DNA of 64,000 bases, taken from positions 186,001 to 250,000 of the forward strand of contig NZ_SMKW01000001.1 in NCBI RefSeq assembly GCF_004348985.1, written 5' to 3'. Both the position numbers and the translations under genes were made by a program. The stretch comes from Saccharopolyspora elongata. GTDB lineage: Bacteria > Actinomycetota > Actinomycetes > Mycobacteriales > Pseudonocardiaceae. A model generated the notes under the pieces. The model saw only the letters and a list, made by a program, of their open reading frames with translations, ran no database searches and was not told the DNA's origin. This document shows, one piece after another, positions 1-64,000 of this stretch; the stretch's first letter is position 1, and the number at the start of each line of letters is the position of its first letter.

Positions 1-1
1 G

Positions 2-238
2 CGGCGCTTGGGCGAGCTGCGGCGCGCGATCCCGGACATCAGCGAGCGGGTGCTGATCCTGCAGCTCAAGGAGATGGTGGCGAGCGGCCTGGTGCACCGC
101 GAGATGTACCACCAGGTGCCGCCGAAGGTGGAGTACTCGCTGACGGAGTTCGGCCGGTCGCTCATCGAGGCGCTGATGCCGCTCGGGGAATGGGGCGAGC
201 AGAACATGGCTCGCATCGAGGCGATTCCCCGCGGCTAG
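2..238 (+). CDS. HxlR-family transcriptional regulator, 5' end outside the window
   Basis: The reading frame is open from the left edge, so only the last 78 residues are visible and the true start lies upstream. The visible part is the core of the HxlR winged helix-turn-helix: ELRRAIPDISERVL followed by LKEMVASGLVHRE, then the wing and the typical VEYSLTEFGRSL. HxlR proteins are small dimeric DNA-binding regulators, usually of neighbouring redox or aldehyde-response genes. The target gene is probably to the left and cannot be seen. The gene ends just before a strong palindrome at 284-311 that faces the convergent DUF5926 gene. Confidence 0.85.
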   Translation, partial: RRLGELRRAIPDISERVLILQLKEMVASGLVHREMYHQVPPKVEYSLTEFGRSLIEALMPLGEWGEQNMARIEAIPRG

Positions 239-283
239 GGGGAAATTCCAGCGGCCGACACATCGGTCCACTGTGGAGCCAAG

Positions 284-311
284 TCGGGCGGTTCCGGCCG
301 GAACCGCCCGA
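284..311. terminator. Perfect 28-bp palindrome between convergent genes
   Basis: Arms TCGGGCGGTTCCGG and its exact complement abut with no loop beyond the stem tip. It sits between the stop codons of two genes that run toward each other, so it is probably a bidirectional terminator. There is no U-tract, which is common for actinomycete terminators. Confidence 0.6.
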
Positions 312-319
312 CACCGGGC

Positions 320-1270
320 TCAGCGGATGGTGACCTGGCGGCCGCGGAGGCCGTCGCGGGCGCGCCGCTCCGCCGCGTTCAGCGGCTCCGAGTCGAGCGA
401 GCCGAGGGCATCGGCCAGCCGGCGCCCGAGCTCCGCGGCGGGCTCGTCCCACTCGCGCGCGTGCTTCTCGCGGTCGAGGTCCCACACCGGCACAAGCAGG
501 CCGTGCGCGCGGAACGATCCCGCGTACTTGCTGTCCTCGCCGAGCGCCAGCTCGCCGCGGGCGGACAGCCGCGCCAGCGCCGCCAGCAGCTGCTCCTCGG
601 GCTCCGGGCGCACCCAGCGCAGGTGGGCCTTCTCGCCCGCGTCGACCCAGTACGCGGATTCCACGCCTTCGGCGGTCAGCCGGTCGGTGGGCATGATCGC
701 CGCGTTCGCCCGCTCCAGGGACAGCGCGACCTCGCCCGTCGGCTCCACGTCGCCGGGCAGCCACCAGGCGAAGTCCTCGTGCAGCTCGACCTCCAGCGGC
801 GCGGCGGGGTCGAGCAGGTCCTGCAAGCGGGCGGGAATGGTGCCGGGCTCGGCCGTCTCCGGCCCCACCACCGACAGCGACTCGCCGATCTCGGCGGTCT
901 GCACCCACTCGACGGCCCGCGCGAGATCCCGGCTGATATCACCGGAGTGGGTCTGCACCTGCAGCCCGATGAAGGACTTGTCGTCGTTGCGCCGCAGCGC
1001 CGCGGCGGCCATCGGCAGCACGGTCGCGAGCGTGACCTCGCCCTTGTCGCGCAGCGGCAGCTTCGCCGTCGCCGACGGGACGAACTCGCGCAGCGCGACC
1101 AGCTCGCATTCCGCGGCCAAGCCCTCGAACGGCCTGGTCACGATCACGTCGGCGGCACCGCCCGCGGCGCCGTGGCAAGCCTTGTAGCGCTTCCCCGAAC
1201 CGCACGGGCAGGGCTGGCGCGGCTTGATCCCGGTGTCCGCCTGGGGCTTGGGTGCGGTTCGCTTCGACAC
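320..1270 (-). CDS. SEC-C motif / DUF5926 family protein
   Basis: A 316-residue cytosolic protein with a basic N-terminus followed by a SEC-C zinc motif at residues 21-33 (CPCGSGKRYKACH), the small metal-binding knuckle first known from the SecA C-terminus. The remaining residues match what I know of the actinobacterial DUF5926 family, which is alpha/beta in look, acidic and without transmembrane segments. Its biochemical role is not established. SEC-C modules often tether proteins to SecB or ribosome-associated factors, but nothing here shows a partner. The gene lies 21 nt downstream of the glycerophosphodiesterase on the same strand, so the two may be co-transcribed. Confidence 0.8.
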   Translation of the reverse strand: MSKRTAPKPQADTGIKPRQPCPCGSGKRYKACHGAAGGAADVIVTRPFEGLAAECELVALREFVPSATAKLPLRDKGEVTLATVLPMAAAALRRNDDKSFIGLQVQTHSGDISRDLARAVEWVQTAEIGESLSVVGPETAEPGTIPARLQDLLDPAAPLEVELHEDFAWWLPGDVEPTGEVALSLERANAAIMPTDRLTAEGVESAYWVDAGEKAHLRWVRPEPEEQLLAALARLSARGELALGEDSKYAGSFRAHGLLVPVWDLDREKHAREWDEPAAELGRRLADALGSLDSEPLNAAERRARDGLRGRQVTIR

Positions 1271-1291
1271 TGCAGATCCCCTCGCTCATGG

Positions 1292-2143
1292 TCACTTCGC
1301 CGTGACGCTACCGAACTGCACGAGACCCGATTCAGCCAGGTGGAAGCGGGTGGACGCGGGCGCATTGGTGGCCACGAAGCGCACTCCGGAGCGGGCGCAC
1401 AGCTCGATGTCCGCGGGGTCGTCGACGGTCCAGCAGTACGTGTCACGGCCGAGCGCGGCGGCGCGCGCGACGAATCCCGGGTCCTCGCGCAGCAGGCGGA
1501 TGCCCGGCCCGGCGAGGTCCGCCCACGGCGGGAGCACGCCGGAGCGCAACGGGCCGCGGAACCGGTCGAACAGCAGGACCGTCGGCACGCCCGGCGCGGC
1601 CTCGTGGAACCGGCGCACCGCGGACTGCGCGAACGACATCATCAGCACCGGCGAGTTCTCCCGATCCGCCGGCGTCGCCAGGCCGTGCCGGGCCAGCAGC
1701 GCGACCAGCTTGCGCTCCACCAGCCCGCCGTAGCGCACCGGGTGCTTGGTCTCGATGAACAGCCGGACCGGGCGCGAGTTGTCCCGCAGCAGGCCGAGGA
1801 GTTCGTCGAGCAGCAGCACGCCGTGCTCGGGCTCCGCGGCCGGGCCGCGCACCAGGTCGTCCGCCGACCGGGGCGGTTCCTGGTGCCAGCCACCGAAGTC
1901 CACTTCGGACATCGCGGCGACGGTGAGCTCGCTGACCACACCGCGGCCGCTGGAGGTCCGGTCGATGCGCCGGTCGTGCACGCACACCAGGTGGCCGTCC
2001 CGGCTGACCCGGATATCGCATTCGAGCGCGTCGGCGCCCTGTTCGAGGGCCAGTTCGTAGGCACCGCGGGTGTGCTCGGCGCGATGCGCGGAGGCTCCTC
2101 GGTGCGCGACGACGTCGGGGGTCGGTTGCCGCACGGCGCCCAT
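1292..2143 (-). CDS. Glycerophosphodiester phosphodiesterase family protein
   Basis: A 283-residue GDPD/PLC-like TIM barrel that would hydrolyse glycerophosphodiesters to glycerol-3-phosphate and an alcohol. The N-terminal catalytic stretch VVAHRGASAH (His14-Arg15) is present, followed by the acidic pair in LECDIRVSRDG and the second histidine in VCVHD. The usual PENT that follows HRG is AEHT here, a departure at a conserved metal-binding neighbourhood. IETKH is also a variant of IEIK. No signal peptide is seen, so the enzyme is probably cytoplasmic. I chose the internal ATG before GAVRQ because family homology begins there; upstream in-frame starts would add a tail that looks unlike the family. 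Confidence 0.85.
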   Translation of the reverse strand: MGAVRQPTPDVVAHRGASAHRAEHTRGAYELALEQGADALECDIRVSRDGHLVCVHDRRIDRTSSGRGVVSELTVAAMSEVDFGGWHQEPPRSADDLVRGPAAEPEHGVLLLDELLGLLRDNSRPVRLFIETKHPVRYGGLVERKLVALLARHGLATPADRENSPVLMMSFAQSAVRRFHEAAPGVPTVLLFDRFRGPLRSGVLPPWADLAGPGIRLLREDPGFVARAAALGRDTYCWTVDDPADIELCARSGVRFVATNAPASTRFHLAESGLVQFGSVTAK

Positions 2144-2255
2144 TATGCGGGCGATCTCGATCCACTTCCGGCATCTGTGACGCACCGCAACCACGGTGTC
2201 ACCGAGGACTCGCACCACACGACGGCGCGAACGGCCCGCCCGCGGTCTCGTGGTG

Positions 2256-2303
2256 CCGCAATTTCCATTGAAATTGAAGATCCAATTTCAATGGAAATTG
2301 CGG
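2256..2303. repeat. AT-rich inverted repeat, family A copy 1
   Basis: Two 21-nt arms, perfectly complementary, around a 6-nt loop AAGATC. The arm begins CCGCAATTTCCATTGAAATT. It lies between two genes read on the minus strand (DUF4328 upstream, GDPD downstream), unlike the other four copies, which sit between convergent genes. Its AT content contrasts strongly with the surrounding DNA. Confidence 0.9.
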
Positions 2304-2319
2304 AACCTCGGACAGCCGG

Positions 2320-3240
2320 TCAGCGCGGCGCGCTGGTGGGGCGGGTGGCCCGGGGCGCGGGCGGCGCGGCGCGGACCGCGCGGACCCGGAGTTGCGCAAG
2401 CTCCGTCGGGTCCAGCGGGGCGAGCAGCCGCATCAGGTACTTGATCAGCAGCGCCGTCATGATCGCCAGGGTCGTGACCAGGGCGTTGTTGAGCGCGTGC
2501 AGCACGACGCCGTCCGCCTGGGCCTGCACGCTGCCGACGAATCCCCAGCCGAACGAGAGCCAGCCGAGCACCAGGGTTCCCACCCACGCCGCCCACCAGA
2601 ACCGGACGCGCAGCGTCGGGAACGGCCGCTCGCCCCGGCGGCGCACGCCCTCCGCGACGAGCACGGAATGCTCCAGCTCGGCCAGCGTCGAGCCCGGCAC
2701 GGACAGGTTCAGCCCCGGCACCAGGACGCCGACGACCACCTGCCAGTCGGGCCGGGCGCTCTGCACCCCGATGCGCGCCGCGGCCGCGGCGCGCGCCCGC
2801 AGGCCCCACAGGACGACGAAAACACCGGAGAGCACGCCGAGCACCCAGAGGATCGAGCCGGTCGTGCCGACCAGGACGTCGGAGATCGCCAGCGGCGTGC
2901 GCGGAAGCGCCTGGCTGCGGCTGACCAGCAGCAGCACGTACCGCCAGCACTCCGCGAAGGTGGCCAGCGCCGCCACGCCCGCGGTGATCCACAGCGTCAC
3001 CACCGCCGTCCCGGCGGCGGACACCGCCCGCAGCATCGGATCGCCGTGCGGCCGCAGCGGCAGCGCCAGCGGCCAACGCCACGCGAGCAGCGGGAAGCCC
3101 CAGCGCGGCACGGCCGGGTAGGCCGGCGGGCCGGTGTAGCGGCGCGGTCGGCGCGGCGGCCGGATCCGCCGCGGGCCGCCGGGCGGGGTGGCGACCCACT
3201 CCACGCTCGGCCGTCCGGGGCCGGGAGGTCGGGCCGTCAC
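2320..3240 (-). CDS. DUF4328 domain membrane protein
   Basis: A 306-residue membrane protein with a Pro/Arg-rich cytosolic N-terminus of about 60 residues, then about five hydrophobic segments, including one with a conserved-looking ECWRYVLLL and one with LVPGLNLSVPG, as expected for DUF4328. Function of this actinobacterial family is unknown. The GTG start overlaps the stop of the rhodanese gene (GTGA), so translation is probably coupled; longer in-frame starts would run through the rhodanese gene and are rejected. The C-terminal 30 residues are Arg/Pro/Ala-rich and probably disordered. Confidence 0.75.
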   Translation of the reverse strand: MTARPPGPGRPSVEWVATPPGGPRRIRPPRRPRRYTGPPAYPAVPRWGFPLLAWRWPLALPLRPHGDPMLRAVSAAGTAVVTLWITAGVAALATFAECWRYVLLLVSRSQALPRTPLAISDVLVGTTGSILWVLGVLSGVFVVLWGLRARAAAAARIGVQSARPDWQVVVGVLVPGLNLSVPGSTLAELEHSVLVAEGVRRRGERPFPTLRVRFWWAAWVGTLVLGWLSFGWGFVGSVQAQADGVVLHALNNALVTTLAIMTALLIKYLMRLLAPLDPTELAQLRVRAVRAAPPAPRATRPTSAPR

Positions 3241-3596
3241 AGCACGTACGGCTCGCCGTCGGCGTCGTCGGAGACCAGCGGCCGCCCGATGGCGGACCAG
3301 CCGTTCATGCCGCGCTCGACGTTGATCGCGTCCCAACCGTTGGCGTTGAGGTATGCGGCGACCTTCGCCGACCGGCCGCCGGAACGGCAGATCACGAAGA
3401 CCTGGTCGGCCTCCGGGATCTCGTCGAGCCGCTGCACGAGCTCGCTCATCGGGAGGTGCACGGCCTCGGGCGCGTGCCCGGCCTGCCACTCGTTCGCCTC
3501 GCGCACGTCGAGCAGCACGCTGCCCGCGGGCAGCTGCGCGGGCAGCTCCTCCGGCTGCACGCCGGGCACCTGATGACCGGGAACTGGAGTAGTCAC
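3237..3596 (-). CDS. Rhodanese-like domain protein
   Basis: A compact single-domain rhodanese of 119 residues. The family landmarks are visible: LLDVREANEWQAGH at residues 28-41 and the active-site loop with Cys70 in VICRSGGRS, then the C-terminal GMNGWSAIGRP. Such proteins carry a persulfide on the active Cys and move sulfur or act in redox control. There is no signal peptide, so it acts in the cytoplasm. The stop codon overlaps the start of the DUF4328 membrane protein, suggesting a two-gene unit. Its substrate cannot be read from sequence. Confidence 0.9.
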   Translation of the reverse strand: MTTPVPGHQVPGVQPEELPAQLPAGSVLLDVREANEWQAGHAPEAVHLPMSELVQRLDEIPEADQVFVICRSGGRSAKVAAYLNANGWDAINVERGMNGWSAIGRPLVSDDADGEPYVL

Positions 3597-3836
3597 ACCC
3601 CGATGCTGCCACGCGATGCGTGGTGCCCGCGTAAGAGACTCGCATTTCGCGTCGGCGGACGCCCCGCACCCCGGAAGAACCCGCCCTCACCTGCGATAAC
3701 GCGAGACCATTTCGTAGTTGATCACGCTTTCGGTCGGAGATCCCGAAGATATCGCCGTTTTCGTGAGGCTCCGTGCCACAGTGTGCTTGTTCGATTCAGA
3801 TCCGTTCGCTGAATCCGCCCGGCAGGAAGGAAAGCC

Positions 3837-4055
3837 ATGTCTCGTCGAGCCATTCTCCGTTGGCCGAACGGCAGCGACTGGGGACATCTGGCGACGGTTC
3901 CGGAGGACGGCGGATCACCGCGGTTCGCCGGGTTCGTGCGGATGACCGACCCGCGTGTGCAGGCCCTGCTGGCTCGCGTCCCGCCCCGCCGGGCCGACGG
4001 CGACATATGGGAAGCGCACTTCACGGCCGCCGAATCCGAGCTGAGCGCCGCCTGA
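3837..4055 (+). CDS. Small conserved-looking protein of unknown function (72 aa)
   Basis: A 72-residue protein starting MSRRAILRWPNG with a clear AGGAAGG ribosome-binding site 7 nt before the ATG. Tryptophans, a GHLATVPEDGG segment and an acidic C-terminus make it look like a small folded cytosolic protein, but I do not recognise a family. It stands alone, divergent from the rhodanese gene across a 240-nt gap that must contain both promoters, and is followed by a strong terminator. Confidence 0.6.
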   Translation: MSRRAILRWPNGSDWGHLATVPEDGGSPRFAGFVRMTDPRVQALLARVPPRRADGDIWEAHFTAAESELSAA

Positions 4056-4073
4056 CGCGAACGACCGACGAAA

Positions 4074-4106
4074 GCGCCCCGCCCGGCTCTCGGCCGGACG
4101 GGGCGC
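4074..4106. terminator. Bidirectional terminator hairpin
   Basis: Stem GCGCCCCGCCCGG paired with CCGGACGGGGCGC (one mismatch), lying between the stop codons of the plus-strand 72-aa gene and the minus-strand symporter gene. Confidence 0.75.
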
Positions 4107-4133
4107 TCGTTCGAGGTGGAGCGGTTCAGCGCG

Positions 4134-5750
4134 TCAGTGCGAGACGGCCTTCTCCGCGCCGGCGCCGGTCAGCGACCGGACCTCCATCTCCGCCTGCTTG
4201 GCCTTGTCGGCCGTGTCCTTGCTCAGCACCGTGCCGAGGTAGCCGAGCAGGAAAGACACCGGGATCGACACCAGGCCCGGGTTCTTCAGCGGGAACAGCG
4301 CGAAGTCCAGCGACGGGAACATCGAGTCCTCGCCACCGGAGACGGCGGGCGAGAAGACGATCAGCACGATGGTGACCGCCAGACCGCCGTAGATGCTCCA
4401 CAGCGCGCCGTTGGTGTTGAACCGCTTCCAGAACAGCGAGTACAGCAGCGTCGGCAGGTTCGCCGAAGCGGCGACCGCGAACGCCAGCGCCACCAGGAAC
4501 GCGATGTTCTGGCCGTTGGCCGCGATGCCGCCCAGGATCGACACGATGCCGATGACCACCGCGGTGATCCGGGCGACCTTGACCTCCTGGCCCTTGTCGT
4601 CGACCTTGCCCTTCTTGATCACGTTCGCGTAGATGTCGTGCGCGAACGAGGCGGACGCGGTGATCGTCAGGCCGGCGACGACCGCGAGGATCGTCGCGAA
4701 CGCGACCGCGGAGATGAAGCCCAGCAGCAGCGGGCCGCCGATCTCCAGCGCCAGCAGCGGCGCCGCCGAGTTCACGCCGCCCGGCGCCTTCTTGATCACG
4801 TCGGAGCCGACCAGCGCCCCGGCGCCGTAGCCCAGGACCAGCGTGAACAGGTAGAACAGGCCGATCAGCCAGATCGCCCAGACCACCGAGCGGCGGGCCT
4901 CCTTGGCGGTGGGCACGGTGTAGAAGCGCATCAGCACGTGCGGCAGACCCGCGGTGCCGAGCACCAGCGCGATGCCCAGCGAGACGAAGTCCAGCTTGCT
5001 GATCTCGGTCTTGCCGTACTGGGCGCCCGGGTTGAGCACCTTGTCGCCTGCGACGTCGGCGGCCGCGCCGAGCAGGCCCGACAAGTTGAAGCCGTACATG
5101 GCGAGCACCCAGATCGTCATCACGAAGGCGCCCGCGATCAGCAGCACCGCCTTGATGATCTGCACCCAGGTGGTGCCCTTCATGCCGCCGACCAGCACGT
5201 ACACGATCATCAGCGCGCCGACGACGAAGATCACCGCGGCCTGGCCGGTCTTGTTCGTGATGCCCAGCAGCAGCGCGACCAGGCCGCCGGCACCGGCCAT
5301 CTGCGCGAGCAGGTAGAAGAACGTCACGGCCAGGGTGGACAGCGACGCGGCGGTGCGCACCGGACGTTCCTTCATCCGGAAGCTGAGCACGTCGCCCATC
5401 GTGTACTTGCCGGTGTTCCGCAGCAGCTCCGCGACCAGCAGCAGCGCCACCAGCCAGGCCACCAGGAAGCCGATCGAGTACAGGAAGCCGTCGTAGCCGT
5501 AGACCGCGATCGCCCCGGCGATGCCGAGGAACGACGCCGCCGACAGGTAGTCACCGGCGATGGCGATGCCGTTCTGCGGGCCGGTGAAGGCGCGGCCGCC
5601 GGCGTAGTAGTCGGAGGCGGTCTTGGTGTTCCGGCTGGCGCGGAACACGATGACCATGGTGACCACGACGAACAGCGCGAAGATGCCGATGTTGAGCGCG
5701 CTGTTGTTCGCGGTTTCGCTCTGGGCCAGCGGGGAAAGTGCGGCGATCAC
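4134..5750 (-). CDS. Sodium:solute symporter, cation/acetate type (ActP-like)
   Basis: A 538-residue member of the SSS family with about 13 membrane segments. The diagnostic ActP/MctP stretch is present near the N-terminus: SDYYAGGRAFTG, QNGIAIAGDYLSAASFLGI and MGDVLSFRMKERPVR. Members use a Na+ or H+ gradient to bring in acetate or other short carboxylates. Its start codon overlaps the stop of the upstream DUF485 gene (ATGA), the usual yjcH-actP arrangement. A second, less similar symporter pair lies immediately upstream on the same strand. The sequence cannot show whether acetate, propionate or pyruvate is the real substrate. Confidence 0.9.
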   Translation of the reverse strand: MIAALSPLAQSETANNSALNIGIFALFVVVTMVIVFRASRNTKTASDYYAGGRAFTGPQNGIAIAGDYLSAASFLGIAGAIAVYGYDGFLYSIGFLVAWLVALLLVAELLRNTGKYTMGDVLSFRMKERPVRTAASLSTLAVTFFYLLAQMAGAGGLVALLLGITNKTGQAAVIFVVGALMIVYVLVGGMKGTTWVQIIKAVLLIAGAFVMTIWVLAMYGFNLSGLLGAAADVAGDKVLNPGAQYGKTEISKLDFVSLGIALVLGTAGLPHVLMRFYTVPTAKEARRSVVWAIWLIGLFYLFTLVLGYGAGALVGSDVIKKAPGGVNSAAPLLALEIGGPLLLGFISAVAFATILAVVAGLTITASASFAHDIYANVIKKGKVDDKGQEVKVARITAVVIGIVSILGGIAANGQNIAFLVALAFAVAASANLPTLLYSLFWKRFNTNGALWSIYGGLAVTIVLIVFSPAVSGGEDSMFPSLDFALFPLKNPGLVSIPVSFLLGYLGTVLSKDTADKAKQAEMEVRSLTGAGAEKAVSH

Positions 5751-6442
5751 TTCTGGCCTCCTTCGGAGTCGTCCTTCTTCGCGCCGTCGTCCTTCGCGCC
5801 GTCGCCGTCGCCGTCGCCGTCGGCGTCTGCGTCGTCATCGGCGCCGGTTTCCTTCTCGGCGCTGTCGTCCGCGGACTTCTCCGGGGCGTCGTCGGTCGAG
5901 TCCTTCGCGGTGTCCTCCGCCTTGTCCTTCGCGGTGTCCTCCGCGGTGTCCTCCGCAGTGACCTTCGCGGTGTCCTTCGCGGTGTCCTCCGCCTTGTCCT
6001 TCGCAGTGTCCTCCGCGGTGTCCTCCGCAGTGACCTTCGCGGTGTCCTTCGCGGTGTCCTCCGCAGTGACCTTCGCGGTGTCCTCCGCCTTGTCGCTCGC
6101 GCCGCCCTCGAGGGATTCGCGGATCTCCTCGGCGATCGGGTCGAGCTCCCGGTTGGCGAATCGCACGTACCAGGTGGTGATGGCGAACGTGGACACGAAC
6201 TGCAGCAGGCCCAACACGAGGCCGACGTTGATGTTGCCGACCAGCTTGATGCTCATGAAGCCGTGTGCGTAGTCGGCGAGCAGCACGTAGACCAGATACC
6301 AGGCCAGGAACAGTGCCGAGACCGGGAAGACGAAGTTGCGCAGTCTGCGTCGCAGGGTGGTGAATTCGGGGCTGCTATGGGCAGCGGCCCAGGTTTCGGC
6401 GTCGATACCGGACCCGGACCCGATTTGGTCCGTGGTGCTCAC
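5747..6442 (-). CDS. DUF485 membrane protein with a long acidic/Thr-Ala repeat tail
   Basis: A 231-residue protein. Residues about 30-115 hold the DUF485 domain with two membrane segments (FVFPVSALFLAWYLVYVLLA and a second near VGLVLGLLQFVSTFAITTWY), the small partner normally encoded before ActP-type symporters. The usual partner is about 110 residues. Here it is followed by about 110 residues of repeats built from AEDTAK, AKDKAEDTAK and AKVTAEDTA, then an Asp/Gly/Ala-rich end. The GTG start is chosen because GGGAGG precedes it by 6 nt; a TTG 15 nt further out has no such site. The tail is low complexity and encoded by near-identical DNA repeats, so its length may vary between strains. Confidence 0.85.
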   Translation of the reverse strand: MSTTDQIGSGSGIDAETWAAAHSSPEFTTLRRRLRNFVFPVSALFLAWYLVYVLLADYAHGFMSIKLVGNINVGLVLGLLQFVSTFAITTWYVRFANRELDPIAEEIRESLEGGASDKAEDTAKVTAEDTAKDTAKVTAEDTAEDTAKDKAEDTAKDTAKVTAEDTAEDTAKDKAEDTAKDSTDDAPEKSADDSAEKETGADDDADADGDGDGDGAKDDGAKKDDSEGGQK

Positions 6443-6748
6443 GGTGTCCTCCCACAAGAAAAGGCTCCGTCCCGGGTGCCGCCGGTACGGGAGCCTGCTG
6501 AATCAGTTCAACGCGGGAACGCTACGTAGTTCAACCACCGCTGTGAAGCCCCGTTGGGAGTACGCAAGCTAACGATCGAGTGAAGTTATCCGAGTCCAAG
6601 CGGACGCGCTGAATTGTGTCTCACCAGATCGATTTCACCCGTTCAGCCTATTGATTTTCCACTGGTCTATACCAGCAAGTACGAAAGGTGATTGCATTCG
6701 TCGCGGAATCCACCCAAAAAGTTCAAAGAACACGACGAATGATCACGT
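6443..6748. other. 306-nt gap between the two symporter units
   Basis: No gene is seen. The half nearest the DUF485 gene contains the direct repeats described at 6505-6535 and must hold its promoter. The distal half (about 6590-6748) is less GC-rich than its surroundings and follows the second symporter gene. A third AGTTCAA match occurs near 6719 with no partner. I see no clear terminator hairpin. Confidence 0.5.
6505..6535. promoter_or_regulatory. Direct repeat AGTTCAAC x2, candidate LytTR-regulator site
   Basis: AGTTCAAC occurs at 6505-6512 and again at 6528-6535, 23 nt start to start, about 65-95 nt upstream of the DUF485-symporter start. LytTR regulators bind paired direct repeats about two helical turns apart, and a LytTR gene lies 2.5 kb upstream in the same cluster. 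The assignment to that regulator is an inference. Confidence 0.4.
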
Positions 6749-8491
6749 TCAGCGTTGGTGGCGGCCCTCGGTCGGCCGCTGCTCCGCGGGCTCCGCGCTG
6801 AGCCTGCCGTCGAAGAAACCGAGCCGGTCCGGCGCGTGCAGCCGCAGCATCACCCGGCCCACCCCGGCCGGCACCCGCGCCCGGGTAGCCACGCTGACCA
6901 GTCCGGTCACCGCGAACGCGATCGGCACGGTGACCAGCGCGGGCTGCCGGGCCAGGGTCGCGAACCAGCCCGCCCCGTCCCCGAGGAAGGGCGTGCACGC
7001 CACCGCGATCAGCACCAGGCAGCAGCCGACCACCATGCCGCTGGCGGCGCCCACCGCGGTGAGCCCGCGCCACCAGATCCCGAGCACCAGCACCGGGCAG
7101 AACGTGGAAGCGGCCATCGCGAACGCCAACCCCACGCTGCGCGCGATGTCGTGGTTGTCCGCGGGCAGCGCCAGGAGCGTCGGCACCAGGCAGCCCAGCG
7201 CGGCCGCCAGCCGGAAGTCGATCGCCCGGCCGCGGAGCGCGTCTCGCGAGGACAGCACCCCGGCCACGCTCACCACCAGGCCGGAAGAGGTCGACAGGAA
7301 CGCGGCGAACGCCCCGGCCGCGGTGATCGCCGCGAGCAGCCCGCCCACCCAGTTGCCCAGCATCGCCTGCGGCAGCAGCAGAACCGCCACATCGGTCTCG
7401 CCGCTGACCAGCAACTGCGGCACGTACAGCCGGGAGAGCATCCCGAAGATCGTCGGGAACAGGTAGAACGCGCCGAGGAGCGCCAGCACGAACAGCGTGG
7501 TGCGGCGCGCACCGGACCCGCTCGGGTTGGTGTAGAAGCGGGCGAGCACGTGCGGCAGGCCCATCGTGCCGAGGAACGTCGCGATCAGCACCGAATACGT
7601 TTCGAGCAGCCCGGAAACGCCGTCGCCGTGCGGCCGCAGCCAGGTCGCGTTGTCGGCCTCGGCCGCCGCGACGACCGGGACCGCCGCGCCAGCCGGGAAC
7701 CGCAGGTCGGTGCCCGCCGCCATCGAGTACTCGCCGGGCTGCAGGTAGATCGAGCCGGTGCCTTCGGCCACCCACACCGGCTCGCTGACCCGCAGCTGCA
7801 CGTCGGTGTCGATGTGCACCGTCGTGTCGCGCGGGAAGACCGGCGGCAGCGGCTCGTCGAGCGCCTGGTGCGGCGGCGCGTTGACGAAGACCACGAACAA
7901 CGCGAACGCCGGCACCGTGATCGCGAACAGCTTCACCCAGTACTGGAAGCCCTGCACCAACGTGACGGCGCGCAGCGCGCCGGTCGCCACGGTCAGCAGC
8001 ACGATCACCGCGACCGCGAAAACCCCCACCCAGTAGTGCACTCCGACGATCGCCGCCAGCGTCATCCCGGCGGCCTGCAGCTGCGGCACCAGGTAGAGCC
8101 AGCCGATCAGCACCACCAGCGCGGTGCACAGCGTCCGCAACCGCAGCGAACCCAGCCGGGCCTCGGCGAAATCGGGCAGCGTGTACGCGCCGGAGCGGCG
8201 CATCGGCGCGGCGACGAACAGCGTCAGCGCCAGGTACCCGGCCGCGAAGCCGATCGGGTACCACAGCGCGTCCACCCCGTCCTTGAGCACCAGACCCGCG
8301 ATGCCCAGGAACGACGCCGCCGACAGGTACTCACCGGAGATCGCCACCGCGTTGCGCTCCTCGCGCACCAGCTGCCGCGCCGCGAAGAAGTCGGAGGTGG
8401 TGCGCGCCGACCGGGAAGCCCAGAGCCCGATGCCCAGGGTCGCCGCGACGATCAGCACGATCCCTAGCAGGGACCAGGAACTCGAAACCAT
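6749..8491 (-). CDS. Second sodium:solute symporter, ActP-like, with an extracytoplasmic insert
   Basis: A 580-residue SSS-family carrier. It keeps the subgroup hallmark VAISGEYLSAASFLGIAG and a TLPDFAEARLG segment. Compared with the first copy it has an extra hydrophilic stretch of roughly 60-90 residues in the middle (about residues 205-300, rich in Pro, Val and Asp), predicted to face outward between two membrane helices. Sequence identity to the neighbour at 4134-5750 looks moderate at best, so this is an old paralogue rather than a fresh duplication. It follows a small membrane protein gene by 48 nt and probably belongs to the transcript starting at the LytTR gene. Its substrate is probably a short carboxylate. 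Confidence 0.85.
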   Translation of the reverse strand: MVSSSWSLLGIVLIVAATLGIGLWASRSARTTSDFFAARQLVREERNAVAISGEYLSAASFLGIAGLVLKDGVDALWYPIGFAAGYLALTLFVAAPMRRSGAYTLPDFAEARLGSLRLRTLCTALVVLIGWLYLVPQLQAAGMTLAAIVGVHYWVGVFAVAVIVLLTVATGALRAVTLVQGFQYWVKLFAITVPAFALFVVFVNAPPHQALDEPLPPVFPRDTTVHIDTDVQLRVSEPVWVAEGTGSIYLQPGEYSMAAGTDLRFPAGAAVPVVAAAEADNATWLRPHGDGVSGLLETYSVLIATFLGTMGLPHVLARFYTNPSGSGARRTTLFVLALLGAFYLFPTIFGMLSRLYVPQLLVSGETDVAVLLLPQAMLGNWVGGLLAAITAAGAFAAFLSTSSGLVVSVAGVLSSRDALRGRAIDFRLAAALGCLVPTLLALPADNHDIARSVGLAFAMAASTFCPVLVLGIWWRGLTAVGAASGMVVGCCLVLIAVACTPFLGDGAGWFATLARQPALVTVPIAFAVTGLVSVATRARVPAGVGRVMLRLHAPDRLGFFDGRLSAEPAEQRPTEGRHQR

Positions 8492-8539
8492 CGCACCGCA
8501 CCGCCCCTGGGGTGTGGAAATCCGTCGTCGATCATGCGG

Positions 8540-8947
8540 TCACTGCTCCACCATGTGGATGAAGTCCCGCTCGTGCCGTTCCGCGCTGCGGGTGCACAGG
8601 TACCCGATCAGCAGCAGGAACGGGTAGACCAGCACGCCGAGCAGCAGCCACGGCAGCCGGAAGCCGAGCACCTCGAAGTCGCCGATCGACGGCACCGCCC
8701 AGAACAGCACCGGCAGCCCGAGCAGCACGACTGCGACCACGCCGGTCAGCACCAGCGCGCTGCGCAGCTGCACCTTCACCAGGTGCCGGACCAGCACCTC
8801 GCCGACGCTGGTCTGCTCCTCCAGTTCCATGATGGTGCGCGCGACCTGCCGGGTCCGGCGGTCGGCGAGCACGACGCGCTTGCGGCGCGGGCGGGGCGTC
8901 GAATCGCCCAGCCGCGCGCGGATGTCGAAGCCGTGGTCCGGGCTCAT
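8540..8947 (-). CDS. Small two-helix membrane protein, symporter partner
   Basis: A 135-residue protein with a basic N-terminal half (PRPRRKRVVLADRR) and two membrane segments, around LVLTGVVAVVLLGLPVLFW and LPWLLLGVLVYPFLLLIGYL, then a charged C-terminus ending HMVEQ. It has the size, topology and position (just before an ActP-like symporter) of DUF485 partners, though its sequence is distant from the one at 5747-6442. It begins 17 nt after the LytTR regulator stop, so regulator, partner and symporter look like one operon. Confidence 0.75.
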   Translation of the reverse strand: MSPDHGFDIRARLGDSTPRPRRKRVVLADRRTRQVARTIMELEEQTSVGEVLVRHLVKVQLRSALVLTGVVAVVLLGLPVLFWAVPSIGDFEVLGFRLPWLLLGVLVYPFLLLIGYLCTRSAERHERDFIHMVEQ

Positions 8948-8963
8948 CCCGCCGAACCGCGGT

Positions 8964-9794
8964 TCATTGCTGGCTCCAGCCCTGCCGCGGCGCCCGGACC
9001 AGCCGGTCCTTCAGCTCGCGGGTGTGCCGCCTGCTGACCGGCAGCTCCTTCGACGGCCCGCCGCCGAGCACCACCGAGTACCCGGACGACGACATGCGCA
9101 GCTCGGTGACCAGCGGCAGCGACACCAGGAACGACCGGTGGATGCGCAGGAAACCGGCCTCCGCCCAGCGTTCTTCCAGCTGCGCCAACGGGATCCGCAC
9201 CAGGTGCGAGTCCTCGGCGGTGTGCAGCCGGGCGTAGTCGCCCTGCGCCTCGACCCAGCGCACGTCCTTGCGCGGGATCATCCGGGTGGTGCCGGCGAGT
9301 TCGACCGGGATGACCTCGTCGTCGTCGGCCGCCGGCGCCTCCAGCGCGCGGGATCCCTTGGCCGCCTGGGCCTTGTTCTTCTCGATGGTGCGCAGCGCGC
9401 GATCGACGCGCTCGGCGTTGGCCGGCTTCATGATGTAGTCCAGCGCGCCGACCTCGAACGCCTCCAGCGCGTTCTCCTCGTGCCCGGTGATGAACACCAG
9501 GGCAGGCGGATTGCGGAAGGCGGTGAGCACCCTGGCCAGCTCCATCCCGCTGAGCCCGGGCATCGACACGTCCGCGAAGACAGCGTCCACAATGGACTCC
9601 TCGCCGTCCCGCCTGCCGACCAGCTCGGGATCGTCACTGCGCAGCAGCCGCAGCGCTTCGGCGGCGTCGAACGCCGTCAACACCCGTCCGACCCGCGCGT
9701 TGTTGCCGAGCAGGTACTTCATCTCGTCCAGCCCGGCCATCTCATCGTCGACGGCCAGAACGACAAGACCCGCTGGATTCTCTCGTGTACTCAC
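8964..9794 (-). CDS. LytTR-family response regulator
   Basis: A 276-residue response regulator. Residues about 10-130 form the receiver, with the acidic pair Asp16-Asp17, the phospho-acceptor Asp75 in FADVSMPG, Thr in FITGHEEN and Lys in DYIMKPANAE. A short linker leads to a C-terminal LytTR DNA-binding domain (about 168-270) with IPRKDVRWVEAQGDYARLHT and RIHRSFLVSL. The GTG start at 9794 is chosen because the receiver homology begins immediately after; longer starts would add a tail not seen in the family. The likely partner is the LytS-type kinase at 11146-12390, and the likely targets are the adjacent symporters, by analogy with BtsSR and YpdAB controlling carboxylate transporters. Confidence 0.9.
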   Translation of the reverse strand: MSTRENPAGLVVLAVDDEMAGLDEMKYLLGNNARVGRVLTAFDAAEALRLLRSDDPELVGRRDGEESIVDAVFADVSMPGLSGMELARVLTAFRNPPALVFITGHEENALEAFEVGALDYIMKPANAERVDRALRTIEKNKAQAAKGSRALEAPAADDDEVIPVELAGTTRMIPRKDVRWVEAQGDYARLHTAEDSHLVRIPLAQLEERWAEAGFLRIHRSFLVSLPLVTELRMSSSGYSVVLGGGPSKELPVSRRHTRELKDRLVRAPRQGWSQQ

Positions 9795-10226
9795 TGCAAC
9801 GCCATATCCTGCCGCGCCCACGGCGCCTGTCCATGATCGAGTGTCGGCCCCCACCCGCTGACGCAGCCTCGTGCCACCCGAGAGCCGACGAGTGAGGTCA
9901 GTCACGCCTGCCAACCAAACTAGTTGCTAACGGAGCGCGCTGGACACCGGGGGTGCGCAGCGCGGAATCTGGCTCAGCGGCAATGTTTTTAGCCTGATCA
10001 GCCTATTGCATGAGGCCGAACGAGTGAGCCACTCGGCAACAAGATCTACGCAGTGCGACCGGACCGATTACCCTGTGTTCACAAGGGATTCGGCGGTCCC
10101 AGCAACGGTTCCGCCTGGGCCCGTGAGTGATTTGGGGCGCTATGACACCCCAAAACGCTCACGAGCACTGTTCTGGCTTCAAATTTCGGAAAGCTCGATC
10201 GGGACGTTCGGAAACGGTCCGGATCC
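9795..10226. other. 432-nt gap upstream of the LytTR gene
   Basis: No gene is supported. It holds the LytTR-gene promoter, an AT-richer stretch near 9910-10080 without a convincing reading frame, and the CTATGAC-loop hairpin at 10123-10162 close to the end of the peptidase gene. Confidence 0.5.
10123..10162. repeat. Long hairpin with CGCTATGACA loop, family C copy 1
   Basis: Stem GTGAGTGATTTGGGG pairs with CCCCAAAACGCTCAC (one wobble, one mismatch) around CGCTATGACA. It is about 65 nt past the stop of the S49 peptidase gene and may terminate it. The loop resembles the CTATGGC loops at 61246-61295 and 62648-62697. Confidence 0.7.
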
Positions 10227-11135
10227 TCAGAGCCCGAAGCGGTTCCACATCGCGCGGTGCTCCAGCGCCTCCACCGCGGCCAGCACGGTGTCCGCGCCGC
10301 CGCTGCCGCCGAGCCGGACCGAGGACGACATGCCGAGCCGGGCCAGCAGCGGCTTCCGCGGCTCCACCGTCAGCAGGTGCGCGTCCGGGAACTTGTCCTT
10401 CACGATGCCCCGCAGGGTGCCCAAGCCGTCGACCAGCCCGAGCTCCTCGGCCTTCACGCCGGTCCAGATCTCGCCGGAGAACAGGTCGTCGTCGGCGCCG
10501 TCGAGCTTCTCGCCGCGGCGCTTGCGCACCCAGGCGCGGAACTGCTCGTGCAGCTCGTCCTGCAGGCCGCGCAGCCACTGCACGTCCTCGTCCTTCTCCG
10601 GGCTGAACGGGTCGAGCCGCACCTTGTGCGTTCCCGCGGTGTGCACCCGGCGCTCCACGCCGAGCTTCTCCAGCAGGCCGGTGAGCCCGAAGCCCGAGCT
10701 GACCACGCCGACCGAACCGACCAGCGACGTCGAATGCGCGTAGATCTCGTCGGCCGCGCAGGCCAGCCAGTAGCCGCCCGAGGCCGCGACGTCCTCGCAG
10801 AACGCCAGCACCGGCACCTGCTTCTCCTCGGCCAGGCCCCGGATCCGGTCCGCCACCAGCGCCGACTGGGTCGGCGATCCGCCCGGCGAGTTGATCGACA
10901 GCACCACGGCGCTGAGCCGGTCGTGCCCGAACGCGCGCGTCAGCGCGGATTCCACGTTCTGCAGCGAGATCGTCGGCCGGCTCATCGGCGATGCCGTCGG
11001 CGTGATGACGCCGTGCAGCTTCACCACGGCGACCACCGGGCCGCGCTCGGCGCGCTCGGCGAGCTTGCCCGGCAGCTTCGCGGACAGCTTCCCGGTCAAC
11101 ATGTCGGTGAACTTCTGCGGCGCCTTCTCGTTCAT
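10227..11135 (-). CDS. S49 family peptidase (SppA/SohB type)
   Basis: A 302-residue single-domain serine protease of the SppA class, which clears cleaved signal peptides and damaged membrane proteins. The nucleophile Ser119 lies in EDVAASGGYW and the general base Lys171 in AGTHKVRLDPF, with INSPGG at 81-86 shaping the active site. No signal peptide or convincing membrane helix is present, so the enzyme is probably soluble or peripheral. The N-terminus carries Lys-rich near-repeats (LTGKLSAKLPGKLAER). The gene starts 10 nt after the sensor-kinase gene and may be read with it. Confidence 0.88.
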   Translation of the reverse strand: MNEKAPQKFTDMLTGKLSAKLPGKLAERAERGPVVAVVKLHGVITPTASPMSRPTISLQNVESALTRAFGHDRLSAVVLSINSPGGSPTQSALVADRIRGLAEEKQVPVLAFCEDVAASGGYWLACAADEIYAHSTSLVGSVGVVSSGFGLTGLLEKLGVERRVHTAGTHKVRLDPFSPEKDEDVQWLRGLQDELHEQFRAWVRKRRGEKLDGADDDLFSGEIWTGVKAEELGLVDGLGTLRGIVKDKFPDAHLLTVEPRKPLLARLGMSSSVRLGGSGGADTVLAAVEALEHRAMWNRFGL

Positions 11136-11145
11136 ACCTTCGACG

Positions 11146-12390
11146 TTACCGGCTGAGCTGCGGCCCGGCCGCCAACCCGACGCTCGGCTCGTCGATCGAC
11201 TGCGGCGGCACCGGCCGCACGCCCGGCGCGAACTTCGGCACCCGCATGATGACCTTCATGCCCGCGCCCTTCTCGGTCTCCACGACCAGCCCGTAGTCGT
11301 TGCCGAAGGTGGCCCGCATCCGGTTGTTGATGTTGCCCAGTCCGACGTGCGCGCCGGTCAGGTGCGCGTTGGCCAGCTCCGCGTCGAGCAGCTCCGGATC
11401 CATCCCGATGCCGTCGTCGTCCACGCTGATCAGCGCCTCGGTGCCGTTGTCCTCGGCGATCACCGACACCGTGCCGCCGCCGGGCTTGGTCGCCAGGCCG
11501 TGCCGGACGGCGTTCTCCACCAGCGGTTGCAGCGCCAGGAATGGCACCACCACCGGCAGCACCTCCGGCGCGATCTTGAGCTTGATGTTCAGCCGGTCCG
11601 GGCCGAAGCGGGCGCTCTCCAGCGTGAGGTAGCGGTCGATGTTGCGGATCTCGTCGGCCAGCGTGGTGTAAAGCCCGCTGGTGCGGAACGAGTAGCGGGT
11701 GAAGTCGGCGAACTCCTGCAGCAGGTCGCGCGCGTGCTCCGGGTCGGTGCGGATCAGCGAGCCGATGGTGTTCAGCGCGTTGTAGATGAAGTGCGGCGAG
11801 ATCTGCGCCCGCAGCGCCCGCACCTCGGCCTTGGCCAGCCGCTCCTTGGACTCCTGCAGCTCGGCCAGTTCCAGCTGGGTCGACACGTGGTTGGCGACCT
11901 CGGCGGCCGCGCGCAGCAGCCGCTTGCGGTCACCGCCGGCGATGACGGTCAGCGCGCCGCGGTTCTCGCCCTCGACCTCCAGCGGCACCACCACGGCGTG
12001 CCGCATCGGGCAGGGCCGGTGGTCGCAGGTCACGTCGCCGTGGTCGAGGAACTCGCGCTTGCCGGTGCGCAGGACCTGCTCGATCTTGGTCCGCAGGTCG
12101 GCGTAGTGGTAGTTCGCCTCGCCGTCCCAGCTCAGCAGCGTGCCGTCGGCGTCGACGATGCCGACGGCGACGCACGCCAGCAGCTCGCGCAGGTGCGGCG
12201 CGGTCTTGTCGGCGGATTCCTGGGTGAGCCCGGCCCGCAGGTGCGGGGCCGCACTGGTCACCCGGTGCAGCGCCGCCAGCGTGGCGTCCTCCACCGACGT
12301 GCTCACCCGGCGCGCCCGGCACAGCAGTACGAACATGCCGAGCACGGCGAGTGCGGCGAGCGTGGTCAGGACCGTCCGCTCAGTCAACAT
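11146..12390 (-). CDS. LytS-type sensor histidine kinase
   Basis: About 414 residues: one N-terminal membrane helix (about 6-25), a GAF-like sensory region with a Cys pair in HGDVTCDHRPCPMRH, then the His_kinase domain with the phospho-acceptor near residue 200 in AQISPHFIYNALNTI. It ends in an ATPase with VENAVRHGLATK, DDDGIGMD and VGLGNINNRM. It would phosphorylate a LytTR regulator, most simply the one at 8964-9794. The start is uncertain: the ATG at 12390 is chosen because the membrane segment begins right after it, but GTG codons at 12399 and 12414 are possible and none has a strong ribosome-binding site. The CxxC-like pair might sense a metal or redox state; that is inference. Confidence 0.85.
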   Translation of the reverse strand: MLTERTVLTTLAALAVLGMFVLLCRARRVSTSVEDATLAALHRVTSAAPHLRAGLTQESADKTAPHLRELLACVAVGIVDADGTLLSWDGEANYHYADLRTKIEQVLRTGKREFLDHGDVTCDHRPCPMRHAVVVPLEVEGENRGALTVIAGGDRKRLLRAAAEVANHVSTQLELAELQESKERLAKAEVRALRAQISPHFIYNALNTIGSLIRTDPEHARDLLQEFADFTRYSFRTSGLYTTLADEIRNIDRYLTLESARFGPDRLNIKLKIAPEVLPVVVPFLALQPLVENAVRHGLATKPGGGTVSVIAEDNGTEALISVDDDGIGMDPELLDAELANAHLTGAHVGLGNINNRMRATFGNDYGLVVETEKGAGMKVIMRVPKFAPGVRPVPPQSIDEPSVGLAAGPQLSR

Positions 12391-12527
12391 CTCGGGCACA
12401 ACATCAATCTTCACGTCCGCCACGCTTGGAATCAAGGCGGCTACGCTCAGTGCACCGTTTCCATCGGTAAGCGGTACCTTACTATTCCGTTCAGCGGGAA
12501 CGGTGCGTCCAACCAGCGGCAACGGCC

Positions 12528-12566
12528 TGTGCACAACCGGCCGATCTGTCCACAGGCTGTGGACAA
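12528..12566. promoter_or_regulatory. Cluster of DnaA-box-like 9-mers, cluster 1
   Basis: TGTGCACAA (12528-12536), CTGTCCACA (12546-12554) and TGTGGACAA (12558-12566) lie within 39 nt, directly after the Fpg/Nei stop codon. TTGTCCACA, the complement of the last, is the actinobacterial DnaA-box consensus. A similar arrangement recurs at 30078-30190. Confidence 0.45.
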
Positions 12567-13418
12567 CTACTTCAGCAGACGGGACAACCGGCGATCCGCG
12601 AGCGGCTTGCCGCCGGTCTGGCAGGTCGGGCAGTACTGCATCGACCGGTCCGCGAAGGACACCTCCCGGACCGCGTCACCGCACACCGGGCACGGCAATC
12701 CAGTGCGCGCGTGCACCCGCATCCCCGACCGCTTCTCCGCCTTCAGCCGCGCCGCGTCCTGCTTCAGCGAACGCGCCACGGCGTCCCGCAAGATCTCCTG
12801 CATGCTGCAGTGCAGCCGCTCGACCGCGGCGGCGTCGAGCTTGCCCGCCGTCGCGAACGGCGACAGCTTCGCGGCGTGCAAGATCTCGTCGGAGTAGGCG
12901 TTGCCGATCCCGGCCAGCGCGGACTGGTCGGTGAGCAGCGTCTTGATCCGCTCGGTGCGCCCCGCCAAGACCTCGGTCAGCCCGGCCAGGTCCAGGCCCA
13001 GCGCATCGGGACCCAGCTTCGCGATCCCCGGCACCTCCGCCGGCGACGCGACGACCCACGCCGCCAGCTTCTTCTGGGTGCCGGCCTCGGTCAGGTCGAA
13101 ACCCGGGCCGCCCAGGTGCACCCGCAGCGCGATCGGCCCCCTGCCGGGTTTCGGCGGCGCCGGGGACAGGTTGTCCGACCAGCGCAGCCAGCCGGCCCGC
13201 GCCAGGTGGCAGACCAGGTGCAGCCCGCCGCAGTCGAGATCCAGGTACTTGCCGTGCCGCACCGCATCGGTGACGGCACGACCGTGCAGCTCGGTCCACG
13301 GCGGGCTCGCCGTCTTCAGCACGCTCATCGACGCGACGTCGACGCGCTCGACGGTCCGGCCCACGGCGTTGTCGCGGAGGTGCTGGGCCAACGCCTCCAC
13401 CTCGGGAAGTTCCGGCAC
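12567..13418 (-). CDS. Fpg/Nei family DNA glycosylase
   Basis: A 283-residue bifunctional base-excision repair enzyme. The N-terminus is the catalytic MPELPEVEAL (Pro2 nucleophile and Glu3 after Met removal). A helix-two-turn-helix region includes GIGNAYSDEILHAAKLSPF, and the C-terminal zinc finger has the four cysteines CPVCG and CPTCQ. It excises oxidised bases and cuts the abasic site. Actinomycetes carry several Fpg and Nei paralogues; this one has the finger followed by a Lys/Arg-rich end (GGKPLADRRLSRLLK) and could be either subtype. Confidence 0.9.
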   Translation of the reverse strand: MPELPEVEALAQHLRDNAVGRTVERVDVASMSVLKTASPPWTELHGRAVTDAVRHGKYLDLDCGGLHLVCHLARAGWLRWSDNLSPAPPKPGRGPIALRVHLGGPGFDLTEAGTQKKLAAWVVASPAEVPGIAKLGPDALGLDLAGLTEVLAGRTERIKTLLTDQSALAGIGNAYSDEILHAAKLSPFATAGKLDAAAVERLHCSMQEILRDAVARSLKQDAARLKAEKRSGMRVHARTGLPCPVCGDAVREVSFADRSMQYCPTCQTGGKPLADRRLSRLLK

Positions 13419-13560
13419 CGGTCCAGTGTGCAGACAGAACCCGCGAAAAGCAGTTCGTTCGAGAACTCATCTTGCGCGGCGGTGCCGGTTGCGCCGCTTC
13501 GAGAACAACAACCGAGCTAGCACGGTCACGACATCCCGAGAAGCTTCCAAGGACGCGGGA

Positions 13561-13998
13561 CTACTCGACGGGCTGCAGGCTGCCGTTCATGTCCGGCTCG
13601 GCGTACAGCTCGATGTGCCGGGACACCGACGAAACCTCCTGGCGCACGTCGAAGAAGCCGCGCACCACGCCCACCCAGGTCTCCGGCGGGTTCTCGTCGT
13701 GGTCACCCGGGGTGGCGGCGGTGACCGTCCACGGGCGCCGCAGCACCCAGCGGACCGGGAAGAACAGCACGGCCGCGATCAGCAGCAGGATCAACCAGCT
13801 CGGTACGTACACCTCGGCTGGCGTCCACACCACGAACATCACGACCAGGAACAGGAACACCGCGCCCATCAGGATCGCCGGTGCCGAGCCCCCGTTCACG
13901 TCGTGCTCGAACTCGTCCGCCGCGATCGGGTTGGACCACTCCAGGTTCGCCTTGATGGTCCACTCACGGCCGTCGGAACCCCGCACCACCCGGTTCAT
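13561..13998 (-). CDS. Small membrane protein, conserved in Pseudonocardiaceae
   Basis: A 145-residue protein beginning MNRVVRGSDGREWTIKANLE, with two closely spaced membrane helices (ILMGAVFLFLVVMFVVW and SWLILLLIAAVLFFPVRWVL) and a cytosolic C-terminal part containing ETWVGVVRGFF and YAEPD. GGGGAGG lies 6 nt before this ATG, so it is preferred over the upstream ATG that adds six residues. It resembles an actinobacterial family that I recall being labelled DUF983, but I am not certain of that label. Function unknown. Confidence 0.65.
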   Translation of the reverse strand: MNRVVRGSDGREWTIKANLEWSNPIAADEFEHDVNGGSAPAILMGAVFLFLVVMFVVWTPAEVYVPSWLILLLIAAVLFFPVRWVLRRPWTVTAATPGDHDENPPETWVGVVRGFFDVRQEVSSVSRHIELYAEPDMNGSLQPVE

Positions 13999-14182
13999 CG
14001 TCGCCTCCCCGCCCACCCGGGCTGGTCGCTTCGGAACATCGTCTCGCCACTCGAATCCCGTCGGTCACCGAGCGTGAAGCAACGGTACCGCGTACGTCAT
14101 GGGCCCGACGGGTGATAGTCGTCCCCGAACCAGGCCCATTGTCGATCATGAGCGGCGCCCGGCCAACCCCGAACGCGACCGA

Positions 14183-14788
14183 TCAACCGCGGCGCGAACA
14201 CCCCGCAGCCCGGCGGCCGGACACCTCGGCCGCCTCCTCGTAGGCCTCCCGCAACCCGCGCCGCGCCCGGTGCGCCAGCACCGCCGTCGCATTCGGCGTC
14301 AAACCCAGCTGATCGGCCAGGCTGGCGGGCCGATGCCCTTCCACCTCGGTCCGCCACAGGACCTCGCGCCAGCGCGCCGGCAACCGGTGGAACGCGCGGG
14401 CCAGCAACTCGCCCTCGGCTTGCACGAACTGGTGATCGCGCTGCCGCGGCGCGTGCTCGCCCAGCTCGTCGGCGTTCATCGGCTCGTCCCGGCGAGCGGC
14501 CGCCCACTCCCCCAGCACCCGGCGCACCACCGTGAACAGGTAGGTGCGGATCGCATCCCGCGGCCCGCAGCCGCCCCGAACCGCGCGCAATGTGCGCAAG
14601 AACACCTCGGCGACCACGTCGTCGACGTCGATCCCGGGCCGCGGCATGCTCAACGCGAACCGCCGCACCGCAGGCGCATAACGCCGGTACAGATCGCCGT
14701 AAGCGAGATCATCGCCCGCCCGCAACCGTGCCAGCAACACCCGGTCATCCGGCTGCAGACCCCCGGCGACATCCTCACCCATCCCCAT
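14183..14788 (-). CDS. ECF-like sigma-70 family RNA polymerase sigma factor
   Basis: A 201-residue sigma factor. Region 2 includes LARLRAGDDLAYGDLYRRYAP and VDDVVAEVFLRTLRAV (promoter -10 contacts); region 4 includes FHRLPARWREVLWRTEVEG and the helix-turn-helix LADQLGLTPNATAVLAHRAR. The ATG at 14788 is preceded by GGGGGGAG, whereas longer starts lack a site. No anti-sigma gene is adjacent: the downstream neighbour on this strand is the small membrane protein at 13561-13998, which starts 185 nt past the stop and could conceivably be a partner, but it lacks a zinc-binding anti-sigma signature. The regulon is unknown. Confidence 0.85.
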   Translation of the reverse strand: MGMGEDVAGGLQPDDRVLLARLRAGDDLAYGDLYRRYAPAVRRFALSMPRPGIDVDDVVAEVFLRTLRAVRGGCGPRDAIRTYLFTVVRRVLGEWAAARRDEPMNADELGEHAPRQRDHQFVQAEGELLARAFHRLPARWREVLWRTEVEGHRPASLADQLGLTPNATAVLAHRARRGLREAYEEAAEVSGRRAAGCSRRG

Positions 14789-14895
14789 GAACTCCCCCCA
14801 ACGACCAGCCGCGGCGAATACCGCGCGACCAGCGCAATCGCTACCGTGGACCCCCAAGGCCACGGCTGTCACCAGGCACCGCACGGGAGGTCGGA

Positions 14896-15306
14896 GTGGA
14901 TCTCGACGAAGCCCGCGAAGTGATCGGCAACCAGCACCGCGCCGTGCTCAGCACGCTCCGCGCCGACGGCACACCCCAGATGACACCGGTGCTGACCACC
15001 ACGGACAGCGCCGGACACGTCACCGTCAGCACTGTCGCTGGCGCCGCCAAAGTGCGCAACCTGCGCCGCGACCCGCGCGCCTGGCTGTGCGTCCTGCCCG
15101 ACCAGTTCTTCGGCCGCTGGATCCAGGTCGAAGGCACCGTCGAGATCGTCGAGCTCCCGGCCGCCCTCCCCCTCCTGGAGGAGTACTACCGCAGCATCTC
15201 CGGCGAACACCAGGACTGGGCCGCCTACCGCCAGGCCATGCAGGAGGAACACCGCGTCCTCCTGCGCATCACCCCGACCCGCGCGACCAGCTCTCCGAGC
15301 CGTTGA
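14896..15306 (+). CDS. PPOX-class flavin/F420-binding oxidoreductase
   Basis: A 136-residue split-barrel protein. The N-terminal AVLSTLRADGTPQMTPVL and VSTVAGAAKVRNLRRDPRA are typical of the PPOX class that binds F420 or FMN, as is the FFGRWIQVEGTVEIV strand. Such enzymes reduce small unsaturated substrates with F420H2. The GTG start is supported by GGGAGG six nucleotides upstream. It is divergent from the sigma factor gene across about 105 nt and is followed by the tRNA-Gly gene. Confidence 0.85.
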   Translation: MDLDEAREVIGNQHRAVLSTLRADGTPQMTPVLTTTDSAGHVTVSTVAGAAKVRNLRRDPRAWLCVLPDQFFGRWIQVEGTVEIVELPAALPLLEEYYRSISGEHQDWAAYRQAMQEEHRVLLRITPTRATSSPSR

Positions 15307-15340
15307 GGGACCCCCGATGAACGGGCTTGAAACGATGGGC

Positions 15341-15346
15341 TAAGGT
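15341..15346 (+). promoter_or_regulatory. -10 box TAAGGT upstream of tRNA-Gly
   Basis: TAAGGT lies 32 nt before the tRNA 5' end, the usual place for an actinomycete tRNA promoter. The -35 region (around TGAACG at 15318) is weak, so only the -10 is called. Confidence 0.45.
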
Positions 15347-15378
15347 AGTCTTCAACAGCCCAACAGGGCGCTGAATAC

Positions 15379-15451
15379 GCGGATGTAGCGCAGCTGGTAG
15401 CGCATCACCTTGCCAAGGTGAGGGTCGCGGGTTCGAGTCCCGTCATCCGCT
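15379..15451 (+). tRNA. tRNA-Gly (anticodon GCC)
   Basis: A 73-nt cloverleaf. The acceptor stem GCGGATG pairs with CATCCGC, the anticodon stem TCACC/GGTGA encloses TTGCCAA with anticodon GCC, and the T-arm has GCGGGTTCGAGTCCCGT. The CCA end is not encoded. The discriminator base is T. Confidence 0.97.
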
Positions 15452-15458
15452 CGGAGCT

Positions 15459-15495
15459 GGGAGCCGTGTGTCGACTTCGTTCGACCTCGGCTCCT
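15459..15495. terminator. Hairpin after tRNA-Gly
   Basis: GGAGCCG pairs with CGGCTCC, with an inner GTCGA/TCGAC stem and a TTCGT tip, starting 8 nt after the tRNA. It is well placed to end tRNA transcription. Confidence 0.6.
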
Positions 15496-15505
15496 CACCA
15501 TTTCA

Positions 15506-15528
15506 TTGGGGGGATCGAATCCCCCCAA
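15506..15528. terminator. Second hairpin, TTGGGGGGAT stem
   Basis: TTGGGGGGAT, CGA loop, ATCCCCCCAA: a perfect 10-bp stem just downstream of the first tRNA hairpin. It could also serve the dodecin gene that arrives from the other side. Confidence 0.55.
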
Positions 15529-15723
15529 ACCCCCCTACGGTGCGGTGATCGGGTTTCGCTTGCTCCTTGCGTGGGGTGGCGTTCCCGGCCTGGTCGGGGA
15601 CCAGCGTCTCTCGCCTTGCTTCGCTGCGGCCGCCTTCATCTCAACCTTCGCATCAGGGTCGCCTTGACATCTTGCGCCTTGGCATCGGGGGCCGCCGTCT
15701 TACTTTGCTTTGGTGGCTTCTTT

Positions 15724-15933
15724 TCAGGTTTCCAGGCGGAAGCCTATTTTCAGGGTTACCTGGTAGTGGGCCAGTTCGTTGTCCTCCACGTGGCCCCTCA
15801 CGTTCGTCACCTCGAACCAGTCCACGTTTCTCAGTGTTTGGGATGCTCTTTTCACCGCTTTCCTTATTGCGTCGTCCACTCCCTCTTTCGAGGAGCCCAC
15901 TACTTCGGTTACTCGGTACACGTGGTCCGTCAT
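15724..15933 (-). CDS. Dodecin flavin-binding protein
   Basis: A 69-residue dodecin, a small protein that assembles into dodecameric shells storing FMN, riboflavin or CoA. The fold signature is clear: YRVTEVVGSSKEGVDDAI, then a helix, then Trp39 in NVDWFEVTNVRGHVEDN (the residue that stacks on flavin), and the final strand HYQVTLKIGFRLE. The ATG at 15933 fits the family length exactly; the frame stays open further upstream but that part is Pro/Arg-rich and arises from repeats in the intergenic DNA. Confidence 0.92.
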   Translation of the reverse strand: MTDHVYRVTEVVGSSKEGVDDAIRKAVKRASQTLRNVDWFEVTNVRGHVEDNELAHYQVTLKIGFRLET

Positions 15934-16262
15934 GGGTCGATGGTTGGGCTCGGCGCTGTCGTTCGCAAGCCGATGTTGCCGTGGGTCGTCGGCCTTCGGC
16001 CGTGTTGGTGGTGACGTGCTGGTTCGTCGGCCTTCGGCCGTGGGGTGGGGGCTGTCGGCCTTCGGCCGTGGGGTGGGTTTCCCTGGCTTTCTCCCCTGGC
16101 TTTCTCCCCGGGCTTTCTCCTGGGGTTTGTCCTGGGGTTTGGTTGTTCGGGTTGGGTTTTCGGGTTTTTTTGTTTTGGCAAGCAGCTGAATGGACCTTTT
16201 TGATGGTGGGAGGTGGGGGTCATCATGGTTTCGTCGGTTTTGGTGGGAGGAAGGTCGTTGCG
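15934..16262. other. 329-nt divergent intergenic region, T/G-skewed and repeat-rich
   Basis: It lies between the dodecin gene (minus) and the hydroxy-acid dehydrogenase gene (plus). Besides the repeats at 15988-16120, the stretch from about 16120 to 16190 is unusually T- and G-rich on the plus strand. Promoters for both genes must lie here but no clean hexamers stand out. Confidence 0.5.
15988..16120. repeat. Three copies of GTCGGCCTTCGGCCGTG plus CTGGCTTTCTCCCC repeats
   Basis: GTCGGCCTTCGGCCGTG occurs at 15988-16004, 16026-16042 and 16054-16070; each contains a GGCCTTCGGCC hairpin. They are followed by tandem CTGGCTTTCTCCCC-like units (about 16080-16120). The block lies in the promoter region shared by the dodecin gene and the hydroxy-acid dehydrogenase gene. 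Confidence 0.75.
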
Positions 16263-17309
16263 ATGGCGGAGGAACCACCTGCGCCTTTCACCCCTGCTGG
16301 CGAAGAGGCCGCCGCTCGGGCGGTGCTCAGTTCGCCCACCTGGGCTTTCGTCTTCGGGGCCGCCGGGGCTGAGGAGACCTCGAAGGTCGCCAACCGGCGG
16401 GCCTGGGACAGCGTCTTCCTCGAGCACCGGTTGCCCTCCGACGTTTCTCGGCGGTCCAGCGGTTCCGTCGTCTTCGGGGTTGCTTCGGAGGCTCCGATCG
16501 CCGTTGCTCCGATGGGGATTCCCGCTCAGGTTTGGCCGCACGGGGATCTGGAGATCGCCGCCGCTTGCGCCGAGGCCGGGATTCCCGTCGCCGTTTCGAC
16601 CATGGCTTCCGCCCGGATCGAGGACATCGCCAAGTCCGGGGCCCGCTGCGCTTTTCAGCTCTACTGGCTGCGGGACGCCGCCCTGCGGCGGCAGTTGGTC
16701 GCGCGCGCCGAGGACGCTGGGTGCGTTGCGCTGCTGATCACCGTGGACGCGCCCGTTCGGCGGGGCTCAGAACGGGAGCGGCTCGTCGGCTACCGGCCCG
16801 GGGTCGACGTCGAACCGGTCATGGCCGGTAGCGCCGAGATCGATCCCTCGCTGAGCTGGCCGGACATCGAAGAGCTCATCGCTTCGACGCGATTGCCCGT
16901 GTACGTCAAGGGAATCCTGTCGCCCGAGGGCGCGCAGCGGGCCCAGGCCGCCGGCGCGGCCGGGGTGGTCGTGTCCAACCACGGCGGGCGGCAACTGGAG
17001 TGCGCACTGCCGACCGCGTTCGCCCTGCCGCGCGTGAACCGGGCGCTGCACGCGACCGACCGCGGCTTCGACGTGGTGGTCGACAGCGGCATCACGACCG
17101 GTACGGACGTGGTCCGGGCGCTGGCGCTGGGCGCGTCATCGGTGCTGATCGGGCGCCAGGTCCTCTACGGGCTGGCCCGGGGCGGAATGCAAGGAGTCCT
17201 GAGCGTTCTGCGCCGGATAACGGCGGAGTTCGCCCAAACCCTGATGATGACGGGCTGCGCGACCCCGGCCGAAGCCGCCAACCTCCACCCGCACGTCCTC
17301 GATGCCTGA
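16263..17309 (+). CDS. FMN-dependent alpha-hydroxy-acid dehydrogenase/oxidase
   Basis: A 348-residue TIM-barrel flavoenzyme of the lactate/glycolate oxidase class, which oxidises a 2-hydroxy acid to the 2-keto acid. The catalytic histidine is in VVSNHGGRQLE; FMN and substrate contacts appear in APMGIPAQVWPHGDLEIA, FQLYWLRD, LLITVDAPVRRGSERER and VVDSGITTGTDVVRALALGA, then IGRQVLYGLARGG. ATG at 16263 is supported by GGAGGAAGG upstream. Actinomycete relatives act on lactate, mandelate or peptide-derived acids; the substrate here is not evident. Confidence 0.88.
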   Translation: MAEEPPAPFTPAGEEAAARAVLSSPTWAFVFGAAGAEETSKVANRRAWDSVFLEHRLPSDVSRRSSGSVVFGVASEAPIAVAPMGIPAQVWPHGDLEIAAACAEAGIPVAVSTMASARIEDIAKSGARCAFQLYWLRDAALRRQLVARAEDAGCVALLITVDAPVRRGSERERLVGYRPGVDVEPVMAGSAEIDPSLSWPDIEELIASTRLPVYVKGILSPEGAQRAQAAGAAGVVVSNHGGRQLECALPTAFALPRVNRALHATDRGFDVVVDSGITTGTDVVRALALGASSVLIGRQVLYGLARGGMQGVLSVLRRITAEFAQTLMMTGCATPAEAANLHPHVLDA

Positions 17310-17375
17310 TCCGAATTCGCGACGGCGTTCCGGACCTGCGCGGGTTCTCGCCGGTCCGGAACTCGTCAGCCTTGA

Positions 17376-18044
17376 TCAGCTCTCGGTCGGGACGTTGAGG
17401 CCGACCGGGCAGGAGACTCCCGTTCCTCCCAGGCCGCAGTAGCCGTTGGGGTTCTTCGCGTCGCTCAGGTACTGCTGGTGGTAGGTCTCCGCGTAGTAGA
17501 AGTCCTTGAGCGGGGCGATTTCCGTGGTGATCTCGCCGAGGCCCGCCGCCGTCAGGGCCTCCTGGAAGGCCGCCGCACTGGCTTCCGCCGCCGCCTTCTG
17601 GGCCTCGTCCGCGTAGTAGATCGCCGAGCGGTACTGGGTGCCGATGTCGTTGCCCTGGCGCATGCCCTGCGTCGGGTCGTGGTTCTCCCAGAAGACCTTC
17701 AGGACCTGCTGGTAGCTGATCGCCTCCGGGTCGAACACCACCAGGACCGCCTCGGTGTGGCCGGTCAGGCCCGAGCACACCTCTTCGTACGTCGGGTTGG
17801 GCGTGACGCCGCCGGCGTAGCCGACCGCCGTCGACCACACGCCGTCGGTGCGCCAGAAGGTTCGCTCCGCGCCCCAGAAGCAGCCCATGCCGACCACCGC
17901 GGTGGCGTAGCCCTCCGGGAACGGCGGCACGATCCGGCGGTCCGGGAACACCGCGTGCTCCGCCGCCACCGGGAGCGGGGTGGACCGGCCAGGCAGGGCC
18001 TCGGCCGGGTCGATCAGCCTGGTCTTGTCACCGAAAAGCGCCAT
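17376..18044 (-). CDS. msrA: Peptide-methionine (S)-S-oxide reductase
   Basis: A 222-residue MsrA that repairs oxidised methionine. The nucleophile Cys55 is in [18 protein letters not shown], the [15 protein letters not shown] strand, and [13 protein letters not shown] follow in the expected order. The C-terminal cysteines in [13 protein letters not shown] serve as resolving thiols recycled by thioredoxin. The first 45 residues form the N-terminal extension common in actinobacterial MsrA. It is cytoplasmic, convergent with the hydroxy-acid dehydrogenase and 22 nt away from the acyltransferase end. Confidence 0.95.
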
Positions 18045-18065
18045 GCACCCGAGGGTACGCGGTGC

Positions 18066-19907
18066 TCACTGACCGTCCTGCCGCTTGGGATACGGCCGGA
18101 CCGGCCGGGTTTCCTCCGCCGGGGCGGGCGGCGGCTCGGGGCGGGCATGGCGGCCGCCCGTGCGGCGGACCGGCGGCCGGGCCGGTGGCGGCCCGGAGTC
18201 CAGGTCCCCGGACAACCGCTTGGCCAGCACCGATTCATCCGGCGGCGGCGCGGGCAGGCGGGCAGGCCGTTGCTCCGCCGAGCGGCGGGTGCGCGCGGGC
18301 GGCAGCGGGGCGCCGTTCATCGGCAGGCCGTTGAGCCGGGCGCGCGGCGGGCCGTCCGGTCGGGGTGCGGGTGCGCCGTCCGGGCGGGGTTGGCCGTCCG
18401 GTCGGGGCGCGCCGTCGATCCGCGTGCCGCGCGGCGGAGTGCCGGGGCGCGGCCTGTCGACGCCGTTCGGAGCGCCTCCCGGGCGCGGGGCGTCGCTCGG
18501 CGGTCCGGCTGGGCGCGGGGTGCCGCTGCCCGGACGTGCGACATCTCCCGGGGATCCGGCGGGGCGCGGAGTGCCGCCAGGTGGGGTGCTCGACCGCGAG
18601 GCGCCGCTCGCGGGCCGGCCGCCCGGGCGGCCGGGGTGGGCACGGGGCGGCTCCGGGCCGGGCGCCGGTGGGCGCGGCAGCGGGCGGCGCTTCGTCGTCG
18701 CCTCGTGCGCGGGCGTGACCGCCTCCGGCTCCGCCGGTTCCAGGTCGTCCAGGTCGTCGAGGTCTTCCGGGTCCTCCTCGACCTCGTCGAGGTCTTCGAG
18801 ATCGTCCTCGACCGGCTCGGGTTCCTTCTTCGGCGCCGGGGTGAAGTAGTGGCGCAGCTTCAGCGTCGGCTCTTCGACGAACTTCCAGGACAGCGTGCCG
18901 ATGCAGTAGGCCAGCGGGGCGGCGCAGATCAGCATCAGCCACTGGTTGTGGATCCCGGCCATCGCCAGCAGCTGCTGGATCGGGAAGCCCCACACGTACA
19001 CGCCGTAGCTGCCGTTGACCCACACTCCCGGAACCGTCAGCCGCGCAGGCCAGAAGTGCCCGGCCACGACCACCGCGTAGCTGACCGCGAAGGTCATCCA
19101 GAACGAGCCGGTGATGCTGTTGGGCATCAGCACCAGCACCGCCAGCCCGGCGCCGGCCGCCAACGGCGACAGCGGGATCCGGTACAGGTTGACCACCACG
19201 CCGAAGGCGAACGCGACCAGGAACGCCACCAGCGACTCGACCGGCACGCTGAAGAACGAGCCCGCCGACTCCGAACCCGGCAGCTGCTCCAGGTGCCGGT
19301 CCCACGCGATCAGCCCGATCAGCGCCACCGCCATCACCCAGCGGTAGCGGTGCTTCGCGGCGCCGACCAGCAGCAGCGCGTAGAGGCCCGCGTAGGCGAT
19401 CAGCTCCATCGGCAGCGTCCACAGCGACCCGTTGACCGCGTTCGGCCACGGGTTGTCCACGAACACGCCCGGCAGCTCGTGCTTCAGCGTGAGCAGGCCG
19501 GCGTTGTTGACGACGTAACCCCAGGTGCCGTTGGCCGCGAAGTACTCGCCGACGGACAGGGTCGTGATCATCGGACCGATGATCAGCGCCATGGCGAACG
19601 AGACCGTGAGCATGGGCGGCCACAGGCGCAGGACCCGCTTCGCGGCGAACCTGCCCGGATGAGGGTCCCGGATCCAACTCTCCGTGATCTGGAAGCCGCT
19701 CATCGCGAAGAAGCCCATGAGGACGCCCTCGTCGGGCTGCAGCGGCCAGTCCGACGGGAACAGGTCGCCCGTTCCGGCCAGCGGTGAACTGTGCCCGTAG
19801 ATCACCACGAGCGCGCCGATCATGCGGATCCAGGCGAACCCGTGGTGCGGCTCGGCGAACCACTCGGGGCGAGCGTGGACGACCCGCGCGTCATCCACCC
19901 AGATCAC
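18066..19907 (-). CDS. Acyltransferase-3 family membrane protein with a long Pro/Arg-rich tail
   Basis: A 613-residue protein. Residues about 20-350 hold the ten-helix acyltransferase-3 domain: the active-site His in VIYGHSSPLAG, FFAMSGFQIT, and a conserved LWTLPMELIAY and SWKFVEEP. These enzymes acetylate or acylate cell-surface sugars. From about residue 365 to the end the chain turns acidic (DDLEDLDEVEEDPEDLDD) and then into about 200 residues of Pro/Arg/Gly-rich repeats, predicted disordered and cytosolic. The tail is very unusual for the family. It is encoded in DNA of extreme GC content. Confidence 0.85.
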   Translation of the reverse strand: MIWVDDARVVHARPEWFAEPHHGFAWIRMIGALVVIYGHSSPLAGTGDLFPSDWPLQPDEGVLMGFFAMSGFQITESWIRDPHPGRFAAKRVLRLWPPMLTVSFAMALIIGPMITTLSVGEYFAANGTWGYVVNNAGLLTLKHELPGVFVDNPWPNAVNGSLWTLPMELIAYAGLYALLLVGAAKHRYRWVMAVALIGLIAWDRHLEQLPGSESAGSFFSVPVESLVAFLVAFAFGVVVNLYRIPLSPLAAGAGLAVLVLMPNSITGSFWMTFAVSYAVVVAGHFWPARLTVPGVWVNGSYGVYVWGFPIQQLLAMAGIHNQWLMLICAAPLAYCIGTLSWKFVEEPTLKLRHYFTPAPKKEPEPVEDDLEDLDEVEEDPEDLDDLDDLEPAEPEAVTPAHEATTKRRPLPRPPAPGPEPPRAHPGRPGGRPASGASRSSTPPGGTPRPAGSPGDVARPGSGTPRPAGPPSDAPRPGGAPNGVDRPRPGTPPRGTRIDGAPRPDGQPRPDGAPAPRPDGPPRARLNGLPMNGAPLPPARTRRSAEQRPARLPAPPPDESVLAKRLSGDLDSGPPPARPPVRRTGGRHARPEPPPAPAEETRPVRPYPKRQDGQ

Positions 19908-20123
19908 CCCATCAAGTCATGTCCCCGGCCGCCGAAGTCAACGCTGCGTAGCCTAGCCCGCGACCTGACGGTTGTGGACCCATTACCTCCTCGCGACCCG
20001 GTCGGGCCAGACCACGCCTCGGATCGTTATCCGGCCGGTGCCCCGCGTTCCCCCTTGCGGGTGCCAGAATGGCGGTCGATCGCAATGGGGGCGTTCGAGC
20101 GAATTCTGGGAAAGGGCGCATCG

Positions 20124-21545
20124 GTGACCTGGCAAGACGAGCTGCAAAATCTCGACGCCGAACTCGCGGCGGGGAGGATCTCCGCCGAGGAGTACCGCCA
20201 GCGGCGCGACGCCGTGCTAGGTCGGGCCCAGAACGGGCAGGGCGGACCCACCTCCGGCGGATTCCCGCAGCAGGACCCGTCCTCCGGCGGGTTCCCCCAG
20301 CAGCAGCCGCAGGCCGGACCGCAGTCCGGGGGATTCCCCCAGCAGCAGCCGCAGACGGGACCGTCCTCCGGCGGGTTCACCCAGCAGGACCCGCAGGCCG
20401 GACCGCAGTCCGGCGGGTTCCCCCAGCAGGCGGGGCCGTCCTCGGGTGGGTTCCCGCAGCAGCAGCCGCAACAGCAGCAGTCCAGCCCGTTCCCCCCGGC
20501 GTTCAGCTGGGGAGACGCCGCCCAGTCCGCTCAGCAGCAGCAACAACAGCCGCCGCAGCAGCAGGGCGGGGCGCCGAGCGAGGCCACGCAGGTCGTGCCC
20601 AACCCGCTCGCGCAGCAGCAGGCACCCCAGCAGCAGGCGCAGCCGCAGCAGGCGCAGCCGCAGCAGGCGCCGCCGCAGTCTGACTCCGAGAGCACCCAGG
20701 TGGTCAGCCTCAGCCAGCAGCCGCAGTGGGGCCCGCCGCAGCCGCAGTGGGGCCCGCAGCAGGGCTGGGGCCCCGTCGAGAGCACCGGCACGCCGTGGGG
20801 CGACGACCTGCCGGGGACGCCGGAGCACGGCGACGCGTCGTGGATGCGGCAGGGCCCCGAGGTGTTCGAGACGGCGAGCAAACCCGGCAAGGGCAAGCTG
20901 ATCGCCGGGCTGTCCATCGGCGGTGTGCTGCTGGTCGGCTTGATCGTGGCCGGGATCTTCTACTTCACCTCGGGCGGCGGGACCACGCCGACCGAGACGA
21001 CGGCCGCTCCGCCGCCACCGCCCCCGGTGCAGACCCAGGAGCTGCCCGCGCCGCCGCCGGCGCGCCCGAACCCCCCGGCCAGCCCGCAGGAGGTGCTGGT
21101 CGCCGCGCCCGGCCCGGCGCACCCGTGGTCCGGGCCGCTCGACCTGCCGAGCCTGCAGGGCGCCAAGGCCGGTCTGCTGCAGCCGAAGGCGGTGCTCGAC
21201 TCCGCGATCCAGCGCGGGCTGATCGACGGCTGGTTCAACGGCGCCGAGGGCACCCCGAGGACGACGATGCTCGCGCTGCAGCTGCCCGACGCGAACGCCG
21301 CCAAGCAGGTGGTGGACCAGTACCTGGGCGCCCAGCAGGGTCTGTCCGAAGTGGACGACCTGTCGTACCAGGGCGTCAAGGTGGTGAACGCCGGCGGCGT
21401 CTACCGCACCGCCTACGTCGCGCACAACTGGGCGATCATCATCGACGCCACCGGCCCGTCGGACCAGAAGTCGGCGGTCCAGCAGTCCTTCAAGTCGACC
21501 CTCGACCAGCAGGTCAACCACCTGCCCCCGACGGTCCGCGACTGA
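20124..21545 (+). CDS. Q/P-rich repeat protein with one membrane helix and an outer C-terminal domain
   Basis: A 473-residue protein. The start VTWQDELQNLDAELAAGRIS resembles short SHOCT-like helical modules (GRISAEEYRQRRDAVL), followed by about 240 residues of SGGFPQQ, QPQAGPQ and poly-Gln repeats, predicted disordered in the cytosol. A single helix (GLSIGGVLLVGLIVAGIFYF) leads to a Pro-rich spacer and an outer domain of about 160 residues (from PAHPWSGPLDLPSLQG to the C-terminus). GTG at 20124 is preferred since GGGAAAGGG precedes it by about 7 nt; an ATG 39 nt upstream has no site. Function unknown; the layout resembles actinobacterial surface or septum proteins. Confidence 0.75.
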   Translation: MTWQDELQNLDAELAAGRISAEEYRQRRDAVLGRAQNGQGGPTSGGFPQQDPSSGGFPQQQPQAGPQSGGFPQQQPQTGPSSGGFTQQDPQAGPQSGGFPQQAGPSSGGFPQQQPQQQQSSPFPPAFSWGDAAQSAQQQQQQPPQQQGGAPSEATQVVPNPLAQQQAPQQQAQPQQAQPQQAPPQSDSESTQVVSLSQQPQWGPPQPQWGPQQGWGPVESTGTPWGDDLPGTPEHGDASWMRQGPEVFETASKPGKGKLIAGLSIGGVLLVGLIVAGIFYFTSGGGTTPTETTAAPPPPPPVQTQELPAPPPARPNPPASPQEVLVAAPGPAHPWSGPLDLPSLQGAKAGLLQPKAVLDSAIQRGLIDGWFNGAEGTPRTTMLALQLPDANAAKQVVDQYLGAQQGLSEVDDLSYQGVKVVNAGGVYRTAYVAHNWAIIIDATGPSDQKSAVQQSFKSTLDQQVNHLPPTVRD

Positions 21546-21560
21546 CCTCACCCGCCGTCC

Positions 21561-21610
21561 CCCGCAATTTCAATGGAAATCGAACCTCTGATTTCCATTG
21601 AAATTGCGGG
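21561..21610. repeat. AT-rich inverted repeat, family A copy 2
   Basis: Arms of 21 nt (starting CCCGCAATTTCAATGGAAAT) around an 8-nt loop GAACCTCT, perfectly complementary. It lies 16 nt after the Q/P-repeat gene and before the convergent fusion-protein gene. Confidence 0.9.
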
Positions 21611-21622
21611 GGTTCTGTGTGT

Positions 21623-21656
21623 CTGGGCCCGACACACCGGGGTGTGCCGGGCCCAG
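21623..21656. terminator. GC-rich hairpin next to the inverted repeat
   Basis: CTGGGCCCGACACACC pairs with GGTGTGCCGGGCCCAG with one mismatch and a tight tip. It ends 11 nt before the stop of the minus-strand fusion gene, so it probably terminates one or both convergent genes. Confidence 0.65.
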
Positions 21657-21666
21657 CCCCGTCGGG

Positions 21667-24600
21667 TCAGGCCTCGTAGTCGGTGGTGGCGAGGATGCCT
21701 TCGAGGGCCGTCCGGGAGACGTCCGGGCCGAACTGGGCCGCGATGCCCTTCTTGCCCGCCTCCGACATCCGCCGCCAGGCATCGTCGTCGGTGAGCAGCC
21801 GGACCGCCGCATCCGCGAGCCCCGCCGCGTCGTCGGCGACCAGCACGTCCTCGCCGTTCGTCAGGTGCATGCCCTCGGTCGCCACCGACGTGCCGACCAC
21901 CGGCACCCCGAGGCTGAGGCTCTCGCCGACCTTGCCCTTGACGCCGGCGCCGAACCGCAGCGGCGCGAGGGTCACGCGGCTCGCCGCGTACTGCGGCTCC
22001 AGCTCCGCGACCCAGCCGTGCACCTGCACGCCGCGCCCGGCCAGCTCGCGAACCTCGTCGGTCGGGTTGCTGCCGACGACGTGCAGCACCGCGTCCGGGC
22101 ACTTCTCCCGCACCAGCGGCATGATCTCGGACGCCGCCCAGCGCACGGCGTCGATGTTCGGCGGGTGGTCGAAGCTGCCGACGAACAGCAGGTCCTTGCG
22201 CCCCTCCGGCTTCGCCGGGCTCCAGTCGACCTCGTGCACGTTGGACAGCACCCGCACGTCGGCGTCCGGCACCAGCTCGCGCAGCAGCACCTGCTCCGCC
22301 TCGGACACCACCAGCGTGACGTCGCAGGAGCGGGTCAGCCCGAGCTCCATCTGCCGCGACGCGAAGGCCTTGCGCCGCAACGCTTCCGCCCGCGCCGCAT
22401 CGCCCTGCTGCTCGGCGACCTCTGCCTGCCGTTCCAGCCGGAGGAAGTGCACGTCGACGGTGTCGTAGGCGATCACGGCCTGCGGCGCGCAGGTGCGCAG
22501 CTCCTCGACGAGGCTCCACGCGACCTGCGGACGGGACAGCAGGGCCAACGAGATCTCCGAGCCCGCCTCGTGCAGGAACGCCTGCTGCAGTTCGGGTTCC
22601 GGCAGCACCGTGACGCCGAGCTGCTGCAGCTGTGTGGTGTAGGGCTCCAGGCGCGCGTGGTTGCCGGGGAAGAACACCACCCGGCAGCCGAGCTGGACGA
22701 ACTGCTCCAGCACCCGGCGGATCCGCACCGAGCCGGAGTCGAAGTCCGGGCGCGGCACCTGGTGGTCCTTGACCAGCACGATCGGCCCGTGGTGGCCGCG
22801 GGTGCCGCGCTGCCGGGCGAGCCAGAGGTTGCGCGGCGAGGCTTCCGGCAGGTGTTCGGCGGCGAGCGTGTCGGCCCACTTCTCCACGAACACCTTGCGG
22901 TTGAGCTCCTGGTGCTTCTTCACGCCGGTGCTGAGGTCGGTGCCGTTGGACACGCCCTCGTGGTGCACGACGACGGCCTTCGGCTGCACCACGGTGCGGT
23001 AGCCGGCCGCGCGCACCGCGAACGCCAGGTCGGTGTCCTCATAGTAGGCGGGCGCGTACCGGGTGTCGAAGCCGCCGACCTGCCGGAACACGTCGGTGCG
23101 GACCAGGATCGCCGCGCCGGAGCAGTAGTCGACGTCGCGCACGACGTCGAACTCGGCGCCGCCGTTGGTGGTGTTGCGGCCGTAGTTCCAGCCGTTGCCG
23201 TCGGCCCACACGATGCCGCCGCACTCCTGCAGCCGGCCGTCCGGGTAGACGAGCTTGGCGCCGACCAGCCCGATGCGTTCGTCGCCGCGGATGGTGTCCA
23301 TCAGGATGTCCAGCCAGGACTCGGTGACCTCGGCGTCGTTGTTCAGGAAGAACAGGTACTCGCCGCGCGCGTGCTCGGCGCCGAGGTTGCAGGCGCCGAT
23401 GAACCCGAGGTTCCGCTCGGCGCGCACCAACCGGACGCCCTCGCAGGCGGCGAGCTTCTCGGCGCTGTCGTCCGGCGAAGCGTCGTCGACGACGATCACC
23501 TCGAACGGCACGGACACCAGGTGCCCGCCGAGGAACCGCAGGCACTGCCGGGTGTAGGGCCACTTGCCGTGCACCGGCACGATCACGCTGACCAGCGGTT
23601 TGTCGCTGTGCGGCACCGGCAACGGCCCGGTCTCGACGGCCTCGTCGACCTGCGGCACACCGGGCTTGCGCCCGAGCGCGATCTCGTACGCATCGCGCCG
23701 CGCGGTGCCGCGCGGCGCTACGCGCTCGATGACCTTCCGGTACTTCGTCACCGCGCGCTGCACCAGCGCGGAGTTCTGCGCCGCGAGCTCCGCGTTCGCG
23801 GCACCGAGCTCCGCCGCTTGCCGCTCGGCGTCCGCTGCGCGTCCCTCGAGCCGCGCGACGGTGTCGCGCAGCCACTCGATGCGCGCCGCGTCGCGCTCCG
23901 CGCTCTGCTGGCTCTCCTGCAGCTCGCCGCCGATGCGATCCAGCTCGGCTCGCAGCTGCGCCTGCTCGCGGACGCCCTGGTCGGCGCGCCGCTCTTCCTT
24001 CTTGCGCAGCTCTTCGAGCCGCGCTATCGAGTTCTTGAGCTCTTCGGCCTCGGCGCGGTTGCGCTGGTAGAGCTCGTTGAGCTTGGCGACGTCCGCGACC
24101 GCCACGTCGCGTTGTTCGATGATCGGCGCGACGTCGCCGCCGCGGCGGATCAGGGTGAGGTCGGCGTCGGTCAGCAGCGCCGCGGCGGGCAGTTTCGGCA
24201 GGTGCTTGTCGGAGGCGATGCCGAGCAGGTAGGTGTGCGGCACGCCCTGCCGGACCGACCACTCGCCGTCACGGCCCTGGATGGTCTGCAGCCGGACGCC
24301 TTCGATCGCGGTGTCCGGGTCGCCGTGGTCGGCGGGGGTGAGCAGCGATCCGACGGTGACGTTCTGCTTCAGCACCGCCACGTGCCGGAACGCGTCCTCC
24401 AGCAGCTTCTCGTACTGGTCCGAGGTGAGTTCCTTGACGTGGTACGGGTTTTCGTTGCCGTGCTCGTGCGAGTAGACCGCCGTGTCCGGGGTGCTGCTCA
24501 GGAACAGTCCACCTTGGACGAGCCGGGACCTGACCATGGCCAGCACCGCGTCGTGGTCTTCGACGTGCTCGATCGCCTCGAAGCAGACGATCACGTCGAA

Positions 24601-24909
24601 GGGCTTGGCGTCGGCGAGCAGCTCGGGGTCGGTGATCGAGCCGACCTCGAAGCTGACGTCGCGGCCGCCGTAGTTGTGCCGGGCGTGCTCGACCGTCGCC
24701 GGGTCGATGTCCACGCCGACCACCTCGGCGCCTTCGGCTGCCAGCAGCGCCGCGCCGTAGCCCTCGCCGCAGGCGAGGTCGAGCACCCGCTTGCCGCGCA
24801 CGAAGCGGGCCGCGAGGGCGTAGCGGTGGTAGTGCTCGTAGATGACTTGGACGTCATCGGTCCACGGCACGCAGCGCTCGCCGGTCCAGTCGATCAGCCG
24901 CTTGTCCAT
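21667..24909 (-). CDS. Methyltransferase - coiled coil - GT2 - GT4 fusion protein
   Basis: A 1080-residue protein joining four parts. Residues about 1-200: class I SAM methyltransferase (VLDLACGEGYGAALL, ADAKPFDVIVCFEAIEHVED). About 265-370: a charged coiled coil (many AEELKNSIARLEEL-like turns). About 410-640: GT2 glycosyltransferase (VSVIVPVHGKWPYT, VVDDASPDDS, FLNNDAEV, DTDLAF). About 680-1075: GT-B, family-4-like glycosyltransferase (LLFVGSFDHPPN, KGKVGESLSLGVPVVGT). Such fusions build and cap O-antigen-like or cell-wall glycans in one complex. ATG at 24909 has AGGGA upstream and is preferred to the GTG ten residues earlier. No sugar-nucleotide genes are adjacent; UDP-glucose dehydrogenase lies 10 kb away. 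Confidence 0.88.
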   Translation of the reverse strand: MDKRLIDWTGERCVPWTDDVQVIYEHYHRYALAARFVRGKRVLDLACGEGYGAALLAAEGAEVVGVDIDPATVEHARHNYGGRDVSFEVGSITDPELLADAKPFDVIVCFEAIEHVEDHDAVLAMVRSRLVQGGLFLSSTPDTAVYSHEHGNENPYHVKELTSDQYEKLLEDAFRHVAVLKQNVTVGSLLTPADHGDPDTAIEGVRLQTIQGRDGEWSVRQGVPHTYLLGIASDKHLPKLPAAALLTDADLTLIRRGGDVAPIIEQRDVAVADVAKLNELYQRNRAEAEELKNSIARLEELRKKEERRADQGVREQAQLRAELDRIGGELQESQQSAERDAARIEWLRDTVARLEGRAADAERQAAELGAANAELAAQNSALVQRAVTKYRKVIERVAPRGTARRDAYEIALGRKPGVPQVDEAVETGPLPVPHSDKPLVSVIVPVHGKWPYTRQCLRFLGGHLVSVPFEVIVVDDASPDDSAEKLAACEGVRLVRAERNLGFIGACNLGAEHARGEYLFFLNNDAEVTESWLDILMDTIRGDERIGLVGAKLVYPDGRLQECGGIVWADGNGWNYGRNTTNGGAEFDVVRDVDYCSGAAILVRTDVFRQVGGFDTRYAPAYYEDTDLAFAVRAAGYRTVVQPKAVVVHHEGVSNGTDLSTGVKKHQELNRKVFVEKWADTLAAEHLPEASPRNLWLARQRGTRGHHGPIVLVKDHQVPRPDFDSGSVRIRRVLEQFVQLGCRVVFFPGNHARLEPYTTQLQQLGVTVLPEPELQQAFLHEAGSEISLALLSRPQVAWSLVEELRTCAPQAVIAYDTVDVHFLRLERQAEVAEQQGDAARAEALRRKAFASRQMELGLTRSCDVTLVVSEAEQVLLRELVPDADVRVLSNVHEVDWSPAKPEGRKDLLFVGSFDHPPNIDAVRWAASEIMPLVREKCPDAVLHVVGSNPTDEVRELAGRGVQVHGWVAELEPQYAASRVTLAPLRFGAGVKGKVGESLSLGVPVVGTSVATEGMHLTNGEDVLVADDAAGLADAAVRLLTDDDAWRRMSEAGKKGIAAQFGPDVSRTALEGILATTDYEA

Positions 24910-25230
24910 CCGGTCCCTTACGACGTGATTGAGTCCCACAGCAGGCTAGCGCCCCGTTGCGGCGTCCCAGGGCGATACTCCGGAACCAGCCCGCGCGCCC
25001 GGCCGGTCTTCGACAACCAGGCAACGAAACATCCGCAATGCGGAATTTGAGTTCCGGGGAGTCCGATTTTGCCTAAAATTGGGCCACCTCGGAAGGGACC
25101 CGTCCAGGGCTCGGAGCGCCCCAATTTCAGGCAAAATCGGGCGGCCCTCCGGTCTCCCGACGCGCCCCAGATGAAAAACCTCTCATCTTGTTTTCATCCT
25201 CGGCTCCCGGCGGGCGGCGAGAGTGGTGCC
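24910..25230. other. 321-nt divergent gap between the fusion gene and the Asp-tailed protein
   Basis: No gene is seen. The central AT-richer part contains the inverted repeat at 25063-25140, and both promoters must be here. An ATCTGA-like stretch with AACCTCTCATCTTGTTTTCAT (about 25173-25198) may be the promoter of the rightward operon, but I cannot assign its hexamers with confidence. Confidence 0.5.
25063..25140. repeat. Imperfect 21-bp inverted repeat with 36-nt spacer
   Basis: The left arm starts CCGATTTTGCCTAAAATTGG and the right arm ends AATTTCAGGCAAAATCGG; they pair over 21 nt with one mismatch. Each arm also holds its own imperfect dyad. It lies in the promoter region between the glycosyltransferase fusion and the two-component operon. 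It has the same overall plan as the paired palindromes but a different sequence. Confidence 0.8.
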
Positions 25231-25479
25231 ATGAGGTCGGTTCCGAAGGCGGTTCTGCTGATCGCGGCGTTGGCGCTGCCGATCGCCGCCGTGCTGGTGA
25301 GCTTCGCGCTCACCGACGGGCCGCGCACCCCGCAGGTGCCGGCCACCGTGCAGGTCGGCAGCTCACCGGGCCCCGAACCCAGTCGGTCGGCGCCACCGGC
25401 CTCGACCGTCGTGCCCACCGAGCTCCCGCCGCCGGCCCCCGACGACGATGACGACGATGACGACCACGACGACGACTGA
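25231..25479 (+). CDS. Small secreted or anchored protein with a poly-Asp tail
   Basis: An 82-residue protein with one hydrophobic segment (VLLIAALALPIAAVLVSFAL, about 8-27), a Pro/Ser spacer and a C-terminus of eleven Asp with one His. The segment could be a signal anchor or an uncleaved signal peptide, placing the acidic tail outside, where it could bind Ca2+ or another cation. The last 32 nt overlap the start of the histidine-kinase gene in another frame. I do not recognise a family. The overlap suggests that it feeds or tunes the kinase, but this is inference. Confidence 0.5.
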   Translation: MRSVPKAVLLIAALALPIAAVLVSFALTDGPRTPQVPATVQVGSSPGPEPSRSAPPASTVVPTELPPPAPDDDDDDDDHDDD

Positions 25480-26947
25480 GCCCACCGCGACCAGGTCGTT
25501 CGCCAAGCTCCCCGGCCGCCGCGGCACCCGCATCCCGGCGCGCGCGCAGATCATGGGCTGGCTGCTGCTGGTGCTGGTCGTGGTGCTGCTGGCGGTGATC
25601 TTGATCGTCCGCTCGTTCCTGCACAACGACGTGAACGACCAGGTGACCGCGTCGATGGAGCAGGAGGCGCACGAGTTCGTCACGTTCGCCGAGCGGGGCC
25701 GCGACCCCGCCACCGGGCAGCTGTTCACCGCGCCGGAGCAGCTGTTCAACTCCTACCTGTCGCGACAGTACCCAGACCGCGACGAGGCCCTGATCGGGGT
25801 GTGGGAGACGCCGACCGGCCTGCGGCCGCTGTCCCAGGAGCAGGACGACGAGATCGACCGGTTCGCCAAGGACCAGGCGCTGCTGCAACAGATCGTGGCC
25901 GCCCCGAACAGCTACGGCTGGCTCGACACGCCCGCCGGGCAGATGCAGTGGCTCAAGGTGCAGACCGAATCCGAGCAGGGCGGCCGGGCCTGGTTCGTGG
26001 TCGAGCGCTACACCGCGTCGGCGATGGCCGACGCGGACCGGACCGTGCAGGTGCTGCTGCTGGTCAGCGGCCTCGGCGTGGTGATCGCGGCGCTGTCGTC
26101 GTGGGTGGTGGCCGGGCTGATCCTGGCGCCGGTGCGGGCCGTGCGGCAGGCCGCGGCCGAGATCAGCGAGCACGATCTGACCAGGCGCATCCCGGTCGAA
26201 GGCCGGGACGACATCGCCGCGCTGGCCGACCAGTTCAACGCGATGCTCGACCGGCTGGAGGACGCCTTCCGCATCCAGCGCCAGTTCGTCGACGACGCCG
26301 GGCACGAGCTGCGGACGCCGATCACGATCGTGCGCGGCAACCTGGAGCTGCTCGGCGACGACCCGGCGGAGCGGGAAGAAGTGGTGCGGCTGTGCACCGA
26401 CGAGCTGGACCGGATGACCCGCATCGTCAACGACCTGCTGATGCTGGCCAAGGCCGACCGGCCCGACTTCGTCACCGCGGCGCCGGTCTCACTGGCCGAG
26501 CTGACCAGCGACATCGAGGCGAAGGTGCGGTCGCTGGCGGACCGCCGCTGGGTGCTCGACGACATCGGCGAGGGAGAGGTGCTGGTCGACGAGCAGCGGA
26601 TCACCCAGGCGATGGTGCAGCTGGCGCAGAACGCGGTGCAGCACACCGAGCCGGGTTCGGAGATCCGCATCGGTTCCTCCCTCGCCGACGGCGCGGTGCG
26701 GCTGTGGGTGACCGACCACGGCCAGGGCATCGATCCGGCCGAGGTGTCGAAGATCTTCGACCGCTTCACCCACGGCAGCAGCCACGGCAAGGGCGGCGCC
26801 GGGCTCGGGCTGGCGATCGTCAAGGCCATCGCGGACGCGCACCACGGGCGGGTGCGGGTCGTGTCGCAGCCCGGCGAAGGCGCCACCTTCGCCCTGGAAC
26901 TGCCCGCCGCCCCACCCCACAACGCGACCGAGGAGACCACTGCATGA
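25448..26947 (+). CDS. Sensor histidine kinase, HAMP/HisKA/HATPase type
   Basis: A 499-residue membrane kinase: cytosolic Thr-rich start, first helix about 37-56, an outer sensing domain of about 140 residues, second helix about 197-220, a HAMP linker (PVRAVRQAAAEISEHDLTRRI), the phospho-acceptor in DDAGHELRTPITIV, and an ATPase with QNAVQHTEPG, DHGQGI and GAGLGLAIVKAI. It passes phosphate to the adjacent OmpR-type regulator, whose start overlaps its stop (ATGA). Two possible starts, 25448 and 25457, lie within the region overlapping the Asp-tailed gene, and neither has a ribosome-binding site, so coupled translation is likely. The signal is unknown. Confidence 0.9.
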   Translation: MTTMTTTTTTEPTATRSFAKLPGRRGTRIPARAQIMGWLLLVLVVVLLAVILIVRSFLHNDVNDQVTASMEQEAHEFVTFAERGRDPATGQLFTAPEQLFNSYLSRQYPDRDEALIGVWETPTGLRPLSQEQDDEIDRFAKDQALLQQIVAAPNSYGWLDTPAGQMQWLKVQTESEQGGRAWFVVERYTASAMADADRTVQVLLLVSGLGVVIAALSSWVVAGLILAPVRAVRQAAAEISEHDLTRRIPVEGRDDIAALADQFNAMLDRLEDAFRIQRQFVDDAGHELRTPITIVRGNLELLGDDPAEREEVVRLCTDELDRMTRIVNDLLMLAKADRPDFVTAAPVSLAELTSDIEAKVRSLADRRWVLDDIGEGEVLVDEQRITQAMVQLAQNAVQHTEPGSEIRIGSSLADGAVRLWVTDHGQGIDPAEVSKIFDRFTHGSSHGKGGAGLGLAIVKAIADAHHGRVRVVSQPGEGATFALELPAAPPHNATEETTA

Positions 26948-27606
26948 GCAAGATCCTGATCGCCGAGGACGAGGCGCGGATCGCGGCGTTCATCGAGAAG
27001 GGATTGCGGGCCAACGGCTTCACCACCACCGTCGTCGGTGACGGCGACGCAGCCCAGGACTACCTGCTGACCGGCGACTTCGACCTGGTGGTGCTCGACC
27101 TGGGGCTGCCCGGCAAGGACGGCTTCTCGGTGCTGCGGGCGGCGCGGGCCCAGCACGTGACCGTGCCGGTGATCATCCTGACCGCGCGGGACGGCGTGCA
27201 CGACACGGTCGCCGGGCTGGAGGGCGGCGCGGACGACTACATGACCAAGCCGTTCCGGTTCGAGGAGCTGCTGGCGCGGGTGCGGCTGCGGCTGCGGCCG
27301 GTCGACCGGGTCCCGGAGATCACGGTGCTGCGCGACGGCGAGCTCTCGCTGGACCTGCGCACGCGGCGCGCGCAGGTGCCGGAGGGCACGGTCGACCTGA
27401 CGGCGCGCGAGTTCGCGATGCTGGAGCTGTTCCTGCGGCACTCCGGGCAGGTGCTCTCCCGCGAGCAGATCCTGTCGCACGTGTGGGGCTACGACTTCGA
27501 CCCGGGTTCCAACGTCGTGGACGTCTACGTGCGGGCGCTGCGCCGCAAGATCGGCACCGAGCGGATCAGCACCGTCCGGGGCATGGGCTACCGGCTGGGC
27601 GCCTGA
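26944..27606 (+). CDS. OmpR/PhoB-type response regulator
   Basis: A 220-residue regulator. The receiver has Glu8-Asp9, phospho-acceptor Asp52 in VVLDLGLPGKDG, Thr in VIILTARD, and Lys in DYMTKPFRFEEL. The C-terminal winged helix has VDLTAREFAMLELFLRHSGQVLSREQIL and the Arg-rich recognition helix NVVDVYVRALRRKIG. It forms a two-component system with the preceding kinase. It is followed after 21 nt by the paired palindromes that separate it from the convergent baeRF gene. Confidence 0.93.
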   Translation: MSKILIAEDEARIAAFIEKGLRANGFTTTVVGDGDAAQDYLLTGDFDLVVLDLGLPGKDGFSVLRAARAQHVTVPVIILTARDGVHDTVAGLEGGADDYMTKPFRFEELLARVRLRLRPVDRVPEITVLRDGELSLDLRTRRAQVPEGTVDLTAREFAMLELFLRHSGQVLSREQILSHVWGYDFDPGSNVVDVYVRALRRKIGTERISTVRGMGYRLGA

Positions 27607-27627
27607 AGCCCGGCGCGGAGCGGGCGG

Positions 27628-27689
27628 CGTTTTCGCGCGAAACCGGCGTTCCGCGTGAGGAGACGGCGCCGCTTTCGCGCGAAAACGGC
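27628..27689. repeat. Paired palindromes, family B locus 1
   Basis: CGTTTTCGCGCGAAACCG at 27628-27645 and GCTTTCGCGCGAAAACGGC at 27671-27689; centres 42 nt apart. They stand between the convergent regulator and baeRF genes. Confidence 0.85.
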
Positions 27690-27717
27690 GCGCACCGAAG
27701 CCGGGGCGAGGCTCAGG

Positions 27718-28836
27718 TCATGGGGCGTAGCGGAGGATCGCCGCGGTCGCGCCGCCTCCCGGGATGTCCTCGCTGCGCACCGCCATGACCCGGCCGTCGG
27801 TGAGCCAGACGCGGCGGGCTATTTCGTCCACCACGCCGTAGGACACCGCGTCGTCGGCCTGCTCGAACGTCACCGCACCCGCCTCGTCGATGAAGCCCGG
27901 GACCACGTTGTCGATGTCCACGAACACCGTGTCGACCGCGCCCATCGTCGCGTGCCGGGCCACGTCCGCGATGTCCGTGACCGCCCGGCCCTGGCCGGTG
28001 CGCTGCTCGAACAGCTCGTGCAGCTCGCGCAGCCGGTCGGCGTGCAGGTCGTCGAGGACCTCGCGCGTCGCCGACGCCAGCTCGCGGTCGCTGCTCTCCT
28101 CCGGGTTTCCGGTCAGGCCGACCGAGGCGAGCTCCGAGGCGGTGCTGACCGACCGGAAGATGCTTGCCAGCGGCTCGGTCGCCGCCAGGACCAGGGGCAC
28201 GTCGCCGCGCAGCACCGGCCGCAGCGCCCGGTCGACCTGGCGGGAGAACTGGCCCATCCGGACCTTCGAGCCCTCGCCGCCCTGGAACCGGCGGCGCGGC
28301 AGGCGGTCGGTGACCGACTCCTTGCCCACCGAACTCGCCAAGTCCGCGGGCATCCCAGGCACGTCCACGACGACCGGGTCCATCTCGGGCACGACCTCCA
28401 GCAGCCGCACCGAGTTCTGCGCGAGCGCCAGCAGCAGCGCGGTCTGCGGGAAGGTGATCGAGCGCAGCAGCGGCTTGAGGTGGAACCGGTCGGACACCTC
28501 GACCACCGCGTTCAGGCGGTTGGGCAGCCGGAAGGTGGTCAGCGAGGTCGGCGTTGCGAACAGCGCGAGGCTGCGGGCCTGGAAGCGCCAGAACTCCTCG
28601 TCCTCGGCCAGGTCGGCCAGCTGGCCGCTGATGCCGGCCACGTCTTCCTTGGCGGCGCCCGCCCGGCGGAGCTGGTCGGTCGCCTGCCCGGCGAGGTTCT
28701 TCAGCTCGATGCGCTCGGCGTCGCCACCGGAGGCCGGGCTGGTCGGCAGGTACAGCGAGACGCTGATCGGTTCGCGCGCGGTCAGCAGCGCGTCGACCTG
28801 CGCCCGCGTCGGGATGTCGGTGTGCAAGATCGCCAT
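27718..28836 (-). CDS. baeRF family protein (eRF1-like fold)
   Basis: A 372-residue protein of the bacterial archaeo-eukaryotic release-factor-like group: VSLYLPTSP at the N-terminus, a central FRLPNRLNAVVEVSDRFHLKPLLRSI strand-rich part, and a C-terminal domain (DIADVARHATMGAVDTVFVD and AILRYAP) resembling the eRF1 C-terminal domain. These proteins are thought to act on stalled ribosomes or in stress, but bacterial data are scarce. The ATG has GGGGAGGG upstream. It is divergent from the EamA gene across a gap with unusual elements. Confidence 0.8.
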   Translation of the reverse strand: MAILHTDIPTRAQVDALLTAREPISVSLYLPTSPASGGDAERIELKNLAGQATDQLRRAGAAKEDVAGISGQLADLAEDEEFWRFQARSLALFATPTSLTTFRLPNRLNAVVEVSDRFHLKPLLRSITFPQTALLLALAQNSVRLLEVVPEMDPVVVDVPGMPADLASSVGKESVTDRLPRRRFQGGEGSKVRMGQFSRQVDRALRPVLRGDVPLVLAATEPLASIFRSVSTASELASVGLTGNPEESSDRELASATREVLDDLHADRLRELHELFEQRTGQGRAVTDIADVARHATMGAVDTVFVDIDNVVPGFIDEAGAVTFEQADDAVSYGVVDEIARRVWLTDGRVMAVRSEDIPGGGATAAILRYAP

Positions 28837-28952
28837 CGGTGCCCTCCCCAGGCGGAACGTCCGGCACCGGCGACGCTACCGAGGTCCCGGCGAACCGGCA
28901 GGGCGACGGAGCTCACCCGGCTTCGCCCGTTCCGACCGGCCCGTACCTGCGG

Positions 28953-28959
28953 TTAAGGT
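28953..28959 (+). promoter_or_regulatory. -10 box TTAAGGT driving a probable leaderless start
   Basis: TTAAGGT lies 7 nt before the GTG at 28967, the distance expected when transcription begins at the start codon. The same TTAAGGT-N7-GTG layout precedes the gamma-glutamyltransferase gene at 34832. A -35 candidate (TTCCGACC, 28930-28937) is plausible but weak. Confidence 0.45.
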
Positions 28960-28966
28960 GGTCGGC

Positions 28967-29011
28967 GTGAACTCGCACTGGCACCGCGTTCTGCCGCCCC
29001 CGTCCCGCTGA
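28967..29011 (+). CDS. Possible 14-residue leader peptide upstream of the EamA transporter
   Basis: GTG-initiated, NSHWHRVLPPPSR then stop. It directly follows the promoter-like TTAAGGT and precedes the paired palindromes and the transporter gene. A HWH stretch followed by three prolines, which slow ribosomes, would suit an attenuation-type leader, but there is no comparative evidence here. Confidence 0.3.
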   Translation: MNSHWHRVLPPPSR

Positions 29012-29044
29012 CGGGCGGCGAACCTCCAACACCCCGAAGGCACC

Positions 29045-29103
29045 GCAGTTTCAATTGAAACTGCCAGGTCCGGGTCCTCCCACGCAGTTTCAATTGAAAC
29101 TGC
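29045..29103. repeat. Paired palindromes, family B locus 2 (AATT-centred)
   Basis: Two perfect copies of GCAGTTTCAATTGAAACTGC at 29045-29064 and 29084-29103; centres 39 nt apart. Unlike most copies this pair lies in a divergent region, about 70 nt before the EamA start and after the putative leader peptide. Confidence 0.9.
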
Positions 29104-29172
29104 ACGCACCCACCGGGGTTGACGCGCGCCCGTTCGACGAGTCCTGACGGTTCGCGAACGGAAGAGTTCACC

Positions 29173-30072
29173 TTGACTGATCAACTGCTCACCGCACCCG
29201 CTCCTGCCCGCGGCTTCGTCGCCGGCCCGCTGCCGGTGCTGCTCGCGGCGTTCCTGTGGGGCACCACGGGAACGGCCGCCAGCTTCGCCCCGGCCGCCGC
29301 GAGCCCGCTGTCGATCGGCGCCGCCACCATGGGCGTCGGCGGCGTGCTGCTGCTCGTGATCGCCGGGCGGTCCGCGTTCGACGTGCTGCGGTCCGGCCGG
29401 ACCGGGCTGCTGCTCGTGGGCGCCTTGGCCGTGGCGGTCTACCCGCTGGCGTTCTACTCGTCGATGGCGCTCGCCGGGGTCGCCATCGGCACCGTCATCA
29501 CGCTCGGCTCGGCGCCGGTGTTCGCCGCGATCCTGGAACGCGTCGTCGACGGCGTCCGGCTGGATCGCCGGTGGGCGCTGGCCGCCGCGGTTTCGGTGCT
29601 GGGTCTGCTGCTGATCACCGTCGGCGGCGAGAGCGGCGTCGGCGCGGACGTCGTCGTGGGTGCCCTGCTCGGCTTGCTCGGCGGCGCCGCGTACGTCGCT
29701 TACTCGTGGGCGGCCGCGCGAATGATGCGCGGCGGCCACGGCTCGCGCGCGGTGATGGGCGCGATGTTCGGCGCCGGCGCCGTCGTGCTGCTGCCGGTGC
29801 TGGCGTTCACCGGCGGCCCGCTGCTGAGCTCCCCGTCCGGGCTGCTGGTGGCGGGCTACCTCGCGGTGATCCCGATGGGACTGGCGTACCTGCTGTTCGG
29901 GGCCGGGCTGCGCCGCACGTCGGCCAGCGTCGCGACGACGCTGAGCCTGCTGGAGCCGGTGGTGGCCGCGCTGTTGAGCGTGCTCGTCGTCGGGGAACGG
30001 CTGGGCATCGCGGCGTGGTGCGGCGTCGCGCTGATCGGCATCGGGTTGGTGCTGGTCAGCACGCGCCGCTGA
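29173..30072 (+). CDS. EamA/DMT family transporter
   Basis: A 299-residue drug/metabolite transporter with ten membrane helices in two EamA repeats, first repeat starting LPVLLAAFLWGTTGTAASF and second around GALLGLLGGAAYVAYSWAAA. Family members export amino acids or metabolites. A TTG start is proposed: it is preceded by GGAAGAG and the membrane domain starts about 17 residues later, as usual. The upstream region carries a possible leader peptide and two palindromes. Confidence 0.85.
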   Translation: MTDQLLTAPAPARGFVAGPLPVLLAAFLWGTTGTAASFAPAAASPLSIGAATMGVGGVLLLVIAGRSAFDVLRSGRTGLLLVGALAVAVYPLAFYSSMALAGVAIGTVITLGSAPVFAAILERVVDGVRLDRRWALAAAVSVLGLLLITVGGESGVGADVVVGALLGLLGGAAYVAYSWAAARMMRGGHGSRAVMGAMFGAGAVVLLPVLAFTGGPLLSSPSGLLVAGYLAVIPMGLAYLLFGAGLRRTSASVATTLSLLEPVVAALLSVLVVGERLGIAAWCGVALIGIGLVLVSTRR

Positions 30073-30077
30073 GAACC

Positions 30078-30190
30078 TGTGCACAGCTGTGGATAACTTT
30101 CTCCACAGCTGTGCACAAACCGGTCGCTCAACCAGGTGTTTTCGCAGCTGAGCACCCTGTTGGCAAAGTTGTCCACAGGCTTGTGGACAA
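30078..30190. promoter_or_regulatory. Cluster of DnaA-box-like 9-mers, cluster 2
   Basis: In 113 nt: TGTGGATAA (30088-30096, exact complement of TTATCCACA), TTCTCCACA (30099-30107), TGTGCACAA (30110-30118), TTGTCCACA (30169-30177) and TGTGGACAA (30182-30190). The last two form TTGTCCACA-GGCT-TGTGGACAA. It lies between the EamA gene and the SLC13 gene, and no replication gene is nearby. Confidence 0.55.
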
Positions 30191-30264
30191 CTGCGCGGCA
30201 AAGATGAAGTGCTCCTCATGGGCGGTTCACGCGCGGTTCAGCCGCGGGACAGATCGTTCATGAC

Positions 30265-31767
30265 GTGCACAGCCACGAGGACACCACGCAGCTGGTGCGC
30301 ACCGAGTTCGCCACGAGCCCGGTGCGCACCGCCCGCGTGGCATCCGACCCGAGCGCCGGGCGCGGCTGGGCCATCGGGATCACCCTCGGCGCGCTCGGCC
30401 TGCTCGGGCTGATGGCGGTGCTGACCGCGCCGGAGGACGGCGGGGCCGACCAGCTCGGCCGGTCCGGGCTGATCACCATCCTGGTGTTCGCCGCCGCCGT
30501 GGCCGGCTGGATGAGCAACCGGCTCGACGACACCTTCGTCGCGCTGTCCGCGGCGGCCGTGCTGGTGGTGCTGGGCGCGCTGGACGCCGAGGAGCTGTTC
30601 GAGTCGCTCGGCGCGGACCAGATCTGGCTGCTGGTGGCGGCGTTCGTGCTGGCCGCCGGGATCAACCGGACCGGCCTGCCCGCCAGGCTGGCGATCGCGC
30701 TGGTCGGCCGCGCCCGGTCGGCGCGCGGCCTGGTGCACCTGATCACCGCGAGCCTGGTGATCACCGCGCTGCTGGTGCCGAGCACGAGCGGGCGCGCGGC
30801 GCTGGTGCTGCCCATCTTCCTCGCGCTGGCGGACGCGTTCGCGCACCGGCCGCGCCTGGTCCGAGCCCTCGCCGTGCTGTTCCCGACCGTCGTGCTGCTG
30901 TCGGCGATCGCGACGCTGGTCGGCGCCGGGGCGCACCTGATCACCAGCCAGGTCCTGGACAGCACGATCGGCGCGGGCATCGGCTTCGGCCAGTGGCTGC
31001 TGTGGGGCCTGCCGTTCGCCGTGGTCAGCTCGCACCTGGCCGCAGAGCTGGTGCTGCTGCTGTTCACCGGCCGTGCGGAGCGCCGGGCGCGGCTGCGGGT
31101 CGACGCCGCCGCGCTGCGCGAGCAGCTCGACGTGCCGCCGCAGATGCGGCGCGCCGAAATCCGCGCCATCGGTCTGCTCGGCACCGTCGTGCTGCTCTGG
31201 AGCACCGAGCCGCTGCACGGCCTGTCGCCCGCGCTGATCGCGTTGGCCGGGGCGCTGCTGATCGCCTCGCCGCGGTTCGGGACGGTGCGCATCGGCGCCG
31301 CGATCTCCGAAATTCCCTGGTCGTTGCTGCTCTTCATGGCCGCCACCACGGCGCTCGGCGCGGTGCTGACCGAGTCCGGGGCCGCCGGCTGGGTCGCCGC
31401 GAACGCGCTCGTCGGCGACAGCACCGGCGCCATGCTGATCGCCGTCGTCGCGTTGAGCGTCGCCGCGCACCTGCTGGTGCAGTCGCGGTCCGCGCGGTCG
31501 GCGGTGCTGATCCCGCTGATCGTGCCCGCCGCCTTCGCGGTCGGCATGAACCCGGTCGCGCTGGCCTTCGCCTCGACCGCCGCGGCGGGCTTCTGCCACA
31601 CGCTGCCGTCCTCGGCCAAGCCGGTCGCGATGTTCGCCCGGCTCGACCACGCCTACACCCCGCGCGACCTGCTCAAGCTGTCCGCCCTGCTCGGCCCCGC
31701 GCTGGGCGCGCTCGTCGTGCTGTTCGCCCTGTTCGTCTGGCCGGCGCTCGGCCTGCCGCTCACCTGA
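30265..31767 (+). CDS. SLC13/DASS family permease
   Basis: A 500-residue carrier with about 11-12 membrane helices. Segments such as LVPSTSGRAALVLPIF and FCHTLPSSAKPVAMF match the two substrate/sodium clamp motifs (SNT-like) of the divalent-anion:Na+ symporters. Dicarboxylates, sulfate or glycerate-like acids are possible. The GTG start is 74 nt downstream of the DnaA-box cluster. The glycerate kinase gene starts 25 nt after its stop, behind a strong GGAGGAG site, so the pair is likely co-transcribed and the carrier may import glycerate or tartronate-type acids (inference). Confidence 0.85.
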   Translation: MHSHEDTTQLVRTEFATSPVRTARVASDPSAGRGWAIGITLGALGLLGLMAVLTAPEDGGADQLGRSGLITILVFAAAVAGWMSNRLDDTFVALSAAAVLVVLGALDAEELFESLGADQIWLLVAAFVLAAGINRTGLPARLAIALVGRARSARGLVHLITASLVITALLVPSTSGRAALVLPIFLALADAFAHRPRLVRALAVLFPTVVLLSAIATLVGAGAHLITSQVLDSTIGAGIGFGQWLLWGLPFAVVSSHLAAELVLLLFTGRAERRARLRVDAAALREQLDVPPQMRRAEIRAIGLLGTVVLLWSTEPLHGLSPALIALAGALLIASPRFGTVRIGAAISEIPWSLLLFMAATTALGAVLTESGAAGWVAANALVGDSTGAMLIAVVALSVAAHLLVQSRSARSAVLIPLIVPAAFAVGMNPVALAFASTAAAGFCHTLPSSAKPVAMFARLDHAYTPRDLLKLSALLGPALGALVVLFALFVWPALGLPLT

Positions 31768-31792
31768 TAAGTCCACAGTGGAGGAGAACATC

Positions 31793-32938
31793 ATGCTGCG
31801 CTTCGCCGTCGCCCCGAGCGGGTTCAAGGAATGCCTGGACGCCGAGGCCGTCGCCGAAGGGATCCGCGCCGGCATCCGCCGGGTGGTGCCCGCCGCGGCC
31901 ATCGACACCATCCCGCTGATCGACGGCGGCGAGGGATCGGCGCGGCTGCTGGCCCGGTCGACCGACGGCGAACTGGTGCCGGTCACCGCCACCGGCCCGG
32001 TCGGCGAACCGGTGGAGTCGCACTTCGCGCTGGTCGGCGACACCGGCTTCGTGGAAATGGCCGCCGCCGCCGGGCTTTCCCTGGTGCCGCCGGGTCGGCG
32101 CGATCCCGGCGCGACGACCAGCCGCGGCGTCGGCGAGCTGATCGCCGCCGTGCTCGACGCGGGCGTGAAGAAGATCGTCATCGGCTGCGGCGACTCCGGG
32201 ACCTGCGACGGCGGCGCCGGCGCGCTTCGGGCGCTCGGCGTTCGCGTGCTGGACTCCGACGGAGCGGAGATCGGCGACGGCGGCGCGGAACTGGTCCGCG
32301 CCCGGCGGCTCGACGCGACCGGGATGGACCCGCGACTGTCCGAAGTGGAGCTCGTGGTCGCGGTGAACCCGACGAACGTGCTGTGCGGGCCGGACGGCGT
32401 CGCGCGCCGCTACGGGCCGCAGAAGGGCGCCGCGCCGGAGCGCGTCGAGCAGCTCTCCGCCGCGATGCAGGTCTGGGCGGAAGTCCTGCGCCGGCACAGC
32501 GGAACCCGGTTCACCGACCTGCCCGGCGGCGGCGCCTCGGGCGGGCTCGGCGCCGGGCTGGCGGGAGTGCTCGGGGCGCGGCTGGCCTCGCGGTTCGACG
32601 TGTTCCTCGAGAGCAGCGACCTGGACCAGCGGCTGCGGGACGCCGACCTGGTGATCACGGCCGAGGGCGCGATCGACGCGTCCACCGCGCTCGGCAAGAT
32701 CCCGACCGAGGTTGCTCGGCGGGCGAAGCGGCACGGCAAGCCGGTGATCGCCCTGTGCGGCACCATCGGCCCCGGCGCGGACGCCAGCTACGACCACGGG
32801 ATCGACGCGATCACCGGCATCCTGACGGAACCGGTGGACCTGGCGGACGCGATCACCCGCGCCCCGGAGCTCATCGCGGACGCCACCGCCCGAACCCTCC
32901 GCATGCTCCTCGTCGGCCGCACCTTACGAGCGGCCTGA
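31793..32938 (+). CDS. Glycerate 2-kinase (GlxK/GarK type)
   Basis: A 381-residue glycerate kinase that makes 2-phosphoglycerate from glycerate and ATP, entering lower glycolysis. The family signatures are FAVAPSGFKECLDAEAVAEG at the N-terminus, PLIDGGEGSARLL, GCGDSGTCDGGAGALRALG, and LPGGGASGGLGAGL. Start ATG 31793 has GGAGGAG 8 nt upstream. The preceding SLC13 permease makes uptake-plus-phosphorylation of glycerate the simplest reading. Confidence 0.92.
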   Translation: MLRFAVAPSGFKECLDAEAVAEGIRAGIRRVVPAAAIDTIPLIDGGEGSARLLARSTDGELVPVTATGPVGEPVESHFALVGDTGFVEMAAAAGLSLVPPGRRDPGATTSRGVGELIAAVLDAGVKKIVIGCGDSGTCDGGAGALRALGVRVLDSDGAEIGDGGAELVRARRLDATGMDPRLSEVELVVAVNPTNVLCGPDGVARRYGPQKGAAPERVEQLSAAMQVWAEVLRRHSGTRFTDLPGGGASGGLGAGLAGVLGARLASRFDVFLESSDLDQRLRDADLVITAEGAIDASTALGKIPTEVARRAKRHGKPVIALCGTIGPGADASYDHGIDAITGILTEPVDLADAITRAPELIADATARTLRMLLVGRTLRAA

Positions 32939-32969
32939 CGCGGCCCGATCGGCCCGTCACCTTCCCCGG

Positions 32970-33017
32970 CCGCAATTTCCATTGAAATTGAACCTTCGAT
33001 TTCAATGGAAATTGCGG
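32970..33017. repeat. AT-rich inverted repeat, family A copy 3
   Basis: The left arm starts CCGCAATTTCCATTGAAAT and pairs fully with ATTTCAATGGAAATTGCGG around TGAACCTTCG. It lies between the convergent glycerate kinase and gamma-glutamyltransferase genes. Confidence 0.9.
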
Positions 33018-33029
33018 ATCCCCTGGGCG

Positions 33030-34832
33030 TCAGCGGCCCGCGGCGTAGCCCTGGGCTCCGCGGGCGTTCGCCGCCGCGCGCAGCAGGCCGGAGTCCGGGT
33101 CCCGCGAGACCGCCGACAGGCGGCCGAGCGCCCACGGCCCGGCGTCGAGCACGTCGTGGCCGCGGCGGCGGAGCTCGGCGAGGGTGTCGGCGCCGAGCCG
33201 CGACTCCGCGACGACCCGGCCGGGTTCCCAGGCGCGCGGGTAGAACGAGCCCGGGAACGCGCCGGTGTGCCAGGCCGGCGCGTCGATCGCCGCCTGCAGG
33301 TTCAGTCCACCGTGGACGTGCGCCAGCCAGAAGCACAACTGCCACTGGTCCTGCTGGTCGCCGCCGGGCGTGCCGAAGGCCATGGTCGGCACGCCGCCGC
33401 GCAGCGCCAGCGACGGGCTCAGCGTGATCCGAGGCCGCTTGCCCGGTGCCAGCGAGTTCGGCAGGCCCTCGTCCAGCCAGAACATCTGCGCCCGGCTGCC
33501 GAGGCAGAAGCCCAGTTCGGGGATGGTCGGCGAGGACTGCAGCCAACCGCCCGACGGCGTCGCCGAGATCAGGTTGCCCCACCGGTCGACCACGTCGATG
33601 TGCACCGTGTCGCCGCGGCTTTCGCCGGTCGGCGACACCGTGGGCTCGCCGATGCCGACGCCGCTCGGGTCCTTCTCGCCGTCCACGCCGCGCCCCTCGG
33701 CGACGTGCGCGGCCAGGATCGCGTCGCGACCGCCCGGCGAGCCGGGGCGCAGCTCCAGCGAGGCGCGGTCGCCGATCAGCGCTCGACGGGCGGCGGCGTA
33801 GTCGCGGGACACCAGGTCGGCGAGGACGCCGGGGTCGGCGGAGTCGCCGTACCAGGCCTCGCGGTCGGCGAAGGCGAGCTTGGCGGCCTCGACCGCGACG
33901 TGCACGGTGTCCGCGTCGGCGACGCCGTCGACGTAGTTGATCCGGTCGCCCTCCAGGAGGCGCAGCTGCTGCGCCAGCGCGGGGCCCTGGGACCAGATGC
34001 CGAACTTCGCCAGGGTCCAGTCGCCGGGGAGGTCGACGGTGAGCGGGGTTTCGTAGCCCGCCTCGAACTCCGCCATGTCCTGCGCGGTGATGACGCCCGC
34101 GTGGTCCCGCCCGGAGTTGTCCCGGTGCGGCGTGCGCACGAACTTCTCGACCGCCTCGGCGACGAAGCCGTGCGACCAGGCGCGGCGGGCCGCGTCGATC
34201 TGCGCCTCGCGGCCGGGCCCGGCAGCCTCGCCCTCCGCCAGCAGCCGCTCCCACGTGTCGGCCAGCACCGGGTTCTTGAGCACGCTGCCGGGCTTCGGCG
34301 CGGCGCCGTCGGTCAGCCAGAGCTGGGCCGAGCTGGGCCAGTGCTCGGTGAACATCGCGCGGACCGTGTCGATGGTCGTGCTGATCCGCTCCACGATCGG
34401 GAACCCGTCGCGGGCGTAGCCGATGGCGTACTTCAGCACCTCGCGCAGCGGCTTGGTGCCGTGATCGCGCAGCAACAGCAGCCAGCCGTCCCAGGCGCCC
34501 GGCACGGTGGTGGCCAGGAATCCGGTGCCGGGCACCAGGTCCAGGCCGAGCTCGTCGCGGTAGTGGCCGATGGTCGCCGCGGCGGGCGCCGGTCCCTGGC
34601 CGCAGAGCGCGCGGGGGCGCGGGTCGTCGGCGGTGGTGAACAGCGCGGGGACCTCGCCGCCCGGGCCGTTGAGGTGGGGTTCCACGACCTGCAGGACGAA
34701 CCCGGCGGCGACCGCGGCGTCGAAGGCGTTCCCGTCGGCCTCCAGCACCGCCATGCCCGCCGCGGAGGCGAGCCAGTGTGTGGAGGCGACCATCCCGTGC
34801 GTGCCGGCGAGTTCCGGGCGAGTCGTAAACAC
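33030..34832 (-). CDS. Gamma-glutamyltransferase family protein
   Basis: A 600-residue Ntn-hydrolase precursor. The autocatalytic cut would fall before Thr409 in RGDTVHIDVVD, giving a large chain and a 192-residue small chain, the expected split. DGNAFDAAVAAGFVL and NGPGGEVPALF are N-terminal landmarks, and TPSGGWLQSSP and PRITLSPSLAL follow the Thr. Unlike secreted GGTs it has no signal peptide, so it is probably cytosolic, closer to cephalosporin-acylase-like or amidohydrolase GGT relatives. The GTG start at 34832 is proposed because TTAAGGT lies 7 nt upstream (leaderless); an ATG eight codons earlier would begin upstream of that box. Confidence 0.85.
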   Translation of the reverse strand: MFTTRPELAGTHGMVASTHWLASAAGMAVLEADGNAFDAAVAAGFVLQVVEPHLNGPGGEVPALFTTADDPRPRALCGQGPAPAAATIGHYRDELGLDLVPGTGFLATTVPGAWDGWLLLLRDHGTKPLREVLKYAIGYARDGFPIVERISTTIDTVRAMFTEHWPSSAQLWLTDGAAPKPGSVLKNPVLADTWERLLAEGEAAGPGREAQIDAARRAWSHGFVAEAVEKFVRTPHRDNSGRDHAGVITAQDMAEFEAGYETPLTVDLPGDWTLAKFGIWSQGPALAQQLRLLEGDRINYVDGVADADTVHVAVEAAKLAFADREAWYGDSADPGVLADLVSRDYAAARRALIGDRASLELRPGSPGGRDAILAAHVAEGRGVDGEKDPSGVGIGEPTVSPTGESRGDTVHIDVVDRWGNLISATPSGGWLQSSPTIPELGFCLGSRAQMFWLDEGLPNSLAPGKRPRITLSPSLALRGGVPTMAFGTPGGDQQDQWQLCFWLAHVHGGLNLQAAIDAPAWHTGAFPGSFYPRAWEPGRVVAESRLGADTLAELRRRGHDVLDAGPWALGRLSAVSRDPDSGLLRAAANARGAQGYAAGR

Positions 34833-34839
34833 GTCAACC

Positions 34840-34846
34840 ACCTTAA
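34840..34846 (-). promoter_or_regulatory. -10 box TTAAGGT for the GGT gene
   Basis: On the minus strand TTAAGGT is followed by seven nucleotides (GGTTGAC) and then the GTG start. The layout predicts a leaderless transcript. Confidence 0.5.
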
Positions 34847-35015
34847 GCGGACGCAACCCGTCCGAGCGATAGCCGAAGCGAAAACATCCCCTGCGCCCAG
34901 CCCAAGCCGCCCCGAGGCCCGAGCCGACAGGAGGGCTCCCGATTTCGCCTGGGAGGTCGTTTCAGAATGCTCCGCCCGGCTGATCCCGACGGCGCCCGGT
35001 TCCCGACACCGGCGG

Positions 35016-35074
35016 CGGTTTCGCGCGAAACCGCCAAGCGGCCCCACGTGAAGCGCCGGTTTCGCGCGAAACCG
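35016..35074. repeat. Paired palindromes, family B locus 3
   Basis: Two identical perfect copies of CGGTTTCGCGCGAAACCG at 35016-35033 and 35057-35074; centres 41 nt apart. They lie between two genes of the same direction. Confidence 0.92.
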
Positions 35075-35151
35075 TCGCCCTACGCCTCAGCCGGCCACGC
35101 CCCCACGTGCCCGCGCACCATTCTGGATCGACGTCTGGAACCGGGAGGCGC

Positions 35152-36471
35152 TCAGGCGGGCGTGCCCGCGACCGGGGTTCGGCCGACGCCTCGCCAGGAC
35201 AGGCCCGCGCGGCGCAGGACGTCCGGGTCGAGGTGGTTCCGGGTGTCGACCACCACCGGGCCGCGCAGTGCCTCGGCCACGCGGTTCCAGTCCAGCGTCC
35301 GGAACTCCTGCCACTCCGTCAGCAGCACCAGCGCCGCGGCTTCCTTCGCCGCCTGGTACGGGTCGTCCACCAGCTCCACCTCCGGCGGCAGCGCCTGCTC
35401 GTCGCCGCGCAGCCCCGGGTCGTAGGCGACCAGCTCCGCGCCGCGCTCCGCCAGCAGCCGCGCCACCTCCAGCGCCGGCGAATCGCGCAGGTCGTCGGTG
35501 CCGGCCTTGAACGTCAGGCCCAGCAGCCCGAGCCGCACCCCGTCGAGGGAGCCGCCGCAGGCGTCGGCGACCTTCGCCACCATCCGCTCGCGCTGCCGGG
35601 TGTTGGACGAGATGGTCGCCTGCAGCAGCGGGAAGTCGAAGTCCACGGCCTCCGCCACCTGCAGCAGCGCCGCGGTGTCCTTCGGCAGGCACGAACCGCC
35701 CCAGCCCGGCCCCGGCTGCAGGAACGACTGCCCGATCCGGCGGTCGTAGCCCATTCCCTCGGTGACGTCCGAGATGTCCGCGCCCAGCCGCTCGCAGAGC
35801 TCCGCGATCGCGTTCACGTACGAGAGCTTGGTCGCCAGGAAGCAGTTCGCCGCGTACTTCACCATCTCCGCGCTCGCGGCGTCCGTGAGCACCGTCGGGG
35901 CGCCGAGCCGCGCGTACAGGGCGGCCACCCGCTCGGCCGCGTCCTGGGTGTCCGAGCCGACCACGATGCGGTCCGGGTTCAGGAAGTCGTGCACCGCCGA
36001 GCCCTCGCGCAGGAACTCCGGGTTGCTGACCACCGCGACGTCCTCGCGGCCGACCAGCTCGCGCAGCCGCGCCGACGTGCCCACCGGCACCGTCGACTTC
36101 GTGACCAGCACGCATCCCGCGGGCAGCAGCTCGCGCACCTCGTGCGCCACCGCCTCCACGACGGCCAGGTCCGCCTTGCCGCCGGCCCCCATCGGCGTCG
36201 GCACGCACAGGAAGACCACCTCGGCCTCGGCGACGGCGGCCGCCGAACCGACCACGAACTCCAGGCGCCCGGCCGCGATGCCCTCCTGCACCAGCTCGGC
36301 CAGCCCGGGCTCGTGGATCCGCACTTCGCCGCGGGAGAGCTGCTCGACCTTCGCGGCGTTCACGTCGCTGCACACCACCCGGTGCCCCAGCGACGCCAGG
36401 CACGCGCCGGTCGTCAAGCCGACGTACCCGGTGCCAACAACGACGATTCGACGGGCGAACACAGTCCCCAC
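35152..36471 (-). CDS. ugd: UDP-glucose 6-dehydrogenase
   Basis: A 439-residue enzyme oxidising UDP-glucose to UDP-glucuronate with NAD+. The N-terminal Rossmann motif VVGTGYVGLTTGACLA, the VPTPMG and STVPVGT segments, NPEFLREG, the catalytic cysteine in GWGGSCLPKD, and LGLTFKAGTDDLRDSPA all match. The GTG start at 36471 is the longest reasonable; a second GTG three codons in is possible. The product is a precursor of uronic-acid-containing surface glycans, which would fit the glycosyltransferase fusion elsewhere in the window. Confidence 0.95.
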   Translation of the reverse strand: MGTVFARRIVVVGTGYVGLTTGACLASLGHRVVCSDVNAAKVEQLSRGEVRIHEPGLAELVQEGIAAGRLEFVVGSAAAVAEAEVVFLCVPTPMGAGGKADLAVVEAVAHEVRELLPAGCVLVTKSTVPVGTSARLRELVGREDVAVVSNPEFLREGSAVHDFLNPDRIVVGSDTQDAAERVAALYARLGAPTVLTDAASAEMVKYAANCFLATKLSYVNAIAELCERLGADISDVTEGMGYDRRIGQSFLQPGPGWGGSCLPKDTAALLQVAEAVDFDFPLLQATISSNTRQRERMVAKVADACGGSLDGVRLGLLGLTFKAGTDDLRDSPALEVARLLAERGAELVAYDPGLRGDEQALPPEVELVDDPYQAAKEAAALVLLTEWQEFRTLDWNRVAEALRGPVVVDTRNHLDPDVLRRAGLSWRGVGRTPVAGTPA

Positions 36472-36604
36472 ACCCCTTCACCTCGCACGACCGTTCGGTC
36501 GTGGCCCCCTTGGGCATCGTGGCACATCGCCCGCACAGCGGAACCTGCATCGCCAAACGTTCACGCGCCGTACGTCCTGCGTGACGCGCCGGTGAACCGG
36601 CGTT

Positions 36605-36618
36605 TAGGCTCACCGGCC
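36605..36618 (+). promoter_or_regulatory. -10 TAGGCT, leaderless promoter of the aldo/keto reductase gene
   Basis: TAGGCT at 36605-36610 is 8 nt before the GTG, and GTGACG (36581-36586) is spaced 18 nt from it as a -35 box. Confidence 0.55.
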
Positions 36619-37581
36619 GTGGAGCAGCGACGTTTGGGCGAGTCCGGTCTGGTGGTCAGCGCGGTCGGTCTGGGTTGCAACAACCTCGGCCGCCCCGGCA
36701 CGGCCACCGAATCCCTGTCCGGTGTTCGAGCCGTGGTGGACGCCGCGCTCGACGCCGGGATCACCTTCTTCGACGTGGCCGACGTGTACGGCTCGCCCCG
36801 CGGGCGCAGCGAGGAGCTGCTCGGGCAGGCGCTGTCCGGCCGCCGCGAGCACGCGATCATCGCCACCAAGTTCGGCATGGACATGCAGGGCGGCAACGGG
36901 CCCGACTTCGCGGCGCGCGGTTCCCGCCGCTACGTGCGGCGCGCCGTCGAGTCGTCGCTGCGGCGGCTGGGCACCGACTGGATCGACCTGTACCAGCTGC
37001 ACCGGCCGGACCGGCTGACGCCGATCGACGAAACCCTCTCGGTGCTGGACGACCTGGTGCGCGAGGGCAAGATCCGCTACGTCGGGCACTGCAATCTCGC
37101 GGGCTGGGAGCTCGCCGACACGTCGTGGACGGCGTCCTCGGCCGGGCTGGCCGCGCCGGTGTCGGCGCAGAACCACTACTCGCTGCTGGCGCGCGAGGCC
37201 GAACGCGAGGTCGTGCCGGCCTGCAAGCGGTTCGGCGTCGGGATCATCCCGTACTTCCCACTGGCCAACGGGCTGCTGACCGGCAAGTACCGGCAGGACC
37301 AGGAGCCGCCGGAGGGCAGCCGGTTGGCGAACCGGAACCAGATGCTCGCCGACGCCCCGTGGGAGCGCATCGAGCAGCTGCGCGCCTTCGCGGAGGAGCG
37401 CGGCATCCCGATGACCGCGGTGGCGGTCGGCTGGCTGGCCGCGCAGGAGGTGGTGGGCTCGGTGATCACCGGCGCCACCACGCCGGAGCAGGTGCAGGCG
37501 AACGCGGTGGCGGGCGCCTGGCGCCCCACCCAGGCCGACCTGGACGCCATCGACGCGATCTGCCCGCCCACCGAGCGCTAG
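36619..37581 (+). CDS. Aldo/keto reductase
   Basis: A 320-residue NADPH-dependent (alpha/beta)8 oxidoreductase. The catalytic set is visible: Asp in FFDVADVYGS with Tyr, Lys in IIATKFGMD, and His in DLYQLHRPD; NADP-binding residues are in the SVITGATTPEQVQANA segment. It resembles the YghZ/Tas-like group that reduces aldehydes. The GTG start is at the expected position of a leaderless transcript. It is divergent from ugd. Confidence 0.92.
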   Translation: MEQRRLGESGLVVSAVGLGCNNLGRPGTATESLSGVRAVVDAALDAGITFFDVADVYGSPRGRSEELLGQALSGRREHAIIATKFGMDMQGGNGPDFAARGSRRYVRRAVESSLRRLGTDWIDLYQLHRPDRLTPIDETLSVLDDLVREGKIRYVGHCNLAGWELADTSWTASSAGLAAPVSAQNHYSLLAREAEREVVPACKRFGVGIIPYFPLANGLLTGKYRQDQEPPEGSRLANRNQMLADAPWERIEQLRAFAEERGIPMTAVAVGWLAAQEVVGSVITGATTPEQVQANAVAGAWRPTQADLDAIDAICPPTER

Positions 37582-37630
37582 GCCCGGGGTAGCGCTCCGT
37601 CACCACCGTCGTCGTTTCCGCAGGTGGCGT

Positions 37631-37688
37631 CCGATTTCGCGAGAAGCCGACCGTCGCCGGGTGAACGTCGATTTCTCGCGGAATCGCG
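37631..37688. repeat. Degenerate paired palindromes, family B locus 4
   Basis: CCGATTTCGCGAGAAGCCG (37632-37650) and CGATTTCTCGCGGAATCG (37669-37686). Each is an imperfect palindrome, and the two are near complements of one another, so they can also form one long hairpin. Spacing of centres is about 38 nt, as in the intact loci. Confidence 0.6.
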
Positions 37689-37809
37689 CTCCAGCCACGG
37701 CTTCGCGGGTCTTCGGACACCGTCGGTGATCGGCTTTTCGCTCGGACGGACCCGAGAATCGCACCGGTGGCAGACGCGGCGGCCCTGGCCAGCGGACCAG
37801 GCTCTGAAC

Positions 37810-37932
37810 ATGGAGCTGATCGGGATCGCCACACTGTTCGCCGGCCTCGCGTTGCTGGCCGCGCTGCCGCTGGTCGCGCTGCTGGCGTTCGTCGAGATGA
37901 CTTCGCAACGACGGGTACGCCGCCATCACTGA
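37810..37932 (+). CDS. Possible 40-residue membrane peptide
   Basis: MELIGIATLFAGLALLAALP starts a single helix of about 25 residues, then EMTSQRRVRRHH. The one-helix, basic-tail plan is that of small membrane proteins, and codon use is GC-biased at third positions. No strong ribosome-binding site is seen, so the call is tentative. It lies alone in the gap before the SDR gene. Confidence 0.35.
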   Translation: MELIGIATLFAGLALLAALPLVALLAFVEMTSQRRVRRHH

Positions 37933-38036
37933 GCGCGGGTTCGCCGCCTGTCCGTTCCGCGTCAGGTGCTGGGCACGACCGTTCCCAGGTGTTAGACATG
38001 CCGGGACACCAGCAACGAACGCAAAGGAACGAGCAG

Positions 38037-38795
38037 ATGCTGATCACCGACACCGCGGCGATCGTCACCGGCGGGGCTTCCGGCCTTGGCGCGGCCACCG
38101 CACGAGCGCTCGCGTCGCGCGGCGCGCAGGTCTTCGCGGTTGACTTGCCGGACTCGGTGGCCAACGCGCCGGTCGTTGACGGGGTCACCTACACGGCCGC
38201 CGACGTCACCGACGCGGACCAGGTGCAGACCGCCGTCGACCAGGCGGCCGGCGCCGGGGTTCCGCTGCGGATCGTGGTGAACTGCGCGGGCATCGGGCCG
38301 TCGGCGCGGATCGTCGGCCGCAAGGGCCCGCACGACTTCGACCTGTTCCGCAAGGTCATCGAGATCAACCTGATCGGCACCTTCAACGTGCTGCGGCTGG
38401 CCGCCGCGGCGATCGGCCGGACCGACCCCGGCGAGCACGGCCAGCGCGGAGTGGTGATCAACACCGCCTCCGTCGCCGCCTTCGACGGGCAGATCGGCCA
38501 GGCCGCGTACTCGGCGTCCAAGGGCGGCGTGGCGAGCCTGACGCTGCCGGCCGCGCGCGACCTGGCGTCGTCGGGCATCCGGGTCATGACCATCGCGCCG
38601 GGCATCGTGGACACGCCGATGCTGGCGACCATCAGCGAGGAGTTCCGCACCGGGCTGGCCGAGAGCGTGCCGTTCCCGAAGCGGCTGGCCACGCCGGAGG
38701 ACTTCGCGAAGCTCGCGCTGGACATCGTCGAGCACGACTACCTCAACGGCGAGGTCATCCGGATGGACGGCGCTCTGCGGATGGCGCCGCGGTAA
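38037..38795 (+). CDS. Short-chain dehydrogenase/reductase, HSD10-like
   Basis: A 252-residue SDR. TGGASGLGAATARAL binds NAD; NCAG, the catalytic Ser in VINTASVAAFDGQ, and Tyr/Lys in YSASKGG are present, as is APGIVDTPML. The insertion IGRTDPGEHGQRGV is characteristic of the 3-hydroxyacyl-CoA dehydrogenase type II/HSD10 subgroup, which acts in fatty or branched-chain acid oxidation. AAAGGA lies about 9 nt before the ATG. Confidence 0.9.
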   Translation: MLITDTAAIVTGGASGLGAATARALASRGAQVFAVDLPDSVANAPVVDGVTYTAADVTDADQVQTAVDQAAGAGVPLRIVVNCAGIGPSARIVGRKGPHDFDLFRKVIEINLIGTFNVLRLAAAAIGRTDPGEHGQRGVVINTASVAAFDGQIGQAAYSASKGGVASLTLPAARDLASSGIRVMTIAPGIVDTPMLATISEEFRTGLAESVPFPKRLATPEDFAKLALDIVEHDYLNGEVIRMDGALRMAPR

Positions 38796-38812
38796 CGACC
38801 GGGTGATTGTGG

Positions 38813-38872
38813 CGTTTTCGCGCGAAAACGGCGCTCCCCACGCCTGCCGGGTGCCGTTTTCGCGCGAAAACG
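38813..38872. repeat. Paired palindromes, family B locus 5
   Basis: Two perfect copies of CGTTTTCGCGCGAAAACG at 38813-38830 and 38855-38872; centres 42 nt apart. They lie between two genes of the same direction (SDR and alcohol dehydrogenase). Confidence 0.92.
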
Positions 38873-38963
38873 GCGCCCGCTCCACACGGTCGGGAGGTGC
38901 GTCGGAAAGCGATCCACCGGAGGATGAGCACCGGTTCAGGTGAACGCCGAAGGGAGCTCGATC

Positions 38964-40010
38964 ATGGGCGCGGTCATGAAAGCCGTGCAGTACCAGCAGG
39001 TCGGGGCGGCGCCGGTGGTCGTCGAGGTCCCGAAGCCCGAGCCGGGCCCCGGGCAGGTGCTGCTGAAGGTGACCGCCGCCGGGATGTGCCACTCCGACAT
39101 CGGGGTGATGAGCTGGCCCGCCGACAAGCTGCCGTTCGAGCTGCCGCTCACCCTCGGGCACGAAGGCGTCGGCACCGTCGCCGAGCTCGGGTCGGGCGTG
39201 CGGGGCGTCGCCGAGGGCGACTCCGTCGCGGTGTACGGGCCGTGGGGCTGCGGGGTGTGCTGGAAGTGCGCGCAGGGCAAGGAGAACTACTGCACCCGCG
39301 CCGCCGAGCTGGGCATCCGCCCGCCCGGCCTCGGCAGTCCCGGCGCGATGGCCGAGTACCTGTTGGTGAACGACGTCCGGCACCTGGTCCCGGTGGACGG
39401 GCTGGACCCGGTGCAGGCCGCGCCGCTGACCGACGCCGGGCTCACCCCGTACCACGCGATCAAGCGATCGCTGCCGAAGCTGGTCGGCGGCAGCACCGCG
39501 GTGGTCATCGGCGCCGGCGGCCTCGGGCACCTCGCGGTGCAGATCCTGCGCGCCACCACCGGGGCGCGGGTGATCGCGCTGGACGTGGCCGACGACAAGC
39601 TGGCGCTCGCCCGCGAGGTCGGCGCGCACGACGTGGCCCGCTCGGACGAGAACGCGGCGCAGAGCGTGCGCGAGCTGACCGGCGGGTTGGGCGCGGACGT
39701 GGTGCTGGACTTCGTCGGCATCGCGCCGACGGTGCAGATCGCGGCGCAGTCGGTCGCGGTGGAAGGCGACATCACCATCGTCGGGATCGCCGGAGCACCG
39801 CTGCCGGTCGGTTTCGGCCTGCTGCCGCACGAGGTTTCGGTGGCGTCGCCGTACTGGGGCTCCCGCGCGGAGCTGATCGAGGTCTTCGACCTGGCGCGGC
39901 AGGGCGCGCTGCGGGCGCACGTGGAGACCTTCGGCCTCGACGAGACGCCGGAGGTCTACGAGCGCTTCCACCACGGCCAGATCAAGGGCCGAGCGGTCAT
40001 CGTCCCGTAA
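38964..40010 (+). CDS. Zinc-dependent NAD+ alcohol dehydrogenase
   Basis: A 348-residue medium-chain dehydrogenase. Catalytic zinc ligands are in AAGMCHSDIG and TLGHEGVG; the structural-zinc cluster is CGVCWKCAQGKENYC with four cysteines; GAGGLGHLAVQI binds NAD. It resembles secondary-alcohol/aryl ADHs of Rhodococcus type. The ATG has GAAGGGAG upstream and is preferred to the downstream ATG five codons later. It is preceded by family B palindromes and ended by two hairpins. Confidence 0.92.
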   Translation: MGAVMKAVQYQQVGAAPVVVEVPKPEPGPGQVLLKVTAAGMCHSDIGVMSWPADKLPFELPLTLGHEGVGTVAELGSGVRGVAEGDSVAVYGPWGCGVCWKCAQGKENYCTRAAELGIRPPGLGSPGAMAEYLLVNDVRHLVPVDGLDPVQAAPLTDAGLTPYHAIKRSLPKLVGGSTAVVIGAGGLGHLAVQILRATTGARVIALDVADDKLALAREVGAHDVARSDENAAQSVRELTGGLGADVVLDFVGIAPTVQIAAQSVAVEGDITIVGIAGAPLPVGFGLLPHEVSVASPYWGSRAELIEVFDLARQGALRAHVETFGLDETPEVYERFHHGQIKGRAVIVP

Positions 40011-40018
40011 CCCTGGGA

Positions 40019-40062
40019 CCGTGTGTGTTTTGCGCTGCTATAGCAACACAAAACACACACGG
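40019..40062. repeat. Long hairpin with GCTGCTATAGCAAC loop, family C copy 2
   Basis: CCGTGTGTGTTTTG pairs with CAAAACACACACGG around CGCTGCTATAGCAACA, starting 8 nt after the alcohol dehydrogenase stop. Probably terminates that gene. Confidence 0.8.
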
Positions 40063-40114
40063 ATGCCCCTCCGCATCAACCGATCCGATCGTTGGCGAGC
40101 GCGAGCAGAAAAGA

Positions 40115-40150
40115 CGGGTGCCCCGAACCGGTTTCGGTTCGGGGCACCCG
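40115..40150. terminator. Strong hairpin ending the amidase gene
   Basis: CGGGTGCCCCGAACC and GGTTCGGGGCACCCG form a perfect 15-bp stem around GGTTTC, 14 nt after the amidase stop on the minus strand. Confidence 0.8.
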
Positions 40151-40163
40151 TGCGCGTTGCGCG

Positions 40164-41912
40164 TCAGTACGGCCGGTCGGTGACGTTGCCGGTCGCGGCA
40201 TCCCAGACGACGTAACCGTGCTGGAAGTCGCTGCGGCGCCCACCCGGGACCGCGTACTCGTCGCTGGTCGGGTAGCCCAGGTACGACCGCTCCCAGCCCA
40301 CCTGCGCCCAGCGGTCCTTGATCGCCCCGCGGATCTCGTGCGCGCCGGTGCCCGGCGTCCAGTAGACCGAGCCGTTCGAGCGGTCGAAGTGGTTGTAGCG
40401 CCCCACCCCGTCGGGCGTGCCCAGCTCGTCGGTGCGCGGGTAGCCCAGCGGGCCGTTCTCCCACCCGAGCTGCGCCCACTTCGCCTTGATGAGGCCCCGG
40501 ATCTCGTGCGCCCCGGTCCAAGGCGTCCAGTAGATGGAGCCGTCGGCACCGGCGAAGTGGTTGTAACGACCGGAACCGTCCGGTGTGGACAGTTCGTCGG
40601 TGCGCGGGTAGCCCAGCGCCCCGGCCTCCGCGCCGTGCTCACGCCACTTGTCCCGGATCATGCCCTCGATCAGCGACGCCTCGGTTGCCGGGGACCAGTA
40701 CGCGGACTTGGCTCCGCGCGCGAACGCGGTCTGGCGCCCGCCGTCGGCGGCATCCTGCTCCAGCTCGTAGGCGCCGCCCAGCGGGCCCGCGTCGGCGCCG
40801 GCGGCCTGCCACTTCTGGTAGATCGCGCCCGCGGTCCAGTCGCCCATCAGCTCGGCCACCCGCTGCCGCAGCGCCGGGAGTTCCTGGTAGGCCAGGTCGC
40901 CGGGGCATTCGGTGTAGCCGACGTCGCGGTGGCCGTGGATCACCGGCAGGGTCACCGCGGTCCCGAGCGGGTACTTCGCGGACGATCCCCCGTAGCCGGA
41001 CACCATCGTGACCTCGCCGAGCGGATCGCGGTAGTTGCCGGCGAGCTTCCACGCCAGGACCTGCGCCACGGATTCGAGCTGCGTCGCGCTCGGCGCCACC
41101 GAGGTGAACTCGCCGAGCATCGACACGCCGACCGTGTCCTTGTTGAAGCCCTGCGCGTGCGCGCCCCACACCGGGAGTTCCAGGCCGCCGTAGCGCCCTT
41201 CGAAGACCTGCCCGAACTTGTCGACCAGCACGTTGTAGCCGATGTCGCACCACTGCAGTTCGCTCGCGTGGTAGGCGTAGATGCCGCGCACGATGCGCGC
41301 GGAGTCGGCCGCGGTGTAGTCGTTGCTGCCCGCGGTGTGGTGGACGATCGCGGCCTTGACCGTGTCGCCGTACTCGACGCCGACGCCCTGCTGCTGGAAG
41401 CACTGGGTGCGCAGCGATTCGTCGGCGCCCCATTCGGCGCGGCTGATCGCGGTGGGCTTCGCGGCGGTGCTCGCGGCCTGCGCGGTCCCGGGGTCGATCA
41501 GCAGCACGGACACGGTTTTCGCGTCGACCGGGGCGCCGTCGGATTCGGCGCGCACCCGGATCGCGGTCGAGTCGCCGAGCCAGGCCGCTTCGCTCGCCTG
41601 GTTCTTGCCCGGTCGGCCGCGGTCCTGGCCGTCCACGGCGGGCAGCCGCAGCCACTCGCCCCAGGTGCCGTCGAGGTGCTGCGCCTGCACCTCGACGAGG
41701 TCCGGGTTCTTGCCGTTCCACCGCAGGGCGGCCATCGCGAACGGCTTGGACCGGCGGATCTCCCGCCCCTTGCCGGGGACTTCAGGTGCGGCGTCGGCGA
41801 GCGGCACGCGCTCGACGGACACCTTCTTCGACGGCGGCGCGGCGGTTGCGGACGGCGCTGCGGCACCCGCGGTCAGGACCACGATCAGCGCAGCAAGACA
41901 TCGACGAATCAC
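40164..41912 (-). CDS. Secreted N-acetylmuramoyl-L-alanine amidase with LGFP repeats
   Basis: A 582-residue exported wall hydrolase. A signal peptide ([22 protein letters not shown]) is followed by a linker domain, then a PGRP/amidase_2 domain: zinc His in [30 protein letters not shown], and [15 protein letters not shown] with the second His and Cys ligands. The C-terminal 240 residues hold about five LGFP-type repeats (for instance [30 protein letters not shown]), which anchor proteins to the actinomycete wall. It cuts the stem peptide from muramic acid. Confidence 0.93.
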
Positions 41913-42079
41913 GCTACTCCCTTACCGAACGATCACGAACGGTCGCGGGGGGAAGCGGCGACCACGGAGATATTAACCCGATCAGACGAAAAAGCTAGTC
42001 CACAATGGTCACTGATAGTGCCAACTTCCCGCGGCGAACAGAGATCACCGCTCGCCGCGCCGGACGGCCGGCACAGTCG

Positions 42080-43708
42080 TCAGAGATCGGCGGCGTAGGG
42101 GATCTCGTTGGATGCTTCGGAGGTCATCCAGCGGCGGATCGTCCAGGTCGCCCGGACGTCGTCCTCGTTGTAGTCGAGGATCCGGTCGCGCTGGGACAGC
42201 ACCGGCACACCGCCGCCGAGGCCCACCGCGTCGCGGTACCAGCGCATCGAGTTCTCGCCGCTGGCCTCCGCGTCCCGCCAGCCGAACCCGGCGCTCGGCG
42301 CGATCACCTTCAGGCCCTTGCCGTTCGGGCACAGGAACTGCTCCCGCACCGACGCGAACAGGTCGACCCACTCGGCCGAGCCGATGAACTCGCGCACCTC
42401 GGCCACCGATGGCACGCCCGGCTTGCCGGCGAACCGCTCGGCCGAGGCGAGCATCCAGCGGTTCTCCGCGAGCTCGTTGTAGCAGTAGGCGCGGAAGCTC
42501 AGGCCCCGCTCGTACGCGCGGCGGCGCACCGAGCCGAACCACGTCCAGAACTCCGCGAAGGACCGCGCCTCATCGTCGGACGGCAGCGGCTCCCAGCTGA
42601 CGAACGCCCGGTAACCGGGCTCCTCGCCGATGTCCGCACCGGACAGCCAGCAGCCCCACAGGTAGGCCCCGGCGTCGGCGTAGCTCTCCATGTCCACGTC
42701 GACTTCCACGTCCGCGCGCGGCACCGACAGGTCGCGGACGCGCCGCACCAGCGGCAGGTTCCGCAGCCACGCCTTGGCGAGCAGGATCGCGTCGGTGTTG
42801 CGGACACCGGTCAGCGGCAGCGATTCCGCCTCCGAAAGCGGCATCGCGGCCAGTTCATCCACCGTGGACACACCGACCTCGCGCAGCGCCACCGCGTCCT
42901 CGCCGCGCACCACCAGGCTGACGTCCCGGCCCTCGCGCAGCTGGGACTCGCAGGTCGGCCACCACGGGCAGCCCTTGCACTCGTTGATCCGCGAAGGCAG
43001 CGCGAGCGGCTCCGCCTCCGCGGCGGCCGCCGAGGCCACCGCCAGGCGATCGGCGAACCGCGCCTCGTACTCGGCGATCGCGGTGCGGCCGCCAGGCCAG
43101 TTCGGCACGTCCAGGTAGTGCCAGACCACCACGTCGGCCTCGACGCCGATCACGCCGCCGAGGTTCGGCGCCGCGCTCATCCCGCACGCCTCCAGCAGCC
43201 GCAGGGCGTGCGCCAGGCGCAACTGGTCGCGGGGCTGCGCCCGCACCTTGCGGCCCTGGTCGATCCGGGCGGCCGCCGGCACCGGCCGGCCGATCGGCGA
43301 CACCCGGGCACCGCTGCCCGGATCGGTGATCTTGTGGCGCACCACCAGCACCGGAACGTAACCGTCGCCGCTGCGCACCAGCAGGTCGACCGAACCGCGG
43401 CGGCCGCCGGCGGGGTCGGCGGGCAGCTGGGCGGCGGAGATGTAGGGCGTGCCGGCGCGCATCGCGGCGAGCGTGAGCTCCTCGCGGGCGGCCGCGGCCC
43501 CGCGCGGGATCTCCGCCCAGTCCTGGCCGAACGCGTTGCCCAGCAGTTTCGCGACGTACCGGCGGTGTTCCGCGGCATCGGCGATGCGCTGCTCGATGCC
43601 CAGATCCATCTGCGCGGGCGGTTCGTCCTGCGCCGGATCGTTCTCGAGGTGCACGCGTCGACGGCACCGTGTTACGACGCCCGCGTCGAGCAGCACCTTC
43701 TCCTTCAC
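42080..43708 (-). CDS. TM0106-family RecB-like nuclease
   Basis: About 542 residues. The N-terminal half is a RecB/Cas4-like PD-(D/E)XK nuclease: SVDLLVRSGDGYVPVLVVRHK holds the Asp and the nuclease core, and C-x2-C type residues in ECKGCPWWPTCESQ suggest an Fe-S or zinc site. The C-terminal half is RNase H-like with DVDMESYAD and YNEDDVRATW, the DEDD exonuclease pattern. Such proteins act in DNA or RNA end processing; biological role unclear. The GTG at 43708 is chosen because the family starts there; an ATG 14 codons upstream is possible. Confidence 0.82.
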   Translation of the reverse strand: MKEKVLLDAGVVTRCRRRVHLENDPAQDEPPAQMDLGIEQRIADAAEHRRYVAKLLGNAFGQDWAEIPRGAAAAREELTLAAMRAGTPYISAAQLPADPAGGRRGSVDLLVRSGDGYVPVLVVRHKITDPGSGARVSPIGRPVPAAARIDQGRKVRAQPRDQLRLAHALRLLEACGMSAAPNLGGVIGVEADVVVWHYLDVPNWPGGRTAIAEYEARFADRLAVASAAAAEAEPLALPSRINECKGCPWWPTCESQLREGRDVSLVVRGEDAVALREVGVSTVDELAAMPLSEAESLPLTGVRNTDAILLAKAWLRNLPLVRRVRDLSVPRADVEVDVDMESYADAGAYLWGCWLSGADIGEEPGYRAFVSWEPLPSDDEARSFAEFWTWFGSVRRRAYERGLSFRAYCYNELAENRWMLASAERFAGKPGVPSVAEVREFIGSAEWVDLFASVREQFLCPNGKGLKVIAPSAGFGWRDAEASGENSMRWYRDAVGLGGGVPVLSQRDRILDYNEDDVRATWTIRRWMTSEASNEIPYAADL

Positions 43709-43830
43709 GTGTGAAGCGTATGCCGTCGCTCCGACAGACGCGCCCATCACCCCGGTGACATGCCTCCGAGGCGACTACCCACCGTGCCCGAACAGGCGCA
43801 GCTCGAAGTCGTGCCGCCCGAGGTCCGGTC

Positions 43831-43837
43831 TTAAGGT
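43831..43837 (+). promoter_or_regulatory. -10 box TTAAGGT upstream of the DUF6474 gene
   Basis: The same TTAAGGT seen before the GGT gene and the possible leader peptide. Here the start codon is about 40 nt away, so the transcript would have a short leader with GGGGAGG in it. Confidence 0.45.
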
Positions 43838-43877
43838 GATCGCAACGCCAACGCAGGACGGGGAGGTGTCGGCCGCG

Positions 43878-44444
43878 GTGAGGAAGCGCACGACCGGACG
43901 CGGGGTCCGGAAGACGGGCACGAGAGGCTCCCGCAAGGCCGTCAAGGCGGCGAAGAAGGCGGACAAGAAGGCCGCCAAGGCGATCGAGAAGGGCGAGCAC
44001 GGGCGCATCACCCCGGGCAACGCCAAGAAGATCATCGGAGTGGCCAAGGTGGTCGGCCCGGTGATCGCGCCGTTCGCGATCCACGCGGTGGCGGTGGCGC
44101 GCGAGCGCTACGAGCGGATGCGCGCGCATCGGCTCGGCGTGCCGGTGGACCAGCTGGGCAGCTTCACCGGCCGGGGCGCGGCGCTGCACGCGCGGATCGC
44201 CGGCGACGGCGAAGCGCTGCGCGAGCTCCGCGAGCAGTCGGCGAGCGGCGAGGAGGCGGCCGTCGCGGAGCAGTACGCGGAGCGGACGGCGACGCGGCTG
44301 GCGCAGCTGACGAGCGCCGTGCGGGCCGCGGAGCGGATGCCCGCGCAGCGGCGGAAGTCCGCGCACCGCGCGGTCGACGCGGAGCTCGGGCGGATCGAGG
44401 ACGACCTGCTCAGCCGCTTCGGCGTCGCCAGGCCCCGGCGCTGA
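43878..44444 (+). CDS. DUF6474-like basic protein
   Basis: A 188-residue protein with a Lys/Arg-rich N-terminus (VKAAKKADKKAAKAIEKG), one hydrophobic stretch (IIGVAKVVGPVIAPFAIHAV), then a charged helical C-terminus (EEAAVAEQYAERTATRLAQL). It fits the actinobacterial DUF6474 family as I know it; function unknown. A GTG at 43878 is chosen with GGGGAGG 11 nt upstream; a GTG at 43866 is also in frame. Divergent from the nuclease gene. Confidence 0.65.
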   Translation: MRKRTTGRGVRKTGTRGSRKAVKAAKKADKKAAKAIEKGEHGRITPGNAKKIIGVAKVVGPVIAPFAIHAVAVARERYERMRAHRLGVPVDQLGSFTGRGAALHARIAGDGEALRELREQSASGEEAAVAEQYAERTATRLAQLTSAVRAAERMPAQRRKSAHRAVDAELGRIEDDLLSRFGVARPRR

Positions 44445-44536
44445 ACCCCCTGCCGCATGCCGCAAGCCTGTTCCGGCTCCCGGCATGCCCCGGGGCTTTG
44501 GGCGTGAATGCGGGTGACCCTCGCTTGGGTCACCGT

Positions 44537-44584
44537 CCGCAATTTCAATGGAAATCGAACCTCTGATTTCCATTGAAATTGCGG
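44537..44584. repeat. AT-rich inverted repeat, family A copy 4
   Basis: CCGCAATTTCAATGGAAATC, an 8-nt loop, and GATTTCCATTGAAATTGCGG: perfect 20-nt arms. It is nearly identical to copy 2 (same loop GAACCTCT) though 23 kb away. Between the convergent DUF6474 and binding-protein genes. Confidence 0.92.
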
Positions 44585-44632
44585 ACCCGATCGGCCCGGA
44601 CCCGTTCGGTCGCGGGTGCCCCTCTCCTCCGG

Positions 44633-45646
44633 TCAGCGGCCTGCGGCTTCTCCGCCGGGGAGCTTCACCAGGCCCTGCTGGACCATCCACTCCCTCGCCA
44701 CGTCCGCCGGGTCCCGGCCGTTGACGTCCACCTGGGCGTTCATCTTCAGCAGTTCCGCGTTCGTCAGCTTTTCCGACACCGGCTCGAAGACCGACGTGAT
44801 CTGCGGGTAGCGCTGGAGGAGCTCGTCGCGGGTCGTGATGCCGAGGTTGTACCTGGGGAAGAACTGGCGGTCGTCCGCCAGGACCTTCAGGTTCAGCGCC
44901 TGGATCCGCCCGTCGGTGGTGAACACCTCGCCGAAGGTGCAGGTCCCGTTCTGGGTGGCCTGGTAGATGCTGCCCTCGGTCAGCACCTTCATCTTCGACC
45001 GGTCCGCGGTGAAGCCGTACTCCTTCTCCACCCCGGGCATGCCGTCGTTGCGGCTGGCGAACTCGGTGTCCACGCAGAACGAGGCCTCGTCCGGCTTCTC
45101 CGCGATGATCTTCGGGAGCTCGGAGAGCTTCTCCACGCCCAGCCGCTGCGCCGCGTCCTGGTTGACCGCGAACGCGTACGTGTTGTCCACGTTGTAGGTG
45201 ATCGCCGTCCAGGCGACGCCGTTGCGCTCCAGGTCCAGCTTCTTGACGGCCTCGTACTGGGCGCGGGCGTCCGGGATCGGGTCGGTGTTGCCGTTGTAGC
45301 TGATCCAGGACGATCCGGTGTAGTCCCACAGGATGTCGATCTGACTGCTCTCCAGCGCCTTCCGAGCGCTGGCCGAGCCGACGATGCTGGTCAGGTCGCG
45401 GACGTCGGCGCCTGCCGCGGACAGCGCGAACTCGGCGATGTAGCCGAGCACCAGCTGCTCCGTGAAGTCCTTGGAGCCGACGGTGATCGTGACGCCCTGC
45501 AGCTCCGGCACCGGCCGGATGGTTCCCGGTGCCACCGCGAGCGGCACCGAGCCGCCGGAGCTGAGCCCGCAGCCGGTCAGCAGCACGCCCGTCACCGCCA
45601 CCGAGGCCAGCTTGAACGCGTCGCGGCGCGACATCTTCCGGTTCAT
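44633..45646 (-). CDS. Glycine-betaine/choline ABC importer, substrate-binding lipoprotein
   Basis: A 337-residue OpuAC/ProX-type binding protein. A signal with a lipobox (VTGVLLTGCGLSS) anchors it outside the membrane. The mature part starts TITVGSKDFTEQLVLGYIAEF, a family hallmark, and includes DILWDYTGSSW and TTDGRIQALNLKVLADD. It binds quaternary ammonium compounds (betaine, choline, carnitine) and hands them to the permeases. The ATG overlaps the permease stop (ATGA), last gene of a five-gene operon. Confidence 0.93.
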   Translation of the reverse strand: MNRKMSRRDAFKLASVAVTGVLLTGCGLSSGGSVPLAVAPGTIRPVPELQGVTITVGSKDFTEQLVLGYIAEFALSAAGADVRDLTSIVGSASARKALESSQIDILWDYTGSSWISYNGNTDPIPDARAQYEAVKKLDLERNGVAWTAITYNVDNTYAFAVNQDAAQRLGVEKLSELPKIIAEKPDEASFCVDTEFASRNDGMPGVEKEYGFTADRSKMKVLTEGSIYQATQNGTCTFGEVFTTDGRIQALNLKVLADDRQFFPRYNLGITTRDELLQRYPQITSVFEPVSEKLTNAELLKMNAQVDVNGRDPADVAREWMVQQGLVKLPGGEAAGR

Positions 45647-46410
45647 CGCAACCCCCTCGGCGACAGGTACGTCTCGGCCAGCGCGCCCAGCCAGTCGACC
45701 AGCAGCGCCAGCGACATCGCCAGCACCGCACCGACGACCATGACGGTCCAGTCGTTCAGCTTGTACCCGGTGTTGATCATCTCGCCGAGCCCGCCGGCGC
45801 CGACGAACAGCGCCAGCGTCGCGGTGCCGACGGCCAGCACCAGCGCGGTGCGCAGGCCCGCCAGGATGTAGGGCACCGCCAGCGGCAGCTCGATGCGCGC
45901 CAGCACGCCCGTCGCCGACATGCCGATGCCGCGGCCCGCGTCGATCAGCGAGGGATCGACCTGCTGCAGGCCGACGATGGTGTTGCGCAGCACCGGGAGC
46001 AGCGCGTAGAAGGCGATCGGCAGCACCGCGATCCAGAACCCGGTCGCGCCGCCGGTGATCAGGAAGAACAGCACCAGCAGGCCCACCGAGGGCGCGGCCT
46101 GGCCGATGTTGGCCAGGCCGATGACCAGCGGCACCGCCCGCCGCGCCCAGCTGCGGCTGAGTACCACGCCCAGCGGCACCGCCACCACGACGACGATCAC
46201 CGCGACCGCGAGGCTGAGCAGGAAGTGCGTCCAGGTCAGGCTGAGGATCGTGGTCGAGTTGATGCTGCGCGCGGTCACCTCGTCGTTGTCCTGGCTGAAC
46301 GCCCAGCCCAGCACCCCGGCGACCAGCGCCACGACCGCGATCGGCTGCGCCAGCAGCCGCAGCCGCTCCGCCCTGCGGGACCCGGAGTCCGAAGCGAACT
46401 GGCTGCTCAT
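45643..46410 (-). CDS. Betaine ABC importer permease 2
   Basis: A 255-residue integral membrane permease with about six helices and the EAA-like loop region DAGRGIGMSATGVLARIELPLAVPYILAG. The N-terminus has an extra helix and spacer compared with permease 1. Together they form the heterodimeric channel of an OpuC-type importer. Its ATG overlaps the ATPase stop (ATGA) and its stop overlaps the binding-protein start. Confidence 0.92.
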   Translation of the reverse strand: MSSQFASDSGSRRAERLRLLAQPIAVVALVAGVLGWAFSQDNDEVTARSINSTTILSLTWTHFLLSLAVAVIVVVVAVPLGVVLSRSWARRAVPLVIGLANIGQAAPSVGLLVLFFLITGGATGFWIAVLPIAFYALLPVLRNTIVGLQQVDPSLIDAGRGIGMSATGVLARIELPLAVPYILAGLRTALVLAVGTATLALFVGAGGLGEMINTGYKLNDWTVMVVGAVLAMSLALLVDWLGALAETYLSPRGLR

Positions 46411-47591
46411 GACTGGTCCTCGGTCGGTTCGTCGTCGGCGTGCTCCTCGCGCAGCGCCTTGATCGTGTTCATCACCGTGTCGATGTCGACCACGCCGACG
46501 TACTCGCCGCGGGAGCCGGTGACCACCGCGACGCCGTCGTCGTCGGTGAGGATCGCTTCCAGCGCGTCCTGCAGCGTCGAGGCCAGCGCCACGCTGTCCT
46601 CCACCGGCCGCCCGGCGCGGTCCAGCGTGGCCACGGCGCCGGCCTCGCGGGCGGTCGCCCAGCGCAGCGGGCGGTTGCGCTTGTCCAGCACCAGGCCGAT
46701 CGCGCCGCGGCGGGTGCCCAGGCGCTCCTTCAGCACCGCGGGCGACTCGTCGATGGTCGCCGTCGGCACCTGGCCCACCTCGATCTCGCGGACCCGCCGC
46801 AGGGTGAGCTGCTTGAGCGCGGCACCGGCGCCGACGAAGCCGGCCACGGTGTCGTCCGCCGGGTTGGCCAGGATGGCCTCCGGCGTGTCGTACTGCAGGA
46901 TCTTGGAGCGATCGCCGAGCACCGCGATCCGGTCGCCGAGCTTGACCGCCTCGTCGAAGTCGTGCGTCACGAACACGATCGTCTTGCCCAGCTCCGCCTG
47001 CAGGCGCATCAGCTCGTCCTGCAGGACCCCGCGGGTGATCGGGTCCACGGCTCCGAAGGGCTCGTCCATCAGCAGCACCGGCGGGTTGGCCGCCAGCGCC
47101 CGCGCCACGCCGACGCGCTGCTGCTGACCGCCGGAGAGCTGCCGCGGGTAGCGGCCGCGGAACTCGCCCGGGTCGAGGTTGACCAGGTCGAGCATCTCGT
47201 CGACCCGCTCGCGGATGCGCTTCTTGTCCCAGCCGACCAGGCCGGGCACCATGCCGACGTTCTCGCCGACGGTCAGGTGCGGGAACAGGCCGGCCTGCTG
47301 GATCGAGTAGCCGATCTCGCGGCGCAGCTTGTCCGGGTCGAGGCCGAGGACGTCCTGCCCACCGATGGTGATCTTGCCGGACGTCGGCTCGATCAGCCGG
47401 TTGATCATCCGCATGGTGGTGGTCTTGCCGCTGCCGGACGGCCCGACCAGCACCACGGTCTCGCCGGCCGGGATGGTCATGGTCACCGACTCCACCGCGG
47501 ACAGCTTCTGCCCCGGGTAGCGCTTGGAGACCTCTTCCAGGCGGATCTCGACGCCGTGCCCGCCGGCGGGGGTGTTCTTGTCGTCAGCCAC
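46407..47591 (-). CDS. Betaine ABC importer ATPase with CBS pair
   Basis: A 394-residue OpuCA/ProV-type ATPase. Walker A is VGPSGSGKTTT, the signature is LSGGQQQRVGVARAL, Walker B is VLLMDEPFGAVD, and the switch His is in VFVTHDFDEAV. The C-terminal 130 residues are two CBS motifs (around PLRWATAREAG and ILTDDDGVAVVTG), which sense ionic strength in osmoregulated importers. The GTG start overlaps the upstream permease gene by 8 nt. This is the power and sensing subunit of the importer. Confidence 0.95.
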   Translation of the reverse strand: MADDKNTPAGGHGVEIRLEEVSKRYPGQKLSAVESVTMTIPAGETVVLVGPSGSGKTTTMRMINRLIEPTSGKITIGGQDVLGLDPDKLRREIGYSIQQAGLFPHLTVGENVGMVPGLVGWDKKRIRERVDEMLDLVNLDPGEFRGRYPRQLSGGQQQRVGVARALAANPPVLLMDEPFGAVDPITRGVLQDELMRLQAELGKTIVFVTHDFDEAVKLGDRIAVLGDRSKILQYDTPEAILANPADDTVAGFVGAGAALKQLTLRRVREIEVGQVPTATIDESPAVLKERLGTRRGAIGLVLDKRNRPLRWATAREAGAVATLDRAGRPVEDSVALASTLQDALEAILTDDDGVAVVTGSRGEYVGVVDIDTVMNTIKALREEHADDEPTEDQS

Positions 47592-48231
47592 GAATACCTC
47601 TCGATGTCGTCAACCGCCCGAACAGCACGAAGAGGGCGTCCAGCAGCAGCGCCAGGATGATCACGCCGACGGTGCCGGCGATGGCCATGTTCAGCGCGTT
47701 CGCGCCGCCCAGCTGGCTCAGGCCGCTGAAGATCAGGTTGCCCAGGCCGGGGCCCTTGGCGTAGGCGGCGATGGCGGCGATGCCCATCAACATCTGGGTG
47801 CTCACCCGCATGCCCGCGAGGATCGCGGGCCAGGCCAGCCGCAGCTCGACGCGGGTCAGCACGCCGAACCGGCTCATGCCGATGCCGCGGGCCGCGTCCA
47901 AGATCGGCTGGTCGACTGTAGACAACCCGACGATCGTGTTTCGGATGATCGGCAACAGCGCGTACAGCACCAGCGTCACCACCGACGGCGCCACGCCCAG
48001 CCCCAGCACGGGGATGAGCAGGCCGAACAGGGCGAACGACGGGATGGTCAGGATCGCGCTCGAGAGAGCGGTGGCGATCGCCGCCCCGGCGGGGCTGCGG
48101 TAGACCGCAACCCCGACCAGGACGCCGACGATCGTCGCCAGCACGATGCACTGCACCACCATGCTGGCGTGCTGGTAGGAATCCACCAGCAGCGATTGCC
48201 ACCTGGATGCGACGTAGTCCAGGAAGTTCAC
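47584..48231 (-). CDS. Betaine ABC importer permease 1
   Basis: A 215-residue permease with about five helices and the loop DAARGIGMSRFGVLTRVELRLAWPAI contacting the ATPase. The GTG start is 5 nt after the BCCT stop; its ribosome-binding site (AAAAGAG) is weak, consistent with coupling. Longer starts would lie within the BCCT gene. It is the partner of the permease at 45643-46410. Confidence 0.92.
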   Translation of the reverse strand: MNFLDYVASRWQSLLVDSYQHASMVVQCIVLATIVGVLVGVAVYRSPAGAAIATALSSAILTIPSFALFGLLIPVLGLGVAPSVVTLVLYALLPIIRNTIVGLSTVDQPILDAARGIGMSRFGVLTRVELRLAWPAILAGMRVSTQMLMGIAAIAAYAKGPGLGNLIFSGLSQLGGANALNMAIAGTVGVIILALLLDALFVLFGRLTTSRGIRG

Positions 48232-48236
48232 GCTAG

Positions 48237-49991
48237 TTACTCTTTTCCGCCGGCAGGCGCCGTCGCGGTGGCCTCGCTCTCGTCGGCCTCGGCCGGCGTG
48301 GTCACCAGCTGGAACTCGCCGTCGTGCTCCTCGGTACCGGCGATGACCGCCTGTTCGAGCACCTCGGCGCCCTTGGCGTCGCGCAGCGTCACGTCGTCGC
48401 TGCGCAGGTCCTTGAGCAGGGCCACGCACATGAACACCATGACGATGGCGAACGGGAGCGCCGCGATGAAGGTCAGCTTCTGGATGCCGTCCAGCGCCTT
48501 CTCCTCATCACCACCGGCGCTGCCGATGACCAGCATGATCGCGGCCACGGCACCGGTCGCGGCACCCCAGAAGATGACCACCCACTTGCTGGGCTCGATG
48601 GCGCCCCGCTGGGACAGCGTGCCCATCACGATCGACGCGGCGTCGGCACCGGAGACGAAGAAGATCGCCACCAGGACCATCACCAGCACCGAGGTGACCG
48701 TGGCCCACGGCATGGTGCCCAGCACGTCGAAGGTCTGAGCCTCCGCGTTGCCCTCGCCGTAGACGTTGGCACCCGCCTTCTGGGCGTCGATCGAGGCACC
48801 GCCGAAGATCGCGAACCAGATCAGGCTGACACCGCTGGGGACCAGCAGCACGCCGGCGACGAACTGCCGGATCGTGCGGCCGCGGCTGATGCGGGCGATG
48901 AACATGCCCACGAACGGCGTCCACGAGATCCACCAGGCCCAGTAGAAGATCGTCCAGCCGGCCAGCCAGTCCTGCATCTCGTCGCCACCGGTGGCGCCGG
49001 CGCGCGAGGCCATCTCGCCGAACTCGCTGAGGTAGGACCCCACCGAGGTGGGCAGCAGGTCGAGGATGAACACCGTCGGGCCGACGACGAACACGAACAG
49101 CGCCAGCACGCCGGCCAACACCATGTTGATGTTGGACAGCCACTGGATGCCCTTCTCCACGCCCGACACCGCGGACAGGATGAAGCACACCGTCAGGATG
49201 GCGATGATCGCCACCAGGACGGTGCTGCCGGCCGAGTCCTTGGCCAGCCAGCCCGCGCTCTCCAGACCGCTGCGGATCTGGAGGGTGCCGATGCCCAGCG
49301 AGGCTGCGGAACCGAACAGCGTCGCGAACAGCGCGAGGATGTCGATCGCCTTGCCGAGCGGCCCCTCGGCGTTGCGCTTGCCGATCAGCGGCAGGAACAC
49401 GGCGCTGATCGTCTGGCGGCGCCCGCGGCGGAAGGTGCTGTAGGCGATCGCCAGACCCGCCACGGCGTAGATCGCCCACGGGTGCAGCGTCCAGTGGAAC
49501 AGCGAGGTCGCCATGGCCGTCTTGATGGCCTCTTCGCTCTCCGCGGGGGACGTCCCCGGTGGCGGATCGACGAAGTGGCCCAGCGGCTCGCTAACGCCGA
49601 AGAACATCAAACCGATGCCCATACCGGCGCTGAACATCATGGCGATCCAGGAGATCGTCCGGAACTCCGGCTGCTCCCCGTCCTTGCCGAGCGGGATCCG
49701 GCCGAACTTGCTGAAGGCCAGGTACAAGGCGAAGATGACGAACCCGGTGGCCGCGAGCACGAAGCCCCAGCCCGTGTTGGTCAGCAGCCAGTCCAGTGCC
49801 GTCTTCGACGCGGTGCTCAGCGAGTCGGTGCCCACCGCACCCCAGAGCACCACGACGAACATGATGGCCGCGGTGACTCCGAACACGACCCAGTCCGTGC
49901 GCGGTTTCCCGAGGAACTCGGGGCTTCCTGTCAATCCAGTTGTATGGTGACCCTCGGTGGGGTCACCGCTTTGTTTAGTTTCGGTCGACAC
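48237..49991 (-). CDS. BCCT family betaine/choline/carnitine transporter
   Basis: A 584-residue carrier with twelve helices. The signature GMGIGLMFFGVSEPLGHF (glycine-rich segment of helix 3) and the helix-8 motif WISWTPFVGMFIARISRGRTI with tryptophans are present. A C-terminal tail of about 80 residues is hydrophilic and acidic (TPAEADESEATATAPAGG), as in osmosensing members. It takes up betaine or choline with Na+ or H+. It is the first gene of the unit, so a secondary carrier and an ABC importer for the same class of solute are made together. Confidence 0.93.
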   Translation of the reverse strand: MSTETKQSGDPTEGHHTTGLTGSPEFLGKPRTDWVVFGVTAAIMFVVVLWGAVGTDSLSTASKTALDWLLTNTGWGFVLAATGFVIFALYLAFSKFGRIPLGKDGEQPEFRTISWIAMMFSAGMGIGLMFFGVSEPLGHFVDPPPGTSPAESEEAIKTAMATSLFHWTLHPWAIYAVAGLAIAYSTFRRGRRQTISAVFLPLIGKRNAEGPLGKAIDILALFATLFGSAASLGIGTLQIRSGLESAGWLAKDSAGSTVLVAIIAILTVCFILSAVSGVEKGIQWLSNINMVLAGVLALFVFVVGPTVFILDLLPTSVGSYLSEFGEMASRAGATGGDEMQDWLAGWTIFYWAWWISWTPFVGMFIARISRGRTIRQFVAGVLLVPSGVSLIWFAIFGGASIDAQKAGANVYGEGNAEAQTFDVLGTMPWATVTSVLVMVLVAIFFVSGADAASIVMGTLSQRGAIEPSKWVVIFWGAATGAVAAIMLVIGSAGGDEEKALDGIQKLTFIAALPFAIVMVFMCVALLKDLRSDDVTLRDAKGAEVLEQAVIAGTEEHDGEFQLVTTPAEADESEATATAPAGGKE

Positions 49992-50172
49992 AGGTTTCGG
50001 CGCCGACTTTCGGCGACGCCCCCTCCTCTCCGTCGTCAGTTACGACGATCTGGAACTAAGTGGCCGGCAAATGTGCAGCTGGTAGCTCCGGACCGTCTGC
50101 AACCCGTAAACCGTGACCCAATCGGGTGAACAAGGCAAGCTCACCTGCGGTCAGCGTGGCCGAACCGACACC

Positions 50173-50186
50173 TAGACTTGGCTGCC
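50173..50186 (+). promoter_or_regulatory. -10 TAGACT, leaderless promoter of the 194-aa membrane gene
   Basis: TAGACT (50173-50178) is 8 nt before the GTG at 50187, the same spacing as for the aldo/keto reductase gene. No good -35 is visible. Confidence 0.45.
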
Positions 50187-50771
50187 GTGGCAGCCGGAAT
50201 CAGACCTACGCAGGGCGCGTTGCGCGTCCTGCGCGGTGCCGGTTTGGCCACCACGTCGGCGTCACTGTCCGTGGCCGCACACGCGGCCGCCGGGGGGTCG
50301 TTACCCGATCCGGGTACAACCTTGGTGATCACCGGCCTGTTGGCCGGTGCCGGTGTGGCACTCGCTGATCGCAAGCGCGGGTCGTGGGGCATTCTAGGGG
50401 CCTTGAGCGCCAGTCAGCTGGCACTTCACGTATTTCTCCAGCTCGTGGCGTCCCACCAGGACGGCCTCGGGTACGCGGGGATGCGATTCTCGCCGCTGGT
50501 CATGACGCTCGGGCACGCCGTCGTGGTGCTGCTGACCGGGCTCGTGATGGCCCGCGCCGAGCGGGCACTCTTCGTAGTCGCGCGCCTCCTCGGATCCATC
50601 CTGCCCCGCAGGTCCACCCCACTACCGGTGGTTGCGCAGCCGCGCACGGTGTGCGTCGTCGTGGTCACGGTGCGTACCCTGGCGCAGCTGATCTACCAGC
50701 GCATTCATGCCCGTCGTGGGCCGCCGGAATCTCCTGCCGCCGGCGGCGATCACGTGGAATTCGCCACCTGA
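50187..50771 (+). CDS. Membrane protein of the YcnI-CopC locus
   Basis: A 194-residue protein with about four hydrophobic segments (VITGLLAGAGVALA, GILGALSASQLALHVFLQLV, MTLGHAVVVLLTGLVM, and a C-terminal one around TVCVVVVTV) and a histidine in each of two of them. Its position before ycnI- and copC-like genes matches small actinobacterial membrane proteins of the same loci. No known domain is recognised. The GTG is chosen for the -10 spacing; a TTG three codons earlier is possible. Confidence 0.65.
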   Translation: MAAGIRPTQGALRVLRGAGLATTSASLSVAAHAAAGGSLPDPGTTLVITGLLAGAGVALADRKRGSWGILGALSASQLALHVFLQLVASHQDGLGYAGMRFSPLVMTLGHAVVVLLTGLVMARAERALFVVARLLGSILPRRSTPLPVVAQPRTVCVVVVTVRTLAQLIYQRIHARRGPPESPAAGGDHVEFAT

Positions 50772-50838
50772 TCGTTGCCCTTTCGTCATTTCGTCGCGTA
50801 TCCGCGCGCGCGAATAGCTCGAAACGCAGGAGATTCAA

Positions 50839-51600
50839 GTGAACATGTCGACAAATCGATTCGCGGTTCGATCCGCGGCGCTGACCGCTGCTTGCGGGAT
50901 TGTTGCGCTAATTGGCGCAGGCACGGCGTCCGCGCACGTTTCCGCACAGCCCGGCGAGGCGGCCAAGGGTGGCTACGCCAAGGTCGCGTTCCGGGTCCCG
51001 AACGAGCGGCCGAACGCCGGAACCGTGCAGGTCAAGGTGAACCTGCCGGAGCAGTACCCGCTGAGCTCGGTGCGCACCAAGCCGATGCCGGGCTGGACCG
51101 TCGAGGTGGAGCGGGTCGCGATCGCGCCGGTCGAGGTGGCGGGCGCGCAGGTCACCGAGACTGTGCGCAGCATCACGTGGACCGCGCAGCCGGGCAACCG
51201 GATCGGGCCGAACGAGTTCAACGAGTTCGAGGCGACGCTCGGCGCCCTGCCGACCAACACCGACGAACTGCTGCTGCCCACCACCCAGACCTACGACAAC
51301 GGCGAGGTCGTGAACTGGGACGCTCCGACGCCGCCGAACGGCGAGGAGCCGGAGCACCCGGCCCCGACGCTCAAGCTGGTCGAGGAGGCCGAGGAGGGGC
51401 ACTCGCACGGCGGGAGCTCGGACGGCCAGGAGGCCGGCGAACAGCCCGCCGTCGCCGGTGACGACACGGCCCGCTGGCTGGGCGGTGCCGGACTCCTGGT
51501 CGGCGCGCTCGGCCTGGGCGTGGGGGCCGGTGCCCTCGCGCGCAGCCGGAACGCCGGACAGGCTGCGAAGCAGCAGGAATCCGAGAAGGACGAGTCGTGA
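50839..51600 (+). CDS. YcnI-family (DUF1775) copper-associated membrane protein
   Basis: A 253-residue exported protein. A signal peptide ends in ASAHVSAQPGE, leaving His at the mature N-terminus as in other YcnI proteins, where it binds Cu(II). The DUF1775 domain includes VAFRVPNERPNAGT and TWTAQPGNRIGPNEF. A spacer with GHSHGG adds extra His. The chain ends in a membrane helix (GGAGLLVGALGLGVGAGAL) and a basic tail. AGGAG precedes the GTG. Its stop overlaps the copC-like start (GTGA). Confidence 0.92.
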   Translation: MNMSTNRFAVRSAALTAACGIVALIGAGTASAHVSAQPGEAAKGGYAKVAFRVPNERPNAGTVQVKVNLPEQYPLSSVRTKPMPGWTVEVERVAIAPVEVAGAQVTETVRSITWTAQPGNRIGPNEFNEFEATLGALPTNTDELLLPTTQTYDNGEVVNWDAPTPPNGEEPEHPAPTLKLVEEAEEGHSHGGSSDGQEAGEQPAVAGDDTARWLGGAGLLVGALGLGVGAGALARSRNAGQAAKQQESEKDES

Positions 51601-52133
51601 AGCGGTTGATGGCGATCGCGGTGCTGGCGCTGGCCGCGCTGCTCGGTGGCGCGGGCACGGCGCTCGCGCACAACGTGCTGGTCAGCAGCGACCCGCCGGA
51701 AGGCGCTCAGCTGGCCACCGGGCCCCGTGAGGTCCGGTTGACCTTCGATCAGCCGGTGCGCACCGGCGAGGGCTACAACACGGTCAACGTGGTCGGCCCG
51801 GACGGCACGTACTGGACCGACGGGGAGGTGCGGGTCGAGGGCAATTCGGTCGTCGCACCGGTCCGCGAGCTCGGTCCGGCGGGTGTCTACACGGTCGGCT
51901 ACCGGGTGCTGTCCAACGACGGCCACCCGGTGCCCGGCAAGGTCACCTTCACGCTGACCGCACCGGGCAAGGGCACGCCGGCCCCGGCCCCGCAGAACGC
52001 GGACCAGCCCGGCCAGCAGGCGGAGTCGGCGGAGTCCGGCGGCACGCCGATCTGGCCGTGGATCGTGGGTGCGGTGGTCGTGGTCGCCCTCGGCCTCGTC
52101 CTCGCCCTACGCCTGGGCAAACCGAAGAACTGA
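51597..52133 (+). CDS. CopC-domain copper-binding protein, membrane-anchored
   Basis: A 178-residue protein. The signal peptide ends at TALAHNVLVSSDPPEG, so mature His1 would bind copper as in CopC; the Ig-like domain includes EVRLTFDQPV and the second His in VLSNDGHPVPGKVTF. A Pro/Gln spacer leads to a C-terminal helix (WPWIVGAVVVVALGLVLAL). The GTG start overlaps the YcnI stop (GTGA). No copD-like permease follows, which is unusual. Confidence 0.92.
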   Translation: MKRLMAIAVLALAALLGGAGTALAHNVLVSSDPPEGAQLATGPREVRLTFDQPVRTGEGYNTVNVVGPDGTYWTDGEVRVEGNSVVAPVRELGPAGVYTVGYRVLSNDGHPVPGKVTFTLTAPGKGTPAPAPQNADQPGQQAESAESGGTPIWPWIVGAVVVVALGLVLALRLGKPKN

Positions 52134-52200
52134 CGCCCGGGCAGATCGACGGCTGAAGGGCACCTCCGACCAGGTTCACCACCCGATGAGGTGGGTTCTT

Positions 52201-52248
52201 CCGCAATTTCAATGGAAATTGGACCTTCGATTTCAATGGAAATTGCGG
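52201..52248. repeat. AT-rich repeat, family A copy 5, arms in the same orientation
   Basis: CCGCAATTTCAATGGAAATT and ATTTCAATGGAAATTGCGG flank GGACCTTCG. In this copy the middle of the arms does not pair (AATGG faces AATGG), unlike copies 1-4, so it is a rearranged or half-inverted form. It lies between convergent copC and DUF397 genes. Confidence 0.85.
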
Positions 52249-52281
52249 GGCTCGATCGGAACGTGCCTGGTCGGACGATGG

Positions 52282-52328
52282 GTGAAGGGCACCTCCTGCC
52301 GAGCAACTCGGCAAGGGGTGCCCTTCAC
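52282..52328. terminator. Hairpin ending the DUF397 gene
   Basis: GTGAAGGGCACC pairs with GGTGCCCTTCAC, with an inner TGCCGAG/CTCGGCA stem. It is 6 nt from the DUF397 stop on the minus strand. Confidence 0.75.
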
Positions 52329-52333
52329 GTCGT

Positions 52334-52534
52334 TCAGCCGTCGAACTTGCCGGTCTTGACGGCGGCGACGAACGCCGACCACTGGGCGGCGGTCGTGGTG
52401 AAGTGACCGGCGGCGCGGTTCTTGGTGTCGCGAACCGCAGCCCCGCCACCGATGCGCCCGACCTCGACGCAGTTGGTTTCTTGGCTGCTCCGGCTCGACT
52501 TCCGCCAACCGGCGGGGGCCTGCGATAACGTCAT
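52334..52534 (-). CDS. DUF397 protein
   Basis: A 66-residue DUF397 protein: GWRKSSRSSQETNCVEV and AVRDTKN, then HFTTTAAQWSAFVAAVKTG. These small proteins partner with XRE-DUF5753 regulators in actinomycetes and can act as their antagonists. ATGA overlap with the regulator stop confirms a tight pair. Confidence 0.95.
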   Translation of the reverse strand: MTLSQAPAGWRKSSRSSQETNCVEVGRIGGGAAVRDTKNRAAGHFTTTAAQWSAFVAAVKTGKFDG

Positions 52535-53388
52535 TTCAGCGTCTCCTCCTGGTTGATGACGCGGGCAATGAGCTCGGCCGTGGCGTCTGGGCTCAACGCC
52601 ACCTGCTCGACATCCTCCCGCGCTGAGACGAACGCTTTCACGTCTGCCTCGTCACGAAGAAACACCGATGACCTGTGGTGCTCTAGATGCACCACGGGCG
52701 CGGCCTTGGCGAACGCCAAGAGGACGAACGGCCCGGCGTGCGCCGGTGTCCATCCGGCAGAACGCGGGATGACTCGGATCTCGACGTTGTCCCGCTCGCC
52801 CATTTCCATGAGGAACTGGAGCTGTTCGATCATCACTTCCGGGCCACCGACCGACTGGTGCAGCGCCGACTCAAGCATGAACGCGGTAAATCGAATCGGA
52901 GCGCGCTTGCGGACGATCAAGTCACGGCGACCAAGGCGCATCATCACCCGCTTGTCGGCTTCACCGCTGGGAATTCCCTCGCTCATGATCGCCCGCGCGT
53001 AGTCAGCGGTCTGCAACAGACCAGGCATGAGAATCGGCGCGACGTCGGTGATCGCGGTGGCCATCCGCTCGAACTCCAGTAACGCGGCCAATTGATCTGC
53101 CTCACCGGTCCTACCGACTGACACCGTGTTCGGTGGTTCCGAGACCGCTTCTCGAGTCAGCTTCATCAGCCGATCCCTGGTCGCACCGTTCATGCCGAGC
53201 ACCGCGCAGAGGGCCGACACGGATTCGGTCGATGGCACGCGTTGGCCGCGTTCCCAGCGCACGACGACCGAATGGGAGACATCCAGCTTCGCCGCGAGCT
53301 GGCGAAGTCCAAGCCCTGCCCTGTTTCGCGCATCCCGGAGTTCTGCGCCGAGAACGTACGCACGCGGTGCAGGAGTGGTCTCGTCCAT
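52531..53388 (-). CDS. XRE regulator with DUF5753 domain
   Basis: A 285-residue regulator. Helix-turn-helix at residues about 13-70 (LRDARNRAGLGLRQLAAKLDVSHSVVVRWERG), then the DUF5753 domain with FERMATAITDVAPILMPGLLQTADYARA and VFLRDEADVKAF. Relatives control development or antibiotic production and pair with DUF397 proteins. ATG at 53388 is chosen because it precedes the helix-turn-helix; TAGTGT on the minus strand lies 7 nt upstream, again a leaderless layout. It is divergent from two small genes, with a dyad between. Confidence 0.93.
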   Translation of the reverse strand: MDETTPAPRAYVLGAELRDARNRAGLGLRQLAAKLDVSHSVVVRWERGQRVPSTESVSALCAVLGMNGATRDRLMKLTREAVSEPPNTVSVGRTGEADQLAALLEFERMATAITDVAPILMPGLLQTADYARAIMSEGIPSGEADKRVMMRLGRRDLIVRKRAPIRFTAFMLESALHQSVGGPEVMIEQLQFLMEMGERDNVEIRVIPRSAGWTPAHAGPFVLLAFAKAAPVVHLEHHRSSVFLRDEADVKAFVSAREDVEQVALSPDATAELIARVINQEETLK

Positions 53389-53468
53389 GCACCACACACT
53401 AAGCCACCCCATAGTGCCGCGTCGCCATTCAGTCGGGCGATTGTCCACAAACGACAAGACCGAAACCA

Positions 53469-53493
53469 TTGGTCTCGGAAACAACGAGACCAA
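53469..53493. promoter_or_regulatory. Dyad TTGGTCTCG-N7-CGAGACCAA, candidate regulator operator
   Basis: A perfect 9-bp dyad (53469-53477 and 53485-53493) in the divergent gap between the XRE gene and the small zinc-finger-like gene, 19 nt before the latter's start. A further GAGACCA follows at 53494. It could bind the XRE regulator and control the pair of small genes. Confidence 0.5.
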
Positions 53494-53511
53494 GAGACCA
53501 TCGGGGTCGGC

Positions 53512-53736
53512 ATGACACAGCCACTTCAGCGCTACTACTGGCTTCCCGTCGTAGACGAGTCGAGCAGCGGCGGCATGGTCCGCCACGCATTCAGCGGCAG
53601 ACATGCAGATTCCGGCGCAAACGATGTCTCGTTCTGCGGCAAGCGCTTCTGCCTCGCGAAACCGTCTGAAATGGACTGGATCCAGGCGCCGTCGTGCCAA
53701 GACTGCAACTCGCTGCTGAAAGCGTTGAAGGGATGA
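53512..53736 (+). CDS. Small Cys/His protein, zinc-finger-like (74 aa)
   Basis: A 74-residue protein with YYWLPVVDESSSG, a His in RHAF, two cysteines in VSFCGKRFC and two in SCQDC. The set H-CxxxxC-CxxC suggests a small metal-bound fold. Similar small genes occur next to XRE/DUF397 pairs in actinomycetes, as I recall, but have no proven role. Its stop overlaps the next start by ATGA. Confidence 0.65.
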   Translation: MTQPLQRYYWLPVVDESSSGGMVRHAFSGRHADSGANDVSFCGKRFCLAKPSEMDWIQAPSCQDCNSLLKALKG

Positions 53737-54056
53737 CCATGATCGCCTGGACCATCATCGTCGGTACCGCTGCCGTCCTGCTCACCCTCTGGCCGATGTA
53801 CCGGAGCTACTTCTACCGAGCCCAGCACGCCGGAAGCGGCGAAGGCGCGCTGACCGTGCGGTACCTGATCGCGCGGATCGAAGCCGAGACCACCAACAGC
53901 GGCCAGCACCGCCTTCGCGAAACGCCTGCGATCCGCGGGAATCCGGCCGAGCAGCTCGCCACCGACGCGGACCGGCCGCCAACCGCCGACCACGACGGCT
54001 TCACGCGTCATTCCGAGATCCTGAGCCGAATACTCGCCGGGCTCGAACGCCTGTAG
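53733..54056 (+). CDS. Small membrane protein overlapping the Cys/His gene (107 aa)
   Basis: A 107-residue protein with an N-terminal helix (IAWTIIVGTAAVLLTLWPMY) and a charged cytosolic tail containing LTVRYLIARIEAE and SEILSRILAGLERL. It begins within the previous stop codon (ATGA), or two codons later. No family is recognised. It is probably a partner of the Cys/His protein. Confidence 0.6.
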   Translation: MTMIAWTIIVGTAAVLLTLWPMYRSYFYRAQHAGSGEGALTVRYLIARIEAETTNSGQHRLRETPAIRGNPAEQLATDADRPPTADHDGFTRHSEILSRILAGLERL

Positions 54057-54168
54057 ACCCGGTCCGGCTGCCGTACCCCCGACCGGCAGCCGGACCATCC
54101 CACCTCGTTCCAACGGGAGTCCCCGGAGTTTCTCGGTTCACGTTTCCGCTGGTCACGTGCCGAAAGCT

Positions 54169-54205
54169 GCGGGCAGGCAGTTCCCCCTCCCCGATGCCTG
54201 CCCGC
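54169..54205. terminator. Hairpin GCGGGCAGGCA/TGCCTGCCCGC
   Basis: Perfect 11-bp stem with a 15-nt C-rich loop, about 110 nt after the small membrane gene and in the convergent gap. Confidence 0.65.
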
Positions 54206-54209
54206 TCCC

Positions 54210-54242
54210 GCGCCCCGCAGCCCGCCCCCGGCTGCGGGGCGC
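54210..54242. terminator. Hairpin GCGCCCCGCAGCC/GGCTGCGGGGCGC
   Basis: Perfect 13-bp stem with a CGCCCCC loop, 4 nt after the previous hairpin. Confidence 0.7.
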
Positions 54243-54275
54243 CTCACATTCCGCCGGGTCACGTCGAGCAGTTGG

Positions 54276-54336
54276 CGGTTTCGCGCGAAACCGGCGATCC
54301 GCCTGCGGGAGCGCGGCGGTTTCGCGCGAAAACGCC
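54276..54336. repeat. Paired palindromes, family B locus 6
   Basis: CGGTTTCGCGCGAAACCG at 54276-54293 and GGCGGTTTCGCGCGAAAACG starting at 54315; centres 41 nt apart. It is the third structure in the convergent gap before the isonitrile-synthase-like gene. Confidence 0.9.
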
Positions 54337-54348
54337 GCCCGTGACCGG

Positions 54349-57009
54349 TCACTTGCTGCGCAGCCGGATGCGGTCGAAGAGCGCCGGGTCGAGCGTCCCG
54401 GCGCGGTCCACGGACCGGGCCGGGACCATGAACCACGGCTGGGCGCTCTCCCGCGCCGCGCGCACCGGCACGAAACCCTGGTCCACCAGCGAAATCGCGT
54501 AGTCGACCGACACCTCGCAGAGGTCGTTGAGCGCGGCCGTGCCGTGCCACGGCATCACCCCGGCGCCGCCGAGCGGGACGAACCGCAGCCGGCCCGCTGC
54601 CGGGCGGATGGACAGGCTCATCCGCACGCAGCCCTCCCGCCACAGCACCGAGTAGTCGAGCTCCTCGTCGACGTGCTTGTTCGCCAGGTAGGTGACCGTT
54701 TCCCGCCACGCCGTCGCCAGCAGGTCGCCGCGCGCCCGGCGGACCTCGGCCGGCACCGCAGGATCGGTCAGGTCGAAGGGATTCGCGTAGATCCGCTGCG
54801 ACCACGCGAACGGATCGCCGCCGGGGCAGGGGATGTCGACGGCCTGCAGCACGGAGCGGAACAGCTCGGCGAACCGCGGCCGCCCAGGCCCGGCCGGGTC
54901 CCGGGCGTCGGCTTCCGCCAGCGCCGCCCGCGGATCGCGGCGGACGTCCAGCCCGGCGAACGCCGTGGCGTACCGGTCGCGGTGCTTCGCCAGCAGCTCC
55001 GGCCGCTGCGTGCGGTCGCCGCACCGCGGATGCGCGTCGGCGGCGTCGTCGAAGTCCTCGACCGCCACCACGTCCCGCAGCCCCGCGCTTTCCACCTGTG
55101 CGACCAGCTCCCGGTGGTAGCCCGCGTAGCGGTCCGGCTCCCGGAACCTGAAGTGGCTGGCATCGGTGAGCGCCCGCACCGCGATGCCCGGCGGGTGGAT
55201 CTGCCGGACGGCCTCGTCGAGCTGCCGCAACCGGATCAGCATGGCCAGCTCGGCGAGGTCGGGCAGCCCGCCGAGCGCCTTCAGCCGGGAGCCGTCCTGC
55301 TTCAGCGACGGCCCCACCACGACGAACGGGATGCGCTCCCCGGCCTCGATCGAGGCGAGCATGTCCCGATCGGCCGCCGCGGGCGGATACGCCGTCCTGG
55401 CCGCGCCGAACGGCTTCGCCGTCACGACCCGCCACACCGCCCGGCAGATCGCCGCCGGATCGGCGCGGGCACCGACCTCGCGGCCGAGCCGCCGTCCGTC
55501 GGCCACCGCGGTCGCGACCAGCGACTCGACGATCCGCGACTGCTCCCCCGCGGTCAGTTCCACGCCGTGCGACCAGATCGTGGGGCGGGTGCTGAGGTCC
55601 CCGATCCGCAGCCTGCTCAGCGACGTCACGTGCGACAGCTGCGGCGCGTCGGCCGAGTGCCCGCGCCCCAACGGGACCGGCTGCGGCAGCGACTCGAACG
55701 TCCTTATCCCGCACGGGCCTTGACCACCACCGTCCACAGTGAACCCGGGCGGGCGCGCGGCCACCACCGAGGCGGCGGGGAACGCCGCCCGCAGCGCTTC
55801 GCGATTGCCGGCCGAGTCGTCGAAGGCGGCGACGAGCTCGTGCTCCGGCATGTCGTGCAGCGCCGCGACCTTCTGCCCCGCGACCGGCCCGTCATCGGTG
55901 GTGCGCAGGTCGAGGTGGCCGAGTCCGTGGCGGCTCAGGACCTCTTCGGTGGCGGCCCGCATCCGGTGGCGGCGACCGGTCAACCAGACGACCCGGGCAC
56001 CGGCCTGTTCCAGATCCCGGACGAATTCCACCAGGCCCGGCGCCGGTTCGTCGGTCAGCAGGGCTTCCCGGTGCCACGCGACGTTCTGGCGGTACTCGGC
56101 GTACAACGCGTCCCAGTCGAGTTCGGGATACCGCGCCGGCAGCCCGTTCGCCGCCAGGAACGGGCGCCAGCCCGGCCGGTACAGCCCGGGCAGCACGTCG
56201 AGCCGCGCCGGGGCGACGAACTCGTCGATGCCGTGCGCTTCGCCCAACCGGCGCAACGCCTCGCCGACCCGGTGCTTCGGGTGCAAGGCGCAGAAGTCGA
56301 GGTCCACGGCGACCAGCGGGCGCGGCAGGCCCGGCTCGTTCCGGCACCGCGCGCTGCGCGACCGGACCAGCCGGACGACCCGGCTGAGGATCTCGTGCTG
56401 CTCCGCCACGACGACGTGCACGAAGCGGAGCCACGGGTGGTCACCGGCGAACGCGGCCGCGGTCGGCTCGGCCAGGTGGCGCAGTTCCTGCGCGATGACG
56501 CGCTCGAAGGCGGCCCGGACCCGGTCCTGCTCGTCGCCGCTGATGAACACGCACGCGGCCGCCAGCTCGTCCAACTGCTCGTCCAGCGCGGTGACGACGC
56601 CCGGCACCCCGGACCGCGCGCGGCGGATCCCGCCGAGCACGATGCGCCCGGTGGCCGTCGCCGCCGAATCCAGCTCGACGCCGAGCTCGCCGGCCGGCAG
56701 GAAACCCCGCGCCAGCAGCCCGCGGAACGTGATCAGCAGCGGCCGGACCACGAACTCGGCGAGGTGCTCCGGCGCCGTCCAGCCCGGCGGCCGGCCGGCC
56801 ACGATCCGCTTCAACCACAGCACATCGCCGGGGAACTCCCAGCGCGCCAACTCACCCAGGGGGATCGCGTTCCGCGCCGCGGACAGCTCTCCCACCGCCC
56901 GGTGCTCGCCGGTCCCGGCCGCCGCCACGCAGTAGAGCCGCAGCAGCGGGTCCTCGTCCAGCAATTCCCCCAGCCGCTCCGACCGGACATCCGGACCGCA
57001 CAAAACCAT
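54349..57009 (-). CDS. Unknown region - HAD phosphatase-like domain - isonitrile-synthase (DIT1/PvcA) fusion
   Basis: A 887-residue protein in three parts. Residues 1-225: unrecognised, helical, with an RPLLITFRGLLARGFLP stretch. About 230-430: HAD-like fold with motif I VAVDLDFCALH, motif II WLTGRRHR, motif III Lys in VAGQKVAALHD, motif IV VAAFDDSAGN. About 505-880: DIT1/PvcA family, with DPAAICRAVWRVV, ERIPFVVVGPSLKQDGSRLK, GGLPDLAELAMLIRLRQLDE, the ALTDASHFR strand and the diagnostic VRMSLSIRP then VMPWHGTAAL. PvcA-type enzymes convert Tyr or Trp plus ribulose-5-phosphate to an isonitrile. Here TDA replaces the usual SDG. The product is unknown. Start: ATG at 57009; the SD is poor and a TTG two codons on has GGAG at good spacing. 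Confidence 0.85.
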   Translation of the reverse strand: MVLCGPDVRSERLGELLDEDPLLRLYCVAAAGTGEHRAVGELSAARNAIPLGELARWEFPGDVLWLKRIVAGRPPGWTAPEHLAEFVVRPLLITFRGLLARGFLPAGELGVELDSAATATGRIVLGGIRRARSGVPGVVTALDEQLDELAAACVFISGDEQDRVRAAFERVIAQELRHLAEPTAAAFAGDHPWLRFVHVVVAEQHEILSRVVRLVRSRSARCRNEPGLPRPLVAVDLDFCALHPKHRVGEALRRLGEAHGIDEFVAPARLDVLPGLYRPGWRPFLAANGLPARYPELDWDALYAEYRQNVAWHREALLTDEPAPGLVEFVRDLEQAGARVVWLTGRRHRMRAATEEVLSRHGLGHLDLRTTDDGPVAGQKVAALHDMPEHELVAAFDDSAGNREALRAAFPAASVVAARPPGFTVDGGGQGPCGIRTFESLPQPVPLGRGHSADAPQLSHVTSLSRLRIGDLSTRPTIWSHGVELTAGEQSRIVESLVATAVADGRRLGREVGARADPAAICRAVWRVVTAKPFGAARTAYPPAAADRDMLASIEAGERIPFVVVGPSLKQDGSRLKALGGLPDLAELAMLIRLRQLDEAVRQIHPPGIAVRALTDASHFRFREPDRYAGYHRELVAQVESAGLRDVVAVEDFDDAADAHPRCGDRTQRPELLAKHRDRYATAFAGLDVRRDPRAALAEADARDPAGPGRPRFAELFRSVLQAVDIPCPGGDPFAWSQRIYANPFDLTDPAVPAEVRRARGDLLATAWRETVTYLANKHVDEELDYSVLWREGCVRMSLSIRPAAGRLRFVPLGGAGVMPWHGTAALNDLCEVSVDYAISLVDQGFVPVRAARESAQPWFMVPARSVDRAGTLDPALFDRIRLRSK

Positions 57010-57309
57010 CTCCAATCCAACAATTCCGGAAAAAACGCACGCACCACGAATTCCCGCTCGCGTGCGCGAGCGGGCAGTGCAAAAATCAGCGATCACGCCC
57101 GAGCGAATTCGCCCGCACTCGAGCAAGAAACACCGGCACCGCAGGCACTACCGGCCCGCGATGCCGAAAAAAGCGACTACTACCAGGGAAAACGTCGAAT
57201 TCGCCCCGACCGAACCGGCCCATGCCGATCGTCGAAGCACCAGTTCAACCGGCGCGTCGGCGCGCAGACACCCGACGGGACCGCCGATGACGCGCCCGTC
57301 GCCGAGTGG
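57010..57309. other. 300-nt leader region before the isonitrile-synthase fusion gene
   Basis: Less GC-rich than its flanks. It contains the 57053-57074 hairpin and a T-run after it on the coding strand, as well as the promoter of the fusion gene. No gene is seen. Confidence 0.5.
57053..57074. terminator. Hairpin in the leader of the isonitrile-synthase fusion gene
   Basis: CCCGCTCGCG and CGCGAGCGGG around TG, a perfect 10-bp stem about 45 nt before the start codon. On the coding strand it is followed after about 16 nt by TTTTTT, so it could act as an attenuator or leader terminator rather than ending the upstream gene. Confidence 0.55.
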
Positions 57310-57612
57310 TCATTCACCATCGGCGAGTTGCACGAGCGGGACGCAGCAGTCGCCTTCCAGCCGCTGCACCGCGATCCGGCCGCAGCGCTCCAGCTCCTGC
57401 CGGGTGATCCAGCCCGCGGCGTAATGGCGGTAGGCCTGGGCCAGCAGGACGAGCTCCGCGAGGTGATCGGCGTGCCGACGCCGGAGGTCTTCGGGCAACC
57501 GGGGCAGCGAACCGGCCTGGCTGTCCACCACTTCGTCGAGCACCTGCGCAGCGCGCAACGCGTGCGCACGGCGCCAACGCGGCATCCGCGGCAAGAACTT
57601 CGCGATCCTCAT
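57310..57612 (-). CDS. Small protein of unknown function (100 aa)
   Basis: A 100-residue basic, Arg-rich, helical protein starting MRIAKFLPRMPRWRRAH; the C-terminal half (LAQAYRHYAAGWITRQELERCGRIAVQRLEG) has a plausible folded look with a pair of cysteines at the end. GACGGG lies 6 nt before the ATG, preferred over a start seven codons earlier. No family is recognised. It lies between the APH-type kinase and the isonitrile-synthase fusion on the same strand. Confidence 0.5.
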   Translation of the reverse strand: MRIAKFLPRMPRWRRAHALRAAQVLDEVVDSQAGSLPRLPEDLRRRHADHLAELVLLAQAYRHYAAGWITRQELERCGRIAVQRLEGDCCVPLVQLADGE

Positions 57613-57756
57613 CGACAGCCCGTCCCGTAGCAACGCACCGATGCAGCAGTTCGCCCGTATGGTTTACCCCTTCCGCCGGACGCTCGTCAGCAGAAATTGC
57701 CCAACGAACGCGGCGATCGACCCAACATCGCCCGTTCGGCCTAGCAATCGACCGGA

Positions 57757-58668
57757 TCAGCTGTACGGCACCCATTGCGTGAAGAGATCTCCGTCCCTGA
57801 TCGTGCGCAGCCGCTGGTGCAGTTGCTCGCGAACCCCGGGATTGCTGCGCAGGATCGGGAGCACCCCGGTGGTGATCTTCAGCTCGCGCAGTTCGCGCAG
57901 CACGGCAAAGCCGTCCCAGCGCGTGATGTCGAAGCCGTAGGCCCTGGCCAGGTCGTCGTGCCAGCCCGGCGGGTGCCCCATCCGCAGCCGCCCCACCGCG
58001 ATCGGCGTCAGATCCCACTCCGGCGGGCCCATGCACAGCGAATCCAGGTCGCACAGCAGCGGCCCGTCCGCGCCGCCGATCACGTTGCCGAGGTGCGCGT
58101 CCGCGTGGATGACGCTGCGCGCCAGCGGGAACCGCAGCCCCGCCAGGCGCTCTTCCAACACGTCGCAGCGCTGCGCGAGAAACCGGTGATCGGCCGGATC
58201 GATGTCCACCGCGTCGGTCAGCCGACGACGGATATCCGCCATCGGCTGCCAGTCCAGGAACGTCGGGGACGGCGGCTTCGAGTGCATCTGGCGCAACAGC
58301 TCGCCGAGGTCGGCGCCGCCGGGCATCGGCCCGGTCTCGGGCACGTACTCCCAGAAGGTCGCCAGGTGTTCGCCCACCTGGACCGGCTGCTCAAGTCCCG
58401 GCAGCAGGCGCACGGCGGGAACCCCGTGCGCGGCCAGCCAGCGCGCGGCCTCCACGGCGTTGAAGGCTCGATAGGTGAACGACGGGGAAAGCACTACGCG
58501 GACGACCACGCGCTGGTCCCGAAGCAGGAAAACCCCGTTGTTGACGATTCGGAGCAATCGCGCGCCGGTCGGGTCGAGGCCGACGGCGGCGCAGATCTCG
58601 GTCAGTGCCAGCTCCAGCTCCGGCGGGATGCACCGACCCTGTTCCAGTGGTTGTGTCTTCATGCTCAT
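57757..58668 (-). CDS. Aminoglycoside-phosphotransferase (APH) family kinase
   Basis: A 303-residue small-molecule kinase with the APH/ChoK fold: a lobe with RIVNNGVFLLRDQRVVVRV, the catalytic loop VIHADAHLGNVI (Asp and Asn) and the metal Asp in LLCDLDSLCMGPPEWDL. These enzymes phosphorylate aminoglycosides, macrolides, choline or cell metabolites; many genomic copies are not resistance genes. It begins 40 nt after the XRE-TPR regulator and is likely co-transcribed with it. Whether it modifies the product of the nearby isonitrile-synthase homologues is unknown. Confidence 0.85.
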   Translation of the reverse strand: MSMKTQPLEQGRCIPPELELALTEICAAVGLDPTGARLLRIVNNGVFLLRDQRVVVRVVLSPSFTYRAFNAVEAARWLAAHGVPAVRLLPGLEQPVQVGEHLATFWEYVPETGPMPGGADLGELLRQMHSKPPSPTFLDWQPMADIRRRLTDAVDIDPADHRFLAQRCDVLEERLAGLRFPLARSVIHADAHLGNVIGGADGPLLCDLDSLCMGPPEWDLTPIAVGRLRMGHPPGWHDDLARAYGFDITRWDGFAVLRELRELKITTGVLPILRSNPGVREQLHQRLRTIRDGDLFTQWVPYS

Positions 58669-58708
58669 CGTTTCGGACCGACGGCACCGCTGCCCCGGCG
58701 CGCCGAGC

Positions 58709-60079
58709 TCACACCCGGCGGAACCGCCGGACGGCCTCGAACAGGTCGCGGACGTCGGAGTTCATCCGGTGCTTGCTCGCTTCGAGCTCCAGCGGCTTGA
58801 GCCGGTCGGCGACGCGCTGGGACTTGACCCGCTCGCCGTGCTCCAGCGCCCGCCGTCCGACCTTGACGCCCTCCTGCAGGTCGCCGGCCCGGATGTGGTT
58901 GGTGGCCTGCAGGCTCAGGCCGAAAACGTGGGTGCGCGCCATGTCCGCGCCGTAGGCCTCGTTGCACTTGATGGTCTCGGCGACGGCTATCGACGCGTGC
59001 TTCTTGGGGTCGAACACCGACAGCGCGTCGTGCGCGGAGCCGATCATGCCGTGCAGGTCGTTCTCGGTGAAGAAGCGCACCCAGTCGGGCGCCTCGTCGG
59101 CGCGGGCGCGGGCGAACTCGTCCTTGGTGCGGCCGACCATCTTCTGCACCTGGTCCGGCTTGTTCAGCATGCCGTAGGCCCAGGCCTCGTTGGCGCACAG
59201 CACGGCCACGGTCAGCGCGGAACCGGAGTCCTGCGCGGCGATCTGGCCAAGCTGGAACAGCTTCAGCGCCTCGTTGGGCTCCTCGTAGTGCAGGTAGACG
59301 CGGCCCATCCGGTACAGCACGCTGGCCACCAGGCCGTCGTCCTCGGCCTGCTTCGCGAACTCCAGCGCCTTGCCGAAGTGGCCGCGGGCGGGGTCGAGCA
59401 GGCCCACGTCGAACGAGGTCCAGCCGGCCAGGCTGTGCATGTCCGCCAGCGCCACGAAGAGCTGCTTGCGCACGGGTTCGGCGGCGCTGGACTCGAGCAG
59501 CTGCTGCGCCCAGGACAGCTGGGCCACCACGGCGTCCCGGCAGGTTCCGCCGCCGTAGCGGTAGTCGAGGTCGCGCAAGGCCTTGGTGGCGGCGTGGATC
59601 TGCTGCACGTCGGTCATGCCGATCCGGGTCGGCGCCGGGGTCTGGGCGTTGGCCGGCAACCAGGAACTGGTTTCGGTGCCGAAGACCGCGGCGCCCATCG
59701 TCACCGCCGCGGCGTGGGACAGGAACTTCCTGCGCTTCACCGACTCGTCCTCCTCAGCGTCGGGGGCGTTGGTCGCCTTCGCGACCCGCATCGCGGTCGC
59801 CCCGTCGTACGCGAGGCCCATGTAGCCCCGCGGGATACCCAGCCCGTCTGCGATCCGGGCGAGCACGTCATAAGCCATGACCTGCCGCCCCTTGAGGATC
59901 TCGGACACCTCGGATTGCGACTGCCCCGTCGAGGCTGCAATCTGTCGCTGCGAAACGCCGTGCCGGCGAAGCTGCCGGTAGATCTCACTGACGTCCCGCC
60001 GGGCCAGTGCATCCCGCATTTCCCGCTCGTTCCAAACGTCGGGTGTAACGGGAGAGCCGCCAGAACCGATGATGTTCAT
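58709..60079 (-). CDS. XRE regulator with a TPR-like C-terminal array
   Basis: A 456-residue regulator: an N-terminal helix-turn-helix (YRQLRRHGVSQRQIAASTGQSQSEVSEILKG), a short hydrophobic stretch with a twin-Arg-like RRKFLSHAAAVTMGAAVFG, then about 280 residues of helical pairs (LDPARGHFGKALEFAKQAED, SVLYRMGRVYLHYEEP, LKLFQLGQIA) typical of TPR repeats. This group is common in actinomycetes and often sits beside kinases or biosynthetic genes. The SD GGGGGT precedes the ATG by 4 nt. Two conserved small genes diverge from it. Confidence 0.88.
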   Translation of the reverse strand: MNIIGSGGSPVTPDVWNEREMRDALARRDVSEIYRQLRRHGVSQRQIAASTGQSQSEVSEILKGRQVMAYDVLARIADGLGIPRGYMGLAYDGATAMRVAKATNAPDAEEDESVKRRKFLSHAAAVTMGAAVFGTETSSWLPANAQTPAPTRIGMTDVQQIHAATKALRDLDYRYGGGTCRDAVVAQLSWAQQLLESSAAEPVRKQLFVALADMHSLAGWTSFDVGLLDPARGHFGKALEFAKQAEDDGLVASVLYRMGRVYLHYEEPNEALKLFQLGQIAAQDSGSALTVAVLCANEAWAYGMLNKPDQVQKMVGRTKDEFARARADEAPDWVRFFTENDLHGMIGSAHDALSVFDPKKHASIAVAETIKCNEAYGADMARTHVFGLSLQATNHIRAGDLQEGVKVGRRALEHGERVKSQRVADRLKPLELEASKHRMNSDVRDLFEAVRRFRRV

Positions 60080-60302
60080 TTAGACCCCCTGACGCTCTGC
60101 TCGGGCGTTGGTCGCAGAGTAAGGGCACTGCTGCATCCCGGTGAAGCGCGTATCGGTAGAGGTGATCGGCAGCGGTGAAGTCCACCGACCGCTCGTCGTT
60201 GCCGTTGGCCCGGTTATCGCCTGCGCCCTAGGCGCGACGCCCCGGTCCGTTCCAATCTAGTCACCACAGGCAACCGAGCACGAACGGGAACGGTGACGCG
60301 AG

Positions 60303-60548
60303 ATGCGGGAAGCACAGGGTGGGAACGGCCGGTCGGCCGGCTTCCCCTCGGCCCCCGCGGACAGCCGCCGGTGGTGGCGAGTGGACTGCCGAGACGTGGC
60401 GAACTCGCACCGCTTCCTGGACGTGCTGGTCAACCGGGACAGGGTGGTGCTCGTCGGACCGCCCGGCCACTCCGCGGCGCTGTCGGCCAACGGCCTCGGC
60501 CAGTTGTCGGTCGCGTTGCGGGATGCCGCTGTGCAGGCGAGAAAGTGA
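60303..60548 (+). CDS. Conserved small protein divergent from the XRE-TPR gene (81 aa)
   Basis: An 81-residue protein, REAQGGNGRSAGFPSAPA then RWWRVDCRDVANSHRF, VLVGPPGHSAAL. It resembles small proteins that I recall encoded next to such regulators in other actinomycetes; role unknown. A weak ribosome-binding site (GACGCGAG) precedes the ATG. A second conserved gene follows. Confidence 0.65.
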   Translation: MREAQGGNGRSAGFPSAPADSRRWWRVDCRDVANSHRFLDVLVNRDRVVLVGPPGHSAALSANGLGQLSVALRDAAVQARK

Positions 60549-60561
60549 CGGTGACGTTTCG

Positions 60562-60900
60562 GTGGATGAGATCCTGGGTCAGGTGCTGCGAAGTGCGGTG
60601 CGAGAGCGGCTCGACGTGTTGACCGAGCTCGCGAACCGCGCGGACGCCCCTTCCCTGCTCTCCGTTGCGCGTTCCGAACTCCCCCGGCTCACGGAGGGGT
60701 GGCGGACGCTGCTCACCGCGCACGATGCCGACGAAAAGGGCAACTGCCCGGAGTGCTCGAGCCGCTGGCGCCCGCAGAAAGCACCGTGCTCGGTGTGGCG
60801 CACGGCTTATGAGCACCTGGTGGCAGGAGCCCTGGCACCCCGTCCCGCACGGCACCAGCGCCCGGCGCACGCTCTGCGCCCGGCCGCGCCGGTGCCGTAA
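60562..60900 (+). CDS. Conserved small Cys-containing protein (112 aa)
   Basis: A 112-residue protein: DEILGQVLRSAVRERLDVLTELA, then SVARSELPRLTEGW and a Cys-rich part with CPECSSRWRPQKAPCSVW and AYEHLVAG. The three cysteines and His suggest metal binding. It looks like a conserved pair with the preceding gene. A GTG start is used; its ribosome-binding site is weak. The last 20 residues are Pro/Arg/Ala-rich. Confidence 0.6.
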   Translation: MDEILGQVLRSAVRERLDVLTELANRADAPSLLSVARSELPRLTEGWRTLLTAHDADEKGNCPECSSRWRPQKAPCSVWRTAYEHLVAGALAPRPARHQRPAHALRPAAPVP

Positions 60901-61184
60901 GCCGGCGGACTCGGCCCCGGACAGCACTACCTCCTCCCCGACCCGGGTCACCGAGAAACCGCCAGGCGGCGGTCGATGAGCGGCTGGTCGTGTTTCCCCG
61001 ACCTCGACCACTCGATCATCGGCCGCCGCCGCGAAAACTCCACATCGGACCGGCTGGCACGCCAGCGCGGTCACCCAGATTTCCGCGGGCCGGTGCTGAC
61101 GCACTCCCCTCCCCCCGACCGGTGCCGGTCCGCGGAACTCCAACCACTCCGGTCACGCCGTTTCCCCGGACGGCCCCGGAGTCT

Positions 61185-61231
61185 GGAAAGGCCCTGGAGC
61201 TCGATTCCCCGACCGAGCCCAGGGCCTTTCC
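61185..61231. terminator. Hairpin GGAAAGGCCCTGG/CCAGGGCCTTTCC
   Basis: A 13-bp perfect stem with a further GCTCG/CGAGC inner stem, in a convergent gap, about 15 nt before family C copy 3. Confidence 0.75.
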
Positions 61232-61245
61232 ATGTCCGCATGACC

Positions 61246-61295
61246 GACCCGTGTGCACTTCTTGCTGCTATGGCGACAAGAAGTACGCACGGGTC
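61246..61295. repeat. Long hairpin with GCTGCTATGGCGAC loop, family C copy 3
   Basis: GACCCGTGTGCACTTCTT and AAGAAGTACGCACGGGTC pair over 18 nt with one mismatch around a 14-nt loop. It abuts the stop of the decayed ene-reductase gene. Confidence 0.88.
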
Positions 61296-61297
61296 TC

Positions 61298-61675
61298 TCA
61301 GCGGAGGCGGGCCCCGACTGCCGGGTAGTCGGTGTAGCCCCGCTCGCCGCCGCCGTAGATGCGGTCGGCGTCCACCGGTGCGAGCGGGTGGCCGCCTGCG
61401 AACCTGACCGGCAGGTCGGGGTTGCTGATGAACAACCGGCCGTAGGACATCACGTCGGCGAGACCGGATCGCAGGACGCGTTCCCCGGCTTGCCGCGTGG
61501 TCGGTTCGGGGCCGTTGAAGTTCGCGATCAGCGTTCCCTGCCACCGAGGTCGCAGATCCGCCAGCGCCGGGTAGTTCCCGCGTTCCACGATGTGGGCCAT
61601 CGCGATCCGGTTCGGCAGGCTCAGGCGCGCGCCGCGGTACGGCTGCAGCAGCGGACCGGTGGTCTCGATCGTGGT
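61298..61675 (-). pseudogene. Decayed old-yellow-enzyme (ene-reductase) gene
   Basis: The reading frame contains the N-terminal strand of an OYE (TTGPLLQPYRGARLSLPNRI), joined directly, after AMA, to the C-terminal part (NYPALADLRPRWQGTLIANF, SYGRLFISNPDLPVRF, YGGGERGYTDYP). About 230 residues of the barrel, including the flavin and catalytic residues, are missing. Moreover there is no ATG, GTG or TTG at the expected start: an AGGAG site is followed 6 nt later by ATC, consistent with loss of the start codon. A start codon in the middle could give only a 100-residue fragment. The gene stands next to a RidA gene. Confidence 0.75.
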
Positions 61676-61704
61676 GATGGGTGGCTCCTGGAGTTCCGGT
61701 GCGG

Positions 61705-62100
61705 TCAGCGGGCGAGAGCGATCGCGTCGATCTCGATCTGCCAGTCCGGTCGGGCCAGCGAGGACACTTCCAGCAGCGTGTCGGCGGGGAACGGCTCGGC
61801 GAGGAATTCTTCGCGCAGCTCGATGACCGCCGGCAGGTTCGCGGCCATGTCCCGGACGAGGATGGTCACCTTAACGACGTCGGCGAGGGTGGCCCCGGCC
61901 GCGGCGAGCACCCGCTCGATGTTGGCGAACGCCTGCCTGCCCTGGGTCTTGAAGTCATCGCCGACGGTGCGGCCGTTTTCGTCGATGCCCGCCTGGCCGG
62001 AGACGTGGATGAACCCACCGGCCTTGATCGCCTGCGAGATCCGGTACGGCTCGTACCAGTCGGGAACAGTGGCGATGCGCTCGATGTCGGTGGCGGTCAT
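61705..62100 (-). CDS. RidA-family protein
   Basis: A 131-residue RidA/YjgF enamine/imine deaminase-like protein. The family motifs SQAIKAGGFIHVSGQAGID and ALTANIE-like FANIERVLAAAGATLADVVKVTI, with the C-terminal WQIEIDAIAL, are present. The usual catalytic Arg before VE.. is not clear: the last strand reads LARPDWQIEIDAI, which has Asp-Trp where many RidA have Val-Glu, so deaminase activity is uncertain. GGAGG precedes the ATG by 6 nt. It lies upstream of the decayed OYE gene and divergent from the MarR regulator. Confidence 0.9.
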   Translation of the reverse strand: MTATDIERIATVPDWYEPYRISQAIKAGGFIHVSGQAGIDENGRTVGDDFKTQGRQAFANIERVLAAAGATLADVVKVTILVRDMAANLPAVIELREEFLAEPFPADTLLEVSSLARPDWQIEIDAIALAR

Positions 62101-62135
62101 GGCCGTCCTCCAAGTTTCATGCCCAGTATTTGTAT

Positions 62136-62164
62136 GTACATGCACATCTTGAGCATTCATGTAC
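62136..62164. promoter_or_regulatory. Dyad GTACATG-N15-CATGTAC, candidate MarR operator
   Basis: A 7-bp dyad in an AT-rich region between RidA and MarR genes, with further overlapping half-sites TGTATGTACATGCA and TCATGTAC. It is a likely binding site for the divergent MarR protein controlling both directions. Confidence 0.55.
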
Positions 62165-62204
62165 TTTGATGTCAACCACGACCACCGCGACACCAGGAGA
62201 CCCG

Positions 62205-62627
62205 ATGACCAAGCCCGCCGCGGACGATCAGCTGTGGAGCCGGGTCGTCACGTTGTCCGGCCGGGTGGAGAGCGAGCTGGCCAAGGCCATGCAGCGCAAG
62301 CACCGGCTGGGCCTGTCGGAGTACCGGGCGCTGTGCCACCTGGCCGGCGCGGACCAGGGCGAGCTGCGGATGCAAGAGCTCGCCGACGCCGTCGGGCTGA
62401 ACCAGAGTTCGGCGAGCCGCCTGGTCGCCAGGCTGGAATCCGCCGGTCTCACGGTTCGCGACCACTGCCCGGCCGACCGCCGCGGCGTCTACAGCGTCAT
62501 CACCGAAGCCGGGCGCGAACTGCACGCGGCGGCCCAGCCCACCTACCTGGCGGCGCTGGCCGCCGCGCTGGACCGCGCCGCCGCCGACCCCGACCTGGCC
62601 ACCACCGTCAAGGCACTCCGCGGGTAG
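62205..62627 (+). CDS. MarR-family regulator
   Basis: A 140-residue MarR protein: helix-turn-helix with LADAVGLNQSSASRLVARLESAGLTVRDHCPADRRGVYSVIT, preceded by LSEYRALCHLAGADQGELRMQE and followed by the dimerisation helix. The ATG has AGGAG 5 nt upstream and is preferred to longer starts. It is expected to repress the RidA-OYE side until a small ligand binds. It is convergent with the second isonitrile-synthase gene. Confidence 0.92.
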   Translation: MTKPAADDQLWSRVVTLSGRVESELAKAMQRKHRLGLSEYRALCHLAGADQGELRMQELADAVGLNQSSASRLVARLESAGLTVRDHCPADRRGVYSVITEAGRELHAAAQPTYLAALAAALDRAAADPDLATTVKALRG

Positions 62628-62647
62628 ACCGTTCCGTTCGGCGAAAT

Positions 62648-62697
62648 GACCCGTGCGCACTTTTTGCTGCTATGGCGACAAGAAGTGCACACGGGTC
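62648..62697. repeat. Long hairpin with GCTGCTATGGCGAC loop, family C copy 4
   Basis: GACCCGTGCGCACTTTTT and AAGAAGTGCACACGGGTC around the same 14-nt loop as copy 3, only a few arm bases different, 1.4 kb away. It lies between the MarR gene and the convergent isonitrile-synthase gene. Confidence 0.88.
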
Positions 62698-62791
62698 AGC
62701 AGACTTCCCGACTCGGACGAGTAGCGCGCCGATTCCGGTGGACGCTCGACGCATCCGAACCGTCCACAATCGACGTCCGGGTACTTCCGGA

Positions 62792-64000
62792 CTACTTCCG
62801 GCGGAGGCGGGCCCGAGCCGCGAAGTCCGGGTCGAGCCGGATCCCCGGCGGGGTCCGCGATCCCCTCGGGGCCGGGACCGCCGCACCGATCGCGCCCGTC
62901 AGGTGGGTTCGCTGGGACGGGACCATCAGCCACGGCTGGCGGGGGCCGAGCAGCGGCGAGTACACCGGCACGAAGCCCTGGTCCAGCAGCGAGATCGCGA
63001 AGTCCACCGCCACGTTGCCGCGGTCGTCGAGCACCCCGGTGCCCTGCCAGGGCAGCAGGCCGGAGCCGCCGAGGTAGGTGAACCCGAGGCAGCCCTTGCG
63101 GACCGCGCTGAGCGTCAGCCGCACCCGGTTCGGGAACATCCGCTCGTAGCCGAACTCCTCGTCGACCTGCATCGTCGCCATGTAGCGGAGCACCGTGTGC
63201 CAAGCCCGGCGCAGCACCGCGCAGCGCGCCTGGCGCACCTCGGCCGACACGGTCTGGTCGGTCACGTTGTAGATGTCCGCGTAGACCGCCGTGGACCACT
63301 CCAGCCGGTCCGTGCCCGCGGGCACCACGACCGGCACCGAATACACCAGAGACATCAGGATTTCCCGGAACAGCCCGATGACGTGCGGCGCGAACTCGCC
63401 CATCTCGGCGGTGCGCAGGTGCACGAGCTCCAGGGTCCGCAGCGGGTTGTCGGTGATGTCGAAGGACCGCAGCGACTCCGCGAGCAACCGGCGGTAGCGG
63501 GCTACCCGCGACGCGTGCTCGGCCTTCAGCCCGGGTAAGCCGAGCCGCTGCTCGGCGACCGCGTCGATCTCCTCGACGCTGGTCCGGTCGCCGATGCCGA
63601 CCAGGTCGACGTATTCGCGCAGCTTCTTCTGGTACGCGTCGGTGATCGCGTGCGGGCGGCTCCGGAAGTGCCTGCCGTCGGTGAGGATGTTGAAGTGCAG
63701 GCCGGGCCGGTGCACCGCGCTGACCGCCTGTTGGAGCTCCCGAAGCCGCGCCATGGCACCGAGTTCGGCGAAGTCCGGCAGCGGGCCGCCGGCCTTGAGC
63801 CGGTTCAGGCACTGCTTGACCGGGAAGCCGAGCAGCACCACCTCGATGGGCTCGCCGCGCCGCACGAACGGTTCGGCGTCGCGCCGCAGGTCGGCGGGTT
63901 GGTAGTTGGCGCGAGAGCCCTTGATGAACTGCTTGCGGGTGAACACGTGGTGCAGCGCCGCTAGCACCTGCTCGGGTTCGCTGCGCTCGTCGATGCCGAA
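62792..64000 (-). CDS. Isonitrile-synthase (DIT1/PvcA) family protein, 5' end outside the window
   Basis: At least 403 residues, open to the right edge, so the N-terminus (and any HAD or N-terminal region) is not seen. The DIT1/PvcA domain is clear: IEVVLLGFPVKQCLNRLK, GGPLPDFAELGAMARLREL, LHFNILTDGRHFR, and the C-terminal VRLTLSAVRKGCLGF with LLPWQGTGVL, where Gln replaces the usual His in PWHG. It shares its C-terminal region (LLDQGFVPVYSPLLG, QPWLMVPSQ) with the fusion protein at 54349-57009, so the two are paralogues. It keeps TDG where the first has TDA. Confidence 0.85.
   Translation of the reverse strand, partial: FGIDERSEPEQVLAALHHVFTRKQFIKGSRANYQPADLRRDAEPFVRRGEPIEVVLLGFPVKQCLNRLKAGGPLPDFAELGAMARLRELQQAVSAVHRPGLHFNILTDGRHFRSRPHAITDAYQKKLREYVDLVGIGDRTSVEEIDAVAEQRLGLPGLKAEHASRVARYRRLLAESLRSFDITDNPLRTLELVHLRTAEMGEFAPHVIGLFREILMSLVYSVPVVVPAGTDRLEWSTAVYADIYNVTDQTVSAEVRQARCAVLRRAWHTVLRYMATMQVDEEFGYERMFPNRVRLTLSAVRKGCLGFTYLGGSGLLPWQGTGVLDDRGNVAVDFAISLLDQGFVPVYSPLLGPRQPWLMVPSQRTHLTGAIGAAVPAPRGSRTPPGIRLDPDFAARARLRRK

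Follow-up and report, generated by a model that had tools for sequence, protein, structure and literature searches.

The window analysed here, a stretch of 64,000 nucleotides from Saccharopolyspora elongata, encodes a three-part protein (hereinafter protein A) that combines an N-terminal helical region, a HAD domain and a C-terminal domain of the DIT1/PvcA fold in a single polypeptide. We tentatively favor, at somewhat short of an even chance, the explanation that A is a two-enzyme fusion belonging to a distinct DIT1/PvcA branch, in which the HAD phosphatase and the PvcA-fold domain would act on a sugar phosphate plus some amine, not Tyr or Trp in free form, to yield a product that is not an isonitrile. 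The parts are known; their combination, the lineage-wide branch to which they belong and the contrast between A and a sister protein encoded nearby (protein B) appear to be new.

The gene for A lies on the minus strand (54349..57009) and codes for 886 residues from an ATG at 57009. An earlier reading made from the sequence only had described an 887-residue frame at these positions without stating the strand; the frame is indeed present, its 887 codons comprising 886 residues and the stop. It remains open for 39 codons further upstream, up to a TTG at 57126, and for the nearer half of the matched proteins homology to A starts no more than about 15 residues from the ATG at 57009. A long plus-strand frame (54157-57630) overlaps the same DNA and is presumably a shadow frame arising from the high GC content. 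Estimates of dN/dS from three pairs point to purifying selection on the whole frame (0.23-0.38) as well as on the HAD domain (0.16-0.35) and the DIT1 part (0.21-0.32) taken alone; weaker constraint is seen in single pairs for the N-terminal region (0.79) and the linker (up to 0.71). The ortholog in one genome of the genus (G008) is 94% identical. As A is found in 20 of the 22 genomes of the genus and nonsynonymous change is held down, a frameshift or an assembly error joining separate genes is excluded and the fusion is shared by relatives; hence, the true three-part fusion that the sequence-only reading had proposed is borne out.

A predicted structural model of A (mean pLDDT 88.6, pTM 0.88) shows confident PvcA-like and HAD folds, so that the structure prediction recommended in the earlier reading agrees with it. 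Residues 1-228 (56326..57009, minus strand) form in this model the helical region with a short beta section, which aligns with residues ~203-440 of B. The HAD domain spans approximately residues 229-430 (55720..56325, minus strand) and is supported by Pfam, the model, Foldseek and the motif residues D236, D238, T344, K380, D397 and D398. The DIT1/PvcA-fold domain, delineated by Foldseek and alignment, occupies approximately residues 526-886 (54352..55434, minus strand). In Foldseek searches the best matches of the model are PIsnA/PvcA structures (9dhm_B, E 4.3e-9; 3e59, E 8e-9; 9dh4; the group as a whole ranging from 4e-9 to 7e-8), followed by HAD phosphatases (3sd7, 2ah5, 2nyv and acid phosphatases) at E-values of 2.5e-4 and above. 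The TM-scores against the PvcA group, normalized by target length, are moderate (0.57-0.62), with 14-16% identity in the structural match, and a profile search against the PDB recovers a PvcA-fold match at E 2.2e-6. By predicted fold, the C-terminal part of A can thus be placed in the DIT1/PvcA superfamily.

The family profiles are less generous. The Pfam DIT1_PvcA model (PF05141) matches A with 25.9 bits against a cut-off of 26.4, covering 105 of its 273 positions (28.2 bits in a six-frame search), and B with 59.1 bits over 136 positions; a canonical relative (L122) scores 250 bits over positions 1-262. No NCBIfam match to A was obtained at E<=0.1, and the cut-off of 600 bits for the Tyr/Trp isonitrile synthase family NF045653 is reached neither by A nor by B (24.6 bits). 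The earlier description of a 'full DIT1/PvcA pattern' was therefore too strong, although the fold that it implied is recovered by Foldseek.

The N-terminal region (residues 1-228) has no convincing sequence relative in the PDB, the best profile match (E 0.11) being among those attributable to chance. By eye it had suggested a relic of the IucA/IucC (NIS, FhuF) synthetases, an idea that we rejected: hhalign gave P 0.06-0.10 in the expected register and a probability under 1%, in a comparison whose alignment held 10 of 16 loci, the other six lacking the pattern used to pick the frame. While six unrelated families scored 10.9-17.2 against 22.4, the reversed NIS alignment reached 21.1 (P 0.093), and given the closeness of this control we do not claim a NIS relationship.

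B is encoded approximately 6 kb upstream of A on the same strand. Its gene (62792-66217, minus strand; L004:13792-17217:-) codes for 1141 residues with the same N-region/HAD/DIT1 layout and runs past the end of the window, within which only residues 740-1141 with the DIT1 domain are found (62792..64000, minus strand; identified by Pfam, alignment and the model). With most of B outside the window, neither B nor its contrast with A figures in the sequence-only reading. The two proteins are 36% identical over 913 aligned columns that span part of the N-terminal region, the HAD and the DIT1 domains, and the source genome has no DIT1_PvcA match besides these two. The model of B (pLDDT 79.5) likewise has PvcA/PIsnA as its best structural matches and HAD proteins next, and its dN/dS values are 0.19-0.27 in three pairs. 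The B protein of the source genome lacks the stretch bearing HP-x-HPGGT (L004 ~16470, residues 247-251) that the other 18 B proteins of the alignment carry.

To compare the active sites we aligned 47 proteins, namely 15 A-type proteins, out of 20 detected, together with 32 fetched B-type proteins; one locus cut by a contig end (L112), one with its frame broken over two ORFs (L117) and five short forms were left out of the motif counts. In L117 the B-like match is split across two overlapping frames, with the DIT1 part apart from the N-terminal region. A HAD domain was counted as complete if it had all six residues of motifs I-IV (D-x-D, T/S, K, D-D). All six (DDTKDD) are kept in every one of the 15 A proteins, including the DLDFC, TGRR, QK and FDD motifs of the source protein that had been recognized earlier, and on these motifs A would qualify as a HAD phosphatase. 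It shares the fold and the six residues with phosphatases such as 3sd7, 2ah5 and 2nyv and the class B/C acid phosphatases 1z88 and 2i33, but differs from them in the placement of its HAD domain between two other domains and in having Cys four residues downstream of the nucleophile (DLDFC), in place of the usual Thr or Val.

Within the PvcA-fold domain A keeps K570, K577, D584, E587, D616, H619, Y631, R796 and W821 in 15/15 proteins. The canonical D-G is replaced throughout these by D-[A/P]-[S/A/T], preceded by T or A (D616-A617 in the source protein), and A thus lacks the S-D-G that serves as a criterion of the Tyr/Trp isonitrile synthases. The glycine in question occurs in 94% of the canonical set, and the B proteins and short forms compared with that set all have it. 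B, for its part, retains the complete DIT1 core (K, K, D, E, D-G, H, Y, R, W) in 32/32 proteins, the residue before D-G being T (once S) among 19 of them. The (VRLSI)HPQP, K-R and GRPSH signatures, each residue of which is conserved in 88-100% of 17 canonical-like relatives, are absent from both A and B save for single shared letters, as is the E-D pair of the canonical set. PWHG and TDA occur in the source protein as described earlier; the His of PWHG is kept in 11/15 A but in only 4/32 B proteins, with Gln instead in the rows inspected. Accordingly, the absence of DIT1 active-site residues, which the sequence-only reading had regarded as telling against itself, is realized in part: the PvcA fold is predicted while several canonical residues are missing. 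The 17 canonical relatives are uncharacterized homologs (L139 was left out), two of which, the unusual L125 and the 664-residue L122, were scanned with Pfam. The former (L125:953-2194, plus strand) is a DIT1 protein of 413 residues with SES for SDG, a PWHG motif and a very long branch, and represents another divergent group.

The HAD domain of B has a different history. All six motif residues are found in 17/32 proteins, or in 18 if one motif IV acid suffices (L108), and the losses map to no fewer than six distinct positions on the tree (L030/L031 with L033, L041, L043, L044, L109/L113/L114 and L115/L116). In L044, L115 and L116 over half of the HAD stretch is gone, leaving 95-111 residues as against ~190-240 in the others. 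With the DIT1 core invariant and the HAD residues complete in only about half of its representatives, B does not need the phosphatase; its tolerance of HAD loss argues against an obligate HAD-DIT1 coupling, and the earlier proposal that the two domains work together is to that extent unsupported. L041 encodes a B protein that has lost four of its six HAD motif residues; its assembly yielded no A-type match, although the contig breaks off inside the kinase gene or shortly beyond it.

In a maximum-likelihood tree of 26 B, 15 A, 5 short-form and 17 canonical sequences, A, B and the short forms make up one group, which a long branch (100/99; length 1.88 plus 0.37) sets apart from the canonical proteins. 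The A proteins constitute a single clade (100/100) outside the Saccharopolyspora B clade, and are joined weakly (89/75) to two proteins of another genus. This position outside the main B clade led us to reject an origin of A as a recent tandem duplicate of the Saccharopolyspora B, and implies that both copies are old. Across the 22 genomes of the genus, source included, 20 have both A and B, one carries B without A, and one lacks the two; only a single genome among them has a full-length DIT1_PvcA gene of the canonical kind (G005:C5:144471-145205, 261 bits). In the wider GTDB family, 77 of 297 genomes, from 19 of 46 genera, have a match to the B profile at E<=1e-8, a count that includes single-domain canonical relatives. 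A search of 396 genomes across the phylum yielded, besides the source genome, three matches only, in open frames of 337-449 residues. The named carriers of B-like proteins (26 loci) are Saccharopolyspora, Halopolyspora, Actinopolyspora, Halosaccharopolyspora and Actinoalloteichus; our family counts follow GTDB, whereas NCBI taxonomy places Saccharopolyspora in Pseudonocardiaceae and Actinopolyspora in its own family. The short forms (five loci) are proteins of ~500-615 residues, which in L045, L120 and L121 lie beside the kinase gene with c6 (see below) following, in L045 with another gene between; in those of L045 and L120 the Pfam scan found no HAD domain.

Three genes occupy the space next to A on the minus strand: c6 (57310..57633), coding for a 107-residue protein with no Pfam or NCBIfam match that recurs close to the kinase across the compared loci; c1 (57757..58668), an APH-fold kinase with H-x-D-x4-N and D-L-D motifs; and, directly upstream of the kinase, c2 (58709..60079), an NsdA-family HTH-TPR regulator. 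The order B - c2 - c1 - c6 - A recurs in most of the fetched loci of the genus, and in 20 genomes the A and B genes share a strand, their starts lying ~7-11 kb from each other. We considered whether the kinase and the regulator might be dedicated members of a biosynthetic operon and rejected this, since the kinase is widespread in the family and not specific to A or B: it has a match at E<=1e-50 in 247/297 genomes (~25 of them weaker than 1e-72 and possibly paralogs), against 77/297 for the B profile. The regulator was seen beside the kinase in the fetched loci. Of 10 genomes checked, which represent six genera, 9 have A or B at a distance of ~36-90 kb from dnaA; the exception (G064) carries its B-like gene on a contig other than that of dnaA, and its kinase, ~42 kb from dnaA, has no B-like gene beside it. 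The wide presence of the kinase and the proximity to dnaA make the neighborhood look like a gene order inherited near the origin rather than a natural-product gene cluster.

Other neighbors with a family match in the source genome are a TetR regulator, DUF1775, HTH-DUF5753, RidA, BCCT and glycine-betaine transporters, while those scanned in G006 include an alanine-racemase-like protein and a D-arabinono-1,4-lactone oxidase. The RidA-family (L-PSP) gene (61705-62193, minus strand) sits between B and the regulator and, among 21 loci, is found only in the source genome and G008. Downstream of A is the DUF1775 gene (50839-51600, plus strand), whose product we take to be of the copper-binding type. 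Isocyanides are linked to copper in a part of PMC10153163; the association here is probably due to synteny, since a DUF1775 homolog also lies near the corresponding place in loci without A (L042, L043).

What might these proteins do? Under our preferred explanation the HAD domain of A would be a working phosphatase, as the retention of all six motif residues suggests. The PvcA-fold domain keeps the core lysines, acids, Tyr and Arg but not several marker residues of the Tyr/Trp isonitrile synthases; it would most likely still bind a sugar phosphate together with some amine that is not free Tyr or Trp, and its product may be, for example, an N-formyl or a Schiff-base-derived adduct. The HAD domain might then strip the phosphate from the sugar fragment or from the product. 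B would be a sister protein with a constant PvcA-fold site and an optional phosphatase, and A may cooperate with it. The suggestion in the sequence-only reading that the change of SDG to TDA signals different chemistry fits with this, altered chemistry being likely; its expectation of an isonitrile fares worse with the HPQP, K-R and GRPSH signatures missing, and an isonitrile appears to be an unlikely product of A on the basis of its residues.

A somewhat doubtful but serious alternative is a division of labor in Saccharopolyspora, in which the DIT1-type reaction falls to B and the phosphatase step to A, the PvcA-fold domain of A being a pseudoenzyme that docks to B as a heterodimer. The replacement of the D-G glycine by Ala or Pro in 15/15 A proteins indeed implies that this site may be dead, and the reciprocal pattern (six HAD residues in 15/15 A but 17/32 B; D-G in 0/15 A, DIT1 core in 32/32 B) speaks for it, as does the closeness of the two genes on a shared strand in 20 genomes (~7-11 kb between starts). 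Nevertheless, the decay of the HAD domain in B is not tied to A, the six residues being retained in 9/15 B proteins where a compared A coexists and in 8/17 of the others, and the PvcA-fold domain of A is itself still under purifying selection. A broader proposal, which we regard as improbable, is as follows: an undescribed DIT1/PvcA branch encoded near the origin in several genera would carry out a core, rather than secondary-metabolite, sugar-phosphate-dependent amine chemistry, and in Saccharopolyspora two old paralogs would share the phosphatase and carbon-transfer duties as a complex.

Proximity to dnaA in 9 of 10 genomes and the widespread kinase mean that synteny alone could keep the locus in place; coupled with the repeated decay of HAD residues in B, this might be taken to indicate a structural or moonlighting protein in which both domains have lost catalysis, held by inheritance near the origin. 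We consider this quite unlikely, as neutral decay would not leave A with invariant HAD residues and B with an invariant DIT1 core across the compared sets. Least likely, and only faintly probable, is the main line of the sequence-only reading, namely an ordinary Tyr/Trp isonitrile synthase with an accessory phosphatase. The PvcA fold, the core residues shared with canonical relatives and PWHG in 11/15 A proteins speak for it, but the H-P-Q-P, K-R and GRPSH signatures are absent, SDG is changed and the Pfam match of A is partial and, at 25.9 bits, just under the cut-off. Moreover, characterized isocyanide clusters are all said to carry tailoring enzymes in the pertinent part of PMC10153163, whereas no PvcB-type oxygenase or P450 was found among the selected neighbors scanned with Pfam, some of which had no match at all.

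Compared with known systems, the C-terminal part of A resembles PvcA, IsnA and PIsnA (PF05141; PDB 3e59, 9dh4, 9dhm) in fold and in having K570, K577, PD..E, D616, Y631, R796 and PW in common with canonical relatives. It departs from them in its fused HAD domain, in the loss of the SDG glycine, in the lack, shared with B, of HPQP, K-R and GRPSH, and in having no oxygenase partner among the scanned neighbors. Yeast Dit1, a member of the superfamily, provides a precedent for a PvcA-like protein that does not make an isocyanide: a section of PMC7345447 reports that PvcA could not replace Dit1 and that the product is most likely N-formyl-tyrosine. Unlike A, Dit1 is a fungal single-domain protein that works with the P450 Dit2. 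The joining of a DIT1 domain to other enzymes also has parallels, the common layouts in the relevant section of PMC5974471 being the single domain, ICS-DOX (with a dioxygenase) and ICS-NRPS; the HAD fusion of A is not among the layouts of that section. Our literature searches, whose coverage excluded most subscription journals, found no HAD-DIT1 fusion.

What is known of the DIT1/PvcA fold is a single unusual reaction, the formation of an isonitrile from ribulose-5-phosphate and Tyr or Trp, and, in yeast, most likely that of N-formyl-tyrosine. The A/B pair, with the full phosphatase motif set in A and the full PvcA-fold core in B, offers a direct test of what else it may do. A lineage-wide group with a different pocket and a fused phosphatase-like domain, encoded near the origin, suggests that the fold has another role in ordinary actinobacterial metabolism.
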